Shown here one piece after another: positions 1 through 64,000 of a stretch of 64,000 nt of DNA. The notes beneath the pieces were generated by a model. That model saw only the letters and a list, made by a program, of their open reading frames with translations. It searched no databases and was not told the origin of the DNA. Position 1 is the first letter of the stretch, and each line of letters starts with the position of its first letter. The DNA is from Sclerotinia nivalis (taxonomy: Eukaryota; Ascomycota; Leotiomycetes; Helotiales; Sclerotiniaceae): assembly GCA_029531795.1 (NCBI GenBank), contig JAPEIS010000009.1, positions 1,364,001-1,428,000 on the forward strand. The letters are read 5' to 3'. Made by a program: the position numbers and the translations under genes.

Positions 1-3000
1 GTTGTTTATTTTAGTGTCACGCTATTTCTCTCATGTTCATTTTACCGCATACTTTTGACTTCTTTATCGTTTATCGTCGTCGTAGTCGTCGTTATCATTA
101 TCATTGTCATTTGAGAGCTCTTTGCTGTCAATTTTGATAAGTATATCAGGAGAATTTGTAGTTAATACTAAGACCACCTTCTCTCTGATTCCTCAAATAT
201 ACTCCTAATCGCTCATTTCATTGCTTTTCTTGGTATTGTTTCCGTACCGATGACACCACGAGAAACGCCTTTTCTGAGTAACTTTAAGGATCTTATTTAG
301 GTTCTTCCGGTCTCTTAAATAATGGATAGGGTATAACTGGACAGGAAACAAGTGCTAGGGAATGAATAAGGTGTTGGTAAGCAAGAAGGGATAGTCTTTG
401 GTGACTTCGAGATTTTCAGTGAATACCTTAGCCAAAGATCTTGGAAAAAGTTTTTGATACCTATGCAGCGCTCGTTTTCTGTGAATCATTGTTTTCTGGG
501 GATACGGGGATACGGGACGGGAACAGAATGAACGTTTATATAAAAGACACCCATGTGGATGGTGATTGCCCAATGACTGAATTACCAAATTGTCCTATTC
601 ATATGCTAGGATTTCTTGTCTGCCTTAATGCCAGATATGGAAGTACATATTAGCTGGCTGAATGAGCGAAATCTCGTGGAAACATATTATCCTCTGATGT
701 ATTGTAAAACCTTTTTCATTATTGACTCGTATACCTATTTCCATTGTCGTTTTAATCAGAATCTGTTGTTCTTCTCTAAAAGCATTATCAGAGTCCAAAT
801 TTGTCATTGTTCAACATGTTTACATTCATGATTTTACTAAAGTTATAGAGCGGCCTTTGTCTTTCAAATACTAATGTTACTTTCTGTTCATTCCCTATTT
901 CTGCGGGGCAATGTTCAAAATTCACACGTAACGATTCTTTTTATGGTGGGCCAGACACTCAGGATGCAGAGGCTCCAAGGTACCTTGTGATTCAGGTACA
1001 TATCGGATTCACCTCAACTCATAAATATGCTCATACGATACATGAAGAAGTGGTGCTTAGGCTCACTCTCACTCTTCTTGATATTGGGTTTGGTCATCGG
1101 ATTCACAGAACTTTCGAGGGGAATGTCCATTTCCCACCAATTCTAACCATCGCAATAAGCTGAACGGCTAATTCACTCCGGACGCTCAGAATAAACTTCA
1201 CCGGTCTTTAGTGGAGCTGGCCTGAGTGCCTATGAATGCCATTTTTTCTTCTAGATCTATATATATTGCCATGAAGTGCTCTCAAAAATATATGGCTAAC
1301 GGAAAAGGATGACAGGCAAAAACAGATTGCGGTTGCTGTGCACTAGGAGATTTATCAACCTCCGTACCTCAATCTACCAGGTGCTTTTTGGTAAGTGCTA
1401 GGGAAAATCTAGATGGATAGGCTCCAATTTCCACTTTTGTCCTTGGGATGATATCTGTGCTACTTATTAGATGAGAATAAAATGACGAATATAACTCTGT
1501 ATATGATAAATGACAGCAGGAATTATATATCATCCCAACTTTTTATTACTGTCAGTAATTTCTTCTTCCGAATAAGTTGAATTCTCCCTCCAATCTTTTC
1601 AAGTTCCAGCAAACTAAGAAACAAGTTACGAGCCAAGAATAATAACTCTCTGCATCTCACAGAATCTCCAAACCCTATAGCATAAAGCAATACTACTGCA
1701 TATTCTTTGATGGTCCCACCCAGAACCTAGAGATTGAGTTCTTAAATAGTAATCCTTTGAGAAAAGATCAGGTGTGGAGATTCACTGATGCTATGACTGG
1801 ATTTTTGAAAACCAATCGGAAGTTGATTTTCGGGGAGATGAGAAGGCGGGGCTGTGTGTTGATCCTCGATTCTTTGATATCCACATCCCGAGAATTTCAT
1901 TTGTGTTTGTATTCACTCCAAATGCACTCTAGGCAAAGAAGCTCTTAGTAAAAAGGGGGCTTTAGCAACATATCAAAAACCATTTCTAATTCACCAAATT
2001 CCAGCTACACAATGAACTTCTTACATCTCACCCTTGGAAACGAAGTTTTTTGAAATTTCCCCTCATGCTCACCATGACTAGTACGTGGAGTATATACTAC
2101 AACAGCCTATCGTATACACATGCCCCCCGCACTCCAACACCACTCCTCCTCATTAAATCCATTAGGCTTAAGTTGGGCCTTAGGTAATGTTTCTGTCGAT
2201 ATTCTGGAGATTCATGGCTATGCTGGAGCTGGAGCTGGAGCTGATCTGGGTTGATTTACTACTATGCCATTTTAAGAGAAGAGCAAGCAGCTTACTTACT
2301 GCTTTGCTTCGAGGGATTCAGGGTGTTAGATGACAATTGGCTGCAAATATGATAGGCTTGGTACTGTAGAGTGTGATCTTAGGTACCTATGGTAAGCATA
2401 CATTTGTAGATATAAGCTTAGAGCAGTGTGACAAGGGGGAAACAGGAAGAATAATAGTGGGTATTAAAATAGGCATTAAAATGAGTATTAAAATGGGCAT
2501 TAAAATGCATGCATTGGACAGAATCATGGAGCCAAAAACCTGGTGCTTGAATGATATTTTACTCTTTAACCTATGATCAATCCAACTATTCTCACAAACT
2601 ATTTCAGTAATAGTTTACAGGCTTTGTTACTTATGTTCATTCTAGAAGTATACAATTACGCGGATGGTTTGTGTGGTCATATTATTGTACCGTTGAAGAT
2701 CAAAAAATGTCACGCTGCATATCATTCGGCTGCTTTGATCTACTTTGTGATATTGTGTGTATACTCCATTCTAGCCTTATAACAAACCATTTATCTTCCC
2801 ACATCAATCTGATCTTCACACTTCTTGCAGAGAAAAATGTATTTGGTTTTGTGGGATGAACTTGTATATCTACGAAATTGACCACTTGATAAGAGGATTG
2901 TGCATTGTCAAACCTGCAATGAAAGCCAGACCAAGATCTACTTTGTGTACTACCATGCTTACTGAGCTTGTCCACATCTTTATAAAAGTATCTTCTTCCC

Positions 3001-3690
3001 CCTGGCTCAAGACTTTTTCCTGCAGAATTGACACTTTCTTGATCTCTGGTCATCTCAGAACAAAGCAGTTACCTAAATCCTCCATTTTTCTTACTCTTTC
3101 GGGTCTTGAAAAGATATAACAGCAAATCATATCCTTCCTCCAAATTTTGCTAAAGACATTTCCCTCCTCACTCTTTTTCATCGATCCTCTTCCAAACCCC
3201 CCTATTTATACACGCTAGCCCAACCTTCTAAATCCGGAGCAAGGAAATAAGCTTTGGAAGTGAAGAAACAGCAACAGGAAAATTGGACTGTGCAAGAAGA
3301 TTCAAGTTAGATATTCTGGTGCTGAGCTTGCAGCGATAGGGAGGTGCTTTTTGGAGCTTGGAGCTGGAAGATCTGGTTTGGTTTTCTTTTTGAGGGAGAA
3401 TTGGCGTGTGGTGTTTGTGAATAAGAGGGAAGAGGAAGGGATAGTTGCATGAATTGCGAGGATAGAGGATTTAGCTCTGTACTATTAATTATCATCACAT
3501 AATAATTCAAAGAACCTACAAATCCCACTGCATCTTGCTTCAAGATGCCTTCCTCATATTCCTCGAAAAAATTGAGACCATGGAAGAACTCTTGAACCTC
3601 TTCAAACCAAGCAATAGCTTTGTAATTAACCAATGATAGCAATAGGGACCAAATACACGATATATCTGGCACTGTGGGGCAGCTCATCAA
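1..3690. other. Gene-poor stretch, no supported gene
   Basis: No open frame here looks like protein and none extends with plausible introns. The stretch has a trinucleotide-like GTC/ATT run at about 73-110 and a short tandem array at about 2460-2506 in which the unit GCATTAAAATG, or the variant with GT in place of GC, recurs four times. The 148-codon minus-strand frame at 3307-3753 has no family resemblance and overlaps the start of the SET pseudogene. I see nothing else. Confidence 0.6.
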
Positions 3691-3699
3691 GCTAGCGCT

Positions 3700-4986
3700 C
3701 TTCCTGCTGCTAATCAACCTACTCCTGCAGAGCCATCTCAAGCACCTGTACAAGAGGTACTTGTGAAGAAAGATAGCAACAAGAGTATTGGTCGCGGCAG
3801 AAAACCGACGGAGACAAGAAAAAATCTACGAAATCTGAGAAGGAAAAGAACAGCGAGCATTTTATAGACGGCAATACTGTACAGAAGAATAGCACTCGAT
3901 CCGTGCCAGAAACAGTACTTGAAGAGAAGACAGTTCCAATTCCTTGAGATAATTATTCTCTTCCCTATTCATTCCATCTCCACGCAAACATGAACTAATA
4001 AAAAGCAAGTCCTATCATCTCTCCCCTTCGAGATTAAATCTATTGCCTTTGGAGCAGCAGTTAGCTCTAATAGTGACCAGGAAGGACTCTTCGCGACTCA
4101 ATCCATCCGCCAACACAGAAATTCTCCTCGAAGCGCTTCTCATCAACGATGGCCCTACTTTGACTCAGCCGCGAAGCCGCTCTCGACTCCTTTAGCCCTT
4201 CGAAACGAGCTTCAGTTAAAGAACTAAAAGGTGTTTATCACTACAAGACGGAATTGCGCAAAAGAGAAACAGCTTCGACGCAAATACGGGAATCCAACAA
4301 GTTCACAATCAATATTAGTAATAGCCTCACAGGAAGCGATTTCATCTACGCCAACGGAGGCAAGATAAGCCATTCTTGCATTTCTAATTGCACGGTGGCA
4401 TTCACGAAGGAATCTTACATCTCGATTCAGACGAGGAGAGATGTAGCAGAGGGTGAAGAGATTACCGTCAATTATGGCTTTGAAGGTAGTTTCCAGTTGT
4501 GTCAGAAGAAACTTCGAAGGACGTCGGATATGTATGCAGATATGCCGTTTGCGTCAAAAAAATTCATGTGACTTACGGATATCGGGCTGCCTGCAAGGAA
4601 CACGCGAGAGCATTTACCATTAAGCCATCAGGCATCGGTATCCTCGGTATCGAGAGACACACCGAAGCAGCCAAGTCCAAGGAAATTCTCGAGTGGGCTG
4701 TGAAGATTCGAAGATATGCCACTAAGGAGGAAAAGGAATTGTACGACTTGTACCAATCCTTAACCCACGCAGGAGTTCACCAGTTCGGCGTTTGAAGCAG
4801 ACTTTTTACTATAGATCTGAGTCTGTGAAGGCATGATTTGTTACAGGTTTGATGAATTATTTGCGTGAGAATAACAGGTATAAACTCAATGAGGATGTCT
4901 TGCAGTGCTACTTGTTCGGAATGGTGATGGCTTTCACTGTTACTCTTGAGGCTGCGGATATGTCCCCGGGATTTTTGGATGAGTAA
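3700..4986 (+). pseudogene. Decayed SET-domain methyltransferase gene
   Basis: The remains of a SET-domain protein lie in order in several frames. A charged Lys/Glu-rich stretch (3700-3947) is followed by GLFATQSIR (about 4089-4115) and EILLEALLINDGPT (about 4120-4160). The SET core then appears as HSCISNC and GEEITVNYGFEGSF (4254-4571), and a Cys-rich post-SET-like stretch with YGYRAACKEHARAF follows (4499-4795). A protein-like tail of about 45 codons (MNYLRENNRYKLNED at its start) ends at 4986. At least three frame changes and internal stops separate these blocks, and they do not coincide with GT-AG introns. SET proteins of this type methylate lysines; this copy cannot make a full product. 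The damage is small indels rather than strong C-to-T change. A badly spliced multi-exon gene is less likely. Confidence 0.7.
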
Positions 4987-5527
4987 GGTGTGAAGGAAAG
5001 ATTGGCAGATTGGCATTTGTGTTTGTCTAATACTGTTGCATTAATGGGATAAAGGATTGCGAAATGGTTGAGGGTAATTCATTTTTGCTGTACCAGTTTG
5101 CGAGGGTTGCGATAGCAGTGAACCACCATTATTTGTGGTGTTATGGAGTGTTCTCAAAGAACATGAGATATTTTTTGAAGTGCACTTACACCATAATCCA
5201 GCACAGCGAAGAAATTTACTAGTAAAAATTACATATGAAAATACCACCTGTACCTTTTCAAATAAAATAACAGTGATGGTATTGCGAGGATATAAAGTAT
5301 TCGATGGGGATAGCGGAAAACGAGTGATGGGGACTTAGGTCATTGATTAGGATAGTCCTATACTAGCAAGGTTCGAATGCGATGAAATTGTAAACTGCTC
5401 GGGAGGAAATATTTTCACGTTCTTATTGCTTGGGTCATTGTTGTGTGGGAATATTTGATCGTAACCGGCACCATACACGAGCTCTCTACCGGTTATAATC
5501 TCAATTAATAACATGAATATACGCGAT

Positions 5528-5549
5528 ACTTTGTGTTAGAACACAAAGT
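5528..5549. repeat. Perfect 10-bp inverted repeat
   Basis: ACTTTGTGTT is followed by a 2-nt spacer (AG) and by AACACAAAGT. Partly matching ACGCG sequences lie outside both arms, which gives a compact, almost continuous dyad. No gene lies within 700 bp, so a role as a regulator site cannot be argued from context. It could be a transcription-factor dyad, a cruciform-forming site or a leftover transposon end. Confidence 0.7.
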
Positions 5550-6601
5550 GTTACGCGCGTGGGGATGCCGTGACTACAGTGCGTTACACAGGCAAAAACG
5601 TTACATGAGGCTCTCGACGTTTACAAGCAAGTATTCCCCGAGTGCCATTAACGGCGTGCATATCGTTAGCATTACCATGATTGGTATTCTTTCGTGATAC
5701 ATCGTCTAAGAAGGATGTGGCTGCGGATAGATAGAAGAAGCGAGAACTGAGCTTGATACGTTTTTCGTGTTTTCATGTGCCTAGATCAAAATGATTGATT
5801 CTATTTCGCCATGTGAAGTCTTGCATGATGAAATTCCCTGTAACGTTGCGAGGAAAGTGTGTTGGTGATCAAATTCTCCTGTCCGAGCCGGAATAGTTTT
5901 CGATAATGTGAAGTGAAGGAAGTACAGTTTCAGGAAGGATTTGGAAAAGAAAAGGAAATCAAAGTGAAGGTAGTACATTCGGATAAAAGGATTTATTGCC
6001 TCCAATTCAATCCGAAGTAAGTGTCTAGATAAAGTACAAGAAGACTTAAACTGACCTGGATGAAGAAATCTCGTCGTGTAGGTCGCACACCGCACAGCAA
6101 GTCAGATATATCAAATGCCATAAAACTTTATACAGCGTGACTTTAGTATATCCTGAGCAATGAAATGAATAAATCTAGACTAGCTCACTAGATTATCCCA
6201 ATTGACTTAAAAAGAGTTGAATATTCACAAGATTTCAATATATAAAATCAATTGAGAAAAATCAAAGTCGTTCATAGTCAGGATGTTATACAAAGATTGG
6301 ACCCTGATCCCGAGGTTTGATAATAATTGCTCAAGCTCCATAATCTTTAGATCTCGTGTCACCAAGAAGACTTTGTACAGCCTGACATATCTATCGACTT
6401 CTAGATAGTATTAAGGACTTCACGGGAATAACTTCAGCTCTTATCATTTTCATCTATTCATCTCACAAGGAGAACTAAACTTCATGCCAAGACGAGAATA
6501 AAATTTTCATATTCTCTTCTTCTCTTCATTCTGCGTGGTATCTTTATCTTGGCATTTTGGAATTTCACCCTCGTGAAAGATACGAAAAGAAAAGTATTTC
6601 G

Positions 6602-6671
6602 ATGATTGATTGAATCGATAGTCTTTAGTCTTTCGGTGATTGATTGAATCAATAGTCTTTCGTCTTTCGGT
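6602..6671. repeat. Direct repeat, two ~35-bp copies
   Basis: A unit of about 35 bp is repeated head to tail with few mismatches. Both copies contain TGATTGATTGAAT, then ATAGTCTTT, then GTCTTTCGGTG. No gene overlaps it convincingly. Confidence 0.7.
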
Positions 6672-6901
6672 GGATGGTTTGAAGATTGGTGATGTGTATG
6701 TTGACTTATTTATCACTCAAATTTGAAGCTTCTCAAGCCAGCAGGTATGTACTCATGACGGATAAATAGATAGGTTAATATGCAGTCAGATCCAAATGGA
6801 TGTTTTGATAAACGCGATAATATTCAGCTTTCTCTACGGATTGAAAGCCATTTCGGGAAGATAGATATTTGTTAAGTGAAGTTCTTTGAAATGTAAAAAT
6901 G

Positions 6902-7037
6902 TGAGGATGAGGATGAGGATGAGCATGAGGATGAGCATGAGCACGAGCATGAGGATGAGCATGAGGATGAGCATTAGCATTAGCATGAGCATGAGCATGA
7001 GCATGAGGATGAGGATGAGGATGAGCATGAGCATGAG
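6902..7037. repeat. Hexanucleotide minisatellite (GAGGAT/GAGCAT)
   Basis: About 22 units of a 6-bp motif alternate between GAGGAT and GAGCAT, with GAGCAC and TAGCAT variants. Because the period is a multiple of three, all frames stay open, and the minus strand reads as false His-Ala/His-Pro or Leu-Met/Leu-Ile proteins. These are not genes. Confidence 0.9.
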
Positions 7038-7715
7038 CGGTGTGATTGATGATATCGATTGAGAGTGAGTAGTAGTGAAGAGAGAAGTACTCCATAGAGT
7101 AGTTTTGGTAGATGAGCACTAAAATCTGAAGTAAGGAATAGAAAAGATAGAAAATAGTAACAAATGCCAAGGAATATATTTTAAGTGGGCATTTCCAACC
7201 CATCGTCACATTTCAAGTTTCCGATAAGATGATTGGCTACAAAGATGAGACCCTGGTTTTATAAAAGCTCATCTCATGGAAATTCGCTCCTGTCACTCTC
7301 TCACTCTCCCACTCTCTTTGTTTTGTGTGACTTATTCCTGCTTTCCTAAAAGTAAATAACTCCGATGCATAGTTACCCACTGGGTATTTTCTACAACTTT
7401 ATCTCTCTCTTTCTACAAGTATCGGTCTGAAATTAGTTATACTGTCCCGCCTCTTTATTTAATATTCTCTTCCATTACCCATCTTCATGTTGAACGGTGT
7501 GATAATATTATCTAATCACTACTCGGTCCCTATTTAATACTACAGGCCGGACATCTTCGGACTTATCCAACAAGACTAAATAATCAGGAACCCGAGGAAA
7601 CTTGAAAAAGCTCCACCTCTTTAAAAGGCACTAAAATCCTAGGGAGTTGGCCCCAATTGAATTACTGTCGCGAGCAGTAATCATTGGAGAATTCATAACA
7701 GATTATAGAGCTGAG

Positions 7716-10208
7716 ATGAACTCGAAATCGATTGTCGGAAGTCCTCGCTCAAGTTTCATTAGCAATGGCTATACTTCTAGGCGACCTGCCATCTTAGGTC
7801 TTGCGAAAATTCTATTCTTGAGCATCTGCCAAATTACTTCCGTATCTGCCGCTCCCATTACAACCTTTCTCGGAATCGCCAGCCAAGAGGATGCACCAAA
7901 AGATGTAGAAGATGCGAGTTTATGGTTATATCTATCAGTTGCCGCTGTATTGGTCTTACTCGGTGGTGCTTTTGCAGGTTTAACAATTGCGTGAGTTTTC
8001 AATTGAAATTCATCACAAAGTTGTCATGCTAATCAAAGTTTTCATCTAGGTTGATGGGACAAGATGGTGTCTACTTACAAGTTATCGCGACTTCCGGTGA
8101 AGGAAAAGAACAGAGACATGCCCAAAAGGTATATGGATTATTACAAAAGGGTAAACATTGGGTCCTTGTGACATTACTACTCAGCAATGTCATCGTCAAC
8201 GAAACACTACCTATTGTACTCGATCGATCTCTTGGTGGAGGATGGCCTGCGGTTCTTGGTAGTACAGTTTTGATTGGTATGTTGAGGAATTCCGCGTCAA
8301 TGGAACTCATGTTGACTTGCTTAGTTATCTTCGGAGAAGTGATTCCTCAATCGATTTGTGTGCGATATGGTCTTTCCATCGGAGCATTTATGGCACCACC
8401 TGTTTTAGGTCTCATGTGGCTTTTAGCACCTGTTGCATGGCCTACTGCCAAACTTCTCGACAAATTACTTGGAGAGGATCACGGAACCGTTTACAAGAAA
8501 TCTGGTCTAAAGACTCTCGTCACTTTACACAAAACATTGGGAACAAGTCCTAGCGATCGATTAAACCAAGATGAAGTTACAATTATCAGTGCAGTTTTAG
8601 ACTTGAAGGAAAAAGCAGTTGGAGATATCATGACACCTATAAGTGATGTATTCACTTTGAGTGCCGATGCGATACTTGATGAAGATACCATGAACGTCAT
8701 TTTGAGTGCTGGTTATTCTCGAATTCCTATTTACGAGCCTGGAAATGAGCAAAACTTTGTCGGTATGCTTCTTGTCAAAATTTTGATCACATACGACCCA
8801 GAAGACTGTAAACATGTCAGTGAATTTGCTTTGGCCACCTTACCGGAGACTCGACCTGAAACCAGTTGTTTGGATATCGTAAACTTCTTTCAAGAGGGAA
8901 AATCTCACATGGTACTTGTTTCGGAATATCCTGGCGAAAACTTTGGTGCTACCGGTGTGGTTACACTAGAAGACGTTATTGAAGAACTCATTGGAGAGTA
9001 AGTATAAATTAACATTCTCTAGTTGTACAACTCTAACAAGCTATAGGGAGATCATTGACGAGTCGGATGTTTATATTGATGTTCACAAAGCGATTAGACG
9101 AATGACCCCAGCACCCAAATTATCAAGATTTAAGCCAAACCAAATTGTTGAACCTTCCAATGGATCGATCCACGGTACCGATGACAGTCTCATTGATCTA
9201 TCCGAAGATCGACCGAATAATTTACAACTTGGTAGGAGACGTAATCAGACGGAGGTTGGAAGTTCCAGCCCTGCCAATCATTTCGGTACCAGTCCCAAAA
9301 CAACTTTTATGCGAAGGGTTTCAACAGGTGATAATGATAGAAACGTTGTTGCCGTAAGAGGCAATATGAATGATATGCGCGAACACTTGAAACATCTTGG
9401 TCCATCCAACCTCGCTAGTCGACCAAAGATGACAAAGTATCAATCAGTCAAAATTAAGCCCGGAAATATTCTTGGTGGTATTAGGACTGATTCTAGAAGT
9501 GATTCAGTTGCTCAACGTGGATCTATTGCTGAGGAGCGTGAGTTTGAGCCATACACGGATATTCCAGGACCACAAGGTGGTGAAGGAGAAGGATTACTTA
9601 GATCGGCTGGACAAGATGCGAAAGATGGAGTTCAAGCTTTACAACAAGGTTACGGCACGGTAAATAATCGTGTTCCTTCTAGCAAACTTGTCGAGGAGGA
9701 AACAGCAGATGCACCTCAATACGATGGACCAACTAGTCCAGTACCACAACAGCAACCACCTGGTAATGCACTTTCAATCTCCAATTTCTTCAGTAAGAAT
9801 AAAAGTACAGATACAGTCGGATCTCTTCCTTCTCAAAAGAGTGGTACAAGTCCTCCAACTAAAAAGAAGAAGAGTACGACTAGAAGTGGAAGTATTACCG
9901 AAAATTTGGTAGAAGCAGGTGGTATTCGAAAGATGGTTTTGGAGACAAACACTAGTGGAGAGGAAAATAATGATGGAAGAGTACTACATTCGAGTAGTAC
10001 TGGTAGTGGGAATAAGAGTGCAAATGGAGTAGAGAATAAGTTTATGCAGTTCCTAAGTAATGCGGGAAGTACTGATAGATTGACTGATGCGGATCAAAAT
10101 TCGAGTCAAACGGAGAATACAGGTGGGGAAAGTGGATCAGGTGTTAGTAGTTCGAAACATAAGAAGAAGAGTAAGAAGAAGAGTAAAAAGAAGAGTGGTG
10201 GAAAGTGA
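7716..10208 (+). CDS. CNNM/Mam3-like membrane protein (DUF21 + CBS pair)
   Basis: Exons 7716-7990, 8050-8997 and 9047-10208 give 794 residues. Both introns (59 and 49 nt) are GT-AG, with CTAAT/CTAAC branch sites, and both joins restore family motifs (LTIALMGQDG at the first, LIGEEIIDESD at the second). A signal-like hydrophobic stretch lies near residues 24-45. The DUF21 membrane domain covers about residues 70-245, with [14 protein letters not shown] and [14 protein letters not shown]. Two CBS domains follow from about 284 ([12 protein letters not shown]) to 400. The last 380 residues are low-complexity and end in a Lys/Ser tail. Relatives such as yeast Mam3 sit in the vacuolar or plasma membrane and act in divalent metal (Mg, Mn) homeostasis. 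The start is the first ATG in frame; the frame is open further upstream but has no ATG. Confidence 0.92.
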
Positions 10209-11067
10209 AGGAGAGGGGCATTTGTATTTATATTATCATAGGCGAGGGTTTGGGGAGAGTGTGAAATGAGGTGGAAGAAAATTGCTTTTTATTGTGCTAT
10301 GATGAAGAAAAGAAGAGAAAATGGGATTAATGATCTTGCTGGCTATTATGCTGAATGAAGGGGGTTTAGAGGGGAGAAAAGAAGATTAAAATTAATGAAT
10401 TTGGATTTTTGGTGGTTATTATATTATATGAAGGGTGAAGGGTGAAGGGTGAAGGGGTTAGAGATGGAGATAGGAAAGATGAGAAAGAGGTGTAAAGAGG
10501 TGTTTTGTATTTATTTATAGTGTATTTATGTATTTATGTATTTATATATGTGTGTATATAAAAGTTATTACTATTTGATGTTTGTAATATTGGACCCGGG
10601 AAGTTGGTGACCACGTAAGAGAAGCCCATAAGAAAGATGAAAAGAGAAGCCTTACCTTACCTTTTCGTCATGCCCCGTTACATCTTGTCTAATATAGCTC
10701 GAGATCTTTAGTCCGTCAAGAATAGAAATCTATTGTTGAAAGGGTGACTTGGTAGGTAGCGATCGTGTTGGTCTAAAGTTATAGTCATGTCATGAGACAT
10801 GTTACTAGAATACTTAGTATCAGACTTGATAAGTCTAGAGAATCTAAAATGAGTTAAAAATTAAAGCCGAATTTAGTCCAGAACAAGTCTGATATATCAT
10901 ACCGAACAATCCCACAAAATTGGATTTCTTTCGAATTCCTCTTCCACAAAACACTTGCAAATTATCTGTATCTTAACATCAATTATCAACATATTGAATA
11001 CATATCATATTTCACTTACCAGAGACCAAAAGATCAATCATTACAATCCTACAAGCTATACAAAACC
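10209..11067. other. Intergenic, 3' and 5' flanks
   Basis: Contains a heptamer run (GAAGGGT, about four units, 10430-10456), an AT-rich TATTTATG run at 10510-10560, and the putative leader of the next gene (A/C-rich before 11068). No gene seen. Confidence 0.6.
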
Positions 11068-11682
11068 ATGAATTCCGCTCTCCCCTCGCATACCGCGACA
11101 TTTAGGCCTATGACATCATCGCTCGTCGGTTCTCTGGCTTCACTCCCTACAGCCACAATCTCAATACTCAACGCCACAAATACAAACACGACCTCGGGTC
11201 ACAGCTACAGAACTAAAACCGACTGCTCAAGAGACACGTTGTCAACATGGATTGAAACAAGCTACATGCTCGTATCCATTGTGTTTTTCGTACATTTCTT
11301 CATCTCATATTTCGAAGTATCCAAGTCCCGTCCACACAATAATATTCCCAAATATAGGAATAACAACCAAGAAAAAGAAGGATTAAAGAACCACGGACAT
11401 ATACTCCGATCGCAAATCTGGGAGGAAAATTATCAAAATGATGCATCACGCATGGAGAAAATCCAAACTCTAGCGCAGGATTCTAGCAATGCTATTGATC
11501 CAGAAAGTAGAGTTCATTTTCTGAAGAAATATGCGGCGGCGAAGAAAAATCGACATCTTGTTTTGTTAGAAGAGATTTTGCAAAATCGTAGGGTTTTGTC
11601 GTCGAAGATGGTGGAAGATATGATGGAGGAGGGAAGGTATCAGTCGGTTCCGCGGTATCGACCTGAGGATCAAGGATCATGA
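11068..11682 (+). CDS. Hypothetical single-pass membrane protein, 204 aa
   Basis: A single uninterrupted frame starts at an ATG in good context (ACCATGA). The N-terminal 55 residues are Ser/Thr/Asn-rich with NAT and NTT sequons and no clear signal peptide. One membrane segment follows at about residues 66-84 (YMLVSIVFFVHFFISYF). The rest is charged and helical, with many Lys/Glu/Gln. I do not recognise a family. The layout (Ser/Thr-rich head, one membrane span, charged helical tail) resembles the unrelated-looking gene at 30315-31121. It could be a surface sensor-like or vesicle protein; no function is claimed. Confidence 0.65.
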   Translation: MNSALPSHTATFRPMTSSLVGSLASLPTATISILNATNTNTTSGHSYRTKTDCSRDTLSTWIETSYMLVSIVFFVHFFISYFEVSKSRPHNNIPKYRNNNQEKEGLKNHGHILRSQIWEENYQNDASRMEKIQTLAQDSSNAIDPESRVHFLKKYAAAKKNRHLVLLEEILQNRRVLSSKMVEDMMEEGRYQSVPRYRPEDQGS

Positions 11683-12616
11683 TACTTTGGCTTGAAAGAT
11701 GTTTGGGGAGGAGTATGGAATGAAAAGGAGAGATGAAGGATAGGAGGATGTATATGAGGAATGGGATGGATCTTCAATATCTGCCAGATTTATACGCATA
11801 TTAGGTGTAGATTCTCTAGGGTATTGGAAACTACGAGCCTAATATAAAATCAAATATCTTCCATATCTCTCATGCTTTATAACCCAGACCTTGCAGTATG
11901 CTTTTTTCCTTATATCCTCGAGTCCAGGTTTTTATTCTGGTTCATTGTAAAATATCTCCGTATGCTCGCGAAGATCTTATACAAATCTAGTTCATAATCT
12001 CCGATCATTATATTATTATTCTTTTGCTAATATCTATAATGCGGGTGATGATATACTGAAAGTATTCCGCAGAACAGAATTCCAATCGGAATGATAAATC
12101 CATCCAGTCAATATAAATGCATCGGTCATACTATATCCCTAATCCTGAACCACGACAAAAATGCTGACCAAAATACTTGAGAAAGAGAAGGTGGACAAAT
12201 ACATCCATCCACGTAATATATGTAAATTTCTAATGCCAATCCTCCGATACTAAGTCTTAGACTCTGTGATACTCCCCGTCGTGTTTACTTACCCTCTGTC
12301 ATCAATCTTGTTGAGAATCAAAAATGATATTGTTGTATATGCCGGGCTTGTATAAGGTTCCTTTGTTTGAGAAATTTTCCGATTCATCACATTGTTCAGC
12401 AATTTTTTAGAATGAACAGTTTCTATCAGTCGACGAAATGATCATCAACGGATATTTAGTAATGGTGGCTATAGTACATGAGATCTTGTGATATATCAAT
12501 AAGAAATTTCAAGCAACCTTGCACATGACTTTCAATTTGACCACGCTATTCCATTCTGTACATCAATTCCACGCAAAAAAAACCCCAACCTTTCCACTAC
12601 AAACCAATCCTCCCAA
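11683..12616. other. Intergenic region between two genes' 3' ends
   Basis: AT-rich spacer between convergent genes. No open frame, repeat or RNA gene is recognised. Confidence 0.6.
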
Positions 12617-13498
12617 CTAAAGTGCAAACTTCTCCTTAAACCTCAAAATCGCATCAGCAATCTCCTCCACATTCGTCTCCAGCGCAAAATGACCCGCATC
12701 CAAAAACTCCACCACCAAATCCCCACAATCCCTCTTAAACGCCTCGGCACCAGCCGTCACAAAAATCTCATCATTCTTACCCCAAACGGCTAGGATGGGA
12801 ACATTTGATTCCCTAAAAAACTGCTGAAACGCAGGATAGAAATCGAGATTTGTGCGATAATCATAGAAGAGATCGAGTTGGATTTCTGCATTTCCAGGAC
12901 GGGAAAGGAGAGCATAGTCGAGGGTATAAGATTCCGGTGCAATGTTATGGAGATGGGATGATGGGGTTCCGGTGATGTATTGCCATTTGGTGGAGTCGAG
13001 GGACAGGATGGATTTGATGGATTCTTTGGAAGCGGATAGATCTTCGGGGGTTTTGGCTGTCCACATTTTTTGGAGGGGCGTCCAGAAATCTCCGAGTCCT
13101 TCAGTATAGGCATTGCCGTTTTGGGAAATGATTGATTGGATGGCGTGTGGATGACGAAGTGCCAGACGTAATCCGACAGGAGCGCCATAATCGAAGATGT
13201 AGATAGAGAATTTTTGGACATTGAGTTCGTTCAAGAAAGACTCGATAGAAGTGGTTAGAGAATCGAAGGTGTATTTGTAGTTTCGAGATTCGGGAATTTC
13301 TGTGAATCCGAAACCGGGGAGATCTGGTGCTAGGAGGTGATATTTCTTGGAGAGGAGGGGAATTAGATTGCGATATTGATGGGATGAGCTGGGAAATCCA
13401 TGAAGGAGGAGGAGTGTGGGTGCCTCGGGAGGCCCAGCCTCTCTGTAGAATATACTAATGCCATCGGCATTTATGGTATTTAGATGAATGGCGGTCAT
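12617..13498 (-). CDS. Alpha/beta hydrolase, epoxide hydrolase/dehalogenase type
   Basis: An intronless gene of 293 residues. The HGFPSSSHQYR oxyanion-region motif is followed by APDLPGFGFTE. The nucleophile elbow is FDYGAPVGLRLA, so the nucleophile is Asp rather than Ser, as in soluble epoxide hydrolases and haloalkane dehalogenases. The acid lies in VWGKNDEIF and the catalytic His in LDAGHFALE near the end. It is expected to open epoxides or remove halogens from small molecules in the cytosol; the substrate is unknown. The start chosen (MTAIHLNTINADG) fits the family; an in-frame ATG at 13555 would add 19 residues without family support. It lies about 600 bp from a P450 on the same strand, which may or may not be a functional pairing. 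Confidence 0.88.
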   Translation of the reverse strand: MTAIHLNTINADGISIFYREAGPPEAPTLLLLHGFPSSSHQYRNLIPLLSKKYHLLAPDLPGFGFTEIPESRNYKYTFDSLTTSIESFLNELNVQKFSIYIFDYGAPVGLRLALRHPHAIQSIISQNGNAYTEGLGDFWTPLQKMWTAKTPEDLSASKESIKSILSLDSTKWQYITGTPSSHLHNIAPESYTLDYALLSRPGNAEIQLDLFYDYRTNLDFYPAFQQFFRESNVPILAVWGKNDEIFVTAGAEAFKRDCGDLVVEFLDAGHFALETNVEEIADAILRFKEKFAL

Positions 13499-14082
13499 TG
13501 TGGAGTATCGTTTGGTAATTATGTCAAGTAGATGAAGATCAATTATGTGACTCATGGTCTCGGCATATATACACGTTTAAGCCAAGAATTGCGGGGCATA
13601 TTCTGCAAACCATACTTGAACTATGTATATATGAAGAGTATATATTTGCTGACGTTTGTCGAATCTGAAAACGGCCGCGACTTGCATTCTTTTGTCTTTG
13701 TCATCAACTTACATGATGGTGATTCGAGATAACTGCGCTTCTGATTGGTAGAAATTTGAACAAGGAAAGGGACGAAGGAATTTAGAGCATCCTTGAGCAC
13801 ACTTCTCCCATGAACTCTGGTCTTTATGGAATGTTCATTCGTTTTACCACAGCATTTAATCGATGAAAAGGTGTAAACCCTTTCATGTCGACATCTTGCC
13901 CAAGATATTGTGAGCTAGGCGATTGAATAAAAATAGCTCAAACACAGATGAGATTATTCGGCTCGAAATGGATTGTTTATGATCCATTGTTGAATCTGAA
14001 TAGTTGATAAAGATGCCATGCTAATTCCTGCCACTCTATTCGCTCACATGGATTCTTAAAACCCTGTAACAAGAATCGTGAT
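13499..14082. other. Intergenic region upstream of the hydrolase
   Basis: Promoter-side DNA of the hydrolase and 3' flank of the P450. A GGAT-centred imperfect inverted repeat is seen near 13968-13986. No gene seen. Confidence 0.5.
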
Positions 14083-15959
14083 TCATGCAGAGTCAAGATA
14101 GTCACTCACTCTACATGGAAGACCACCCTCCATAGGTAAAGTAAGACTATTCTTACTAATTCTCTCTTTCTGATCAATCGGCAAGAAGTCAAAATTGGCC
14201 ACTAAAGTTGCAATTACTTCTGCAGCCACAATTTCTGCCATCTTCTTTCCTAGGCAAGTACGTGGTCCTCCATTAAATACAGGATACTCAAAAGCAGTCT
14301 TTGAAATTAATGCGCCACCTTCTAACCATCTCTCCGGTCTAAAATCAACGGCATCCTCACCCCAAGTTGACTTGGATCTGTTCATTGCCCATGGACACCA
14401 AACAAGTACAGCATGTTTAGGAAGAAATGTTCCATCAGGTAATGTGGTTGCTTGCTCACATTGCTTGATTTCAAAAGGTACAGGTGGGTAAAGTCTTAAG
14501 GTTTCATAGAATACAGCCATGATATATGGGACGACTGTAGGTTTGTATGATGTTGATTCTCTGTGTGGATCGTCGTTGTTCAGAGATGCTATTTCTTGCC
14601 GTACTTTGTCCATGCCTTTTGGATGACGCATGAGGAGATAAAAAGCCCAAGTCAATACTTGTGCAGTTGTATCACGACCTAGAAATTCTTAGCTAATGAA
14701 TAAGCAAACATTTCATCGAATGCAAAACGTACCAGCAGAAAGATAATTCAGAGCTGCGTCTGCTACCATTTGATGATCATCAATTGAATCCAATAGAGAA
14801 TTGATCAAACTACCAGAGATAGGATCCAAAGAACTTCTTTCGCTACCCTTTTTCTTTTGTTCTTGTCGAGCCTTAACAGCATTCGACACAATCTCAGCAC
14901 CGAATGCTTTAACCTTTGCTATTGATGATCTAAAACGACCACCAAATATCATTTCGGTGATCGGCCAAAGAGGATTTTGAAACCTCTCACCAGTAGCTCC
15001 AGATGCGTACTCAAACGCTAATGAGAATGGATCACCGGAACGCATATCCATCTAACAACTTTTAGTGGAGTAACCGCGACGAGTTTTTGAGAATTATCAT
15101 CCTTACATCATATGCCATCCTGCCCATAAGCTTCGTAGTCAACTCATGAAACACAGCTCCCAAATCAACGACCTTGCCTTTTCCCAATCTAAGCTGCTCC
15201 AAAGTCTCCCCAAGATACCGTGGAAGTGCAAGATCGGTAAGAACTTTCAAATTTGCAACATTGAGGAAATTTAAGCCAGCTTTTCGCTGCACTTTCCATA
15301 GATCTCCATCAGCATTGATGATACCATTTCCTAGCACTCTTAGTATCTCCACACGAAAGGAAGTACAGTAACAAATTTCCCACCAAATAAATCCCAAGAT
15401 CTTCTCTTAAAGAAATCTCCTTTGGCGAAAATTCCCTCATTCTTCAATACATACTCGAGATTTTTTGGATCATTTATTACCACACCAGGTGGTAATGATG
15501 GGACTGAAATCTCAAATGTTTCGAATCCAAATTTTCGTTCGCATTTAACGAACCAGGAAAATAACTTATGACGAGCTTGAAGGAAGAGAATACCATTTCC
15601 TACTAGTGGTAATGTATTTGGCGGTCGTCTGGATGGGCGGTTAGTTAAGAATGAGAATACTGCACATATAGAATAGATGATGTATTTTGCATATATCGAA
15701 CAGTGATCTAGGAGGTAGATATCAAACGATCGGAAGAGCAAATGAATGCACACTCGTACAACATCTCTGAAGTCATATAACGTAACACGAAGAGAATTAG
15801 AATACCAAGCAAAAACTCGTGATTTCGTGGCATATTCGTGTTATATTTGTGTTCCACTCACCTCAAAGCCTTCCCATCCCTTCTAATCTTCGAATCTTTA
15901 CACAAAGAACTCCCCAAAAGTATCGCGATAACTATCGACACAATTATCAATATATACAT
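14083..15959 (-). CDS. Cytochrome P450 monooxygenase
   Basis: Five exons on the minus strand (15959-15862, 15766-15384, 15330-15107, 15051-14733, 14678-14083) join in frame to 539 residues, normal for microsomal fungal P450s. Exon 1 is short (MYILIIVSIVIAILLG) and supplies a membrane anchor. The proline hinge is RRPPNTLPLVGNG. The join at 15384/15330 gives SWDLFGNGIINADGDLW. The I-helix motif AGRDTT is created by the last intron, the ExxR is ETLR at about 400, PERW follows, and the haem loop FNGGPRTCLG has its Cys at about 483. The features resemble the CYP52/CYP86 side of the family (alkane or fatty-acid hydroxylation), but the substrate is not known. It needs an ER reductase partner. The 5' exon and its 95-nt intron are the least certain part; the rest is firm. 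Confidence 0.88.
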
Positions 15960-16243
15960 TATAACTCGTCAATTAATGTCGGACAAAGAAATCAAGCTCG
16001 TGAAAAATGTGGTGATGCAATATGCATAAGAAAGGAATGAAGGAAGCAGGATTTTGTTGCTACCAATTATGCTCTGTGTGCTAACGTCATTAGGATAAAT
16101 ACCATAGATAAAGCTTCAAGTTTCAGATTCTAGAGACAACATCCATTAATTACTTATTTGACACTTTTCAATTACGAATTGTTTTCTCTATTTTCTGAAA
16201 ACTATCTATTTGAATTCAAGATACAATAAAGAATAAAAGAAAA

Positions 16244-17441
16244 ATGGTGCTTATTTGTCCCCGAATTCATTTCTTCGAGATCAATGATCAACCCTGGTAC
16301 GTTGCCCTTGCAGCAGCTCAAGACAAGCTCCCCAAGCTCCACACGTCTACATCTGCTCTTATCCTTTCATTTCTCGTCTCTCTTCTCAACTAACATCAAT
16401 TCCCTCACCCAGGTTCCCTCAATACCTCCGCGAAAAAGTTCAATCCTGTCTTACCCTCTGCTGGACCTTCCGAGTCCCCATTATCCAACCCTCTTCCCCC
16501 GCCCAACTAGTCGCCACAACCCTTTCTCGAACCCTCTCAGATAAAGTTACATCCTACACTTATGTAGATTTTTGTGCCGGGGCCGGTGGTCCCACGCCTT
16601 ACATTGAGGTGTACATGAATGCGCAATTGAACTCCTCAGCCTCTACCTCTTCCTCCTCCAACCCATCAAAATCCTCATCAGTAGCTACGCACGAAGCTTC
16701 CTACGCCGAGGTTGCAGCTGCGCCAAAAGACGAAATCAATGGACTAAAACAGCGTTCGCCGCATCCTGTTAATGCGGATGATAGACATGCAAAAGTACAA
16801 TTTGTATTAACAGATTTACATCCACATATACCCGATTGGACGGAAGCTTCAAAACGCAGCGAGAATCTCAATTTTGTATCAGAATCTGTCGATGCAGCGA
16901 ATGCGCAGAGAGATTTATTGAAGAATGTCAATGGTGTCAATGGAGAGACAAAGGTGTTTAGATTGTATAATCTAGCCTTTCATCATTTTGATGACGAGTT
17001 AGGGAGTAAGATATTGAAGAACACGATTGAGACCGCTGATGGTTTTGGGTACGTTCTATTCTTTTTGCTACCTCTTTTCCCTTATATCTATCCATATTGT
17101 ATTAAACTAACACCCGCATCAGTATATTCGAACTCCAAGAACGCACTCTCTCCTCCCTAATCACCATGTTCGCCATGGGCATAATGATTCTCGGCATAAC
17201 CCCCTTTTATTTCTGGCGTTCACCAGGCCACCTGTTTTTCACATATATTATACCGATTATCCCTTTCGTATTGGTTTTTGATGGGATTATTAGTTCGTTG
17301 AGGACGAGGAGTGCAGGGGAAGTAGAGGCGTTGATGAGGAGGAGTGGGGTTGATACGACAGGGTGGAAGGTGTTGAGTGGGAGGGAGAGACATACGTGGC
17401 CGACGGGTTATATGACTTGGGTTATGGGAATTAAGGAGTAG
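16244..17441 (+). CDS. Methyltransferase-like fungal membrane protein, 335 aa
   Basis: Exons 16244-16296, 16413-17048 and 17123-17441 join in frame; introns are 116 and 74 nt. The N-terminus reads VLICPRIHFFEINDQPWFPQ across the first join. A Rossmann methyltransferase-like block follows: YVDFCAGAGGPTPYIE looks like the SAM-binding motif I, and VLTDLHPHIPDW like the acidic loop of motif II. The C-terminus has two membrane segments (MFAMGIMILGITPFYF and FFTYIIPIIPFVLVFDGII). I recognise it as a conserved fungal type of unknown substrate, without a name. The Ser-rich insert between the two motifs (about residues 85-115) is probably a disordered loop. Whether the enzyme is active is inferred only from the motifs. 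Confidence 0.8.
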
Positions 17442-17727
17442 AGGGTGTGGGAGGAGTTGGAGTGTGTGGCTGGGTCATTTGATTTCCTTGGTAGGAATTT
17501 TTGGCGCAACAGGCAGATGGGATGGAATATCTCAATGAGCCTCCAATCGTCTGGAATCATTTGCTTCAGGCCCGTTGAGACTTCGAAGCTCGCTGCTAGA
17601 ATCAATGGACTTCATTAAGTGGAAGGGAGGCTTTTAAGTATATATATGGATTGTAATCAGGGGATGTAATATGACTAGGTAAAAGTAACGAATGTGTTAT
17701 CTATCTTGCTCGTCCTTATATATAACG

Positions 17728-20335
17728 CTATTCTGGGATGAATCCCCCACCCATTTCATCATCATACTCATCATCCGTATATGTATCGCTCAACTCACTA
17801 CTTGCATCACTCTCCATATTTTCATCTTCTTTCACAAATCCGCCTTCTTCCCCTTGATCCGTATCCTCGTTGTCTTTCACGAATCCACCCTCTTCCTCTT
17901 CCCCATCCTCTCTCACAAACCCACCTTCTTCTGGTTCAACTCCCCCTTCATCCTCATCCTCCCCAGCATTCCCACGCTCTTTACCCTTCCTCCCATCATC
18001 TCCATCCTCCCCATCAACAAAATACCCATCCACCCTCTCCTTAACCCTCAAAGCCAGCAACCACCTCCTCCAAACCCTCAATACCCTCTCCCTCTTCTCC
18101 TCTTCCATCTCTCTCTCCCTCTCCTCCCTTATCCCCTCCACCACCGCCTCAACCGCCTCCTCATACTCTTTCGCTACCACAATCCCCCTCAAAACCGCCG
18201 TTCCATGTCTTCCCCTAAATTCAAACCCCGTTAACGCAGCCGCAAAATCTATCCCCAGTAATTTCGCCGCATAAATTGATTCTGGAGCTATTATATGAAT
18301 ACCACCTTCCGGAATCATGGAGGGAACATATATATCTATATTCCCGAATGAATTCTTAGGGACGCGACCATTTACTATTGGAGGTGGGATGAAGAGTTCT
18401 GTTTGCGATTGAGTATAAAGGTTTGTGCCTGATCTTTCTTCGTTTTCCTCTTCGTCCGCGTAATCGTTGTTTTTTCGTGTGTTTCTGGAGGGTACGATCT
18501 TGGCGGGCTGTTCGCCCATTTTGATTTCTCGTCCAAGTCGATACCATGCATCTGCACTCTTGCAAACATGGACATCTTTCCGTCGGTACACGTTCTCCAA
18601 TTTCTTGCTTCCACTACTCGCACTCGCAGTACCAGTGGCGACTTTTCCACTCTCTCTTTCTGCAATAATAACTTCGTTCCTACGTAAATGACGCTCAAGC
18701 GCATAAACAGGATGATCCTTAAAATCCTGCACATTTTTCGGCATTGGTTCTCGTCCCTCTAGCGCCGCCAATTCCCCATCTTCAATCTGTTCCACATCGG
18801 TCCTCCAACCACGAGAATAATGAGAAAGGACTTTACCCCACCATTTTTGTCCACCAGGAACAGATTCAACACGTTGCTTGCGGGTTTTAGAATTCGGAGC
18901 TTTGGCGTAACGACGGGTTACGTCGCGAGCGGAGGAGTCGGCGTAGAATGCAAGGACGTAGGAGAGAGCATTTTCTTTGTCTATTAGGGGTGGCTCAAAG
19001 GAGCGGGGTTTGGAGATTGTTTCTGTGACGAGAGGGTCGATAGGAATCCATTTTTGGTGGGCGGAGTCGAGGACTTCGAGCCAGAAAATTGGGAAAGGGG
19101 ATTCACGTATAGGTTTTGCTTTTGGGGTTGGTGGAGGTAAGGGTGCAGGTGGTATTTGGGGTAGATGATAAGAGGAAGCTCCTGGATGTCCAAGGCGGCT
19201 GCGTGGATTAGAAAGGAGGGTTGAGGTGCTGGGACTCGGTGATGGAATGGTTGGCGGCGGGATACTCGGTTTTGTCTTAGGTTTGGGTGGTTTGGGCATG
19301 GATGGACCACCGGTGGTGAAAGATAAGGGCTGCAGTGAACAGACCAGGCGCGTTTCAACATCTGCGCTTCGTAATAATGCACAGAATAGCTGTGCTCCTA
19401 CATCTCTAGAGCCTTTCAGCTCCGTTGCCGCTTTTCTAAAATCCGCCTTTTCATACGAAGAATCGGCATCATCAGGTAGTTTATACTATCCGTCTTCCCG
19501 TTAGGACTTGTATCATCTATGAACGTGGGAGACCTACATTTTTAATATCATCTTCATCATCCGCCCACAAAGCTCTTCTCATCCCCCTCTTTGTAATTTG
19601 GAACTTAGTTCTCCATAGTACAGCCACCATTTCCAAACCCCTCTTCAACGAATCTGCTTGACTAAACTGCGATAAATCTTTCCTCGGTCTCAGGAATGAC
19701 AAGATCTTTTTATTCAAAAGTGGTCTTAGAGAATCCTGAACTACGGGATCATTACACCATTCATTTCTCATATGAACATGTGATAATAAACATAAAAGAT
19801 GCAACTTATGAATATCCAGTCGGAGTACCTTATCCCCTTGAGTGAGAGCTTTACGTCTAGGAGTAGTGGGTTGACGTTGAGGTGCTGGTCTAGTGAGGGT
19901 TAATTCTAAATCTCCTGATGGTTCATCATCTTTCGCGTTGAAATTAATGTTTTCCCAATCAATTTCATCGCTTTCGTCGGTCTCTTCATCTGAATCCCTA
20001 TATGCCGTTTGTTGAATTGTGCTAGTATCATCATCCTCATCTTCACCATTGAGACTCTTTGATGCCGTGATAACATCCTCAAATTCCACATCTTCATCTT
20101 CCTCATCTTCCGCTTTGTCATGTGACCCCGCCACAGAAGCTTTCGACGGTCCTGATTCTGACGCCGGAGCTGCGGCACCTCGTAAACCAACTCTTCTTTT
20201 CTTCAAAGGTCTTTCAGGAACTTCTAATTGGGCCGGTATGGCTTCTACCAACATATCTCGATATACATCTGGGACGGCATTCTGACTCGTCGCTTTCCCT
20301 TTCCCCTTTGGTCTTCCCCTCGTTTTCGGAGGCAT
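17728..20335 (-). CDS. rad4: DNA repair protein Rad4/XPC
   Basis: Exons 20335-19538 and 19485-17728 join across a 52-nt intron with a CCTAACG branch site and give 851 residues. The N-terminus is basic with an AT-hook-like GRPKGKGK, followed by acidic low-complexity. The transglutaminase-like fold spans the intron and includes LFCALLRS and ETRLVCSLQPL, then FWLEVLDSAHQKWIPIDPLV and YVLAFYADSSARDVTRRYA. BHD1-3 follow, with HPVYALERHLRRNE, WYRLGREIKMGEQPAK, NGRVPKNSFGNIDIY and ESIYAAKLLGIDFAAALTGF, the usual series. The last 110 residues are Glu/Asp/Gly-rich. Rad4 with Rad23 recognises helix-distorting lesions and starts global nucleotide excision repair in the nucleus. The family match is very clear. 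Confidence 0.95.
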
Positions 20336-21100
20336 TTTTCTTTTTCTCCTATCGTGATCCGGATTTCAGATGCTGGGATTTTTTTCGAATATATATTATG
20401 TTCCACTATTTCATAGTCTGGGAAAGAACGACCCTAGAAGGGGTTGATGATACCTGGATCTGATTTCGTCGTGATACACCATTAATAATACTGTTGATTG
20501 AACGATTGATTGGAGGAAATGCAGTTCAGATGAGAGAACTTTAAGGAAAGAAGAGACATTAAATTTGCCAGCCAATATATCCAAACATGGATTCAAGAAC
20601 TTATTGTTGTCTGACAAAAGCCTTTGAATTTTGGCGTACCTTCGCGCCGGTGAATCATTTCTACTGATATTGATTAATAAGCAAGCACCAAGGCAGGTGC
20701 GTACATATCAAAAATTAGGATCAAGTTTAATAAAACTCAATGTCGGAAGTTTCTCGACTCCAACACATTTGAGAGCTCACCCAGACTATTCTTATCAGAA
20801 AATCAGAAGCTCATGGGCAGTTTCTATATAAATATGAAGAGTCATTATGTTATTGTTTTGAGCCTACGTGTACTCTTTTGTTTGGACTCCATCACCTGGG
20901 TGTTATTTATGTTCATTCGCGATTGAATATTGGTATGTCGAATTCCTTGGAGTTGGAGTATTGATGACTATTCCTTAATATTATATCACAAGCCTGGACC
21001 CCAAATTCCCCCTGTCAGATAGTAAGCGCTCTTTACTCCATCATTCGTACGGGCATGCGCTAGCGCCTGGGCGCCCTCATATAGACCTCCACACAACCAT
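20336..21100. other. Intergenic region upstream of rad4
   Basis: Promoter-side DNA of rad4. Short frames at 20411-20617 and 20631-20831 show no family features. Nothing else is seen. Confidence 0.55.
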
Positions 21101-21771
21101 AGATTCCAATCATCAATAATAATGAGAAACAACTACTTCAAGGACGACTATATTACGCGATCTTTCGAGCTCAATGTAGTACACATAGCTTGGAAGTATA
21201 CAAATATCTTGGAGAGTTACTTGGAAATGAGGACAATGCCGCTGCGGGTGTTATTGTGCTGAGGAAACACGCCGAACTAGGCAACATTGGAATGGTCCGA
21301 TTTCTCCTCGATTCAGGCACTGACATCCGCGGGGTTCCATCTTGCGTACCATTGATTCAAGCTTGCCGTCGAGGACAAGAAAAAATCGTAGATCTTTTAC
21401 TGGAACGGGGTGCTAAACCAGATTTGCCTTTCAATACCCCACCTCTTGAAGTCGAGGCCTGGAGAGAGGAGTTCTATCCTGAACTTCGAAGGTTTGGGCA
21501 GCCTGATAGTACGATCAGTATGGCAGCTAAGGCGGGGAGTCTATCCATTATTCAAAAGCTGATCAATCACGGGGCTGATTTCAGCCATCCGGCGATTGGG
21601 GATGTTGCATTTGGCTATGCAGTTACATATGAATATACGGAAATAGTGAGATTTCTTCTCAGATCAGGTGCTACTGGGCCTGACGGTAGGCAACGCATTT
21701 TAGGAGATGCAATCGAAAAAGGACTTGACTCTATGGTGGAGTTGCTGGAATATGAATATTCCAGACTGTGA
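21101..21771 (+). pseudogene. 5'-truncated ankyrin-repeat gene copy
   Basis: An open frame runs from a stop near 21101 to 21771 with no in-frame ATG before the ankyrin part. Residues read LYYAIFRAQCSTHSLEVYKYL at the start, then RKHAELGNIGMVRFLLDSG, EKIVDLLLERGAKPD, AAKAGSLSIIQKLINHGADF and TEYTEIVRF-like repeats: about four to five ankyrin repeats. The same order of motifs occurs in the decayed copy at about 27030-27620 (STRNLEVYKYL, EDFVDLLLERGANPN, AKARNLPIVRKLLNRGA). This is therefore the 3' half of that gene type, without its N-terminal F-box-like half. Ankyrin repeats bind other proteins. An upstream exon cannot be excluded, but none is seen. Confidence 0.65.
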
Positions 21772-22346
21772 GGTTAACAGAGCATTCAAGGGCTCTAAGA
21801 CATTCTGAGTACTTAGAAGAGTACACATCTTCTTTCTTCATGCGGTAGTCCGGATCAAAAGCTATTTGAACCTTCCGATATTCGAAAAGCTGTCTTTCTC
21901 TGACAATAGTTTAGTTATCTCGTTAAATTTACTAAGTTACACAAATTCAGTATTTTAAATGGCATCATAATTTCAAAGACTTCAATGATTTGACCTAGGT
22001 CAATGTGTAATTTCTAATTGTCTGACTGCAATCGGAGCATTGAATGAAACACCTTTGTCGAGCGGAATGATTTTATGTTATAGTTTCATTGGGTTATATT
22101 ACGATGTCCTCGAAAATACGTCCATTTTGCTGTGTCTCCCTTGAAGGAGATTTTATGATACACACATCTAATTTATTCAACCAAATTGCAGCGACAAAGT
22201 ATCTTGGTTCTGAAGCACTCTTTTTTAACAAACACAGCAAGTGAAAAGAGACCGTGTATAATTTGAATTGGTCTGGTATCTCGCAAAAGTTTAAAACATC
22301 AATCGGACATTTGGTGCCAAGGCACAACCAAACTGAACACCGCCCC
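21772..22346. other. Intergenic region
   Basis: Spacer between the truncated ankyrin copy and the convergent nitrilase-family gene. No gene or repeat recognised. Confidence 0.55.
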
Positions 22347-23458
22347 TCACAACTTGCTTTCTTCATTGCTAATTTTTCTTTTCAACGTATGCGCATAATG
22401 CCAATCCTTCCCTTCCATATCCATACGCACCTTATATGCTTCTTCCGCCTCCTCCAAAATCTTCATATCCAGCTCTACCACATTCATTCCCTCTTCTCGT
22501 CCCATTCTCCCTACAGCTCCTTGAAATGGTACGGTAACTTGACTAATACCCAGAAATCCTGCATTCTCTTTTCCCTTTCCTATTGGTGCTCCAGCATTAC
22601 AGAATGTTATTCCACAAGTGTTTTCGAATGCTCTGGACACTAACATAGATTGAACAAATAATTCTTCGGAAAGCGGGTTGCGCGCCAAGCCTGCGGGGGT
22701 ACAGTCGCTAAGAGTCCAGAATGTGGGAATGATGATAAGTTTTGCGCCTTGAGAGATGAGCTCCCGGAAAGCTTCGGGGAATGCGGCGTCCCAGCAAATA
22801 AGCATTCCGATTTTACCGAGCGGGGACTCGAAAGTGGTGTGTGGGTCATGGGTTGATGATGTTAGGTGTGGACGTTCAGGGTGCCAGAGATTCTTTTTGG
22901 TGTAGGAAGAGAGGATTTTGCCTTCCGGGGATATGAAGTGTGCTGTGTTGTGGAGGAGAGATGTTTCGGGGTGCAAGGTGCAGATTGTCCCTGGGACGAT
23001 GGATATTTTGAGTTCAGAGGCGAGGGATTGATAGCCGGAGAGGTATTTGGATGTGACATCGTGATGGCATAGTGAAAGGAATTCAGGTTCATCCGGAACC
23101 CATGAAGTGAGGTGATATTCTGGAAGAACGGCAAGGTCACATCCCTGAGAAGCGGCATCTCTGATGAATGCTACCGCTTTTTCATAGTTGTAGTCGATAG
23201 CTAGAGGCTAGTATAATAGTATGAGCTCGAATTCTTGTTAAGTTTCAGGAACTTGGGCATCACATTTGTGAATATCACATGGGGATGACAGCCATGTGCC
23301 GGAAAAGACAACAAGTATATGCGCTTGATACAGGCGTTCCTCAATAGATTAAAATTGCATTCGATAACTTAGCAATAATGATTGTAGGTAAACAAGAAAA
23401 AATATCAACAAACCTTCGGACAAAGCTGGATCAACGCGATTTTGTATACCGGTGCCAT
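22347..23458 (-). CDS. Carbon-nitrogen hydrolase (nitrilase superfamily)
   Basis: Exon 1 (23458-23414) encodes MAPVYKIALIQLCPK, and exon 2 (23207-22347) continues with PLAIDYNYEKAVAFIRDAA; the total is 301 residues. The catalytic triad is visible: Glu in LAVLPEYHLTSW, Lys in SYTKKNLWHPE, and Cys in IGMLICWDAAFPEAFREL. A later SRAFENTCGITFCNAG block is also typical of the family. Such enzymes cleave C-N bonds of nitriles, amides or N-carbamoyl compounds; which of these applies here is unknown. The 206-nt intron has a GTTTGT donor, unusual but GT-AG, and the joined sequence is convincing. The gene is intact although it lies between decayed NLR/ankyrin genes. Confidence 0.9.
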
Positions 23459-24023
23459 GTTTGTATTTAGTGCTCTAAAACTTCTCTCTGTTTGATCAGT
23501 GTTTGCTGTGCATGTTGTGAAAGTTAGTACTTACAAGTGAGATAGTTCATTTATTATTTCTTGTCGATGTCTGAAGTCTGCATCAAAACGGCTGGTTATC
23601 CAAATTTCTTGATGTAGAAGAGCAACATTGGAGTGGGATGAACGCCGGATAGCTTAAGCGGGCGCTAGCGGACAGGTAGCTTTCCTTTATTTGTTCTAGC
23701 GCCTAATATCATATCAAACCACAACTCAACGTACACTCGCAATTAGATCTGAAAAATTATATTTCTCCTTATACAGAAGAAAACATGCCACGAGAATTAA
23801 TACTGGACTTTCTTGCGATTTCTACTTTGCGTTTTGACATGTTTTTGCGATTGATTGGCTGCCTGTTGGCCAATTGAATCCATGTCGTTCAGGTAATCTG
23901 CCATGGGTCAAATCCTTCACCCATCCTTACAATAATGTAGAGGTCGCCTTCAGCCGAACCGCAGCTTGATATCAGACATGTAGTCGCAAAGGTCCATTTA
24001 TCTGTCTACCATCGGTCGTCACG
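23459..24023. other. Intergenic region between divergent units
   Basis: Lies between the divergent nitrilase-family gene and the NLR pseudogene and may hold both promoters. No gene, repeat or RNA seen. Confidence 0.55.
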
Positions 24024-25553
24024 ATGATGAATCCATTAGATGCATTGTCATTGGCAGGGACAATCATTCAATTCGTGGATTTCAGCTCGAAGGTGATAGC
24101 TGGCGCTAATGAACTCTACAAATTCGGAGCTGAATCGCTAAATGTTCATCAACAATTGGGACTTGCGGTCGATGATCTCTCTAAGTTGTCCAAGAGGCTC
24201 TCGGATTCTTATTCAGATCTGTGTGGAAATGGGGTTAAACCTGCACCGGCAGATAATTCGTTCATTTGCATCTGCAAAAATGCAACAGAATTGTCCACAG
24301 AGCTCAATAACAAGCTGAGCAGTTTGAAAGTTACAGCCACTGGGAAACGTAGGAAATGGCAAACCCTCAAACAAGCATTGAAGTCAGTTTGGTCTGAAAA
24401 GGAATTAATGGATTTGAAAAATCGCTTGGCCTTGTTGAGGGATTCTATACAGATGCATATCGTTGTAGATCTTCGGTAAGTAATTCCAGAAAGTCCGCGT
24501 ATCACAGAAAATGACGATTGGAAGAGATCAGCTTTCTCTCATATCATCGAGTCAGACAAGTCGCTTCGACAACCTCGATTTTTATACGCAAACTATTGTT
24601 ACCGCACTTCTAAAGTATCACGATGAAGTTAGTAAAAGTGTTCAAGACCAAACCACGGCAATCACTCAATTGCTTGGGAGAATGGAGCTACTAGCTGACA
24701 AGCACATGTTTTTTCTGAACGTTGTGCCCCAGCTCAACATGATTGAAGATAGCCAGTAAGCTTAGTCTGTTCTTTCATTACCCGCTCATCCTCCAGTACC
24801 AGCCAGAGCTTTAGTCCTGATAAACCACACTGGACTTCGAACAATATAAGATTGTTTGATTATTGTATTCACTGGGACATTCACTTTTTGTGGAATATTG
24901 AAAATCTTCTGAATGTCAGGTCATCTTAGACTACACCTTTCGCAGCCTTCCGAGCACTCAAAGTCTTCAGATCTAGTTCAACAGCTTGGACTAATGGACA
25001 TTTTGTATAAAGCTACAAATCAATCCCTTCATCTCCTGCATTTGCACTCACTCTTTCAAAAATGCTTTGAGCCTCTTTTTTTACCTGAAGTCCCTTTGTT
25101 AGTCATTACTTACTCACAAAAGTCATAGAAACCAAGCTTTGATGGCCACAGGAAAACACATATCTCAAGAGCAGATGCTACACAACCTTAGATGGCAAGA
25201 AAAGGTGATCCACTTACAAGTTGCTCAATGTCTGATTCAAAGCCTGAAGTTTCCAACATTGAAAGAACGAGAAGAAACTATCGCAGATGTGTATCGAGGG
25301 ACCTTCAATGGCTGTTTGATGATACCCATGGCTCTATGCCGTGGTCTAGTTTTGTGCAATTCTTCCACCGGTGGACGATAGAAATGGCTCTTCACAACAA
25401 TATTCAAATGAGGAGAAATCTTCGGTGTGCAATTATTTGGAAATCATCAAAATTATGCTGGATTATGGAGCGGATCCGAATACATATCTGAATTACCAAG
25501 GAAGGACGATTATGTCGAGAAGATTGTTAACCGAGACTATGAGAAAATACTAG
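24024..25553 (+). pseudogene. NLR (STAND) gene lacking its NACHT domain
   Basis: Exon 1 (24024-24475) starts MMNPLDALSLAGTIIQFVDF, the HeLo-like N-terminal domain of fungal STAND receptors. A 49-nt intron (24476-24524) leads to exon 2 with RDQLSLISSSQTSRFDNLD and IVTALLKYHDEVSKSVQDQT, the usual linker. Reading then breaks. At 25187-25305 the pre-NACHT signature reappears (AQCLIQSLKFPTLKEREETI, then VYRGT), and after a frameshift it continues as WLFDDTHGSMPWSSFVQFF. The expected P-loop NACHT domain is absent: within about 100 bp the sequence becomes an ankyrin repeat (IMLDYGADPNTYLNYQGRTI) and stops near 25553. Intact relatives sense non-self or effectors and trigger cell death. This copy has an internal deletion plus frameshifts. 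The N-terminal part alone could still be expressed as a short HeLo-like protein. Confidence 0.72.
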
Positions 25554-26146
25554 AGAAGCAAAGAGTTGGATGTGGATCAAATGTTTGACAAAAAAGGTGG
25601 TAAATTGGAACTATCGATGATTAGGAAATTGATGATTACTGGCTGAGATTGTGCAATTGACGCAAATTCTCCAAGAATAAACGCAGCGCCAGCATTCGGT
25701 CAAGGGGAGGATACGATGGAGGTAGTGCCTTACTGTTGAAACACTGCCAGTCACTACATACTTAAGCCGAGGGTAAATAAAATGGGTAATATGCTATTAC
25801 CATAGTACATGCTTAAATTGCGTACTTCGAGGTGGGTTGAGCATGGTCCGTGGTACAATTTCGTGTTCTAGGATGGATGTGTCCACTTCTTTTATGTTTG
25901 CACTCTTGAAATGCTTCTGCTGTAGGAATTATTCTGTCCATTTGAACTCATCTCGTCTTGTTCATGTGCCTTGGAGTATTCACGTTCTCGAGCACCTAGG
26001 TAGTGAATTTCTTCGGCAAAACAGGTACACATATTAGTGTCCTATTTCGTTTCGAGCCAGCCATATAAGTTCAACCTCAAGTTCCTCAAATTTCAATTTC
26101 TTCTCAACATTCTATATTATCAACAACAATTCCGCCTCCTCAAATT
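25554..26146. other. Intergenic region
   Basis: Spacer between two decayed genes. The frame at 25837-26037 shows no family features. The last 100 bp are A/C/T-rich, as in a promoter or leader. Confidence 0.5.
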
Positions 26147-27675
26147 GTGCAAGTCCATAACGGACAATCAAAGGAAACGAATTTTCTGGATTTAGCACCC
26201 GAGCTGATCCACAAGATTTTGCTCGAAGCCGTCTTCACTCGCGGAGTCAAAAGGTCATTAAGACTTAAGCTTGTGTGCAGTAAGTTTGGTCTCATATCAG
26301 TCACAGGTTCTCTTAGCTGGCATTTGCATACAGAGCGATTTTCCCAAGACGTTCAATTTGCACTTTTTGAGTCGCAGATATTGGACTCTTATCCTACTTG
26401 CCATCTTTTGTCCGACTGGTACATCCATAAAGATCAACGAGCGAGCAATTTTTGGTACTATTACCTCGTATACAGGGTCCAATATCACTCGGATTTTTGC
26501 CAATCTCGCCCTAACCAGCTTCGACAGGTTGCCGGAACTCTCTGCGCGGAAACAGGCGATGACTTGAATGCCACAATAGAAACTCTTTGTTGGCCGGCAT
26601 TAGAGGAAGGAACGTGTTGCAGTGAATTCAAATCTCCGTCCAAATCTCAGGATGATTTCGAATTGGACCTGTCATGTGCTGCAGCGTATCTCAATGTCAT
26701 TCCTGTAGTAAAACGTTTAATTGACGGGAAGTATTCACCATTAAGCAGCAGCCCTCTCTTTGGCCCAGTTATGCGGCTGGCTGCATGGGCAGGAAATACA
26801 CACATACTAGAATATTTGCAGCAGAAGATGGTTGAGCTAGAAGGCCTTGAATCAAGAACTGCGCTTTTGGATGGCCATTACTACTCAATCACTGGGGCTG
26901 CGAGGAGTGGAGATTTAGACATGGTCCGACTTGCTGTATTTCCAGCATTCGCGGGCCACTCGAGAAAGTATGGACCTCATGGGCTAATCATTTGGTAGTA
27001 TCTACCGTGCCTCAAAGTATGTATATGCTATTTTTCAATCGCACTCCTCAACACGAAATCTTGAAGTATACAAGTACCTCGAAGGATTCTATGAAAAGCC
27101 CATAATGGATCTCCGCGGAGATCTACAGAAGCATACTCATCTCGGAAACCTGGAAATAGTGAGGTATATCCCTGATGGAGGAATCAAGATTCGCGGCTGG
27201 CTCGGCGAAGTTTTATTAGCAGAAGCTTGCAGGAAAACCATGAAGATTTCGTTGATCTTCTACTTGAACGTGGCGCCAACCCAAACTTCTATCACGAGAA
27301 TGAAGACAGATTAGGATGGCTAGGAAATCAAATCATATCCATAGGAGCCAAAGCAAGGAACTTGCCAATTGTTCGCAAGCTCCTTAATCGCGGAGCTACT
27401 TTATTCCACATACGGAAGAATGACTCAGCGCTAAGATGGGCGGTGTCAAGTGATGGGCGGTGTTGAGTGAGGAAAAGGTTATGTTGAAGATGTTGTTGGC
27501 CTCAGAGGTTGATCTAGCGACCTGGGGAGTAAATATGCTAAACATTGCTGCGAAATGTGGTGCTGATTCGATGGTAGATTTACTGCAAACGGAGTTTTTC
27601 AATCTTACCGTCCTTCAAAGAGCGCGTTGGATGATGGTATTGAATGGTAAGATTGATCCTATTGGTCCGTATTAG
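26147..27675 (+). pseudogene. Frameshifted F-box-like/ankyrin gene
   Basis: The first block (26147-26998) opens with LDLAPELIHKILLEAVF and LRLKLVCSKFG, an F-box-like helix pair, followed by ankyrin-like segments (AAAYLNVIPVVKRLIDGKY, LAAWAGNTHILEYLQQKM, TGAARSGDLDMVRLAV). It then ends in a stop. The next pieces continue in other frames: AIFQSHSSTRNLEVYKYLEG (about 27030), HLGNLEIVRYIPDGG, then NHEDFVDLLLERGANPNFYH after a shift near 27232, and MLKMLLASEVDLATWG after another near 27466. The breaks do not match introns; the shift at 27232 falls inside the ACR/QE motif that is intact in the copy at 21.1 kb. The first block begins with GTG rather than ATG, so the true start is missing or lies in an unseen exon. 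If once functional, it would have been a ubiquitin-ligase adaptor. Confidence 0.65.
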
Positions 27676-28611
27676 TGTTAATATGTTCATTGAAAAGAGA
27701 ACGTTCGTGTAGAACGACGATGGTTGGTCTCTGCGAATTGTTAGTTTTTCTTATTGAATAAATAATTGGCAAATCTCTTAAGAATTGTGCGTTGATTTAT
27801 GTGACCAAACAAAGATAATCAAAATTTACACGATAATACCAAACCATAAGTTCACAGGAATACCTGCCTAAGCATATTTTCCTTCTTATATTCTGAGAAA
27901 TTCGATGATTGATCATTGAAACTAAAAAAGAACATTGATTAACAATATTGTCTAATTCCAGCTTCAACAATCATTCTCGATCATGTAGAGTGGGTGGGCC
28001 AAAAAAAGTGAGTAGTCAGCATTTATGTAATCAACGTCACTAGCTTCAAACCTCAAATTTGACGACATGCCTTCCAAAGAGTTGAAATTGATGCAATTTT
28101 GATGAATACCCAGTGGTAGGGTAGATCCAAAGCATCACTGCCAAACTCCATCATTGTTAGAAACTACTGAAGGCTTTGAAATACTTGAACAATATATATC
28201 CTCAATCCAATTCATTGCGGTTCCCATATAGTCAGGGTTTGTTACTGAGTCTCTTTGAGTATATGGCCATTTGAGCGATTGTTTTTCAGACCGAAACTGG
28301 TTCGAGTTTTGCGACCAGCTTCTGAGTGGACAGTTTGTATATCCGTCCCTTCTCATCTTGTATATTATTTTCTGTGCCTCTAGTTTCCGCACGAGAGCAT
28401 TGGCAATAGTAATGGCCGTCATGTGCCGCTGCGGCTAGTGCCACTACTACCATCACTTCTAATGGAGACTTCACTTGTTCAGACGAGTACTCAGAATCCG
28501 ACCAGTCAGATGCTGATCGCAAAATCAGGAGCAGCTGAAGCTTGCTGCCATCCAGGACCAATCCTTTCTAGCATCTCCCTTCTATTCCAAACACTAAACA
28601 GGGATCGATTA

Positions 28612-28712
28612 TTCAGATATGCAACATTATATCCTCAAAAGTTATTCACTAGCAGTTTCAAGCCACCATCGCAGCCTTACAACCTTAATTTTTCTTTTGT
28701 TGCATATCTGAA
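28612..28712. mobile_element. Small MITE-like element, copy 1
   Basis: A 101-bp segment bounded by a perfect 14-bp inverted repeat: TTCAGATATGCAAC at the left and its complement GTTGCATATCTGAA at the right. The inside is not coding. The same ends bound the element at 29016-29106. I see no clear target duplication, so mobility is inferred only from the repeated ends. Confidence 0.5.
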
Positions 28713-29015
28713 AATTGTGTATAAGGATGGTTGGCTCTGGAAGAACGCAAAGGAGAGCAAAAGAGAGCAAAAAATGTCCAAGCTTTGCGCTCGTTAGTCC
28801 ATTGGTTAGATCTAGCCTTCGAAAATCTTATCAGATCTTAGGTGGCGTTGTGGAGTCCCATCATTGCCGGCCCATGGATTCACTTTTAGACAACGATGCA
28901 TCAAGTCCAAGTCCGCGGAATCCAACAACGCATGCACCTTACCTAACACATCAACCTGTGCTCAACAAATTCCTCACCGGAAGGATTCTCCTCGAATACT
29001 TGGACGACATCATTG

Positions 29016-29106
29016 TTCAGATATGCAACAGAAGCCGCCTCATCATTATATTCAGTGTCGCCATCACGAGGAAAATTCGAGGTGGGGGAATTGTTGCATA
29101 TCTGAA
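29016..29106. mobile_element. Small MITE-like element, copy 2
   Basis: A 91-bp segment with exactly the same 14-bp terminal inverted repeat as the element at 28612-28712 but a different inside. It resembles a non-autonomous foldback or MITE family in which only the ends are conserved. No transposase gene is in the window. Confidence 0.5.
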
Positions 29107-30314
29107 AAACATTGAAATTGACGTAATCGAGTTGAGGTATCCAATGGCTGAGCGAGCGCAAAAGATTGATAATAGAGACTTTAAGGGAGGAGGACCTCTA
29201 TATTAATCGGCGGATTCCTCTGACCTGATAAAATAATGATTGTCTGGTGATAAGACTTATTTGTTACATTTCGCACATCATTATCTTAATTCTGGGAAGT
29301 CCCCCTCCTAGGATTTCCATTGCACATGAAGGATTCCTTTGAATTAAGAATCGGCATTTATAAAAGTCCTGCAGGGCAACATCAGATTCACTTGCGGACC
29401 GAGCTATAGCTGGGAAGAGAACAACGCCATCGTATGTCTATGACCGAATTAACGTACGTTGGTGTCTTACGGCCTAAGCCAATACCGTTAACGTGTATCG
29501 ATAATATATATGTCGGAGTAAGTTGTCTTCCTTCCGGAGCTCGAAAAGACCAATACCAAGCCAGACCAAGGACCCACTCCTTCCGTGTAGTACTTGGGTC
29601 CATTCATTGTATGGGATGATTTCAAAGTCTGGAGCTACTGAACTGGGAGATCGTCACAGATTGAATGGTTGAAACTCCTCACTACTTCTAGTACTGTAAA
29701 ATTCCGAAATTAGTCAAAATTGAAGAGAAAGGAATGCCACGCATCTCTCAGTATTGAATGAGGCTTAATTGAGTTTCACCTAAGTTATCATCACGTGTTT
29801 TATCCGCCAGGTTACATAGATACTCGTCTTTATCCCCTAAGCAATTTCCTACTCGTCAGACCTCCGCGGATGATCATTCTTTGTAGAGCTGGATGGGTTA
29901 TGTGGAGCATTTTCCCCCCCCTCCTTTTGTCTTAATAATTGTGTGCTAGTTTGGTACTTTGAGTTATCTAGCCTATTCTACTACTTTAGAAAGGTAATTA
30001 GTATGCTAGTATGTCGCAAGTTGAAAAGTGTATGATGGTAGTGGTAAGCTAGGGGTGGGGAAGGAGGGTAGTGGTCGGCTAAAACTCCTCGCCTGCGATT
30101 GACCAAACCCAAACAATCTACTCATGATCTCAAAATCTAAATAGTTATATCATGAACCCAGTTAGCAAGCCACTAAGTTTGTTAGCGAAGTCTGGACCGA
30201 ATTTATGTAATCTGTACTCCGATAGATTTCGCCTTTTGTATAAAAGCATCGTTGTCACCCCCATTTTATCACTTACACATTCATTATCATTTTTAGAAAG
30301 AAAAAAAACACAAA

Positions 30315-31121
30315 ATGTCATTTTCCTCCACTTTCACAGCCACAACCACAACTGTCACAGTCATCAAAACCTTGTACGATATCTTACCAACCACATTAAG
30401 CACCGTCATCAGCCCCAATCCCACCACAAATACCGCCGATGTAACATGGACCTCTCCAGCCAATGCCACAGCATCCACGTGTTTCTCTTGCACATCGCTC
30501 ACAAGCAATTCATCAAATACAACCACATCAACCACATCAAACATCACTAAAACTAAAACTAAAACCGACTCGGCTTTATGGTGGAAATGCGTAATAGCTC
30601 TTGGAATCCTAGTGCTATTTCATATCATCAGGCTCATTATTGTCGGTAGCGTGTCCGCAGAGAATAAAAATAATCCATGGATAGTGTTCCTCCGTACCGG
30701 CAATTACCCCGACGATATAGTCAAGAAAGAAAAAAAGTCTGCGGAGGAACAAGCTGAGAAAGAAGAAAAGTTTGTGGAGGAACAAGCTGAGAGAGACATA
30801 ATGGCGGCCGAGAAGGAGAAAATGGAGCAATACTTTCTCCAGAGCGATATCGACAGAGCCTGCATCTACCGTTTTCGTAAACGAGTCTTAGGTCTCGAAT
30901 TGCTGGAAGAAGAAAAGCTATATGAGGCAGAAGATTATGCGAGGGTCCCAGAACCAAAAGATCCCGGGTTGAAGATGAGTGATATGGTGGTCTTTCGAAT
31001 TTTGGTGGGAAAATATGAGAAAAGATACGGGGAAATGGCAAGGGAGGTTAAGATTATTATTGAGGATGAGGAGAAAGAGGTGGAAAGAATTCTAGCATCT
31101 ATTGCAGAGGAAAGTAGGTGA
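30315..31121 (+). CDS. Hypothetical single-pass membrane protein, 268 aa
   Basis: One intact frame with an ATG in good context (CAAAATGT) after an A-rich leader. Residues 1-88 are Thr/Ser/Asn-rich with many N-glycosylation sequons (NAT, NSS, NTT). A membrane segment follows at about 92-112 (CVIALGILVLFHIIRLIIV). Next comes a charged helical part holding a duplicated motif (SAEEQAEKEEK, then FVEEQAERD) and an acidic C-terminus (IIEDEEKEVERILASIAEE). I do not recognise a family. The layout suggests a short extracellular head and a cytosolic coiled coil; orientation is inferred from charge. No function is claimed. Confidence 0.72.
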   Translation: MSFSSTFTATTTTVTVIKTLYDILPTTLSTVISPNPTTNTADVTWTSPANATASTCFSCTSLTSNSSNTTTSTTSNITKTKTKTDSALWWKCVIALGILVLFHIIRLIIVGSVSAENKNNPWIVFLRTGNYPDDIVKKEKKSAEEQAEKEEKFVEEQAERDIMAAEKEKMEQYFLQSDIDRACIYRFRKRVLGLELLEEEKLYEAEDYARVPEPKDPGLKMSDMVVFRILVGKYEKRYGEMAREVKIIIEDEEKEVERILASIAEESR

Positions 31122-32310
31122 ATGAGGGGGGAAAGAAATCATCCGGTGGCTGATGAAAGGGAGAGGATGCAAATGTGTGAAAGGCTTGGAATTGATCCGT
31201 CTCTTTTTCATCCTTAGTTACAATACTGAGGGGTTCTGATGTTTGACTTTGTTTGGAAGATTGAAATGATTTGATATATGAAATCTGCATATATACTGAG
31301 TTTAATCAATCATTAAATGTCTTAATAGAGGTTGCCAGTATTTTATCACAATGATTTTATTATTCAAAATTTCTATATAACGAAATACAAAATATATTAT
31401 CAATTTAATAATAGAAAACTAAATTATATATAAAAGTAAACTATATATATAAGATTAAACTACATAAGAATATTTTCGGATCTGAAATAAAATTATTTCT
31501 ATTCTTCTTTTTGAAAAAAAAAAAGTAGAAATATATTACAGGTTTACAATCTAATTCTAGCTAATCTCTCTGGATATCTTAGGCATCCATCCTCTATATA
31601 ATCGATACTCCTTCTAATATCTTTTTTCCCCCTTTATAGAATATCATTGTATTATTTAAAATTCAATTAAAAGATGTTATTTGATCAATTATTAGATAGT
31701 CGTGCGTTTGTAAATGAATTATAAATAATAAATACAATTGTCGTAAAGAATTGAAAAATCAGAATTCAATTATCCTTAAAATCTTTAATTAGAAAACGAA
31801 AGATCGATAACCCTAAAGGGAATATATATATATCACGGGATAGTATGATCACAGAGCACGTTGAAGGGATCGGGGAATAGGTGGTATACGTGATTGGTAG
31901 AGTAAAGTAGAATTGAATGAGTTGAATGATTTGCCCTTGATTATATGAATCGAGGGTGGTATATATAGACTAAATGGTAGCTATCTAGTCGACGAGATAT
32001 TCTAATTAGGCAAGGTTTCTAATGATATTATATCAGGATCGATTTGACGATCGTAAGGATCGACAAGACCTGGAAGAGCTTGAAAGCTTAATGAGAAAGA
32101 GAGTGTATGATTATCGTAGATCAACAATTATGTGATTAGGTATCAAGTGATTACCCGTGACAATATACTGGCTACAAACATATGATCAATCTCGAGCACT
32201 AGCCGCTCAGAGGCCGATCAGGGTGATCGGCTTACATAACCCTTCGAACCGTGACAACAGGGAAATAAAAAGAATCATTCAACGTCTTTTTCCTTTCTAT
32301 AACAAACAAA
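31122..32310. other. AT-rich region before the micro-exon locus
   Basis: From about 31310 to 31830 the DNA is very AT-rich with TATA runs and no open frame, which could be old RIP-mutated DNA or an AT isochore. At 32022-32135 a 37-codon ATG frame encodes a charged helix-like peptide (DRFDDRKDRQDLEELESLM) that could be an exon of the micro-exon system. A frame at 32157-32317 is also open into the first exon but in another phase. The hairpin at 32213-32231 is listed separately. No promoter element can be named with confidence. Confidence 0.5.
32213..32231. repeat. 7-bp-arm inverted repeat upstream of the micro-exon gene
   Basis: GCCGATC, a 5-nt spacer, then GATCGGC, about 80 bp before the proposed start codon at 32311. 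Further GATCGA/GATCGT words lie at 32037-32062. It could be a regulator dyad or an RNA hairpin in a leader; there is no evidence beyond position. Confidence 0.55.
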
Positions 32311-33547
32311 ATGTCGGGTACGTGACGATGAATACCATCACATATCGTGCTATTTAATTATTTATGTATGCTGACGATTGATTCTTAGGCAATATTACAC
32401 AAGCCCTCCGCCGGAGAAGAATCCGGAGAGGGTAAGTACTTTCATAGGCTTCGATTCAATAGATAGGTATATAAACTAATGAACCGTTGTTAAAAAGAAT
32501 TCAACCATCCGACCATCAAGTTTCGGTCGAGTAAGCTCGCAACACTCAGCATAATTCTGTTGGCCGATTAGCTTATTGAGATAATATTAGAGAATATATC
32601 GTACAAGCTGAGATACTTCGTGAGAAGTAAGTATGCCCAATGGTGTCGGCAATTTCAAATTTCAGTACTGACTCGCATTCAGTGACGCGACATTCGATGA
32701 AATGTAAGGCTCAAGTCAATTTTCTGCTAGCCAACCATGAATATACTAAAAATAAATTAGTAAGGGAGAGTTTGAGGCAGGGAAGTTCGTATTCCTGTGT
32801 ATGCTACCTGCTTCGGATCCTGGTATTGACTTGCGACTCAGAGAAGATTGGCGCATCATTGAAGAAGAATTGTAAGTACTTGAGCTATTTTAGTATTATC
32901 AAACTCTTTAGACTAATTCTCGGTTTCAGCGATGTGAAGATCCAGAAACTGTACGTTTCATACATTTATAATTGTGCATAAATCTTCAATGTTGACCAAA
33001 TATAAGCAACAAGGATCTGGACGAATTGTAAGTTTTTCAAATGTAGATCATCAGAAGTTTTTATACTGACTTATCTCTAGTAAGGTTATACTCGACAAGA
33101 CGTAAGTGCCTTGAGCAGCAGCAAGTTTAGTAATATCAAAATTCTAACATTAGCTCTCTGTTTTAGTCAAGTTGATAACAATAAATTGTAAGTTCTCACA
33201 TCTTTACCTTTTACGCGATCATTAATATTGATAAATGTTAGATCCGAAGAAATTACATACGTGTGAGTGCCTCGACTATGATTATTATAAGGTCATATAT
33301 TGACTTATCTTTAGTCGGTGGGAACTTAACGAAAGGTAAGTGCTTCAAGCGTCGATTACCACTTTGTTGGTATCGTTGAAGAGGATCCCCATCTCCTACA
33401 TCTAGGTCAATTTACTTTGTCATTCGTATTCTCATCACACCCTACTTATACCTTCAAGGTACCCTCTCCATACTATCAGTCTTCTACCTCTACCAAATTA
33501 TATCCTGCTCTGCCCTCCGTATTCTCTATCCTGCCTTGCTCGACTGA
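32311..33547 (+). CDS. Micro-exon gene: heptad coiled coil with hydrophobic tail
   Basis: Fourteen exons: 32311-32317, 32389-32431, 32498-32530, 32591-32626, 32683-32703, 32761-32784, 32842-32871, 32930-32950, 33007-33027, 33081-33101, 33167-33187, 33242-33262, 33315-33335, 33406-33547. Together they give 153 residues. All introns are GT-AG, 52-71 nt, most with a CTAAY or YTGAC branch site. Exons 3-13 are all multiples of three (seven are exactly 21 nt) and open throughout only in phase 2. From about residue 28 the product is a charged helix; the heptads DVKIQKL, NKDLDEF and SEEITYV have hydrophobics at positions 4 and 7. The last exon encodes a hydrophobic tail (SIYFVIRILITPYLYL, then ILSVFYLYQII), probably membrane-bound. 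The start ATG is in good context (ACAAAATG), but exons 1-2 are the least certain. No family is recognised. The pattern may also be read as a non-coding array, but chance open phase across eleven exons is very unlikely. Confidence 0.75.
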
Positions 33548-34576
33548 ATTTTTCTGCCTAACTAGCCAGCGCCAGCATATCTACGCTTGCGAAACTGTCA
33601 AATCTTTTCATTTTGTTCATTTTACTCAGCCTTCAATCGTTTTCAATGCTTGTTTTATACACCTGTCGTTCGGTGCTCAATGTTTTCCCGGAAAGTTCTC
33701 TGGGCGTTGGGTATGAAATTTTTAGAGCGCCGCGTATATTACCCTTGAACATGTAGTGTGTATATTAGACTGCAGGATCAATACAGGATTTAATGGAGTT
33801 GCTAGTTGCTAGAATGGCTGTTTTTGTTCCCCTATGTAACGTTGGAAAAGGTAGTTCAAGAGTCTCTTACGCTAATAATTCATCATTCTTGATGATGTCT
33901 TTTCTGGACTTCATTCCAAAGCCAAAGATCAGATTTTCAAAAGATTTCTAAGACAGTTCCAAGAAATGAAAACCATTATTCTTCTAGTCACTCATGCCAG
34001 TCTTACACTAGAATATTCAGACTATCCTAAGACTCCCAGTTTGCTTGGAGATGATTGGATTGTGTTTTGATAACTTGTCACTTTCATCATATTGCTACTC
34101 TGTCAATCTAGTTACCCTACGTCAGTAATTTGCTGTTGCATTTCCCTGGTTATGGGTCACTCATGTAATGCTAGTACCGACTATGATGATGGGAAGAAGA
34201 AAAGAACATGAGGTGGGTTTTCGTGGCATACTTGAAGATGGAGCTGCCTTCTGCACTACTCTTTCTCGCCACGGTCTAAAGACCCCCCAATATTCATAAT
34301 CTACAGCATTTTTCTGTCCCTAAGACATGTCAATATCACTCCGCCGTGCTGCACTGCAGCGTACTTTCGTTTTCTAGGCCTAGTGGCGAACCCAAAATTC
34401 CAAGATTTTTCTGCACGTCTTCCCTCAACTAGAATACCTTTTCATACTCTATTATCCTAGATCAAGGCTTATCTGTCTAGTTACAGATAGAAATCTAAGA
34501 TATAAAATAGGACTTGATTTACTAGTAGCCCAAAATCCTAAATTCGGAGTATTTAACATAGCTAACTTCTTTTTAG
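33548..34576. other. Region between the two micro-exon loci
   Basis: Probably contains the 3' end of the first locus and the missing 5' exons of the second. An ATG at 34327 begins MSISLRRAALQRTF, a basic start like that of the first gene, but I cannot link it by introns. A possible 14-nt exon lies at 34511-34524 before a GTAGCC donor. No other gene seen. Confidence 0.45.
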
Positions 34577-35396
34577 TCAAGAAGAAATAAAGAATTTGTT
34601 AGTTTACTCTACTTAAGACACTATTATCTATTACAAGAACTATAGACTAATTATTTGATTCGAGGAACAATCAAATTAAGACGAGGTTAGTATATTATTA
34701 ATCAAGTTACGCTTGAATACATATTAATATTTTGATTTCTAGAGACCACCAGAAACAACTACTGTTCGTAAATCTTATTCTTAGAAAAAATTCAATTAGT
34801 ATATATCTAATATATAATCGAATAGTGAAGATCAGATTGAAAGTTTACAGAAAGAGTAAGTTAATCCTTGTTATTTATTCTTTTTTATACGCTATAGTTT
34901 TTTAAATAATACTAATATATTATTTAATTTATAGGCTCAATCTTAATAAACGTAGTCTAGAACAGTAAGTCTTTGGATTGATATTTAATTCTCAATTACT
35001 AATCTTTATAACAGTAATAGGGATCAAAAAAATTTGTATGTAAAATATATTCTGTTAATAATTATAGAATACTAATACTAATATCTTAAAGTATGGAGGA
35101 AGCAAGGACGAGGTAAGATTTTCTCTCTAAGATTATAAAAAAAATAACTAAAATAATATTCTAGATGGGCGAACCAAGACAGATTTTTGTAAGTAAATTT
35201 TGTATATTTCAACATTTTTGACTAATTATAAAATAGTAGTAAGGTCGAAATGAGATGGAATTGGAAGTTTATAGTTACGCTTTACGAGCTGCTATACTGT
35301 ATTGGGCGTGCATTTGAAATGTAAGTCTATTTCTATTAAGGATTCATCTTAATTATAACATAGAGCTAATTGAAGTTTAGTCGATTGATTGATTGA
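34577..35396 (+). CDS. Second micro-exon gene, paralogue, 5' end unresolved
   Basis: Exons 34577-34597, 34665-34685, 34743-34763, 34826-34855, 34935-34964, 35015-35035, 35092-35112, 35165-35188, 35237-35320, 35381-35396. The lengths 21, 21, 21, 30, 30, 21, 21, 24 and 84 nt are all multiples of three, and the last exon carries the stop. Introns are 48-79 nt, GT-AG, nearly all with CTAAY near the 3' end. In phase 2 there is no stop: QEEIKNL, NNQIKTR, DHQKQLL, EDQIESLQKE and so on, a Gln/Asn/Lys-rich coiled coil. It then runs RWNWKFIVTLYELLYCIG, a hydrophobic end like that of the first gene, where RW also precedes the tail. The region is much more AT-rich than the first locus, yet the frame is preserved, so it is or recently was under selection. 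Exons before 34577 are not resolved. Confidence 0.68.
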
Positions 35397-35406
35397 TTGA
35401 TTGATT
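35382..35406. repeat. TTGA tetranucleotide run
   Basis: About six TTGA units. The last exon and stop codon of the second micro-exon gene fall within its first 15 bp, so repeat-length changes could alter the C-terminus. Confidence 0.75.
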
Positions 35407-37231
35407 TAACGTCCACACTGAGTCTAAGACTATCTAGGACGGCTAGGGGCTCTATGAGCTCCTAGTTGATGCTATGGGGAGTTGTATGCTAGCTAACATA
35501 CAGTTTGTATAGTTTGGGTTTCTTTTCAACCCTTGAAATGTTGATTGAGGGCAAGTGAAAACTAATACTGGGGAACAAAGCCCGATATCTTCATCCTCTA
35601 AGACCTTTCCTTCCTCGCTCTCCCCCTACCCCTTGCTAATTAAAGCATCCCACTGATATAATCTTCTTCTTCGACCCAATCTGCTATTCCGACACCACTT
35701 CCCACAAAGGTCAAGAGTCATCTCCGTCAAGATTACCTCCAGCACAGCAAAAGGGTCCTCATACTAATGAAAAGCAACTGGAAGGCACCACTCTCCTCAG
35801 CTCGAACTCATTCATTAGCTCCTTTGCATGCCTTCCTAGGTGTGATGATCTCCAGCTTTGTTTGAATGTAAATAATCGAAACCGCCGAATGGAATATCGG
35901 TCATTTGAATGTAATGATAGTGGGGCGTGGCCCTAACCCTACCCACACACGCACAAAAAATATTTTCGTAAAATCGAGGAAAAGGCGTAATATCGTATCG
36001 ATGCCCAGAGCATAGCATTAGTTGATAGATGATGGTATTCTCTGTTTCGTGATAATCGTAGTGTTAAAATGAATGTGTTTTCGATAATCGATTGTCGAAA
36101 AAAGGTATAAAATGCGAATAAAACAGTAGCAAATTCCGTATCGAAAAGACCCTTCTGGAATAGAAGGGACTTACTAGGCGTATCATACCTCGTATTGAGG
36201 TAATAGTCGATGGCAGATGTTGAATCTAACCAGGGCTTCTGTAGTTATCGTCTGTATTTTGGGTTGATGTTCGTTCATCCTTTCGAAGATATTGATGCTG
36301 TAAAATCGTAATAACCCCTCCATCGTGAATATCGTAATCGGGAAACCCTCTCTCTCTCTTCCAATGTATCCGATTCCATCAAATGACTCAATCTTAGCTC
36401 TGCAGACTCTCAATAGAGAGCTGGAGGTTCGTAGAGGGCACCACGTACAGGTGTTGAGTCTTCGCCCTCCCTTGAAGTTTAGTCCAATAGCCTTCACTGC
36501 GTTTGTTCTTGCATGTATTGCAGAGTGGAGAGCTAGAAAATCCACTTGAGTCTTTGTAATAATAAAATCTTATCAAATACGATCGGCTTGACAAAAGTTT
36601 GCTGAGCCAGCCGCGAATATCGATTTTTGATGATTAGGATGGGTTTAAGTATGCATGTATGTATTTCGCAAAAAGAGCAGAAGGATATTCAGAAGTAGTG
36701 AAGCTTGATTCGAATTCATACTTGATATTTATATTCATTCTATTCATTCTATTCATTCTATTCATTCTATTCATTCTATTCATTCTATTCATTCTATTCA
36801 TTCTATTCATTCTATCATTCAGTCGCATTCGGTCGCATTCAATCGTTCGGTCATTCAGTCATTCAATCATCCAGTATCCTATCATCCTCAAAAGAACATT
36901 AATTCCAACTATATACAGGATATTGATCTACAAACCCCATAATACAAATTAATTCATCCTGCATCTCTATACTACATAATCCAAACATTATTAATTCCAC
37001 AGCCCCGCTCCTATACGTGTATTCAAATAAATCTAAAAAGTTCCAGTTATACGCCTCGAGCTATGCCGCCAAAGTCTAAGTTAATGGCTAAATCCCTTCT
37101 ATATACATCGGTCATTCATAGCGTCGTAATATTATTTACTTGCTGTTTTTTTCCCACCCCATTCCGTTTCGTACAAATCTACTCTTTCCGATATTTCCCA
37201 ACTATTCCGTTGAATTTCAGTCCGTAGATAC
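35397..37231. other. Gene-free stretch
   Basis: No supported gene. The frame at 36183-36545 (minus) shows no family features. A 9-bp minisatellite at 36733-36815 is listed separately, and variant CATTCNGTCGCATTC words follow it to about 36870. Confidence 0.55.
36733..36815. repeat. 9-bp minisatellite (ATTCATTCT)
   Basis: Just over nine head-to-tail copies of ATTCATTCT with almost no variation, so recently expanded. Its frames read as false Phe-Ile-Leu or Met-Asn-Arg repeat proteins. Confidence 0.92.
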
Positions 37232-39963
37232 CTAATAGTACTCGGGTAAATCGCTGAAGCTCGGAATTGCCGTTGAACAGTTAAAGTCCGGTTCGTATGC
37301 TAGTTTTGGAAGAATTCCTGCTGCTAATGCTCTCTGATAACCTATTAATTTGGTACATTAGTATCCGATCAAATATTCTCCACACGCCTTCCTCCCATTC
37401 TCTCTTCTATCACGTTTCCCACCAATCAGTCCATCACCATGTAGAAGGGAAAGCATATAGGCAAAAGGAAAAAAAGAAGAAACTCACTCCACTGCGTCCC
37501 ACCCCCCTCACTAGTTTCCGTAGCCCAAGTCCAATAAAACCAACCCCAACCCAATTCAAAACTGTGCATCTGCGCTTCGGCAAACATCTTCAAAAAGCTC
37601 TTGTACGTGTCACTATAAGTACTTGGATCTGCATTTGCGTTCGTACAACTACATGTACTATCCTGTGTGGGACAATCTGGCGTTGTTCGCTCTGTTGATG
37701 GATCTCCAGAATTATATGTACCTTCCCATCTATTCCCTTGATTCACATTCGTGAGATAAGTTGCGCAATCCGTATCGGCTTGAGACCATTCGGCAACCAT
37801 CGTGGGTCCGAATCCAGTAGTTTTATTCATGGATAATTCGGTTTGCTGGGTCCAGCCACTACAGGCATAATTAACTTTTTCCGTATGATTGTAAAGAATT
37901 TGACCATTGTTGAAGATGACATATTGATGAACATCTAGAATTAGATTGTCATAACTAGTCAAATCACCGTGCCAATTTTCAAGCCCCCGAAACCCATCTC
38001 CAATTACGACCTGCGCTGAGATGCCATTCTTCACCACCAAATCCGTCACAACGGATGTCCAGTTTAGAACAGAATTAGGATCGATTGCTGTCATTCTAGG
38101 TTCGTTGGCCAGGCCATAGAAAGTAAGAATATTTTTGTAGCGATCTTGAGCAAAGAACTTGGAGAGTCGATCGTGGATTTCAATGCTGCGTTGAGCATTT
38201 AGATCGCCATTAGTTCCGTTTAGCCAACCAACAACTCCTTGGCGACCGGAGTGGTTCCAACCATTTTGGGATCCAGGAAGTCCGTGAAGATCGAGGTTAA
38301 TGCGAAGACCATGTTTGCGAGCCCATTCTATACCACGGAGAAGGTAGCGCCACGAGGTACGAAAAACATAGGGATCATCGTCGTAAGTTATCACTGCCCA
38401 ATATGAGTAAGGTATTCGAACATGATCCAACCCAGCAGCGGCGATATCAGCAAATGTTTGTTCAGAAACGAAGGTTGCATAATGTTTTTCGAGGGTAGAT
38501 GCAGCCGCACTGGCACCCAGCTTAGTGGTCAGTGTCCACTCATCGATAATTCCATCTGCTGATGAGTAAGAATTGAAGAGAGATGGCGTAATGAAAGGTT
38601 CGATAGAAAGCCAACCCCCTAAATTAACACCTCTGGCTGGTCTTGAAGTATAGGGTCCCCAGTCTGCAGATATTTTAGGTGCATTGGAATTTGGTGCTAC
38701 GTCATCGCTGTAAGAGGTATTCAAACCCATAACTGGAAGATCTCCAACAGTCTCGTTCGTATATGTGACATTGAAATCTAACGTGTCGTACCATGTAAAA
38801 GGATCCAAATATGTCCCTTGAGCTGCAACTGGAATATCACTTTCTGACATGCCATCAAGATTTGAATTTGGAGGACTTCCATTCCCTGCTGCCGGGGCTG
38901 TAGACGAAGAGGGACTTGATGTGTGCTTTTTGCTAGCGCTCACAGCAACCGCTATTATAACTATCAAGATTACTATTCCAATGCCAATTCCAATTCCAAT
39001 CCCTAAATACATTATCAGCTCTAAACATAATATTTTCGACCTAGAGTTTGAAGACCCACATATGCGTTTCCGCCTTTTTTTAAATTCCTCATCACTTTCG
39101 ATATACTTCTCATAATAGCTTGATTCCGTAGGCGCGTATCCACCTCTCAACCCTCTCAGATTCCTTAAATCATTTTTCAGTCCTGCACCGCTGAATATTC
39201 TTCGTTGCTTCAGCTCTCCTTCACCTTCTTCCAAAAGTGCTCCACTAACAACTCTCCGCTTCTTTGTTTTAGGTTCTTTCCGAGGCTTCTCATATACTGC
39301 TTCATCGTCTGTGAATTTATTTGGTATCTTCAAAGTCCGTTGCTCTTTACGCGGAGCATTTTGTTTTGGTTCGGGGATGCCATTTTGCTTTCTTCTCTGT
39401 TTTTGAATACGTAGAGCTGTTTCTGCCGCTGTCTCGTAATCAGAATACTCGCGCTCCCTTTTCTTTTTATCTTCACCGGGGTATCCAGATTCATCGTCGG
39501 TATATCCTCGTTCTCTCCTTCTTCTGTCCTTATTCGGTGAACCAGATTCATCATCGGTGTATCCATGGTCTCGCCTTCTTCTTTCTCTCCTTGGTGAACC
39601 TGGAATTTCATCATAATCGCGTTCCCTCCTCCTTCTATTTTTACTCGGGGAGCTAGAATCCTCCGTCGCATAACCGCTCTGCTTTCGTCTTCTATCTTTG
39701 GTAGGTGACCCTCTTTCCCTCGATCGTCCATGGTCATCATTCACTGGTGGTCTCGATCTCGACTTCCTCCTCTCCGCTCTCCTCTTCTCTCGTTCAAGGG
39801 AATCATTTAATCTTGTTAAGGAATCGATTGATAAGGTCTGCGATTCAGTTGGTTCAGAAGGTGCTTCAGATTCTGCGACAATGGCCCTTGATCTTCGTTC
39901 CGCTCGTCGTTTCTCGTGTAATGTGCTTTTTCTATGTGGTCGCTCAGATGCGTCCCCTGCCAT
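37232..39963 (-). CDS. exgD: Exo-beta-1,3-glucanase D-like, GH5, type II membrane protein
   Basis: Exons 39963-37488 and 37341-37232 (146-nt intron) give 861 residues. Residues 1-310 are a cytosolic, very basic Arg/Lys/Glu part with about five copies of a ~20-residue repeat built around RRRRERGYTDDESG. One membrane anchor follows (about 320-345, LIMYLGIGIGIGIGIVILIV), then a Ser/Pro stalk and a GH5 domain outside. GH5 marks: RGVNLGGWLSIEPFITPSLF, HVRIPYSYWAV, the acid/base Glu in GLANEPR and the nucleophile Glu in VAEWSQADTDC. Exon 2 supplies the C-terminus (LAAGILPKLAYEPDFNC). It releases glucose from beta-1,3-glucan ends and acts in cell-wall remodelling at the plasma membrane. The symbol follows the Aspergillus exgD type of membrane-anchored enzyme. 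Confidence 0.93.
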
Positions 39964-40417
39964 TCTCTATCCTCCTCCAGCTCTCGTAAATTATTAATGC
40001 GAAAAAGTGTGCCAGTACAAATGAAACTATCGAATTGACATGGTTTATATGTACAATGAATTGTAATCGTGCTGACCTTGCATCAAAAAATTCTAAATGT
40101 TCGACATACGTATGCATACAGATTGTCCAGGGTTATTTTCTCGTTCCTATAGCAACATCCTCATCCGCATAAATTTGGGGACTGGTCTATAAAAAGCTTG
40201 GCCGTTAAGGTCCCACTCTCACTGCCAAAAAAATACATCATCGGCTTATCAAATCAATCGCTTAGAATCGGCTTACATTCCCCAGATTTCTCCGCGTTTT
40301 TTGTAACTCTACATCAATATTGTAACTTTCATATTATCATGGAGATTTCCTAGTACAATACAACCATTCCATTCAACGTCGTAGAACGTTGTACTTGTAT
40401 TCATCATTTTTTTCATC
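39964..40417. other. Divergent intergenic region
   Basis: Lies between the divergent glucanase and BCKDH E1-beta genes and so should contain both promoters. No specific site is recognised. Confidence 0.55.
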
Positions 40418-41743
40418 ATGCGAATAACTTCAAGATTATCGACTTCCTTGGTCAACTCGATCAAACCTTTGAAACCTTTAAGAAATATCCACAATTCGAG
40501 GCTCCCGAGAGCATATTCGACTTATCCTCCACAAGCAAAACTTAACAAGGCAATTGATTATGGATCAACGACAATGTTATGCCATAGCACATCAAGTGCA
40601 TTACAAAATCCAGAGCTTCCACCAGAAATACGAAATGGTACCACAAAACGAATGAACCTATTTCAATCCATTAACGATGCATTGTCCCTAGCGTTATCTA
40701 ACGATGAAACAACTATGGTTTTTGGTGAAGATGTAGGATTTGGAGGGGTATTTCGTTGCAGTACTGGACTTGCTGAACAATATGGGTCGGAAAGGGTATT
40801 CAATACACCATTATGTGAACAAGGAATTATAGGATTTGCGATTGGGGCAGCTGCAGAGGGTATGAAAGCTGTTGCTGAAATTCAGTTTGCCGATTATGTA
40901 TACCCAGCTTTTGATCAATTGGTCAATGAGGCAGCGAAGTGGAGATACAGAGATGGGGAATATGGGAGAGGATTGGGTGGACTCACTGTTAGAATGCCGT
41001 GTGGAGCAGTAGGACACGGTGCTTTGTTCGTTCTGACTTCCATGAACCGTATTGAAGGAGCTCAAACTAATGATGAATTATAACAGATACCATTCCCAGT
41101 CTCCGGAATCTCTGTTTACACATATTCCTGGCCTTCGAGTCATAATGCCACGATCACCAATTCAAGCCAAGGGCCTACTTCTTTCTGCTATACAAAGTCC
41201 AGATCCATGTATCTTTATGGAACCTAAAGCATTGTACCGTGCAGCTGTTGAACAAGTCCCAATAGATGCCTATACACTACCTCTCTCCGTTGCAGAAATT
41301 GTTAAGCCTGGAAAAGATCTAACTTTGATATCCTACGGTCACCCTATGTATACATGTTCCGCTGCATTAGAAGCAACAGAACGAGATCTCGGAATCAGTG
41401 TTGAGTTGATTGATTTGCGGACCGTATATCCATGGGATAAAGAAACAGTGTTGAAGAGTGTAAGGAAGACTGGAAGGTGTGTAGTAGTACATGAAAGTAT
41501 GATAAATGCAGGGATTGGTGCGGAAGTCGCTGCAAGTATACAAGAAGATAAGGAGACATTTTTGAGAATGGAGGCACCAGTTGCTAGAGTTGCTGGCTGG
41601 GGCATACATATGCCACTAATGTTTGAGAAGTTCAATGTACCAGACGTTGCTAGTAAGTCCACTAGAGTTTCTGGGATTTTGTTTTAATGGCTGACAATCA
41701 TATAGGGGTTTATGATGCTATTAAGAAGTCCATCCAGTACTAG
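40418..41743 (+). CDS. BCKDHB: 2-oxoisovalerate dehydrogenase E1 beta subunit
   Basis: Exons 40418-41025, 41087-41652 and 41706-41743 give 403 residues. The N-terminus is basic, Ser-rich and non-acidic, a mitochondrial presequence ([20 protein letters not shown]). The transketolase pyrimidine-binding domain follows with [35 protein letters not shown] and [15 protein letters not shown]. The first join creates [13 protein letters not shown], which is required by the family. The C-terminal transketolase domain holds [13 protein letters not shown] and [15 protein letters not shown]. With E1-alpha, E2 and E3 it decarboxylates branched-chain 2-oxo acids from Val, Leu and Ile in the mitochondrial matrix. 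The first intron has a GTTCGT donor, a variant also used in the micro-exon loci. The third exon is only 38 nt. Confidence 0.95.
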
Positions 41744-42541
41744 CTTGGGTTTGGAATTAGATATAAGGTGTCTGGATTACGAATATGATAATGACTTTGA
41801 TGATTCAATTAGGCGTTATAGAAATGAGATATTCATTTTGCATACCTTTATGTTAGAAACATTACCGGGCAGCAGCATGAAAAGGTGATTCGTCTAAAGT
41901 TGTAGGTGTTTTCCACCGATTTGATGACCGCATATCCAGCAGTTAAATCTTGTGAGAGATCACAAATTTGACACCTCTCTTCTTCAGATTATATAGTACA
42001 GTTACATACTCGGATCTTTGAGTTGAGAATCTATCCAAGAATATCATTCTCTTAATTATTATATCCCACTATGTAAGCGTTCATATTACCACCTATCACT
42101 CCTGATATACACAAATCACTGACTCCATACCATCAAGTGACCACTTCCAGATCTATCCATCTTATCTCTCTATCTTTCAACCCAAAAATAGTCGCCGCAT
42201 CACCTACAGAGCTACCCCATCCTTTTCCAAATTTAGTACTACCCCATGACCTGCAATTTCCCAGACAAGCTTCCAGCGCCATTTTGAATAACACGCCTGG
42301 GCAAAATCTGTGAAATATGCCCGCGTAATTTCCACCAAAGACACATTCTCGGGAATGATGCATTATGGATTCATTTCGAACATCGAATATCGTATCGATA
42401 TCAAACATTGAAAGTTTATACACTTTCCCTTTCATCAACCGCCGAATTATTCTTCAGCTCCTGCCTTCTTCATCTTTCTTCTCTAATATCTTGTTCCTCC
42501 AATCTTAACAATTTTCCCATTCTCAGCCTTCCTTTTTATTC
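41744..42541. other. Intergenic region between convergent genes
   Basis: No gene. The minus frame at 42133-42438 and the plus frame at 42408-42836 look like chance openings over pyrimidine-rich DNA. Confidence 0.5.
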
Positions 42542-43111
42542 TCAGTCGTTATTCTCCACATGCTCATCTACCATCTCCCCATCCCAATCTATCTCCTCCT
42601 CCTCACTATCCTCCCCATCTTCCACACTCCCAACACATTCTCCACCTCGTCCCTTCACTTCACTTTCCCCCCAATCATCAACATCCCCAGTAGCACAACC
42701 ATCGGAAAAAGACTTCATCACACGCACCAAAATACCCATACTCAAAACCAAAAAATTCAAAATACCAAGCAGGATTAAAAGATCCTTCCACCGATCATTT
42801 GGATACGGATACAAATCACCGAAGAATTTGGCATAGTTATCTAATGCCATGGGAGGTTCGCCAATTGCACGAGAAGCACTGGCTGAATACCATGCGCTAA
42901 GAGCATCGTATGTGGGGATTTGAACCTCGGATGAGGTGTCCGAATTGCTTATTGGGGCCAGATGCCATGGTAGGTATGGTTTTTCGGTCTTCCCGAGCTC
43001 GAAGAGGATTTTAATTTCCTCGTCTGTGAGTTTAAAACCGGGTCCTTGTTCAAAGGGGTGTACGATTGTGATTGTTGAGTCCAAGTGCGATATTGTGTGC
43101 ATGAACGCCAT
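42542..43111 (-). CDS. Hypothetical single-pass membrane protein, 189 aa
   Basis: One intact frame with an ATG start. Residues 1-110 are mixed and folded-looking (EEIKILFELGKTEKPYLPWH, then DALSAWYSASASRAIG). A membrane segment lies at about 112-132 (LLILLGILNFLVLSMGILVRV). The last 55 residues are very acidic, Gly/Asp/Glu-rich. No family is recognised. The acidic tail is encoded by a pyrimidine-rich plus strand that also opens other frames, but the ATG, membrane helix and codon pattern favour this one. Confidence 0.6.
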   Translation of the reverse strand: MAFMHTISHLDSTITIVHPFEQGPGFKLTDEEIKILFELGKTEKPYLPWHLAPISNSDTSSEVQIPTYDALSAWYSASASRAIGEPPMALDNYAKFFGDLYPYPNDRWKDLLILLGILNFLVLSMGILVRVMKSFSDGCATGDVDDWGESEVKGRGGECVGSVEDGEDSEEEEIDWDGEMVDEHVENND

Positions 43112-44647
43112 TGTGGATTTTGATTTTGATTTTGATGAGAATATGTGGCAGTGTTGAAGGAGGTGGAGGTGATTATATACGAGATTTGGGGAAATGATTA
43201 TATATCGTGTGGGAGTTTACTACTCTAGTCCTCGCTTACACTCCTTAGTCATTTTGCTAAATTATTGATGGTTTATTCAGTTTATTCAGATCATGAAGTC
43301 GAAAGTACTAAACTTCTTCGAAGTTTACTTAATCATAGACTAAGAGTCTTAGTGGTAGTCTACCCCTCCTTCGCCACTACCACAATATACACCTTCACTC
43401 CCAGACGGATCGGGAACTCCAATAGCTCTTCTCTTGGAGTAGTTCTTATTATCCATTGGTCAAATCAAATACTCCTCACAAGGCCCCATTAAGGTCAAAC
43501 TATTCGTGTCGTGATAGACTAGTATTCCAAATGTAGCTTTAAACACGGCTGATCAATGAGAGGGTGTTAAATCCTGAGCTAGAGCTGTAACATGGGCGAA
43601 TTTAAAGTAGTGGCGCGGAATTGGACAAAAGAGAAAAAATAAAATGCTGTGTTCGATTTATAATTATAAAATGTAAGAAGATGGATTAATTGTCAAACCA
43701 TTCAGTTCACATAAGGATAGAGATATCTAAAGCGATATAATAATATATATTGTATCTTGTATCTTGTGTCTAGTATAAAAATTTCCAACTAGACCTAAGA
43801 TAAACTCTCATCTTACTTAGTCATATCCAACAAAAAGACGAGTAAGACTCCAAACAGGATATTTCGCCACAAAAAAGAATCTTGGTAATGTAAGGTGCAG
43901 GTTCACCCTACTGGCTTCCCTTTCAGAAATGCTCCGAATAGGAGCAATATTATTTATTCCTTTGAATGTATTCTTCAAGATTAGTATAGATTTATCCATC
44001 ATTTTCTGATTCTATTTAGTTGCCAAAAAGACTATCGTAAGTCGTACATGATAGTTTTAGCGCATATGTAAGAAGTGCTATTGGATCCCATTCCTTCTTC
44101 AAATCAGACACTCATCAAACAGAAGATGTAGATAAACGATGCGGAAAGTCCTCTTGCAACTTTGAGGTGCTAATTCGAATCTCCAACCTCACAATCTGGA
44201 GTAGATATCTACCATCCAAGTATAGGGAGACCAAAATATCGAAGCCGCATCTATAGCTGCGTCATTTCAGAAACTTATCAAACGAGATGTAATAACCAGA
44301 TTCTTCGTGATTGACATCAGATACCTACCTATCGAAGTGACATAAACGGCCCCGTAAGCGAGCCAATTATTTATTACCATAGACTTGAATGGTACCTGAG
44401 ACAATCGGGTACTATCTACTGGCCCCAACCGTTTGTTTAACTCGAACTTGCATGATGGCTTCGACTCACGTACTGTAAGCATTATACGAATTAGTTCGCT
44501 TGTCGTCGTGCTGGTTGGCAGTATGGATATCCTCATGGCATGACATGAACAATGATATCACAATCATAAGGATCTCGCCTAAAAACCCCTCATTGAATAA
44601 CTAATCCATACCATATACCCCATTCCACTTCATCTACCCCTATCAAA

Positions 44648-44805
44648 TACCTCACCATCCCCTCACCATCCTCACCATCCCCTCACCATCCTCACCATCC
44701 TCACTATTCTCAATATCTCTCCTCCCACCCCAACTCCCAACTCCCAACTTTCAACTTCCCAACTTCCCAACTTCCCAACCTCCCAACTTCCAACCTTCTA
44801 AACCC
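44648..44805. repeat. Imperfect CCTCACCAT and CAACTTCC tandem tracts
   Basis: CTCACCATCC units with or without a CC insert (about 44648-44710) are followed by CCCAACTTCC-type units (about 44730-44800). It is a pyrimidine-rich, C/A/T-only tract that ends just before the small frame at 44836. Confidence 0.75.
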
Positions 44806-45138
44806 CTTAACTCACATTATCACAAATTTCAAATCATGGAACCCTTTTCGGCGGGATCACAACTAAGCAAAATATCCCACCCTCACACTCACTCAAACGC
44901 CCTAATCTCCAATTCCAATTCAACCTCCAACCTCCAACATCTCGCCTCCAGAATCCATGTCATACCCGAAGTACCCCCAATTACCAATCAACTAAAAAAA
45001 CAAATCGAATTTTCCTTCTGATGTATTCATTTATTCATTCATTCCACAATATATCCAACCCAATGCAATACGAAACAAATACCATCATATAAGACTTGGA
45101 TTGAATATGCAAAAAAAATAAAAATAAAGCGCATATTG

Positions 45139-45260
45139 TTCTCTATTCTCTATTCTCTATTCTCTATTCTCTATTCTCTATTCTCTATTCTCTATTCTCT
45201 ATTCTCTATTCTCTATTCTCTATTCTCTATTCTCTATTCTCTATTCTCTATTCTCTATTT
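45139..45260. repeat. 7-bp microsatellite (TTCTCTA), about 17 copies
   Basis: Near-perfect head-to-tail TTCTCTA. Because the period is not a multiple of three, no frame stays open. It lies about 190 bp downstream of the 3' end of the IBTK-like gene. Confidence 0.95.
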
Positions 45261-45452
45261 CTTATTTCTCAAACTCTAATTTTGATGTTGATGTTGATGT
45301 CTAATACAATGAACCTTTGTTCATATTTCAAATATATATATGCATGTACGTCTGCTAATGCCATGCCATGGGATATATCTTATGCCCATTTTCCCGCGCG
45401 CTAATATGTGTGTATAGTTACAATGAAATGAATAAAAATTACGATCACGAAG

Positions 45453-48400
45453 TTAATTCGCACCAGTACTTTTTTCCTGAGATTTTCCTCTTCCCCTTCC
45501 TCCGCCACCACCACCCCTCACAGATTCCCCACCACCTCTTCCCCTTCCACCTCTGCCTCTCGATCCACCCTTTCCTCTACCACCGCCAGACTTACCACCA
45601 CCTCTATTAACGCCACCAGAAGAAGCCTTTGCCCTCAAAGCTTCTTCCTCTTGAGCCCTTTTACTTTCTTGATCCCACCATTCTTGGAATGCTTGTTCTT
45701 CTTGAATTTCTTGAAGACTTCGCTTTGCAACTGCTTCCTTAATCACTTCTTGCTCTCTTTGTTGCATCCATATGATATCAGCCATCGATAACTGCAGTGA
45801 CGGCTCGGCTTTCGCTGCTGGTGCTGTATATGATTTTGAATGAGGAATGAGTGGACTAGATTTGCTTGGTGTTAACATGCTTGGCCTTGATGGACCAGGT
45901 GAAGATCTTTGTGCTTTCGTGATGCTGTTCTTATCATTCCTTTTCTGACCAGCAAATCGTGTATCTGGCGCCGTGATTCGGCGTATAGTTGAAGTAGTAC
46001 TCGCAGGTGAGATCGCTGATGAGATTGTTGAGTTTGGTGCTAAGGATGACGGTGAAGATTTGTTATCCTTATCAAGAATATCCTTAAGGTTCGTTTTTGA
46101 ACCCACACCTGCAATTTGCCAAGGAGAAGATGCCTTGTCTTTACCCTTGTTCACAGGAGTTTGTGCAATTGCTTGTTGAAAAGCTGCCTGTTGCTTCTTA
46201 CGTTCCTTCTGTGAAAGTTTTGGAGTAGATGATTTGGCATTCGCTTCATCCTTGGCCTTTTGAGCCGAGAGACTCATTGATAAATTGGAAGTACGGTTTG
46301 TTGATGCCTGAGCCATAATGTCTTTCATGTCTAACTTTACTAAAAGATTAGGAGAAGACCATGTTTTATTTCCAGATTGAGGAGTGTCGGAACTGTAGTT
46401 GATTCCTAATCCGACAGAATTTCGAAAATCCGTAGGAGATCCTGACTCGAAAACCTTAGGCGTCGAACTAGTTGTAGGGAACCTTGGAGTTGCCGGACCA
46501 CCAGGGGAAGCAGAAGTCAGGTCGGTAGTTAAGTTCAGGTCAGGTGGACTACCAGGCTCTTCATCGTCATCCATATCAAACATGAGATCGGCCGCTGCAT
46601 CCTTAGGACGTATACTTGGGCTGAATGGCTCGTTCTTAGTCACCCTGAATTTCCTCCTAGCTTTATCATTACTAGGAGAGGGCAAATTATCATCAAGACT
46701 CCCCATACGTGCCTTGAAAGATGAAGATATTCGACTATCATCATCTCTTAGATGCGCACGAAAGATCATATCTCCAAGTCTGCGACGTCTTTCCTCATCA
46801 ATGTCCTCCGCCAACTCAGGATATTTCTCGTGCAAATCTAGATCAGCTCGTCCACTTTTGGCAAACGGAAGACAGTTCAATTGATTGTCGCGCACGACTT
46901 CATCTAATTCAAGGAGAAGGTCCTCATCAAGATCATCAAGTAAACTACCTTATATATTAGCAAAGTGTTCTACTAGAAACTATGATAATCCGACCCATCA
47001 AAGTTTGAAGGATAGACTTACTGATTCTCAAGCATTGACTCCAGCTGCAAGCACATATACTCAAGGCCAGCATCTTTAAGTTCGGTGATTGAACAAGGTG
47101 CCACAGCATTGATAATATTGCAGACGTTTCGCGTATTAACTCCAGGATGTCAGTATAACTTCTAATAAAATCTGTGAAACACTGTGCGGAAAGAGCATAC
47201 CAAAACGACCCAATACCTGTTGACAGATCTGAGATAATCTATCAATCATCAACTCATTCGCAACACTCATGACATCCATAACGATTTCCGAGAACTCATC
47301 AATATCAGTGGAGACGATATCATCGAAGAGCTCAGGCCCAACATCTGCATATATATAGCGCAATACCAGTTCGAAGGTTTCCGGCGAAATATGCTTCAAA
47401 TCGATTCTGATCGGATCTGTGCTTTTTGCACGTCTACCAGCAAGCCATTGACCCCCTGATCGACCATTAAATAGGCCATCGAAGAAAGGACACCGTTGAC
47501 ATGCAAGTACACTGTGTATAGGCATTTCTCCTCCATCCAACTCAACAATAGCATCACAGTTATCGAAGAACTTCTCGTCTGTGATAGCGTTGTCCATGTC
47601 AGAGTTCAATTTGTCTGACGGCCGTCTGACAAGTCCAGGTTGAGTTAGGTAGGGAATATTTAAATGAGAACCAAGCTTCATCATTTCAATCCTAACCTGC
47701 CTTAGTCTAAAAGCCATGTTTGGGAAGTAATTTGCGAAGGCCCAAACATCGGCGATTTTGTCAATGTAGAGAAACATAGCAAAATTGACAAGGGTAATAA
47801 AATCTAAGCCGTTGAAGGTAATTCTCTTCTTACCACCTGTACCATTTTCAATGTTGAGGATATCAGACAGTAAAGTGGTTCCACTGTCACGGGAGTCGGC
47901 TAAAAATGATCTCAAGACAGAAGATCTAGCTGCTAGCATGAAGCCATGGACAGGTATTGCGATGTCAGATGTACTGGAACATATCTCAACATCATAATCA
48001 CCACTCTCAGAACCTAGCCCCATGAGTAAGCCTTGGACATCTGCCTCAATGTCCGGAGACATGATCAGTGCCGCGAGGACAGGACCATATTCATTGTCCA
48101 AATTTGCCAGGCGAGACTTCACTAGACTTGCGGTGTGTTCCGCTGGATGCTCTGAAGCCACAAGATCTCGAATACTTAGCAAAGGTCCAATATCATCCCA
48201 CAATGTCTTATCTTCAACAGCCACTTGAGTCCTGGTCACATCACAGTCCTTACGGATGGCCGCAAATACACCGAAAGGATTGCTTCTGACAGCAGCTACT
48301 TTAGTAAGTCCGGGGACCCGCTGAAATTTGAAATCCTTCCGGTCGTAACCACTGATCCCAGTGAAAGCATCCTTATTCTTAGCTCTTTTGATGCGTCGCC

Positions 48401-50285
48401 AAACCGCTCCAGCTTGAGTACAAACTATTACGGACCCATTCTCGGCAACACCAACAGATTTTATTCCATCCCAATTACCCTTGCGGAGTGACCAGACTCG
48501 CTGCGGTTGTGATAAAGCATCTTTGATTTTGGAGGGATTCGTTGTAGAAGCCGCCGTAACTTTTGTATCAATTTTCCTTACATTCAAGGTAAACAAGTCA
48601 CCTCTACCAGATATAGCCGCAATTGTATCTCCGCCAGACTCAATAGTAGTGATATTATTTGACCCGGAGTCATATCGAGTCGTGAGCGAAGTGCTTTGTA
48701 AATGATAGTTTGTGAAGCCCTCATATAACGGAAACTTGACCATATTATAACCATAATTCGTGAAAACACAAACTGTATGGTTCGCCAAAAGACATATAGT
48801 TGCACCATTAATGGCTGAAACTTTCACAATTGATGACTTGAATAAAGATGCCGCAACTCTGCGAGGTATTGGCTGAGCTTCCAAAGATCGTGAATCAGAA
48901 TCCATAAGACCCAATTGTCCCTCATTCTTTCCCCAGCAAAAAAGTGAGGTAGATGTGTGGGCCACTGAATGAATAGCAGATGCAGCTATGCCAACAATGG
49001 TTTCTCTTTTCAGAGGTCCGAATATCTGGCGCGGGGTGGTACAAAGTGGTTCTTCATCCTTCAGCGCAGGTCGAGGTAGATTGTAGCCTAATTGACCCCA
49101 AGTATTTGTACCCCAACTGAAAATTTCTCCTTCCGATGAGACAGCAAGGGTATGATTTTGACCTAGAGCAACAGTTACGACTTTTTTTCCTGCCAAACCG
49201 CCCTGATCTACTGGCACATAATTGAAACGAGTAGTTTCATCTCCCATGCCTAATCTACCTCCAGGACCGAAGCCACACATGTAAAGATTTGATTCTGGAT
49301 CTGTGGTCAATACAGCGCTACTAAGTTTGGACAGAGCAACATCTTGTATGACGATGGGTTTATTTTGAATCATGGAAGGAAGTTCAGATACTGTCTTGGG
49401 CATTTTTGGGTTTCCAATAGGGTTACGATCATAGACAGAGTCCAGGTATTCTTCATAAAACCGAAAAAGTAAATGGTCAGGACGTTTAAGCGTTATCTTT
49501 TCCGGATACTGACGATCGTCCTGATCACCGAAACCCAATGAAAAGTTCTTGTTGCTACCAAATGCATAAAGTTCATCACCATCGATACTTTTGAACTTTG
49601 ACGATTCAATCGACGGTGAATCGAACAACTCGTCATCGGAATCATCTTCTGAACGGTGAGGTAATCCCTGCTCTCTTCGGTCTAGCAGAGATCGCCTTGC
49701 AATGGTCGCATTGTATACATCAAATGGGGTGTTTCCCTCCCTATCCTTGACCTTGATAACTGAAGAGTCCGGCTTGGCTCCTGTATTTCCAGCGGCGCGA
49801 TCCTTCGAGTCTCGTTCGATAATTGACCGAGCAATTGTGACGTTGCCGAAATATAAAGCCCTATGCAATGCTGTCCACCCACTTTCTGTATCTTGTATAT
49901 AGAGGTCGATGGAAGGATGTTCGATAAGAGAGGTTGCAAAGATTATTGCATTCGTAGATGTCGAAGATGCAGCTCGGTGCAAGACTGTTAATCCAGCATA
50001 ATCTCTACTATTCAATTCTGCCCTGCTGATCGCATTTCCCTGTCCTTTATTCCCATTTGTGTTCCCAGCTGGACCGGGTGCTTTACGGTTCTTGCCGAAA
50101 GTCTTTGGTGATGTTCCAAATCCGCCCGAACTCCCTATTTTATTCCCAAAGCTACTGGAGAATGCCGGCCCTCCTCCACCATGACTTTTCAATGTATGCT
50201 GCGATGAATAGGCAGTATTTGCCAGTAGGCGTCGAAATTTATCGACGTCATCTTCGAGATAATATTTCCAGAGAAGATTACTCAT
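45453..50285 (-). CDS. Ankyrin-RCC1-BTB protein (IBTK-like)
   Basis: Three exons (50285-47201, 47139-47022, 46944-45453) join in frame to 1,564 residues. Starting from MSNLLWKYYLEDDVDKFRRL, ankyrin repeats follow (GLTVLHRAASS, GWTALHRALYFGNVTIARSI). RCC1 propeller repeats come next (LYAFGSNKNFSLGFGD, LYMCGFGPGGRLGMGDE, IFSWGTNTWGQLGYN, LFCWGKNEGQLGL). Two BTB domains are visible (VEICSSTSDIAIPVHGFMLA and AIVELDGGEMPIHSVLACQR). A long Ser/Pro-rich linker leads to a Gly/Arg-rich tail that resembles RNA-binding RGG boxes. The middle exon encodes NTRNVCNIINAVAPCS. The order matches animal inhibitor of Bruton kinase (IBTK) and fungal relatives, which act as Cullin-3 adaptors; that role is inferred. 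The frame is open upstream to 50336 but without an ATG. Confidence 0.92.
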
Positions 50286-51606
50286 GTGTGAATAGAAGTG
50301 GCAAGAAGGATACCTTCCGGTCACTTCAATGAACACCTAGCTGTGACCTCAAAGGGACACGGCGTTTTTAAAGGCGTATGAAGTGGAGGAAGACTCCTGA
50401 AAAGCGAGAAAAGTGAAGAAAGTCCGGTCTTGGTCTGCCAGACGTGTTGATGGATAATCGTCGCAAGGTGATTTGGACGAATATGGAGCGGGGCTTTGTG
50501 CGATTGATAGAAAGTTGTAAGTTTGCGAGGTCCGACTCCTTCAAGTATTGGATTTTCTAAAGGGTGTTGTGTATTCTACTGACTTGGTATTGAGACATGA
50601 ACTCTTCTTATAAATTGAAATGGTTGAGTCACTATTATTAGTATAGAGATTGGAAATGTGTCGCACAATGGGAAGGCCGTTTGCATTGTGTGCAACGCGA
50701 TAAAACGTCCTAGCCAATCGGAATCGCGACTTTAGCAGCATGCTTACGGCAAGCATTTGACGAGATACCATCGTGCTCTTACCTATCGTCATAACTTACA
50801 TACGGTGAAATTATGAAATCGAAGCTTGTGAGCTTTCATTTCTCCAGAATCATAACATAACAAGTTTCATTTAAAACTTTGTACGAAAGACAATATATTG
50901 GCACGAAGCTTTCCTTATATATTCCCTATTCTGACAACTCCGAAAGCCATTTTCCCAGGCGGTGAAGGAAGACCCACATGTTCATGCAGATTCAGATGTT
51001 CTCGATATATTTCTATCACAAATCGTAAATCCCGAAAAGGAGACTGAATCATATTGTATCACCCAAAGATTATCCTTACCTGTTTTGTATTGTCTCAATG
51101 GTACACAGATATGTTAATTGCTGGAGTTTTCAATAGATCTCTACGGATTTCATCCTGTGAGATGAGCTTCTTGGCAGGTTCAGATCTGAGCATACATTTG
51201 AATACGAACGTTTTGTCTATCTCCAGCAGCCTGTCGGCGTGGTAAGTAGTGATAAGTTTCCTTGTAGGTGCTGCATCCCGCAATCTTCATTGGTTCACCA
51301 GCGATGGCGAAACTTGGTATGCCTCCATATTCTATACATCTATTGTTTCCAGGCCTGTGATCCTCAAATTCCGTATTGACCTTGGCAGAAAAAGGCGAAT
51401 AATTCAGTGAAGATAGAAAGAACTACTCGCGTACGAATGGTTCTGGAAGTTGGCCTCTCGATCCCTTCGTTATCAGCATTTTATGATACGTCTCGTCTCG
51501 GCTTTGGTGACTTCAAGCATTCGTTAACGGAATCGTCCGACTGTTCAAGATCGCTAGAATGTGACCAGTGATTCTCTTCTTCCACTTCTCTTCCTTCCAA
51601 GCCACC
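50286..51606. other. Intergenic region
   Basis: Promoter side of the IBTK-like gene and 3' flank of the SET gene. Frames at 50541-50792 and 51054-51283 have no family features. Nothing else recognised. Confidence 0.5.
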
Positions 51607-52290
51607 TCATTCATAGCTCTCTCCCCACTCCTCCTCCCCCTCCCCCTTCCTCGCTCCCCAAAACCTCCTCCCATAACTAACCAAGATCTCCTCTCCCTTC
51701 CTAATCCCCTTCCACTTCCCCACCCCCTTTCCCTTCCCACTACCAGCCTTCTCTCCCAAAACCCAAACACCCATCCCCCTCTCCCCTCTCCCCGCATCCC
51801 AAACCTCCTTAAACTCCACATTAACCCTCGCTCTCTCCCCACCAATAGTCACACCCCTAAAATCATTAATGAACCTCGCCTCATTCCCCTTCCCTTGTGC
51901 ATCAACCCCAATTCCCATGTCCCTATCCAAACTCAAATCATAATCGCTCTTCTCATGCACTTCTACCAATTTCCTAACCCGCTCATCTGTTGACTCAGTT
52001 GGCGCATGAACTTCGCCAATATATTGCAAAATGAACGTTCCAGGTTTCAAATCCCTAGTGGCGAATAATCCACACTGTCCATTAGCCGGATGCGAGGGAT
52101 CGTTAATAGGTGTAATTTTGACGAGAGGAGAGGGGCCTTTTGGATGTGAGGGTGGAATAGGTATAGCGTCTGGAGTTGGTGTGCGGAGTATTTTTAGGTG
52201 TGAGGGATTAAGTGTTGCGCAGTAAGTTGGGGTTGTGAGGTATGGGATGTGAGAGGGCCAGTTTTTAGGAAGCTGTTGCGATGGCGCCAT
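51607..52290 (-). CDS. SET-domain protein, 227 aa
   Basis: One exon. The start MAPSQQLPKNWPSHIPYL is the first ATG; the frame is open further upstream without one. SET features in order: CGLFATRDLKPGTFILQYIG, then SDYDLSLD, GNEARFINDFRG (in place of the usual N-H-S-C), VNVEFKEVWD, and KGEEILVSYGRRFW near the end. SET proteins transfer methyl groups from SAM to lysine; the substrate is unknown. The loop before GEEILVSYG is rich in Gly/Lys. The last 15 residues are Glu-rich. The missing His-Ser-Cys could mean altered catalysis, although small fungal SET proteins with RFIND are familiar to me. Confidence 0.85.
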   Translation of the reverse strand: MAPSQQLPKNWPSHIPYLTTPTYCATLNPSHLKILRTPTPDAIPIPPSHPKGPSPLVKITPINDPSHPANGQCGLFATRDLKPGTFILQYIGEVHAPTESTDERVRKLVEVHEKSDYDLSLDRDMGIGVDAQGKGNEARFINDFRGVTIGGERARVNVEFKEVWDAGRGERGMGVWVLGEKAGSGKGKGVGKWKGIRKGEEILVSYGRRFWGARKGEGEEEWGESYE

Positions 52291-53226
52291 TTCCCTTGGA
52301 TGATCGCATCCAGACTGTTCTCTTCTCTGTTTCCCAACCACGTGAAACTCTGAGGACCTCGATTATCTTAATCAAACACAAGATTGCTGCGACTGGCACC
52401 TAGATTCATATCCACTTGAAATGCCAAACCCGAGACTCGGCCGATACACTGTATCCAAACTCATAAAAAAAAGATGGAAGGTAGGTATCCGCAAACAAAC
52501 CATTCCCCCGCGCCCAAAAATCTTCCCGTTCCAAAACGCCAAGCCTTAGCACCCGTTAGCGCCCGCCCCCACAAGAACCTCTCAAACCTTGTACCAATGA
52601 CAAGCATGGCTCATCAGCCCTGTGAGAATCATCTCCTCCCTTCATGAATCATAACCAACAATATCCATATCAGAACCTTGATTTTATTTTATGTTGGGGA
52701 TGGGATTTTATTAATTAGCATGCATCTTTCGAATCTAGTGGATGATGCGACTTTTGAGGCAGGACAGTATATACAAGTGGCGGGGGAAGGTAAAGTAAGG
52801 AATGCAGAAATTACTAGGTATGTATGTAGGTATGTTTGATGTAAACGGTCGCCCTGATTGAGATTTGGTAGGTGGTAAGTAAACTCAGTTGGTAAAGCTA
52901 TAAACAGGTTTTTGATATGACGCAGCTGCTTGCAGTAAACAATGCGACAGGAATCGTTGCGGAGGAATACGTTTGTTTGTTCTCGGCGATGAGGTCATCT
53001 TTCCTAACTCACTTTGTGACTTGACGCCATCATGATGAATGAGATGAATAAAAGATGAGGGAGTATATATTAATATAATTCACCGCCACATTTCTGATTT
53101 CTGGGTTTTGATTTATTTACATACATAAGATTACAATACGACGTGATCAAAATATCATATCATATCATAACGCAGTTCGTAGACTCAATCCAATACAACC
53201 ATCAAACGACCCTAGAAATAGCAATC
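52291..53226. other. Divergent intergenic region
   Basis: Between the divergent SET gene and the small hydrophobic protein gene. No gene or notable repeat. The final 130 bp contain short ATATCAT repeats and resemble a leader. Confidence 0.5.
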
Positions 53227-53811
53227 ATGCCTTCTGTTATCGAATCCATCAATAACCTCTTCGCCTCCATCATCAATACCATCATGGCAACCTTTAATTC
53301 TATCATCGCTGTTTTCCAATCAATCTTCAATATGATCCTCGGTCTCATTAATTCATTTTTCGCTGCGCTCCGTTCGGCTCTCACTGGTATTGCGCAGGCT
53401 TTCGAGGGATTGCTTAGGTTCTTCTTGAGTACGTATTTCATTTGCTCGGTCCTTTTTATTTGTTTCTCCATTCTGGAAAGTGTTCAAAGTGGAAGAAAGG
53501 ATTACGAAGAGACGAAGAGAGACGAAGAGAGACGAAGAGAGACGAAGGGAGACGAAGGGAGACGAAGGGAGACGAAGGGAGACGAAGGGAGACGAAGAGA
53601 GACGAAGGGAGACGAAGGGAGACGAAGAGAGACGAAGGGAGACGAAGAGAAAAGTAAAATGATGGGGACTTAAGCTAACCATCCTCTTTAAATAGGCAAC
53701 ATAGTTGCAATCGGCGCGCTGGTCGCCGCATTCTTCGCCTACACAGTCTATCAACACCGTCAAGGACGACCTGTCGCCCCAGCACCAAGTAGCGCCAAGA
53801 AGACTTCTTGA
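53227..53811 (+). CDS. Small hydrophobic protein, 105 aa
   Basis: Exons 53227-53428 and 53696-53811 join in frame. The first exon encodes a run of amphipathic and hydrophobic repeats with an Ile/Phe/Asn rhythm (INNLFASIINTIMATF, then ILGLINSFFAALRSALTGI). The second supplies a clear membrane segment (NIVAIGALVAAFFAYTVY) and a short Arg/Pro/Ser tail. Small fungal proteins of this character are common but have no known function that I can name. The 267-nt intron has a consensus donor (GTACGT) and a TAG acceptor; it holds an expanded minisatellite. If the intron is retained, the frame stays open for about 80 codons of charged repeat and then stops. Confidence 0.78.
53512..53651. repeat. 10-bp minisatellite inside an intron (GACGAAGRGA)
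   Basis: About 14 copies of GACGAAGGGA or GACGAAGAGA, both purine-rich, lie fully inside the intron of the gene at 53227-53811. All three forward frames read as Arg/Glu/Lys/Thr-Asp repeats without stops. Confidence 0.93.
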
Positions 53812-55940
53812 GCTCTTCCTCTTCTCGCAAATTTTGATGGTGGACATGGGCGTGGGAGAAATACAATACGAAGAGAACATATGGAAACTTCCAAACAGGA
53901 GGGAGGATGATTGATGCATAGGAATGATACTATAGCAAGGGAAAGGAACGATAGGAAATGAAAAAGGGCGGTTCACTTGCGGGATATGCTTTATGATACC
54001 TCAGTTTATAGTACCTACCAATAAAATGGCTGAAACAAGTATCTGCAACGATAATCAGTATCTTACAATGGGAGTGAAGTACAAATGGCACAAATGGTAC
54101 GCATGGCACAGTGATACAATGGCACAAATAGCAAAATACACATCTTGTGATACATTTCCCGCAAGTAACACAAAAGTGAACGCTGACCTCAGACCTCGCA
54201 AAGCGCGTTCGGGACTCCGAATCTCATCAAACCGTGTAACCTGTAACGGTGTGATGAGAAGAATACCAGTAAGCGATTGATTGATTTCGTGGGGGCTCGA
54301 GTAGAAAATGATGTAGGTGGTGTTCGGTTACACGAAAAAGGGACCTCCTATGTCCAGGTCAATGCAATGCACTAACGACTCTCACTATTCGTGTTGAGGA
54401 AATACCCATATTTAACTGCGGAACTAACCATATTCATAGTGTAGATCACAATGATATTTCTTTAAAGGAGCTGAAGATTAGGTACCTAGACTAAGCTCCC
54501 GCTTGGGATGTAATTGATGAATATCTACGCAAGCCACATGGATCTTCATGACTTGGATGATTTATTAAGTGTCTCTGATAGTAAGTTCCTAGTAGGTGTC
54601 TTAAGTGCTGATGAGATGGGTGAAGGAACGGAGAGAGATGGTGAGATGACTATATCATTCTATCATTCTATCAAGTGAGTTTCCATCCGTTACCAAAAAC
54701 TTAACCCTCCAATTCACATCCCATCCATCCATACTCAACATATTTACCTGCAACATCACATCACCATCCTCATTACTCTCACCTCGTGCAACAACAACTC
54801 GGAATTCGGGACAACATCGTCGTCACCCACACAGAAGATCAACGCAGCAAAGCACCAAACCAAATACCAAAAAGCTTATTCCCTACAGCAACGGCAACCA
54901 AGTGATCGTCGACCATTTCCCAGTAATTAAAACAAGCACAAAAAAGAAGACAGCTCTTGGCTGTCTTAGCGGCACGTGGGATCCTCAATTAATATCCTTG
55001 AGTTTGAGCGGTTGAGCGGTTGGACAAGTAATTAGTAAAATTCGCTATTGCAGATATCCAGGACCCTTCTTTTTAACTTTATATTTATATTAATTAAAGG
55101 ATTGCATATGCTACCTCCGAGGAACCAATTTTTTTCTCCAGTACTACTTACTAGGTTTGAATCGCAGGTCTATGAAGGGAAGGATTGCATACATGCAGCC
55201 CACGTGACACAAATGAGGTATTTATTCTATTGGTTCGTTTCGATTCATCCATTTCATCCCATCTTCATACATATCGAGGACTTTACCTACCAAGCATTTT
55301 CCGGCGGCCAGAACATGGCTTGCTTGCTTTTCCTTGCGTGCCTTGCTTGCCTGTTTTTGCCCTGCGGAGACCGGAGGGGAGTACAAATTGAGTTTTAGGT
55401 TTTTGATTGAGCTTGTGAGTTCGATGTAAAGTTGTGGACGTGGGGTTGTAGTCTTGGAGCTTACTATCTACCTAGGTAACTAAGTTTGCACTTGCATTAG
55501 TTGTTGAATTTGTGGGAAATGCAAGCAATGCAAGAACGATTGAAGATTATTTCGAGCGGATATCGCGAGTAAATGTGTTTTGTTTTTGGTTCTTTGGTTT
55601 GTCGTGATTTAGAGATGAAGATGGAGAAATGTGGATAATAATAAGTTGCTGAAGAAAACCTGCGTACATACCCACCTAGTATTTCGCCATCAAGTTTGAT
55701 TCTCGGGTCCATCCCTTAAATTAATTCTAGACAATTCGCTTGCGGGACCATCCGTTCGATTGATCCAAGTAAATTATGTCCCGTGTATACAGTATGTAAT
55801 GCATATATAAGAAGCTCAATTTGACCTCTGCGAGATAATATCTGTGGCTACAACATCTTATCATCTCAAAGTAAATAAACAAGAATTGTCCCGTCTCGGT
55901 CCGTGTGATTGTCCAGAGTGAAATAAGTGCAGGTGAGCAG

Positions 55941-56345
55941 ATGATCATATTACACCTAAGAATCGATTTACAACACCAAAGAGAATCGTGGCATCGGAAT
56001 ATTGTACCATACCCCAATGAAAATGAGAAGAAAGATCAGTCATATTATGACGAAGAGGGCGCAGCATGCATATCAAATTCGATCGTTCCTCTTGGTTTTG
56101 GTTCTTTCGTGGGGTTGACGGACGTTCGATATGATATGTACAAGGAACCAGGCGAGTTCATCCCTTGCGAAAATTCTTATGCAGTCGTCTCTGAACGCGG
56201 CAACTCTAACATGTTTGTGTTACACGAGTTTTCTCGAGTGCCCTATAACTTCGACGTTGGATTCCCAGCATTCTGGCAGGCTCATCGACCATGCATTGCA
56301 CTACAGCGCTATGTAAATGGCCTTGCGTGCGATACCGAATTCTAA
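55941..56345 (+). CDS. Possible orphan ORF, 134 codons
   Basis: An ATG-initiated frame of mixed amino-acid composition with both Cys and aromatic residues, unlike the low-complexity chance frames around it. It has no recognised domain, no membrane segment and no visible introns. It could be a lineage-specific protein, a truncated gene or chance. Confidence 0.25.
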   Translation: MIILHLRIDLQHQRESWHRNIVPYPNENEKKDQSYYDEEGAACISNSIVPLGFGSFVGLTDVRYDMYKEPGEFIPCENSYAVVSERGNSNMFVLHEFSRVPYNFDVGFPAFWQAHRPCIALQRYVNGLACDTEF

Positions 56346-57842
56346 TTATGGGTTCTTTGACCTCGAGATGGTAAATAGTGAAATTTCCGGATTCGATATC
56401 TTGACTACGGACTGCCGTAGAACTAGTGATAAGATCATCAAATACCTAGATAAAGTTTTCGGGAGATGAGCATCGATTGTATTGTTATGGATAGATAGTG
56501 TGTGCTCCGTTCAACCGTGGTGCGTGCGTGCATCGTAAGGTAAGATAGGAGGATATTTGTTCCCGTCCCGCAGAAATTCCGAATGTTCTTCCTTACCATG
56601 ATTTGCTTGAAGATACTTTGAAGCCAGCTGGAATATGATACATGAAGGTTGAGTGTAACATTGAAAATTCAAGGGTTACTGATAATCCGGGTTCGTAAGA
56701 GAAACGTTAATTATACGGGGTGGATATCAGTTTTGGGGCTGAGTCGTTGTCGATGCTGATATGTAGGTGATGAGTGGATGGCTTGCATATCTTCCCTGGA
56801 ATGAGTGTACATTACCCATGAAGGCATTGATTATACCACATGTGTGTTATCTTTCAAGGTTTGAAAGGCGCCGATTCGACGGCAATGGTGGGCCGGCCAA
56901 ATTCTCACTGCCTTCATTCAAGAACCCGTTCAGATAGATACCTTGATAGAACTCCTTCATTGAAGATAAATTAGACGAGATTTTCAATTGTTACCTGTGG
57001 TGAACCAATAAATCGGACAAGTAGTTTTGTTGGGTGAATCGGGTATCAAAAAACGAAATATCATCTGTTATCTGTTCGTATAACTGCTTATTTAGCTGAA
57101 AAGAGCAATATGATTCAATAGGGTCAAAGCAAGCTATAATGAATTATGAATTATACTTTTTTAGTTGTGGATTCCCGTTTTCTTTCGGCACCGGATTGAT
57201 ATTGTCTCTCTTTTACCCTGATCTTGACGGTCTGAAATACCCATATACGGATTTCTCCAAGGCGCCATTACAAGAGAGTTTGATGGTTCAAGCTTTGTAC
57301 AGGGACGTAGACACCTAGTAGTGTAACCCTACTTTAACATCAAGATTATCGCAGCCACCATAAGAGATTGATGACTGAAGCTTCGTACATGCAAAGTAAA
57401 ATTGGTGCTGAGTAAGTTATTGAGTCTTGTAGATATCTAATCTGCCATCTGCATGTGAGTAGAGAGTAGTCTGATAGGTAGTGTAGTTGTTGGCAATGTG
57501 GTAGTGGCTATAGTAAGAAATAAATTCCTTTCCAAATATTATGAGAAGATCATTAACCAGACAAGCAATGATTGTTTTCCTTTATTTCGCTGGCAAAGGG
57601 GCAAAACTTATACTGGCGCGCAGGTATGTCAGACTTGACTCGAGTCAAAACAGATCAAATCAATGAAAAGCTGGAGTAGTAAAAACTATCCTCTAATGAA
57701 CGAATAATGAATGAACTTGGTGAATGAAATTGATGTGTTTCGCTTCGATGAAACTAATTAGTATGAACCAATGAAAGAGCTATAGATTTATTTTATAAAC
57801 CCTACATACCGAATATCCACCTTTTACCTTTTCATCACTTCC

Positions 57843-58045
57843 CACCAAGCAAATCAAGCAAATCAAGCAAATCAAATCAAGCAAGTCGAACAAATCAAGC
57901 AGACCAAGCAGAACCAAGCAAATTCCTATAACCCAACCCACTTTCCTCCCACGCACTTCTCTCTTACACACATACCACATACCATCCATACCATACCATC
58001 CATACCATACACAACTTGGCCACCACACACACACACACACACCAC
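57843..58045. repeat. AAGCAAATC tandem tract and (CA)n run
   Basis: AAGCAAATC-type units occur at about 57843-57925, ATACCATCC-type units at about 57965-58015 and a (CA)n run at about 58022-58043. The false minus-strand Leu/Asp/Leu and Cys/Val proteins come from these tracts. Confidence 0.8.
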
Positions 58046-58712
58046 ACACTGGCCACACATTTGACCACACGATAAACCAACGAACTGCGTCTTTGGTTTT
58101 TATTTTAATTACAACCCCAAATTTAACTATAGTGGATTTAAGGTCACCGTATTCCTCATATAATTCGAATTCATCGCCCAGTTTTCTCATAATCTACTCA
58201 ACTTTCAACTTGTCCCCCAAACAAAGGAACATAAACCATATAATTTGGTAAAGCCCAAAACCGGCCTCGGTGTCCCGCTGTTCTAAGCCGGCGCCAGACG
58301 GTGCAAGGCTCTGCCATTGTAAAAATTAAATAAAAAAATACCCCCTCCAAGAAAAATCTCCCCTCAATCTTCTTGTTTTCTATTCTCGGATATCGCATCA
58401 TACAGGCGTTGGGAACAAATATTCAAATTTGGAGTCAAAAGGGCATATACATATACCACGGCAGCGGCATTTTACTTTTATTATATCCTGAGCAATTTCC
58501 AATTATTTCAGCTCTCAACTTTTATTTCTTCGACTCGATACCCTCGACTCAGCAATTTGACTGGATTGCATACAATTAAGAACTCTATTTCATCTTGAGG
58601 GGTGGTTCTTTCCCATCTTGTTTGCTAGTGACGACTCATTGACGGTCGTCCAACTTTACTCTTACTCTTACTCAAACAAATATCTCTTAAGCTCGACCTA
58701 TCTCTCTTCAAG

Positions 58713-60243
58713 ATGATTATCGACGGAGAAAAGTGGGCTTGTGATGCTTGCGTCAGAGGTCATCGTGTTAGCAATTGTCACCATTCAGAAAGACCTCTGC
58801 AACACATCAATAAAAAGGTACACCAATTGTACTTTGTTGTGCCAATCTTGCTAATGAAAACTGGTTTAGGGTCGTCCTGTCTCACAATGTACTCATTGTC
58901 GGACAATGCGCAAATCGAGAGCAGCACACGTTCGATGCGAATGCGGTTCAGAAAAAGCACATTCGAAAGGATCCTGTCCGGAAAATGGAGATACGCAGGG
59001 TGAGCTTTTACGGGAGGCCTCTGGCACGGCGATCCCATTTTCTGACATAATTGTAGCAGATACCTGTTGTTGCAGCCATGGTGCCCGATGCACATGCGCT
59101 TTAAAAAGTGATCACCTCGCTCCTGTACCCGAGTCCGACTCTGATGAAACCCCTTCGATGTCTATACCAGTATCCAAACCAAGACGACCTCGTGCGCACA
59201 CTGCCCAATCAGAAAACAATTTAACAATATTTACAAATGGTCACCACAAGCCTGTACATAAGAATAACAACATGGCTCATAAATGCGGTCTACCATACAC
59301 TGTACCTCGAGCACATTCAATTCATGGCCAATCGTCATCGAGTCTCGCCAATAGGTCTGTCGATAACCTACCACACACGAACACCGTCGATGCTCTACAT
59401 AGTGAATCCCATATCAAAGACTCTATAGTGAGTGCTCAACGGGAGCAGCGAATGGTCAAGTCCGAACATGCATCGCCACTCGTTAGTCCTATGACGAATT
59501 TTCAGCAAATGAATGGTCAACTGCCGCCTTTGGACTTAACAAATATGCCCCCGGAATACAATAACTTATATCAATTTGATGCATATGGTGGGGCGATTTC
59601 GGATCTCGAACAACCTATATTCTCTGCCGGAATCAGTTCCGCTTCCATCGATTGGTCTCATTATGATGGATTAGATTTCAACAATAACAATGACAATTTC
59701 GCAGCCTCTTCCTACAGCCAAGCAGCATCATTCAATGGGTTTGACTTTTCTAGTATCGATCAACCAGCATTAACAAGTACATCAACCTCCGGCGAACAAT
59801 CCGAAGTGGAGGATTTTATTGGTGTTTCGGATACTTCTAGGCCAGCATTGATGAACAATCAGTACGGATCTGAACTCGATACATCGGAATTTGGCGGGGA
59901 AATTGATAGATACAGATTAAGTACGGCGTCATCTTATATCGATATGTCACAGATGCAGATACTTGCGAGCAATGATATCGAAACTCTTGGACTCGAGGAA
60001 TTCATGAAAGGAAGCCCTAGTGGATATTTACCTATATCACCTCCAAATCACGGTCTACCTATGACAACATATCCAACCGAGATTAAGAATAATCAACCAT
60101 TACCGTTCGATGAGAATAATTCTTTCCTGCCTATAACAGCAGAAGAAACGGAAGCTTTTTGGATGCCCGATTTTACGGCCGCAAATAATATCGCAATCAA
60201 CAATGAGAATGGAAGACATGAGGAGAATCTCTGGGGACAATAA
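58713..60243 (+). CDS. Copper-fist transcription factor
   Basis: Exons 58713-58817 and 58870-60243 (52-nt intron) give 492 residues. The copper-fist DNA-binding domain is complete: MIIDGEKWACDACVRGHRVS, then CHHSERPLQHINKK, and after the join GRPVSQCTHCRTMRKSR with AAHVRCECG. Zinc-binding Cys and His and the RGH and GRP minor-groove motifs are present. At about 125-135 a Cys cluster (CCCSHGARCTC) looks like the regulatory Cu(I)-binding motif of the Mac1/Cuf1/GRISEA/Ace1 group. The C-terminal 300 residues are Ser/Asn/Asp-rich, like an activation domain. It probably activates copper-uptake or copper-detoxification genes in the nucleus; which of the two cannot be settled from the sequence. Confidence 0.93.
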
Positions 60244-63032
60244 CACCAGTGGAAAGGCAAATGGCCTCTGTGCGAATTTTTTGATCTCTGGATATCGATA
60301 CGGATGACTTACGATGATCCCTTTCCCCTAAAGTTCAAATACAGACTGGCGGCAATAGCGTTTGGCACAAGAAGTGCAGATTCCAGGTGGCATTATATTT
60401 TATAGACGTCTCTTGTGAATAGTGACAAATGACTTACATGAACCAAAAATATCATTTTGCATCTTGTGTATGCACTTGATATAATGTAGCTAACTATAGT
60501 GATATCGCGTTGATATGTTTTTGCATCCACAAATTAATGATTCAGATGTCAGACCCCCATGTTACATAAATATGTGTAGGCAAAACAGTTTCGCCGAAGT
60601 AATGTTATGACAAATGCCGTATCTTGCATCATTCGTGCTGAATATGCTTCACGCAATGTCATCATAACAGGTCAATTGATCTGCTGATAGATTAGATCTT
60701 GGGATTACTGTATGTGACTCCACCGCACAGAATTCGTATTCTGAAAGCACGAGGGTGGTAAGAAAATGTTGACATTGCAAACGGTGCCATCCGAATCTCA
60801 AATTCCATCGGACACGATCGAGATATCGAAAGGAGTTGTGACTACCGAGTTCGATATTGAACTTTTATTAAAGATTGATCAAGTGGTGATTAGATCCGAG
60901 GTGATATTGGTGTGATTCGACGAGTCACTCGTATGCTTGTCGGAATGCAGGACGATTCAAAGAATAGATAGGGCAGGCCCTTACTAGAGGCGGAGGAATG
61001 GGATAAATATCTTCCAGTCGTAGTAGAAAGATTTCGGTCTTCTAAAACATTTGACCGAGCCAGCGAGATTCCCCCTCCTTTCTGCGCAGTAGGCGAAAGA
61101 GTAAATAAATGGAGAAGTAAGAAGAATTGAAAAGGTCCTGCTTGCCAAGAAACACGTCCCTATTAATATTGAAGGGGTCACACCTTAGACCATAATACGG
61201 TACTGATACCCCGCCGGAAAAGGCTGATGGTTGAATTGAACGTTACATCGGGGGATAGAATATGAGCACAAGTTGCATTCACAGGATTTACGTCGCATGA
61301 TGAGATTAGTAGGATATCAATGGTGCAGGCTCGAACGGAACAATAGCACTTCTTCTTCCGGCAAGATCAGGCTTCTTTAGGGAGATAGAAGCTGGGAAGT
61401 GGTGGAATTGGAATTTCTTCAGGAATGGATACGGTGGTTTGGGATGTTTAGGCTGGATAAGCGCATGAGGTCGCGCTGCAAGTGATCAAATATGTGCCGA
61501 TTTCATGGGTTGCTTTGTGGAGGTTGGAGGGTTACCGTATGTATGCGTGCGCTCGTCTCCAAAAAAGAATGAGGCGGAATCGGCAGGGCAGTGGACGATA
61601 GATCCAATGAGCAGGAGAGGAGAGCAGTACGAGGTTATCATCCCCAACACTTCTGCAAGGGCTCCCGAAAGCCTACATGGAGGCTGGTAGATGTGGCCGA
61701 TGGTGGATTGTATTGTGAAAAGATTCATGAGTAGTTCCCTTTCACATAATCCTCCGAGGTGGTTAACCCGGCCGTGTTCCATGTCCTTAATCCTTAACCT
61801 TTTCTACACCCTGCTTCCCCACATTTCCACATTTGTACGGGAGCTTCCCCTTCTCCACGGCTTGGGGGATCACCAGCCGAGGAAGCTTCTTTCAATCATG
61901 ATTATGAATAAGAATATGAATATGATCATGACCATAACCATAACCTACATATTCATAAAGTACGAGTGAAAAGGATGAAAGAATTCTCTGATACAACCGC
62001 AACCACAAACCACAACATCATAGAATCAAACCTTGAAGGTTTTACAGTTGGCTCAACGCGGTGCGGTAGGTACATCGGATAAGAAGGTTGATCGGTTTAA
62101 CAATAGTTGAAAAAGCTAATGAATGATAGGTCTTCTAATTCTCCGAATGTTTTTTGTGATGTAGTACAAACAAGGAATTGTGAAACAACATCTTGAACTG
62201 CATCTCTCACGGAAGGAGGTGAGAGGAAATAGAGAAAGGCGAAGCAACTTGAAGATACTGATACTCTGTCTGATATCACTCTCGAAATCATTCGATATTT
62301 TGAGAGAGACCAATCAATCCTCGGGCTATACAATTGTCTATTTTACCTTCTGCCACTATCTCTCCCATCATTTATCATTTGAAACCAACTTCTTAGTCTT
62401 CCATCAAGGGTTGTCCGAAACTTCCGATTCTTTGAATTCAATATTGAATTAAATATTGTTACTTCACTGAGAAAAGGTTGATTCTGGTGACTTCGGGCTT
62501 TTGACTTTAAGGTAACTAAGATTGGACATTGACCATCGGAGGTTATTATCACCGAGGTATGTAAGAGTTCCACCTAATGAGTTCTTAGTTTTCTCCTTTT
62601 GTTCATTTTATTGGATATTCCTAATCCACAAAACTTTAATGGACCTGGTTACGGACCTGGTTACCGCTTCAACTTATTTCTAACTTTGTACAGCTTCTCG
62701 GACAACAGTTCTTCCATACCGAAAATTTCCATATTCATCATACCATCAAAAACAACAATCTACAACTTCCGATTGTTGTACAGTGAGCATCTTATCGTTT
62801 AATGTACTGCAAATTGATTATCCAGAGTCGCATACATCTTCTCCTTCAGAAACCCTTTCAAGTAAGTTCATTGAAGGCAAATTCATTGTTTGGGAATGTC
62901 ACAAATATAATCAATTTGCAACAGCTATTGGGATTGGAAGTACTTCAGATCGAGAACCCCAACTAACATTTTTTCAATTAGGAAAATTAAGACAGTTCTG
63001 CCCTTTTGTGCTGATGAAGATAAAGTGAAAAG
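60244..63032. other. Long upstream region of the Zn2Cys6 gene
   Basis: No gene is supported over 2.8 kb. Frames at 61486-61782, 62097-62452 and 62783-63028 show no family features. Such length is typical of the promoter and leader of a fungal regulator gene. A four-codon upstream frame at 63014-63028 is listed separately. Confidence 0.5.
63014..63028 (+). promoter_or_regulatory. Four-codon upstream ORF before the Zn2Cys6 start
   Basis: ATG AAG ATA AAG TGA ends four bases before the main ATG at 63033. If this part is in the mature leader, ribosomes that use it would have to reinitiate after almost no distance, so it could lower main-frame translation. Transcript start is not known. Confidence 0.45.
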
Positions 63033-64000
63033 ATGAATCATAACGACGCACCAAATATGCAATCCTATCCATCTCCTAACGCGACTGCTGCTGATAGTGG
63101 TGGTGGACCTTTCTATGGACCAACTTCCTCAAATCAACATCAACACCAGCATCAGCAACCTCTACCTACTCCCGATGAGCTGCAACTTGCAGAACAATTA
63201 TCCGCCGATGCTCAATTATCACGTAGCATGCAACCAAATATGGGAGCAAATCGTGGAATGAGTGAAAATCCAGATCCTCGTGGTCAAGGAAATGTTAACT
63301 TGAACCATCAATATCAGCCAGATCATCAAATGCATGGAGGACATACACCCATGAATCATGGACTTATGGATGTGGGACCTCAATATGATGAAGATTCTAT
63401 ATCTCCAGCTGGAAGAAAGAGATCAAAGGTATCAAGAGCTTGTGATGAATGTCGGAGGAAGAAAATCAGATGCAATGCCAATGAACCAGGAAATGAAGAC
63501 ATATGCTCAAATTGTAAAAGAGTTGGTGTTAATTGTCAATTCAGCAGACAACCTATGAAACGTGGACCAAGCAAGGGGTAAGAACATTAAAAGAAGCAAT
63601 CATGATCAAGAAACCTCACTAACAAAGTGATAGCTACATCAAAGAGCTTGCTGATCGAATTAATACATTGGAGGGTCAAGTACAAGGAACTGAGATGCCT
63701 CAATACTCCCATCCACAAGAGATTTTACAAAGAAGACCTTCCGAAGAGTTTTCTCCGACTCCGAATCCTGATCAGATTCCCCGCAAGCGTGGTTATTCCT
63801 CAATTTCCGGGTCCGGCGAATTTGTTTCTCCGTATCAACAACAGAGCATGCCTCCTAATTGGATTCCTCAAGAACAACAATCGCGATCCTCCATTCCGAA
63901 TTCATCATATCCCGCACGATTGCCTGGTTCAACTCAACTACCTACTAGAGAGCAAAACTACTCGCCAAATCTAATGGTATCTCAGCAGAAGTGGGTGAAC
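63033..64000 (+). CDS. Zn2Cys6 transcription factor, 5' part
   Basis: Exons 63033-63577 and 63634-64000 (56-nt intron, CACTAAC branch); the gene continues beyond the window. The N-terminal 125 residues are Gln/His/Asn/Pro-rich with a (HQ)n run. The zinc cluster follows with KVSRACDECRRKKIRCNA and CSNCKRVGVNCQFSRQPMKR, six Cys with normal spacing. The linker GPSKGYIKELADRINTLEGQ spans the intron and resembles Rgt1/RosA/NosA-type regulators, which act in sugar response or development. After it comes a Pro/Ser/Gln-rich disordered stretch. The C-terminal fungal-specific domain, if present, is outside. The upstream four-codon frame may affect translation. Confidence 0.92.

Follow-up and report, generated by a model that had tools for sequence, protein, structure and literature searches.

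Does the forward strand of Sclerotinia nivalis contig JAPEIS010000009.1 encode a protein assembled from a long series of very small exons, each about one coiled-coil heptad in length, or are the signals that delimit those exons an accident of base composition? A preliminary description, made from the letters of the window (the whole 64,000-nucleotide stretch analyzed here), had proposed such a gene. We rebuilt it exon by exon and refer to it as gene 1. It occupies positions 32311-33547 of the plus strand, and its 14 coding exons, which measure 7, 43, 33, 36, 21, 24, 30, 21, 21, 21, 21, 21, 21, and 142 nt in order, specify 153 codons and a stop (Table 1). The proposed ATG at 32311 and the stop ending at 33547 are both right in the rebuilt model, and the 11 internal exons originally listed (33, 36, 21, 24, 30, and six of 21 nt) were matched exactly, also by an exon-chain finder run blind. 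Eleven of the 12 internal exons are both no longer than 36 nt and a multiple of three, and these provide 270 of the 462 coding bases. Exon 2 (43 nt) begins in phase 1 and exons 3-14 in phase 2. When the 11 micro-exons are joined, one frame is open and the remaining two contain many stops and one stop, so the earlier statement that they are open in phase 2 alone is borne out. All 13 introns are GT-AG, with lengths of 52-71 nt; the GT-AG boundaries had been described correctly, but the range of 52-66 nt given for the introns around the micro-exons was too narrow, as these span 52-70 nt. The ratio of intron to coding bases in the model is 775/462, or 1.68. Donors are GTAAGT, GTACGT, or GTGAGT at 10 of the 13 introns, and weak sites occur in intron 6, an open intron of 57 nt with the donor GTTCGT, and in introns 3 and 13, whose branch scores are 2.1 and 0.3.

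Table 1. Features of the gene pair and its surroundings (positions within the window)
Feature	Position	Strand	Basis or remark
Interspersed repeat, ~340 bases, upstream of gene 1	31826-32167		DNA search of own genome
Gene 1 exon 1, 7 nt, ATG	32311-32317	+	start common to annotated protein OCU04_008398
Gene 1 exon 2, 43 nt	32389-32431	+	model and public annotation
Gene 1 exon 3, 33 nt, phase 2	32498-32530	+	model, blind finder, public annotation
Gene 1 exon 4, 36 nt, phase 2	32591-32626	+	model, blind finder, public annotation
Gene 1 exon 5, 21 nt, phase 2	32683-32703	+	model, blind finder, public annotation
Gene 1 exon 6, 24 nt, phase 2, weak donor GTTCGT	32761-32784	+	annotation keeps next 57-nt open intron
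Gene 1 exon 7, 30 nt, phase 2	32842-32871	+	model, blind finder
Gene 1 exon 8, 21 nt, heptad FDVKIQK	32930-32950	+	model, blind finder
Gene 1 exon 9, 21 nt, heptad LNKDLDE	33007-33027	+	model, blind finder
Gene 1 exon 10, 21 nt, heptad FKVILDK	33081-33101	+	model, blind finder
Gene 1 exon 11, 21 nt, heptad TQVDNNK	33167-33187	+	model, blind finder
Gene 1 exon 12, 21 nt, heptad LSEEITY	33242-33262	+	annotation reads through to stop in intron 12
Gene 1 exon 13, 21 nt, heptad VRWELNE	33315-33335	+	absent from public annotation
Gene 1 exon 14 (last), 142 nt, encoding hydrophobic C-terminal tail and stop	33406-33547	+	absent from public annotation
Probable three-unit block, copy 1 (intron 7 to exon 10)	32872-33101	+	block alignment
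Probable three-unit block, copy 2 (intron 10 to exon 13)	33102-33335	+	block alignment
ABC transporter gene fragment, between genes 1 and 2	33859-34025	+	72% match to C16:1340803-1340982
Gene 2 tentative first two exons, weak splice sites, low confidence	34327-34360, 34461-34479	+	start resembles gene 1
Gene 2 first three 21-nt exons, phase 2	34577-34597, 34665-34685, 34743-34763	+	read; annotation differs here
Gene 2 exons of 30 nt, phase 2	34826-34855, 34935-34964	+	found blind; OCU04_008399 shares junctions among 34826-35188 exons
Gene 2 exons of 21, 21, 24 nt, phase 2	35015-35035, 35092-35112, 35165-35188	+	found blind; OCU04_008399 shares junctions
Gene 2 terminal exon, weakly hydrophobic tail and stop	35237-35324	+	model and annotation comparison
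Interspersed 1.1-kb repeat downstream of gene 2	35383-36470		DNA search of own genome

The preliminary description had set the likelihood of such a chain arising by chance at about (1/3)^11, which is not a proper null because the exon ends had been picked to fit. We used a chain finder that seeks exons of 12-45 nt, in multiples of three and sharing one open frame, joined by introns with scored donor and branch sites; its splice-site matrices are generic fungal ones rather than ones trained on the S. nivalis genome. Under strict settings, two chains of at least four exons were found on the two strands of the 64-kb window: a seven-exon core of gene 1 (32842-33335, score 33.3) and a five-exon chain (34826-35188, score 18.8) in a neighbor, gene 2. 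Relaxed settings returned exactly the 11 internal exons of gene 1 (32498-33335, all in phase 2). Under strict settings, the longest chain in any of 1000 dinucleotide shuffles of the window had three exons; 16 shuffles attained this length and the other 984 fell short of it. The best shuffle score was 10.7, versus 33.3 for the real seven-exon core. The relaxed-setting control, one shuffle of each of 26 stretches (314 kb), yielded one chain of four with a score of -0.4. Another 250 kb of S. nivalis DNA, 200 kb of it flanking sequence and 50 kb from contig ends, held no chain of three or more under strict settings and none of four under relaxed settings. Across these 314 kb of real DNA, chains of at least three exons occur on either strand only at gene 1 and gene 2; read backwards, the same DNA gave one chain of three (score 6.0). 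An additional 10 kb around a locus on contig C16 was scanned and contained no micro-exon chain. The DNA scanned comes to ~324 kb in all, or 0.6% of the 50.3-Mb genome, and within that sample the two genes are exceptional.

Gene 2, which is absent from the preliminary description, is a second micro-exon gene ~1 kb downstream of gene 1 on the same strand and in the same phase (34577-35324). Its exons of 21, 21, 21, 30, 30, 21, 21, and 24 nt and its terminal exon are all in phase 2. The last five of these eight micro-exons were detected by the blind finder, and the first three, together with two tentative earlier exons, were added by reading. An alternative donor after 35320 links the terminal exon to a further one at 35381, on the margin of a repeat. 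The start regions of the two genes are alike (3 of 500 shuffles as good, in a gappy alignment); beyond the start, comparison of gene 1 with gene 2 gave no sign of kinship in the proteins (286 of 1000 shuffles as good; BLASTP E value of 1.6) or the whole loci (68 of 200). We pair the two genes on the strength of their adjacency and common design, and a neighbor of the same design is the strongest corroboration of the gene 1 reading. GC content is higher in exons than in introns in both genes (42.4 versus 35.2% and 35.3 versus 19.5%). An in-frame stop lies within 19 of the 21 introns counted in the two genes, a count that excludes gene 2's two tentative first introns, and it is the first full codon of the intron in 14 of those 19; such stops carry little weight, since in phase 2 a GTAAG or GTGAG donor itself creates one. 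With the stop in that place in 14 of the 21 introns, an unspliced transcript would terminate at once. The two stop-free introns (32785-32841 and 34764-34825) are also the sole two with the odd donor GTTCGT. One of them is intron 6, the sole open intron of gene 1, and its GTTCGT donor and length of 57 nt suggest that it may be retained.

Both genes carry public annotation as hypothetical proteins, OCU04_008398 and OCU04_008399, with models that agree in part with ours. A model using 10 of the 13 gene 1 introns (1-5 and 7-11) reproduces OCU04_008398 letter for letter; the annotated gene keeps intron 6, meets a stop inside intron 12, and is without exon 13 and the tail. The last 73 of the 124 residues of OCU04_008399 follow introns 4-8 of the gene 2 chain (five of the eight counted), with an extra exon at the repeat edge, and its first 51 residues come from a reading that differs from the exons given here. 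These annotations are partial support for the exon chains, short of proof. Protein searches with both products against 5.77 billion sequences at E values up to 10 matched only their own annotated products; this search scores proteins sharing five-residue words, and the candidates scored numbered 18 and 3. Micro-exon genes of this type may be absent from the annotations of other genomes. Nothing exceeded the Pfam cut-offs for the gene 1 product, the gene 2 product, or an ORF upstream of them, Rfam had no match at 31000-36000, and DNA searches of the S. nivalis genome with gene 1, gene 2, and both tails gave self-matches only. The upstream ORF (30315-31121) is a single exon of 268 residues in which a stretch resembling a transmembrane segment and a charged, helical region can be made out by eye; considered as a possible relative or anchor, it had no paralog in its own genome and no protein match but itself.

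The heptads are visible in the predicted protein. In the six consecutive 21-nt exons of gene 1, the residue whose codon is split by the junction is hydrophobic in five of six cases, as is the residue four positions later (5/6); position 2 is hydrophobic in four of six, and the remaining four positions in none or one of six. Exon 5, a seventh 21-nt exon (NDATFDE) that lies outside this count, has N at the junction and F four residues later, and the pattern is weaker in the four 21-nt exons counted in gene 2 (two of four at each of both positions). As read from the DNA, the register of the heptads in the 21-nt exons is fixed by the exon ends. The original proposal of one heptad per exon holds strictly only for the exons of 21 nt, the earlier ones being of 33, 36, 24, and 30 nt. 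The hydrophobic moment at a period of 3.5 was reached in three stretches by 290, 500, and 96 of 10,000 composition-matched shuffles, a moderate signal. AlphaFold2 run on single sequences predicted a long helix across the micro-exon part of OCU04_008399 (residues 33-123) and that of OCU04_008398 (residues 67-118), with low confidence (mean 60 for OCU04_008398; four of five OCU04_008399 models poor). The best 19-residue hydropathy mean in the terminal exon of gene 1 is 1.66, compared with 0.91 for the weakly hydrophobic tail of gene 2, and the N terminus of gene 1 is basic by eye. With its heptad positions, predicted helix, and terminal hydropathy taken together, the gene 1 product looks like a helical coiled coil, with heptads matching the 21-nt exons, followed by a hydrophobic tail; the same architecture had been proposed at the outset. 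A membrane anchor would fit this tail. The best reading of the sequence, and a supported one, is a gene of micro-exons, with inferred splicing, in which each exon amounts to roughly one heptad.

Traces of how gene 1 may have grown are found in its introns, which were compared with the donor hexamer and acceptor left out. Introns 7 and 10 are alike, as are introns 9 and 12 (0 of 2000 shuffles as good in each case), the likeness of introns 8 and 11 is weak (157 of 2000), and introns 10 and 13 show none (1270 of 2000). Four of the 78 pairs of gene 1 introns had a z above 2.3, namely 4/6 at 2.5, 7/9 at 2.3, and 7/10 and 9/12 near 6; the best of the 28 gene 2 pairs had a z of 2.1, and the best of the 104 between-gene pairs, gene 1 intron 7 with gene 2 intron 1, a z of 3.6. 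The likeness of introns 7/10 and 9/12 therefore points to a three-exon block that was probably duplicated. Alignment of 32872-33101 with 33102-33335 gave a z of 8.7 that none of 1000 shuffles reached, for a block picked after the intron pairs had been seen. The exons of the block are identical at 27 of 63 positions (9/21 each), against a mean of 7.95/21 over the 66 pairs of the twelve 21-nt exons, so that they are no more alike than unrelated exons while two of the introns keep their likeness. Aligned identity is unusable as a measure of intron divergence, since shuffled introns reach 0.79 versus the 0.72 observed outside the motifs, and divergence was therefore estimated by simulations that matched alignment scores; with assumed indel numbers, ~0.35 substitutions per site fitted the intron score best. 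The probability of 27 or fewer identical exon sites is 0.0003 at 0.35 substitutions per site, 0.004 at 0.40, 0.035 at 0.45, and 0.16 at 0.50. Positive selection on the exons was considered, but these probabilities are not clean evidence of it: third codon positions are equally scrambled (7/21 identical, against 14/21 at second positions), and exon pairs at other spacings are similar (20/35, 15/28, 8/14, and 4/7 identical at codon position 2).

Repeats adjoin the gene pair on both sides. The upstream repeat ends ~140 bases before the start of gene 1 and recurs at 74-89% identity in at least 39 other places, where several of the copies are partial (best 40 of 362 candidates scored). The downstream repeat begins 59 bases past the gene 2 stop, its edge carries the last annotated exon of OCU04_008399, and it has at least 40 other near-full copies at 94-100% identity (best 40 of 438 candidates scored), from which it was probably active recently. 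Between the two genes lies the ABC transporter fragment, which is broken by gaps of 4, 2, 1, 2, and 4 bases that disrupt the frame; the C16 open frame aligned to it matches Pfam ABC_tran. The C16 locus, examined in case it held further micro-exons, is an ABC-transporter-like gene in which no chain of them occurs. Turnover of repeats around the pair suits a young or fast-changing locus. Elsewhere in the window, overlapping ORFs on both strands (53143-53673 and 53353-53976) lie, by eye, on an apparent short tandem repeat.

Short exons and loose splice signals are easily found by eye, and the finder's matrices were generic ones, so splice-like signals in AT-rich non-coding DNA might have fallen into such a chain by accident. 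The results from shuffled, reversed, and additional genomic DNA rule against this: none of the 1000 shuffles reached four exons, the 250 kb of flanking and contig-end DNA contained no chain of three, a second chain adjoins the first, and the public annotation has 10 of 13 introns of gene 1 and five of eight of gene 2 in common with ours, which leaves chance exceedingly improbable. A further reading, which we think unlikely, is that of a formerly functional micro-exon gene now decaying among the repeats that enclose it, the 5′ end of gene 2 having already suffered damage. Repeat copies upstream of gene 1 and downstream of gene 2, the frame-broken transporter fragment between the genes, the low GC content of the AT-rich DNA at gene 2 (24.8 and 30.4% in two windows of 500 bases), and the weak first exons of gene 2 all suit decay, but in gene 1 a start, a frame, and a stop are kept across 14 exons, and 10 of 13 donors are of a common type.

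The likeness of introns 7/10 and 9/12, next to block exons that stand near the mean of unrelated ones, would also follow if introns had been copied, in the manner of introner-like elements, into an older continuous coiled-coil gene that they cut at heptad boundaries; such elements are known in some Dothideomycetes (PMC4457414). Both intron pairs, however, are three units apart and in the same order, as block duplication predicts, and a gene-wide DNA search of the S. nivalis genome returned the gene itself and no other copy, within a sensitivity that short, diverged introns could escape. We regard insertion of this kind as improbable. Membership in, or horizontal descent from, the aphid bicycle genes or the schistosome micro-exon genes (MEGs) is suggested by the many small, symmetric, phase 2 exons and by the published bicycle structure classifier, which scored gene 1 at 0.9998 versus a cut-off of 0.72, a likeness of form only. 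Against this, the classifier is aphid-trained, no sequence relative was found within the sensitivity of the searches, and the predicted gene 1 product is coiled-coil-like whereas bicycle proteins are reported to be saposin-like (PMC13041983); such kinship is the least credible of the readings considered and verges on the implausible.

We consider it likely that gene 1 is a real, lineage-restricted, micro-exon coiled-coil gene, one of a neighboring pair in S. nivalis, an assessment that concerns the gene and excludes its role. The exon chain, its phase, the two genes, and the likeness of the two intron pairs are seen directly in the DNA; from these we infer splicing in the cell, pairing of the coil, anchoring in a membrane, splice variants, and a role along the following lines. 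Short fungal introns are paired by intron definition, reportedly so in Schizosaccharomyces pombe, to go by the title of a study of that yeast. Gene 1 pre-mRNA would be spliced across 12 or 13 short introns, each recognized as a unit; under intron definition the size of exons is little constrained, and those of 21 nt could therefore be handled. The protein would begin with a basic N terminus, continue as a long helical coiled coil, and end in a hydrophobic C-terminal tail, probably its anchor in a membrane. Gain or skipping of a unit would alter the length of the coil by one heptad with both frame and coil register kept, because the 21-nt exons are symmetric, in phase 2, and one heptad long. 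Gene 1 would have been enlarged at least partly by duplication of exon-intron units, with the three-unit block still visible through its introns. A broader proposition, to which we would give somewhat less than an even chance, is that this is a fungal micro-exon system independent of those of worms and aphids, in which an exon equals a heptad, units are gained by exon-intron duplication, the number of units or their splicing determines the length of the coil with frame and register kept, and the exons change in sequence more quickly than the introns that separate them. As to role, our guess, and a doubtful one, is that it is a membrane protein that assembles with itself or matches a partner, in a setting that evolves fast, for instance self/non-self recognition or the host interface.

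A fungal gene of this design would allow tests of micro-exon recognition, of gene birth and growth, and of whether exon skipping tunes a coiled coil, and this pair sits in a plant-infecting fungus. Genes of this class are missed by sequence searches; more may hide in fungal genomes, where they could be found by gene structure.

Parasitic worms and aphids are known to have micro-exon genes; among the open-access literature matches listed, none describes a fungal gene of this construction, in agreement with the preliminary description, whose author knew of no such fungal family. Ascomycete genes have few introns: for the ancestral state, the inferred mean is 1.6 per transcript and the ratio of intron to exon 0.13 (PMC11649378), versus 13 introns and the far higher ratio of the gene 1 model. 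Functional microexons were described in 2024 as previously undescribed in filamentous fungi, in a paper reporting one in Trichoderma (PMC11121469); the gene concerned, Xlr2 of Trichoderma virens, belongs like gene 1 to a filamentous ascomycete but is a transcription-factor gene with one regulated microexon. Introner-like elements are similar introns that recur in genes of some Dothideomycetes (PMC4457414) and are spread across several genes and species, whereas here two similar pairs occur within one gene. Schistosome MEGs, 72 host-exposed genes in 25 families, consist mainly of symmetric exons no longer than 36 bp, which can be skipped with the frame left intact (PMC8293314). Gene 1 likewise has symmetric exons of 36 nt or less; the MEGs differ in being flatworm genes, heptad units go unmentioned in the available part of PMC8293314, and the protein search at E values up to 10 found no match between the two. 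The aphid bicycle genes of Hormaphis cornu have many small internal exons, nearly all in phase 2, evolve fast, and are seldom found by sequence search (PMC9168663). They are insect genes comprising hundreds of putative gall effectors, whereas two genes were found here, and the search for a bicycle protein relationship at E values up to 10 returned only gene 1's own product. In form, the resemblance is closer than the preliminary description had stated, because bicycle exons too are in phase 2 (PMC9168663), as are 11 of the 12 internal exons of gene 1, and it is a resemblance of analogy, not kinship.
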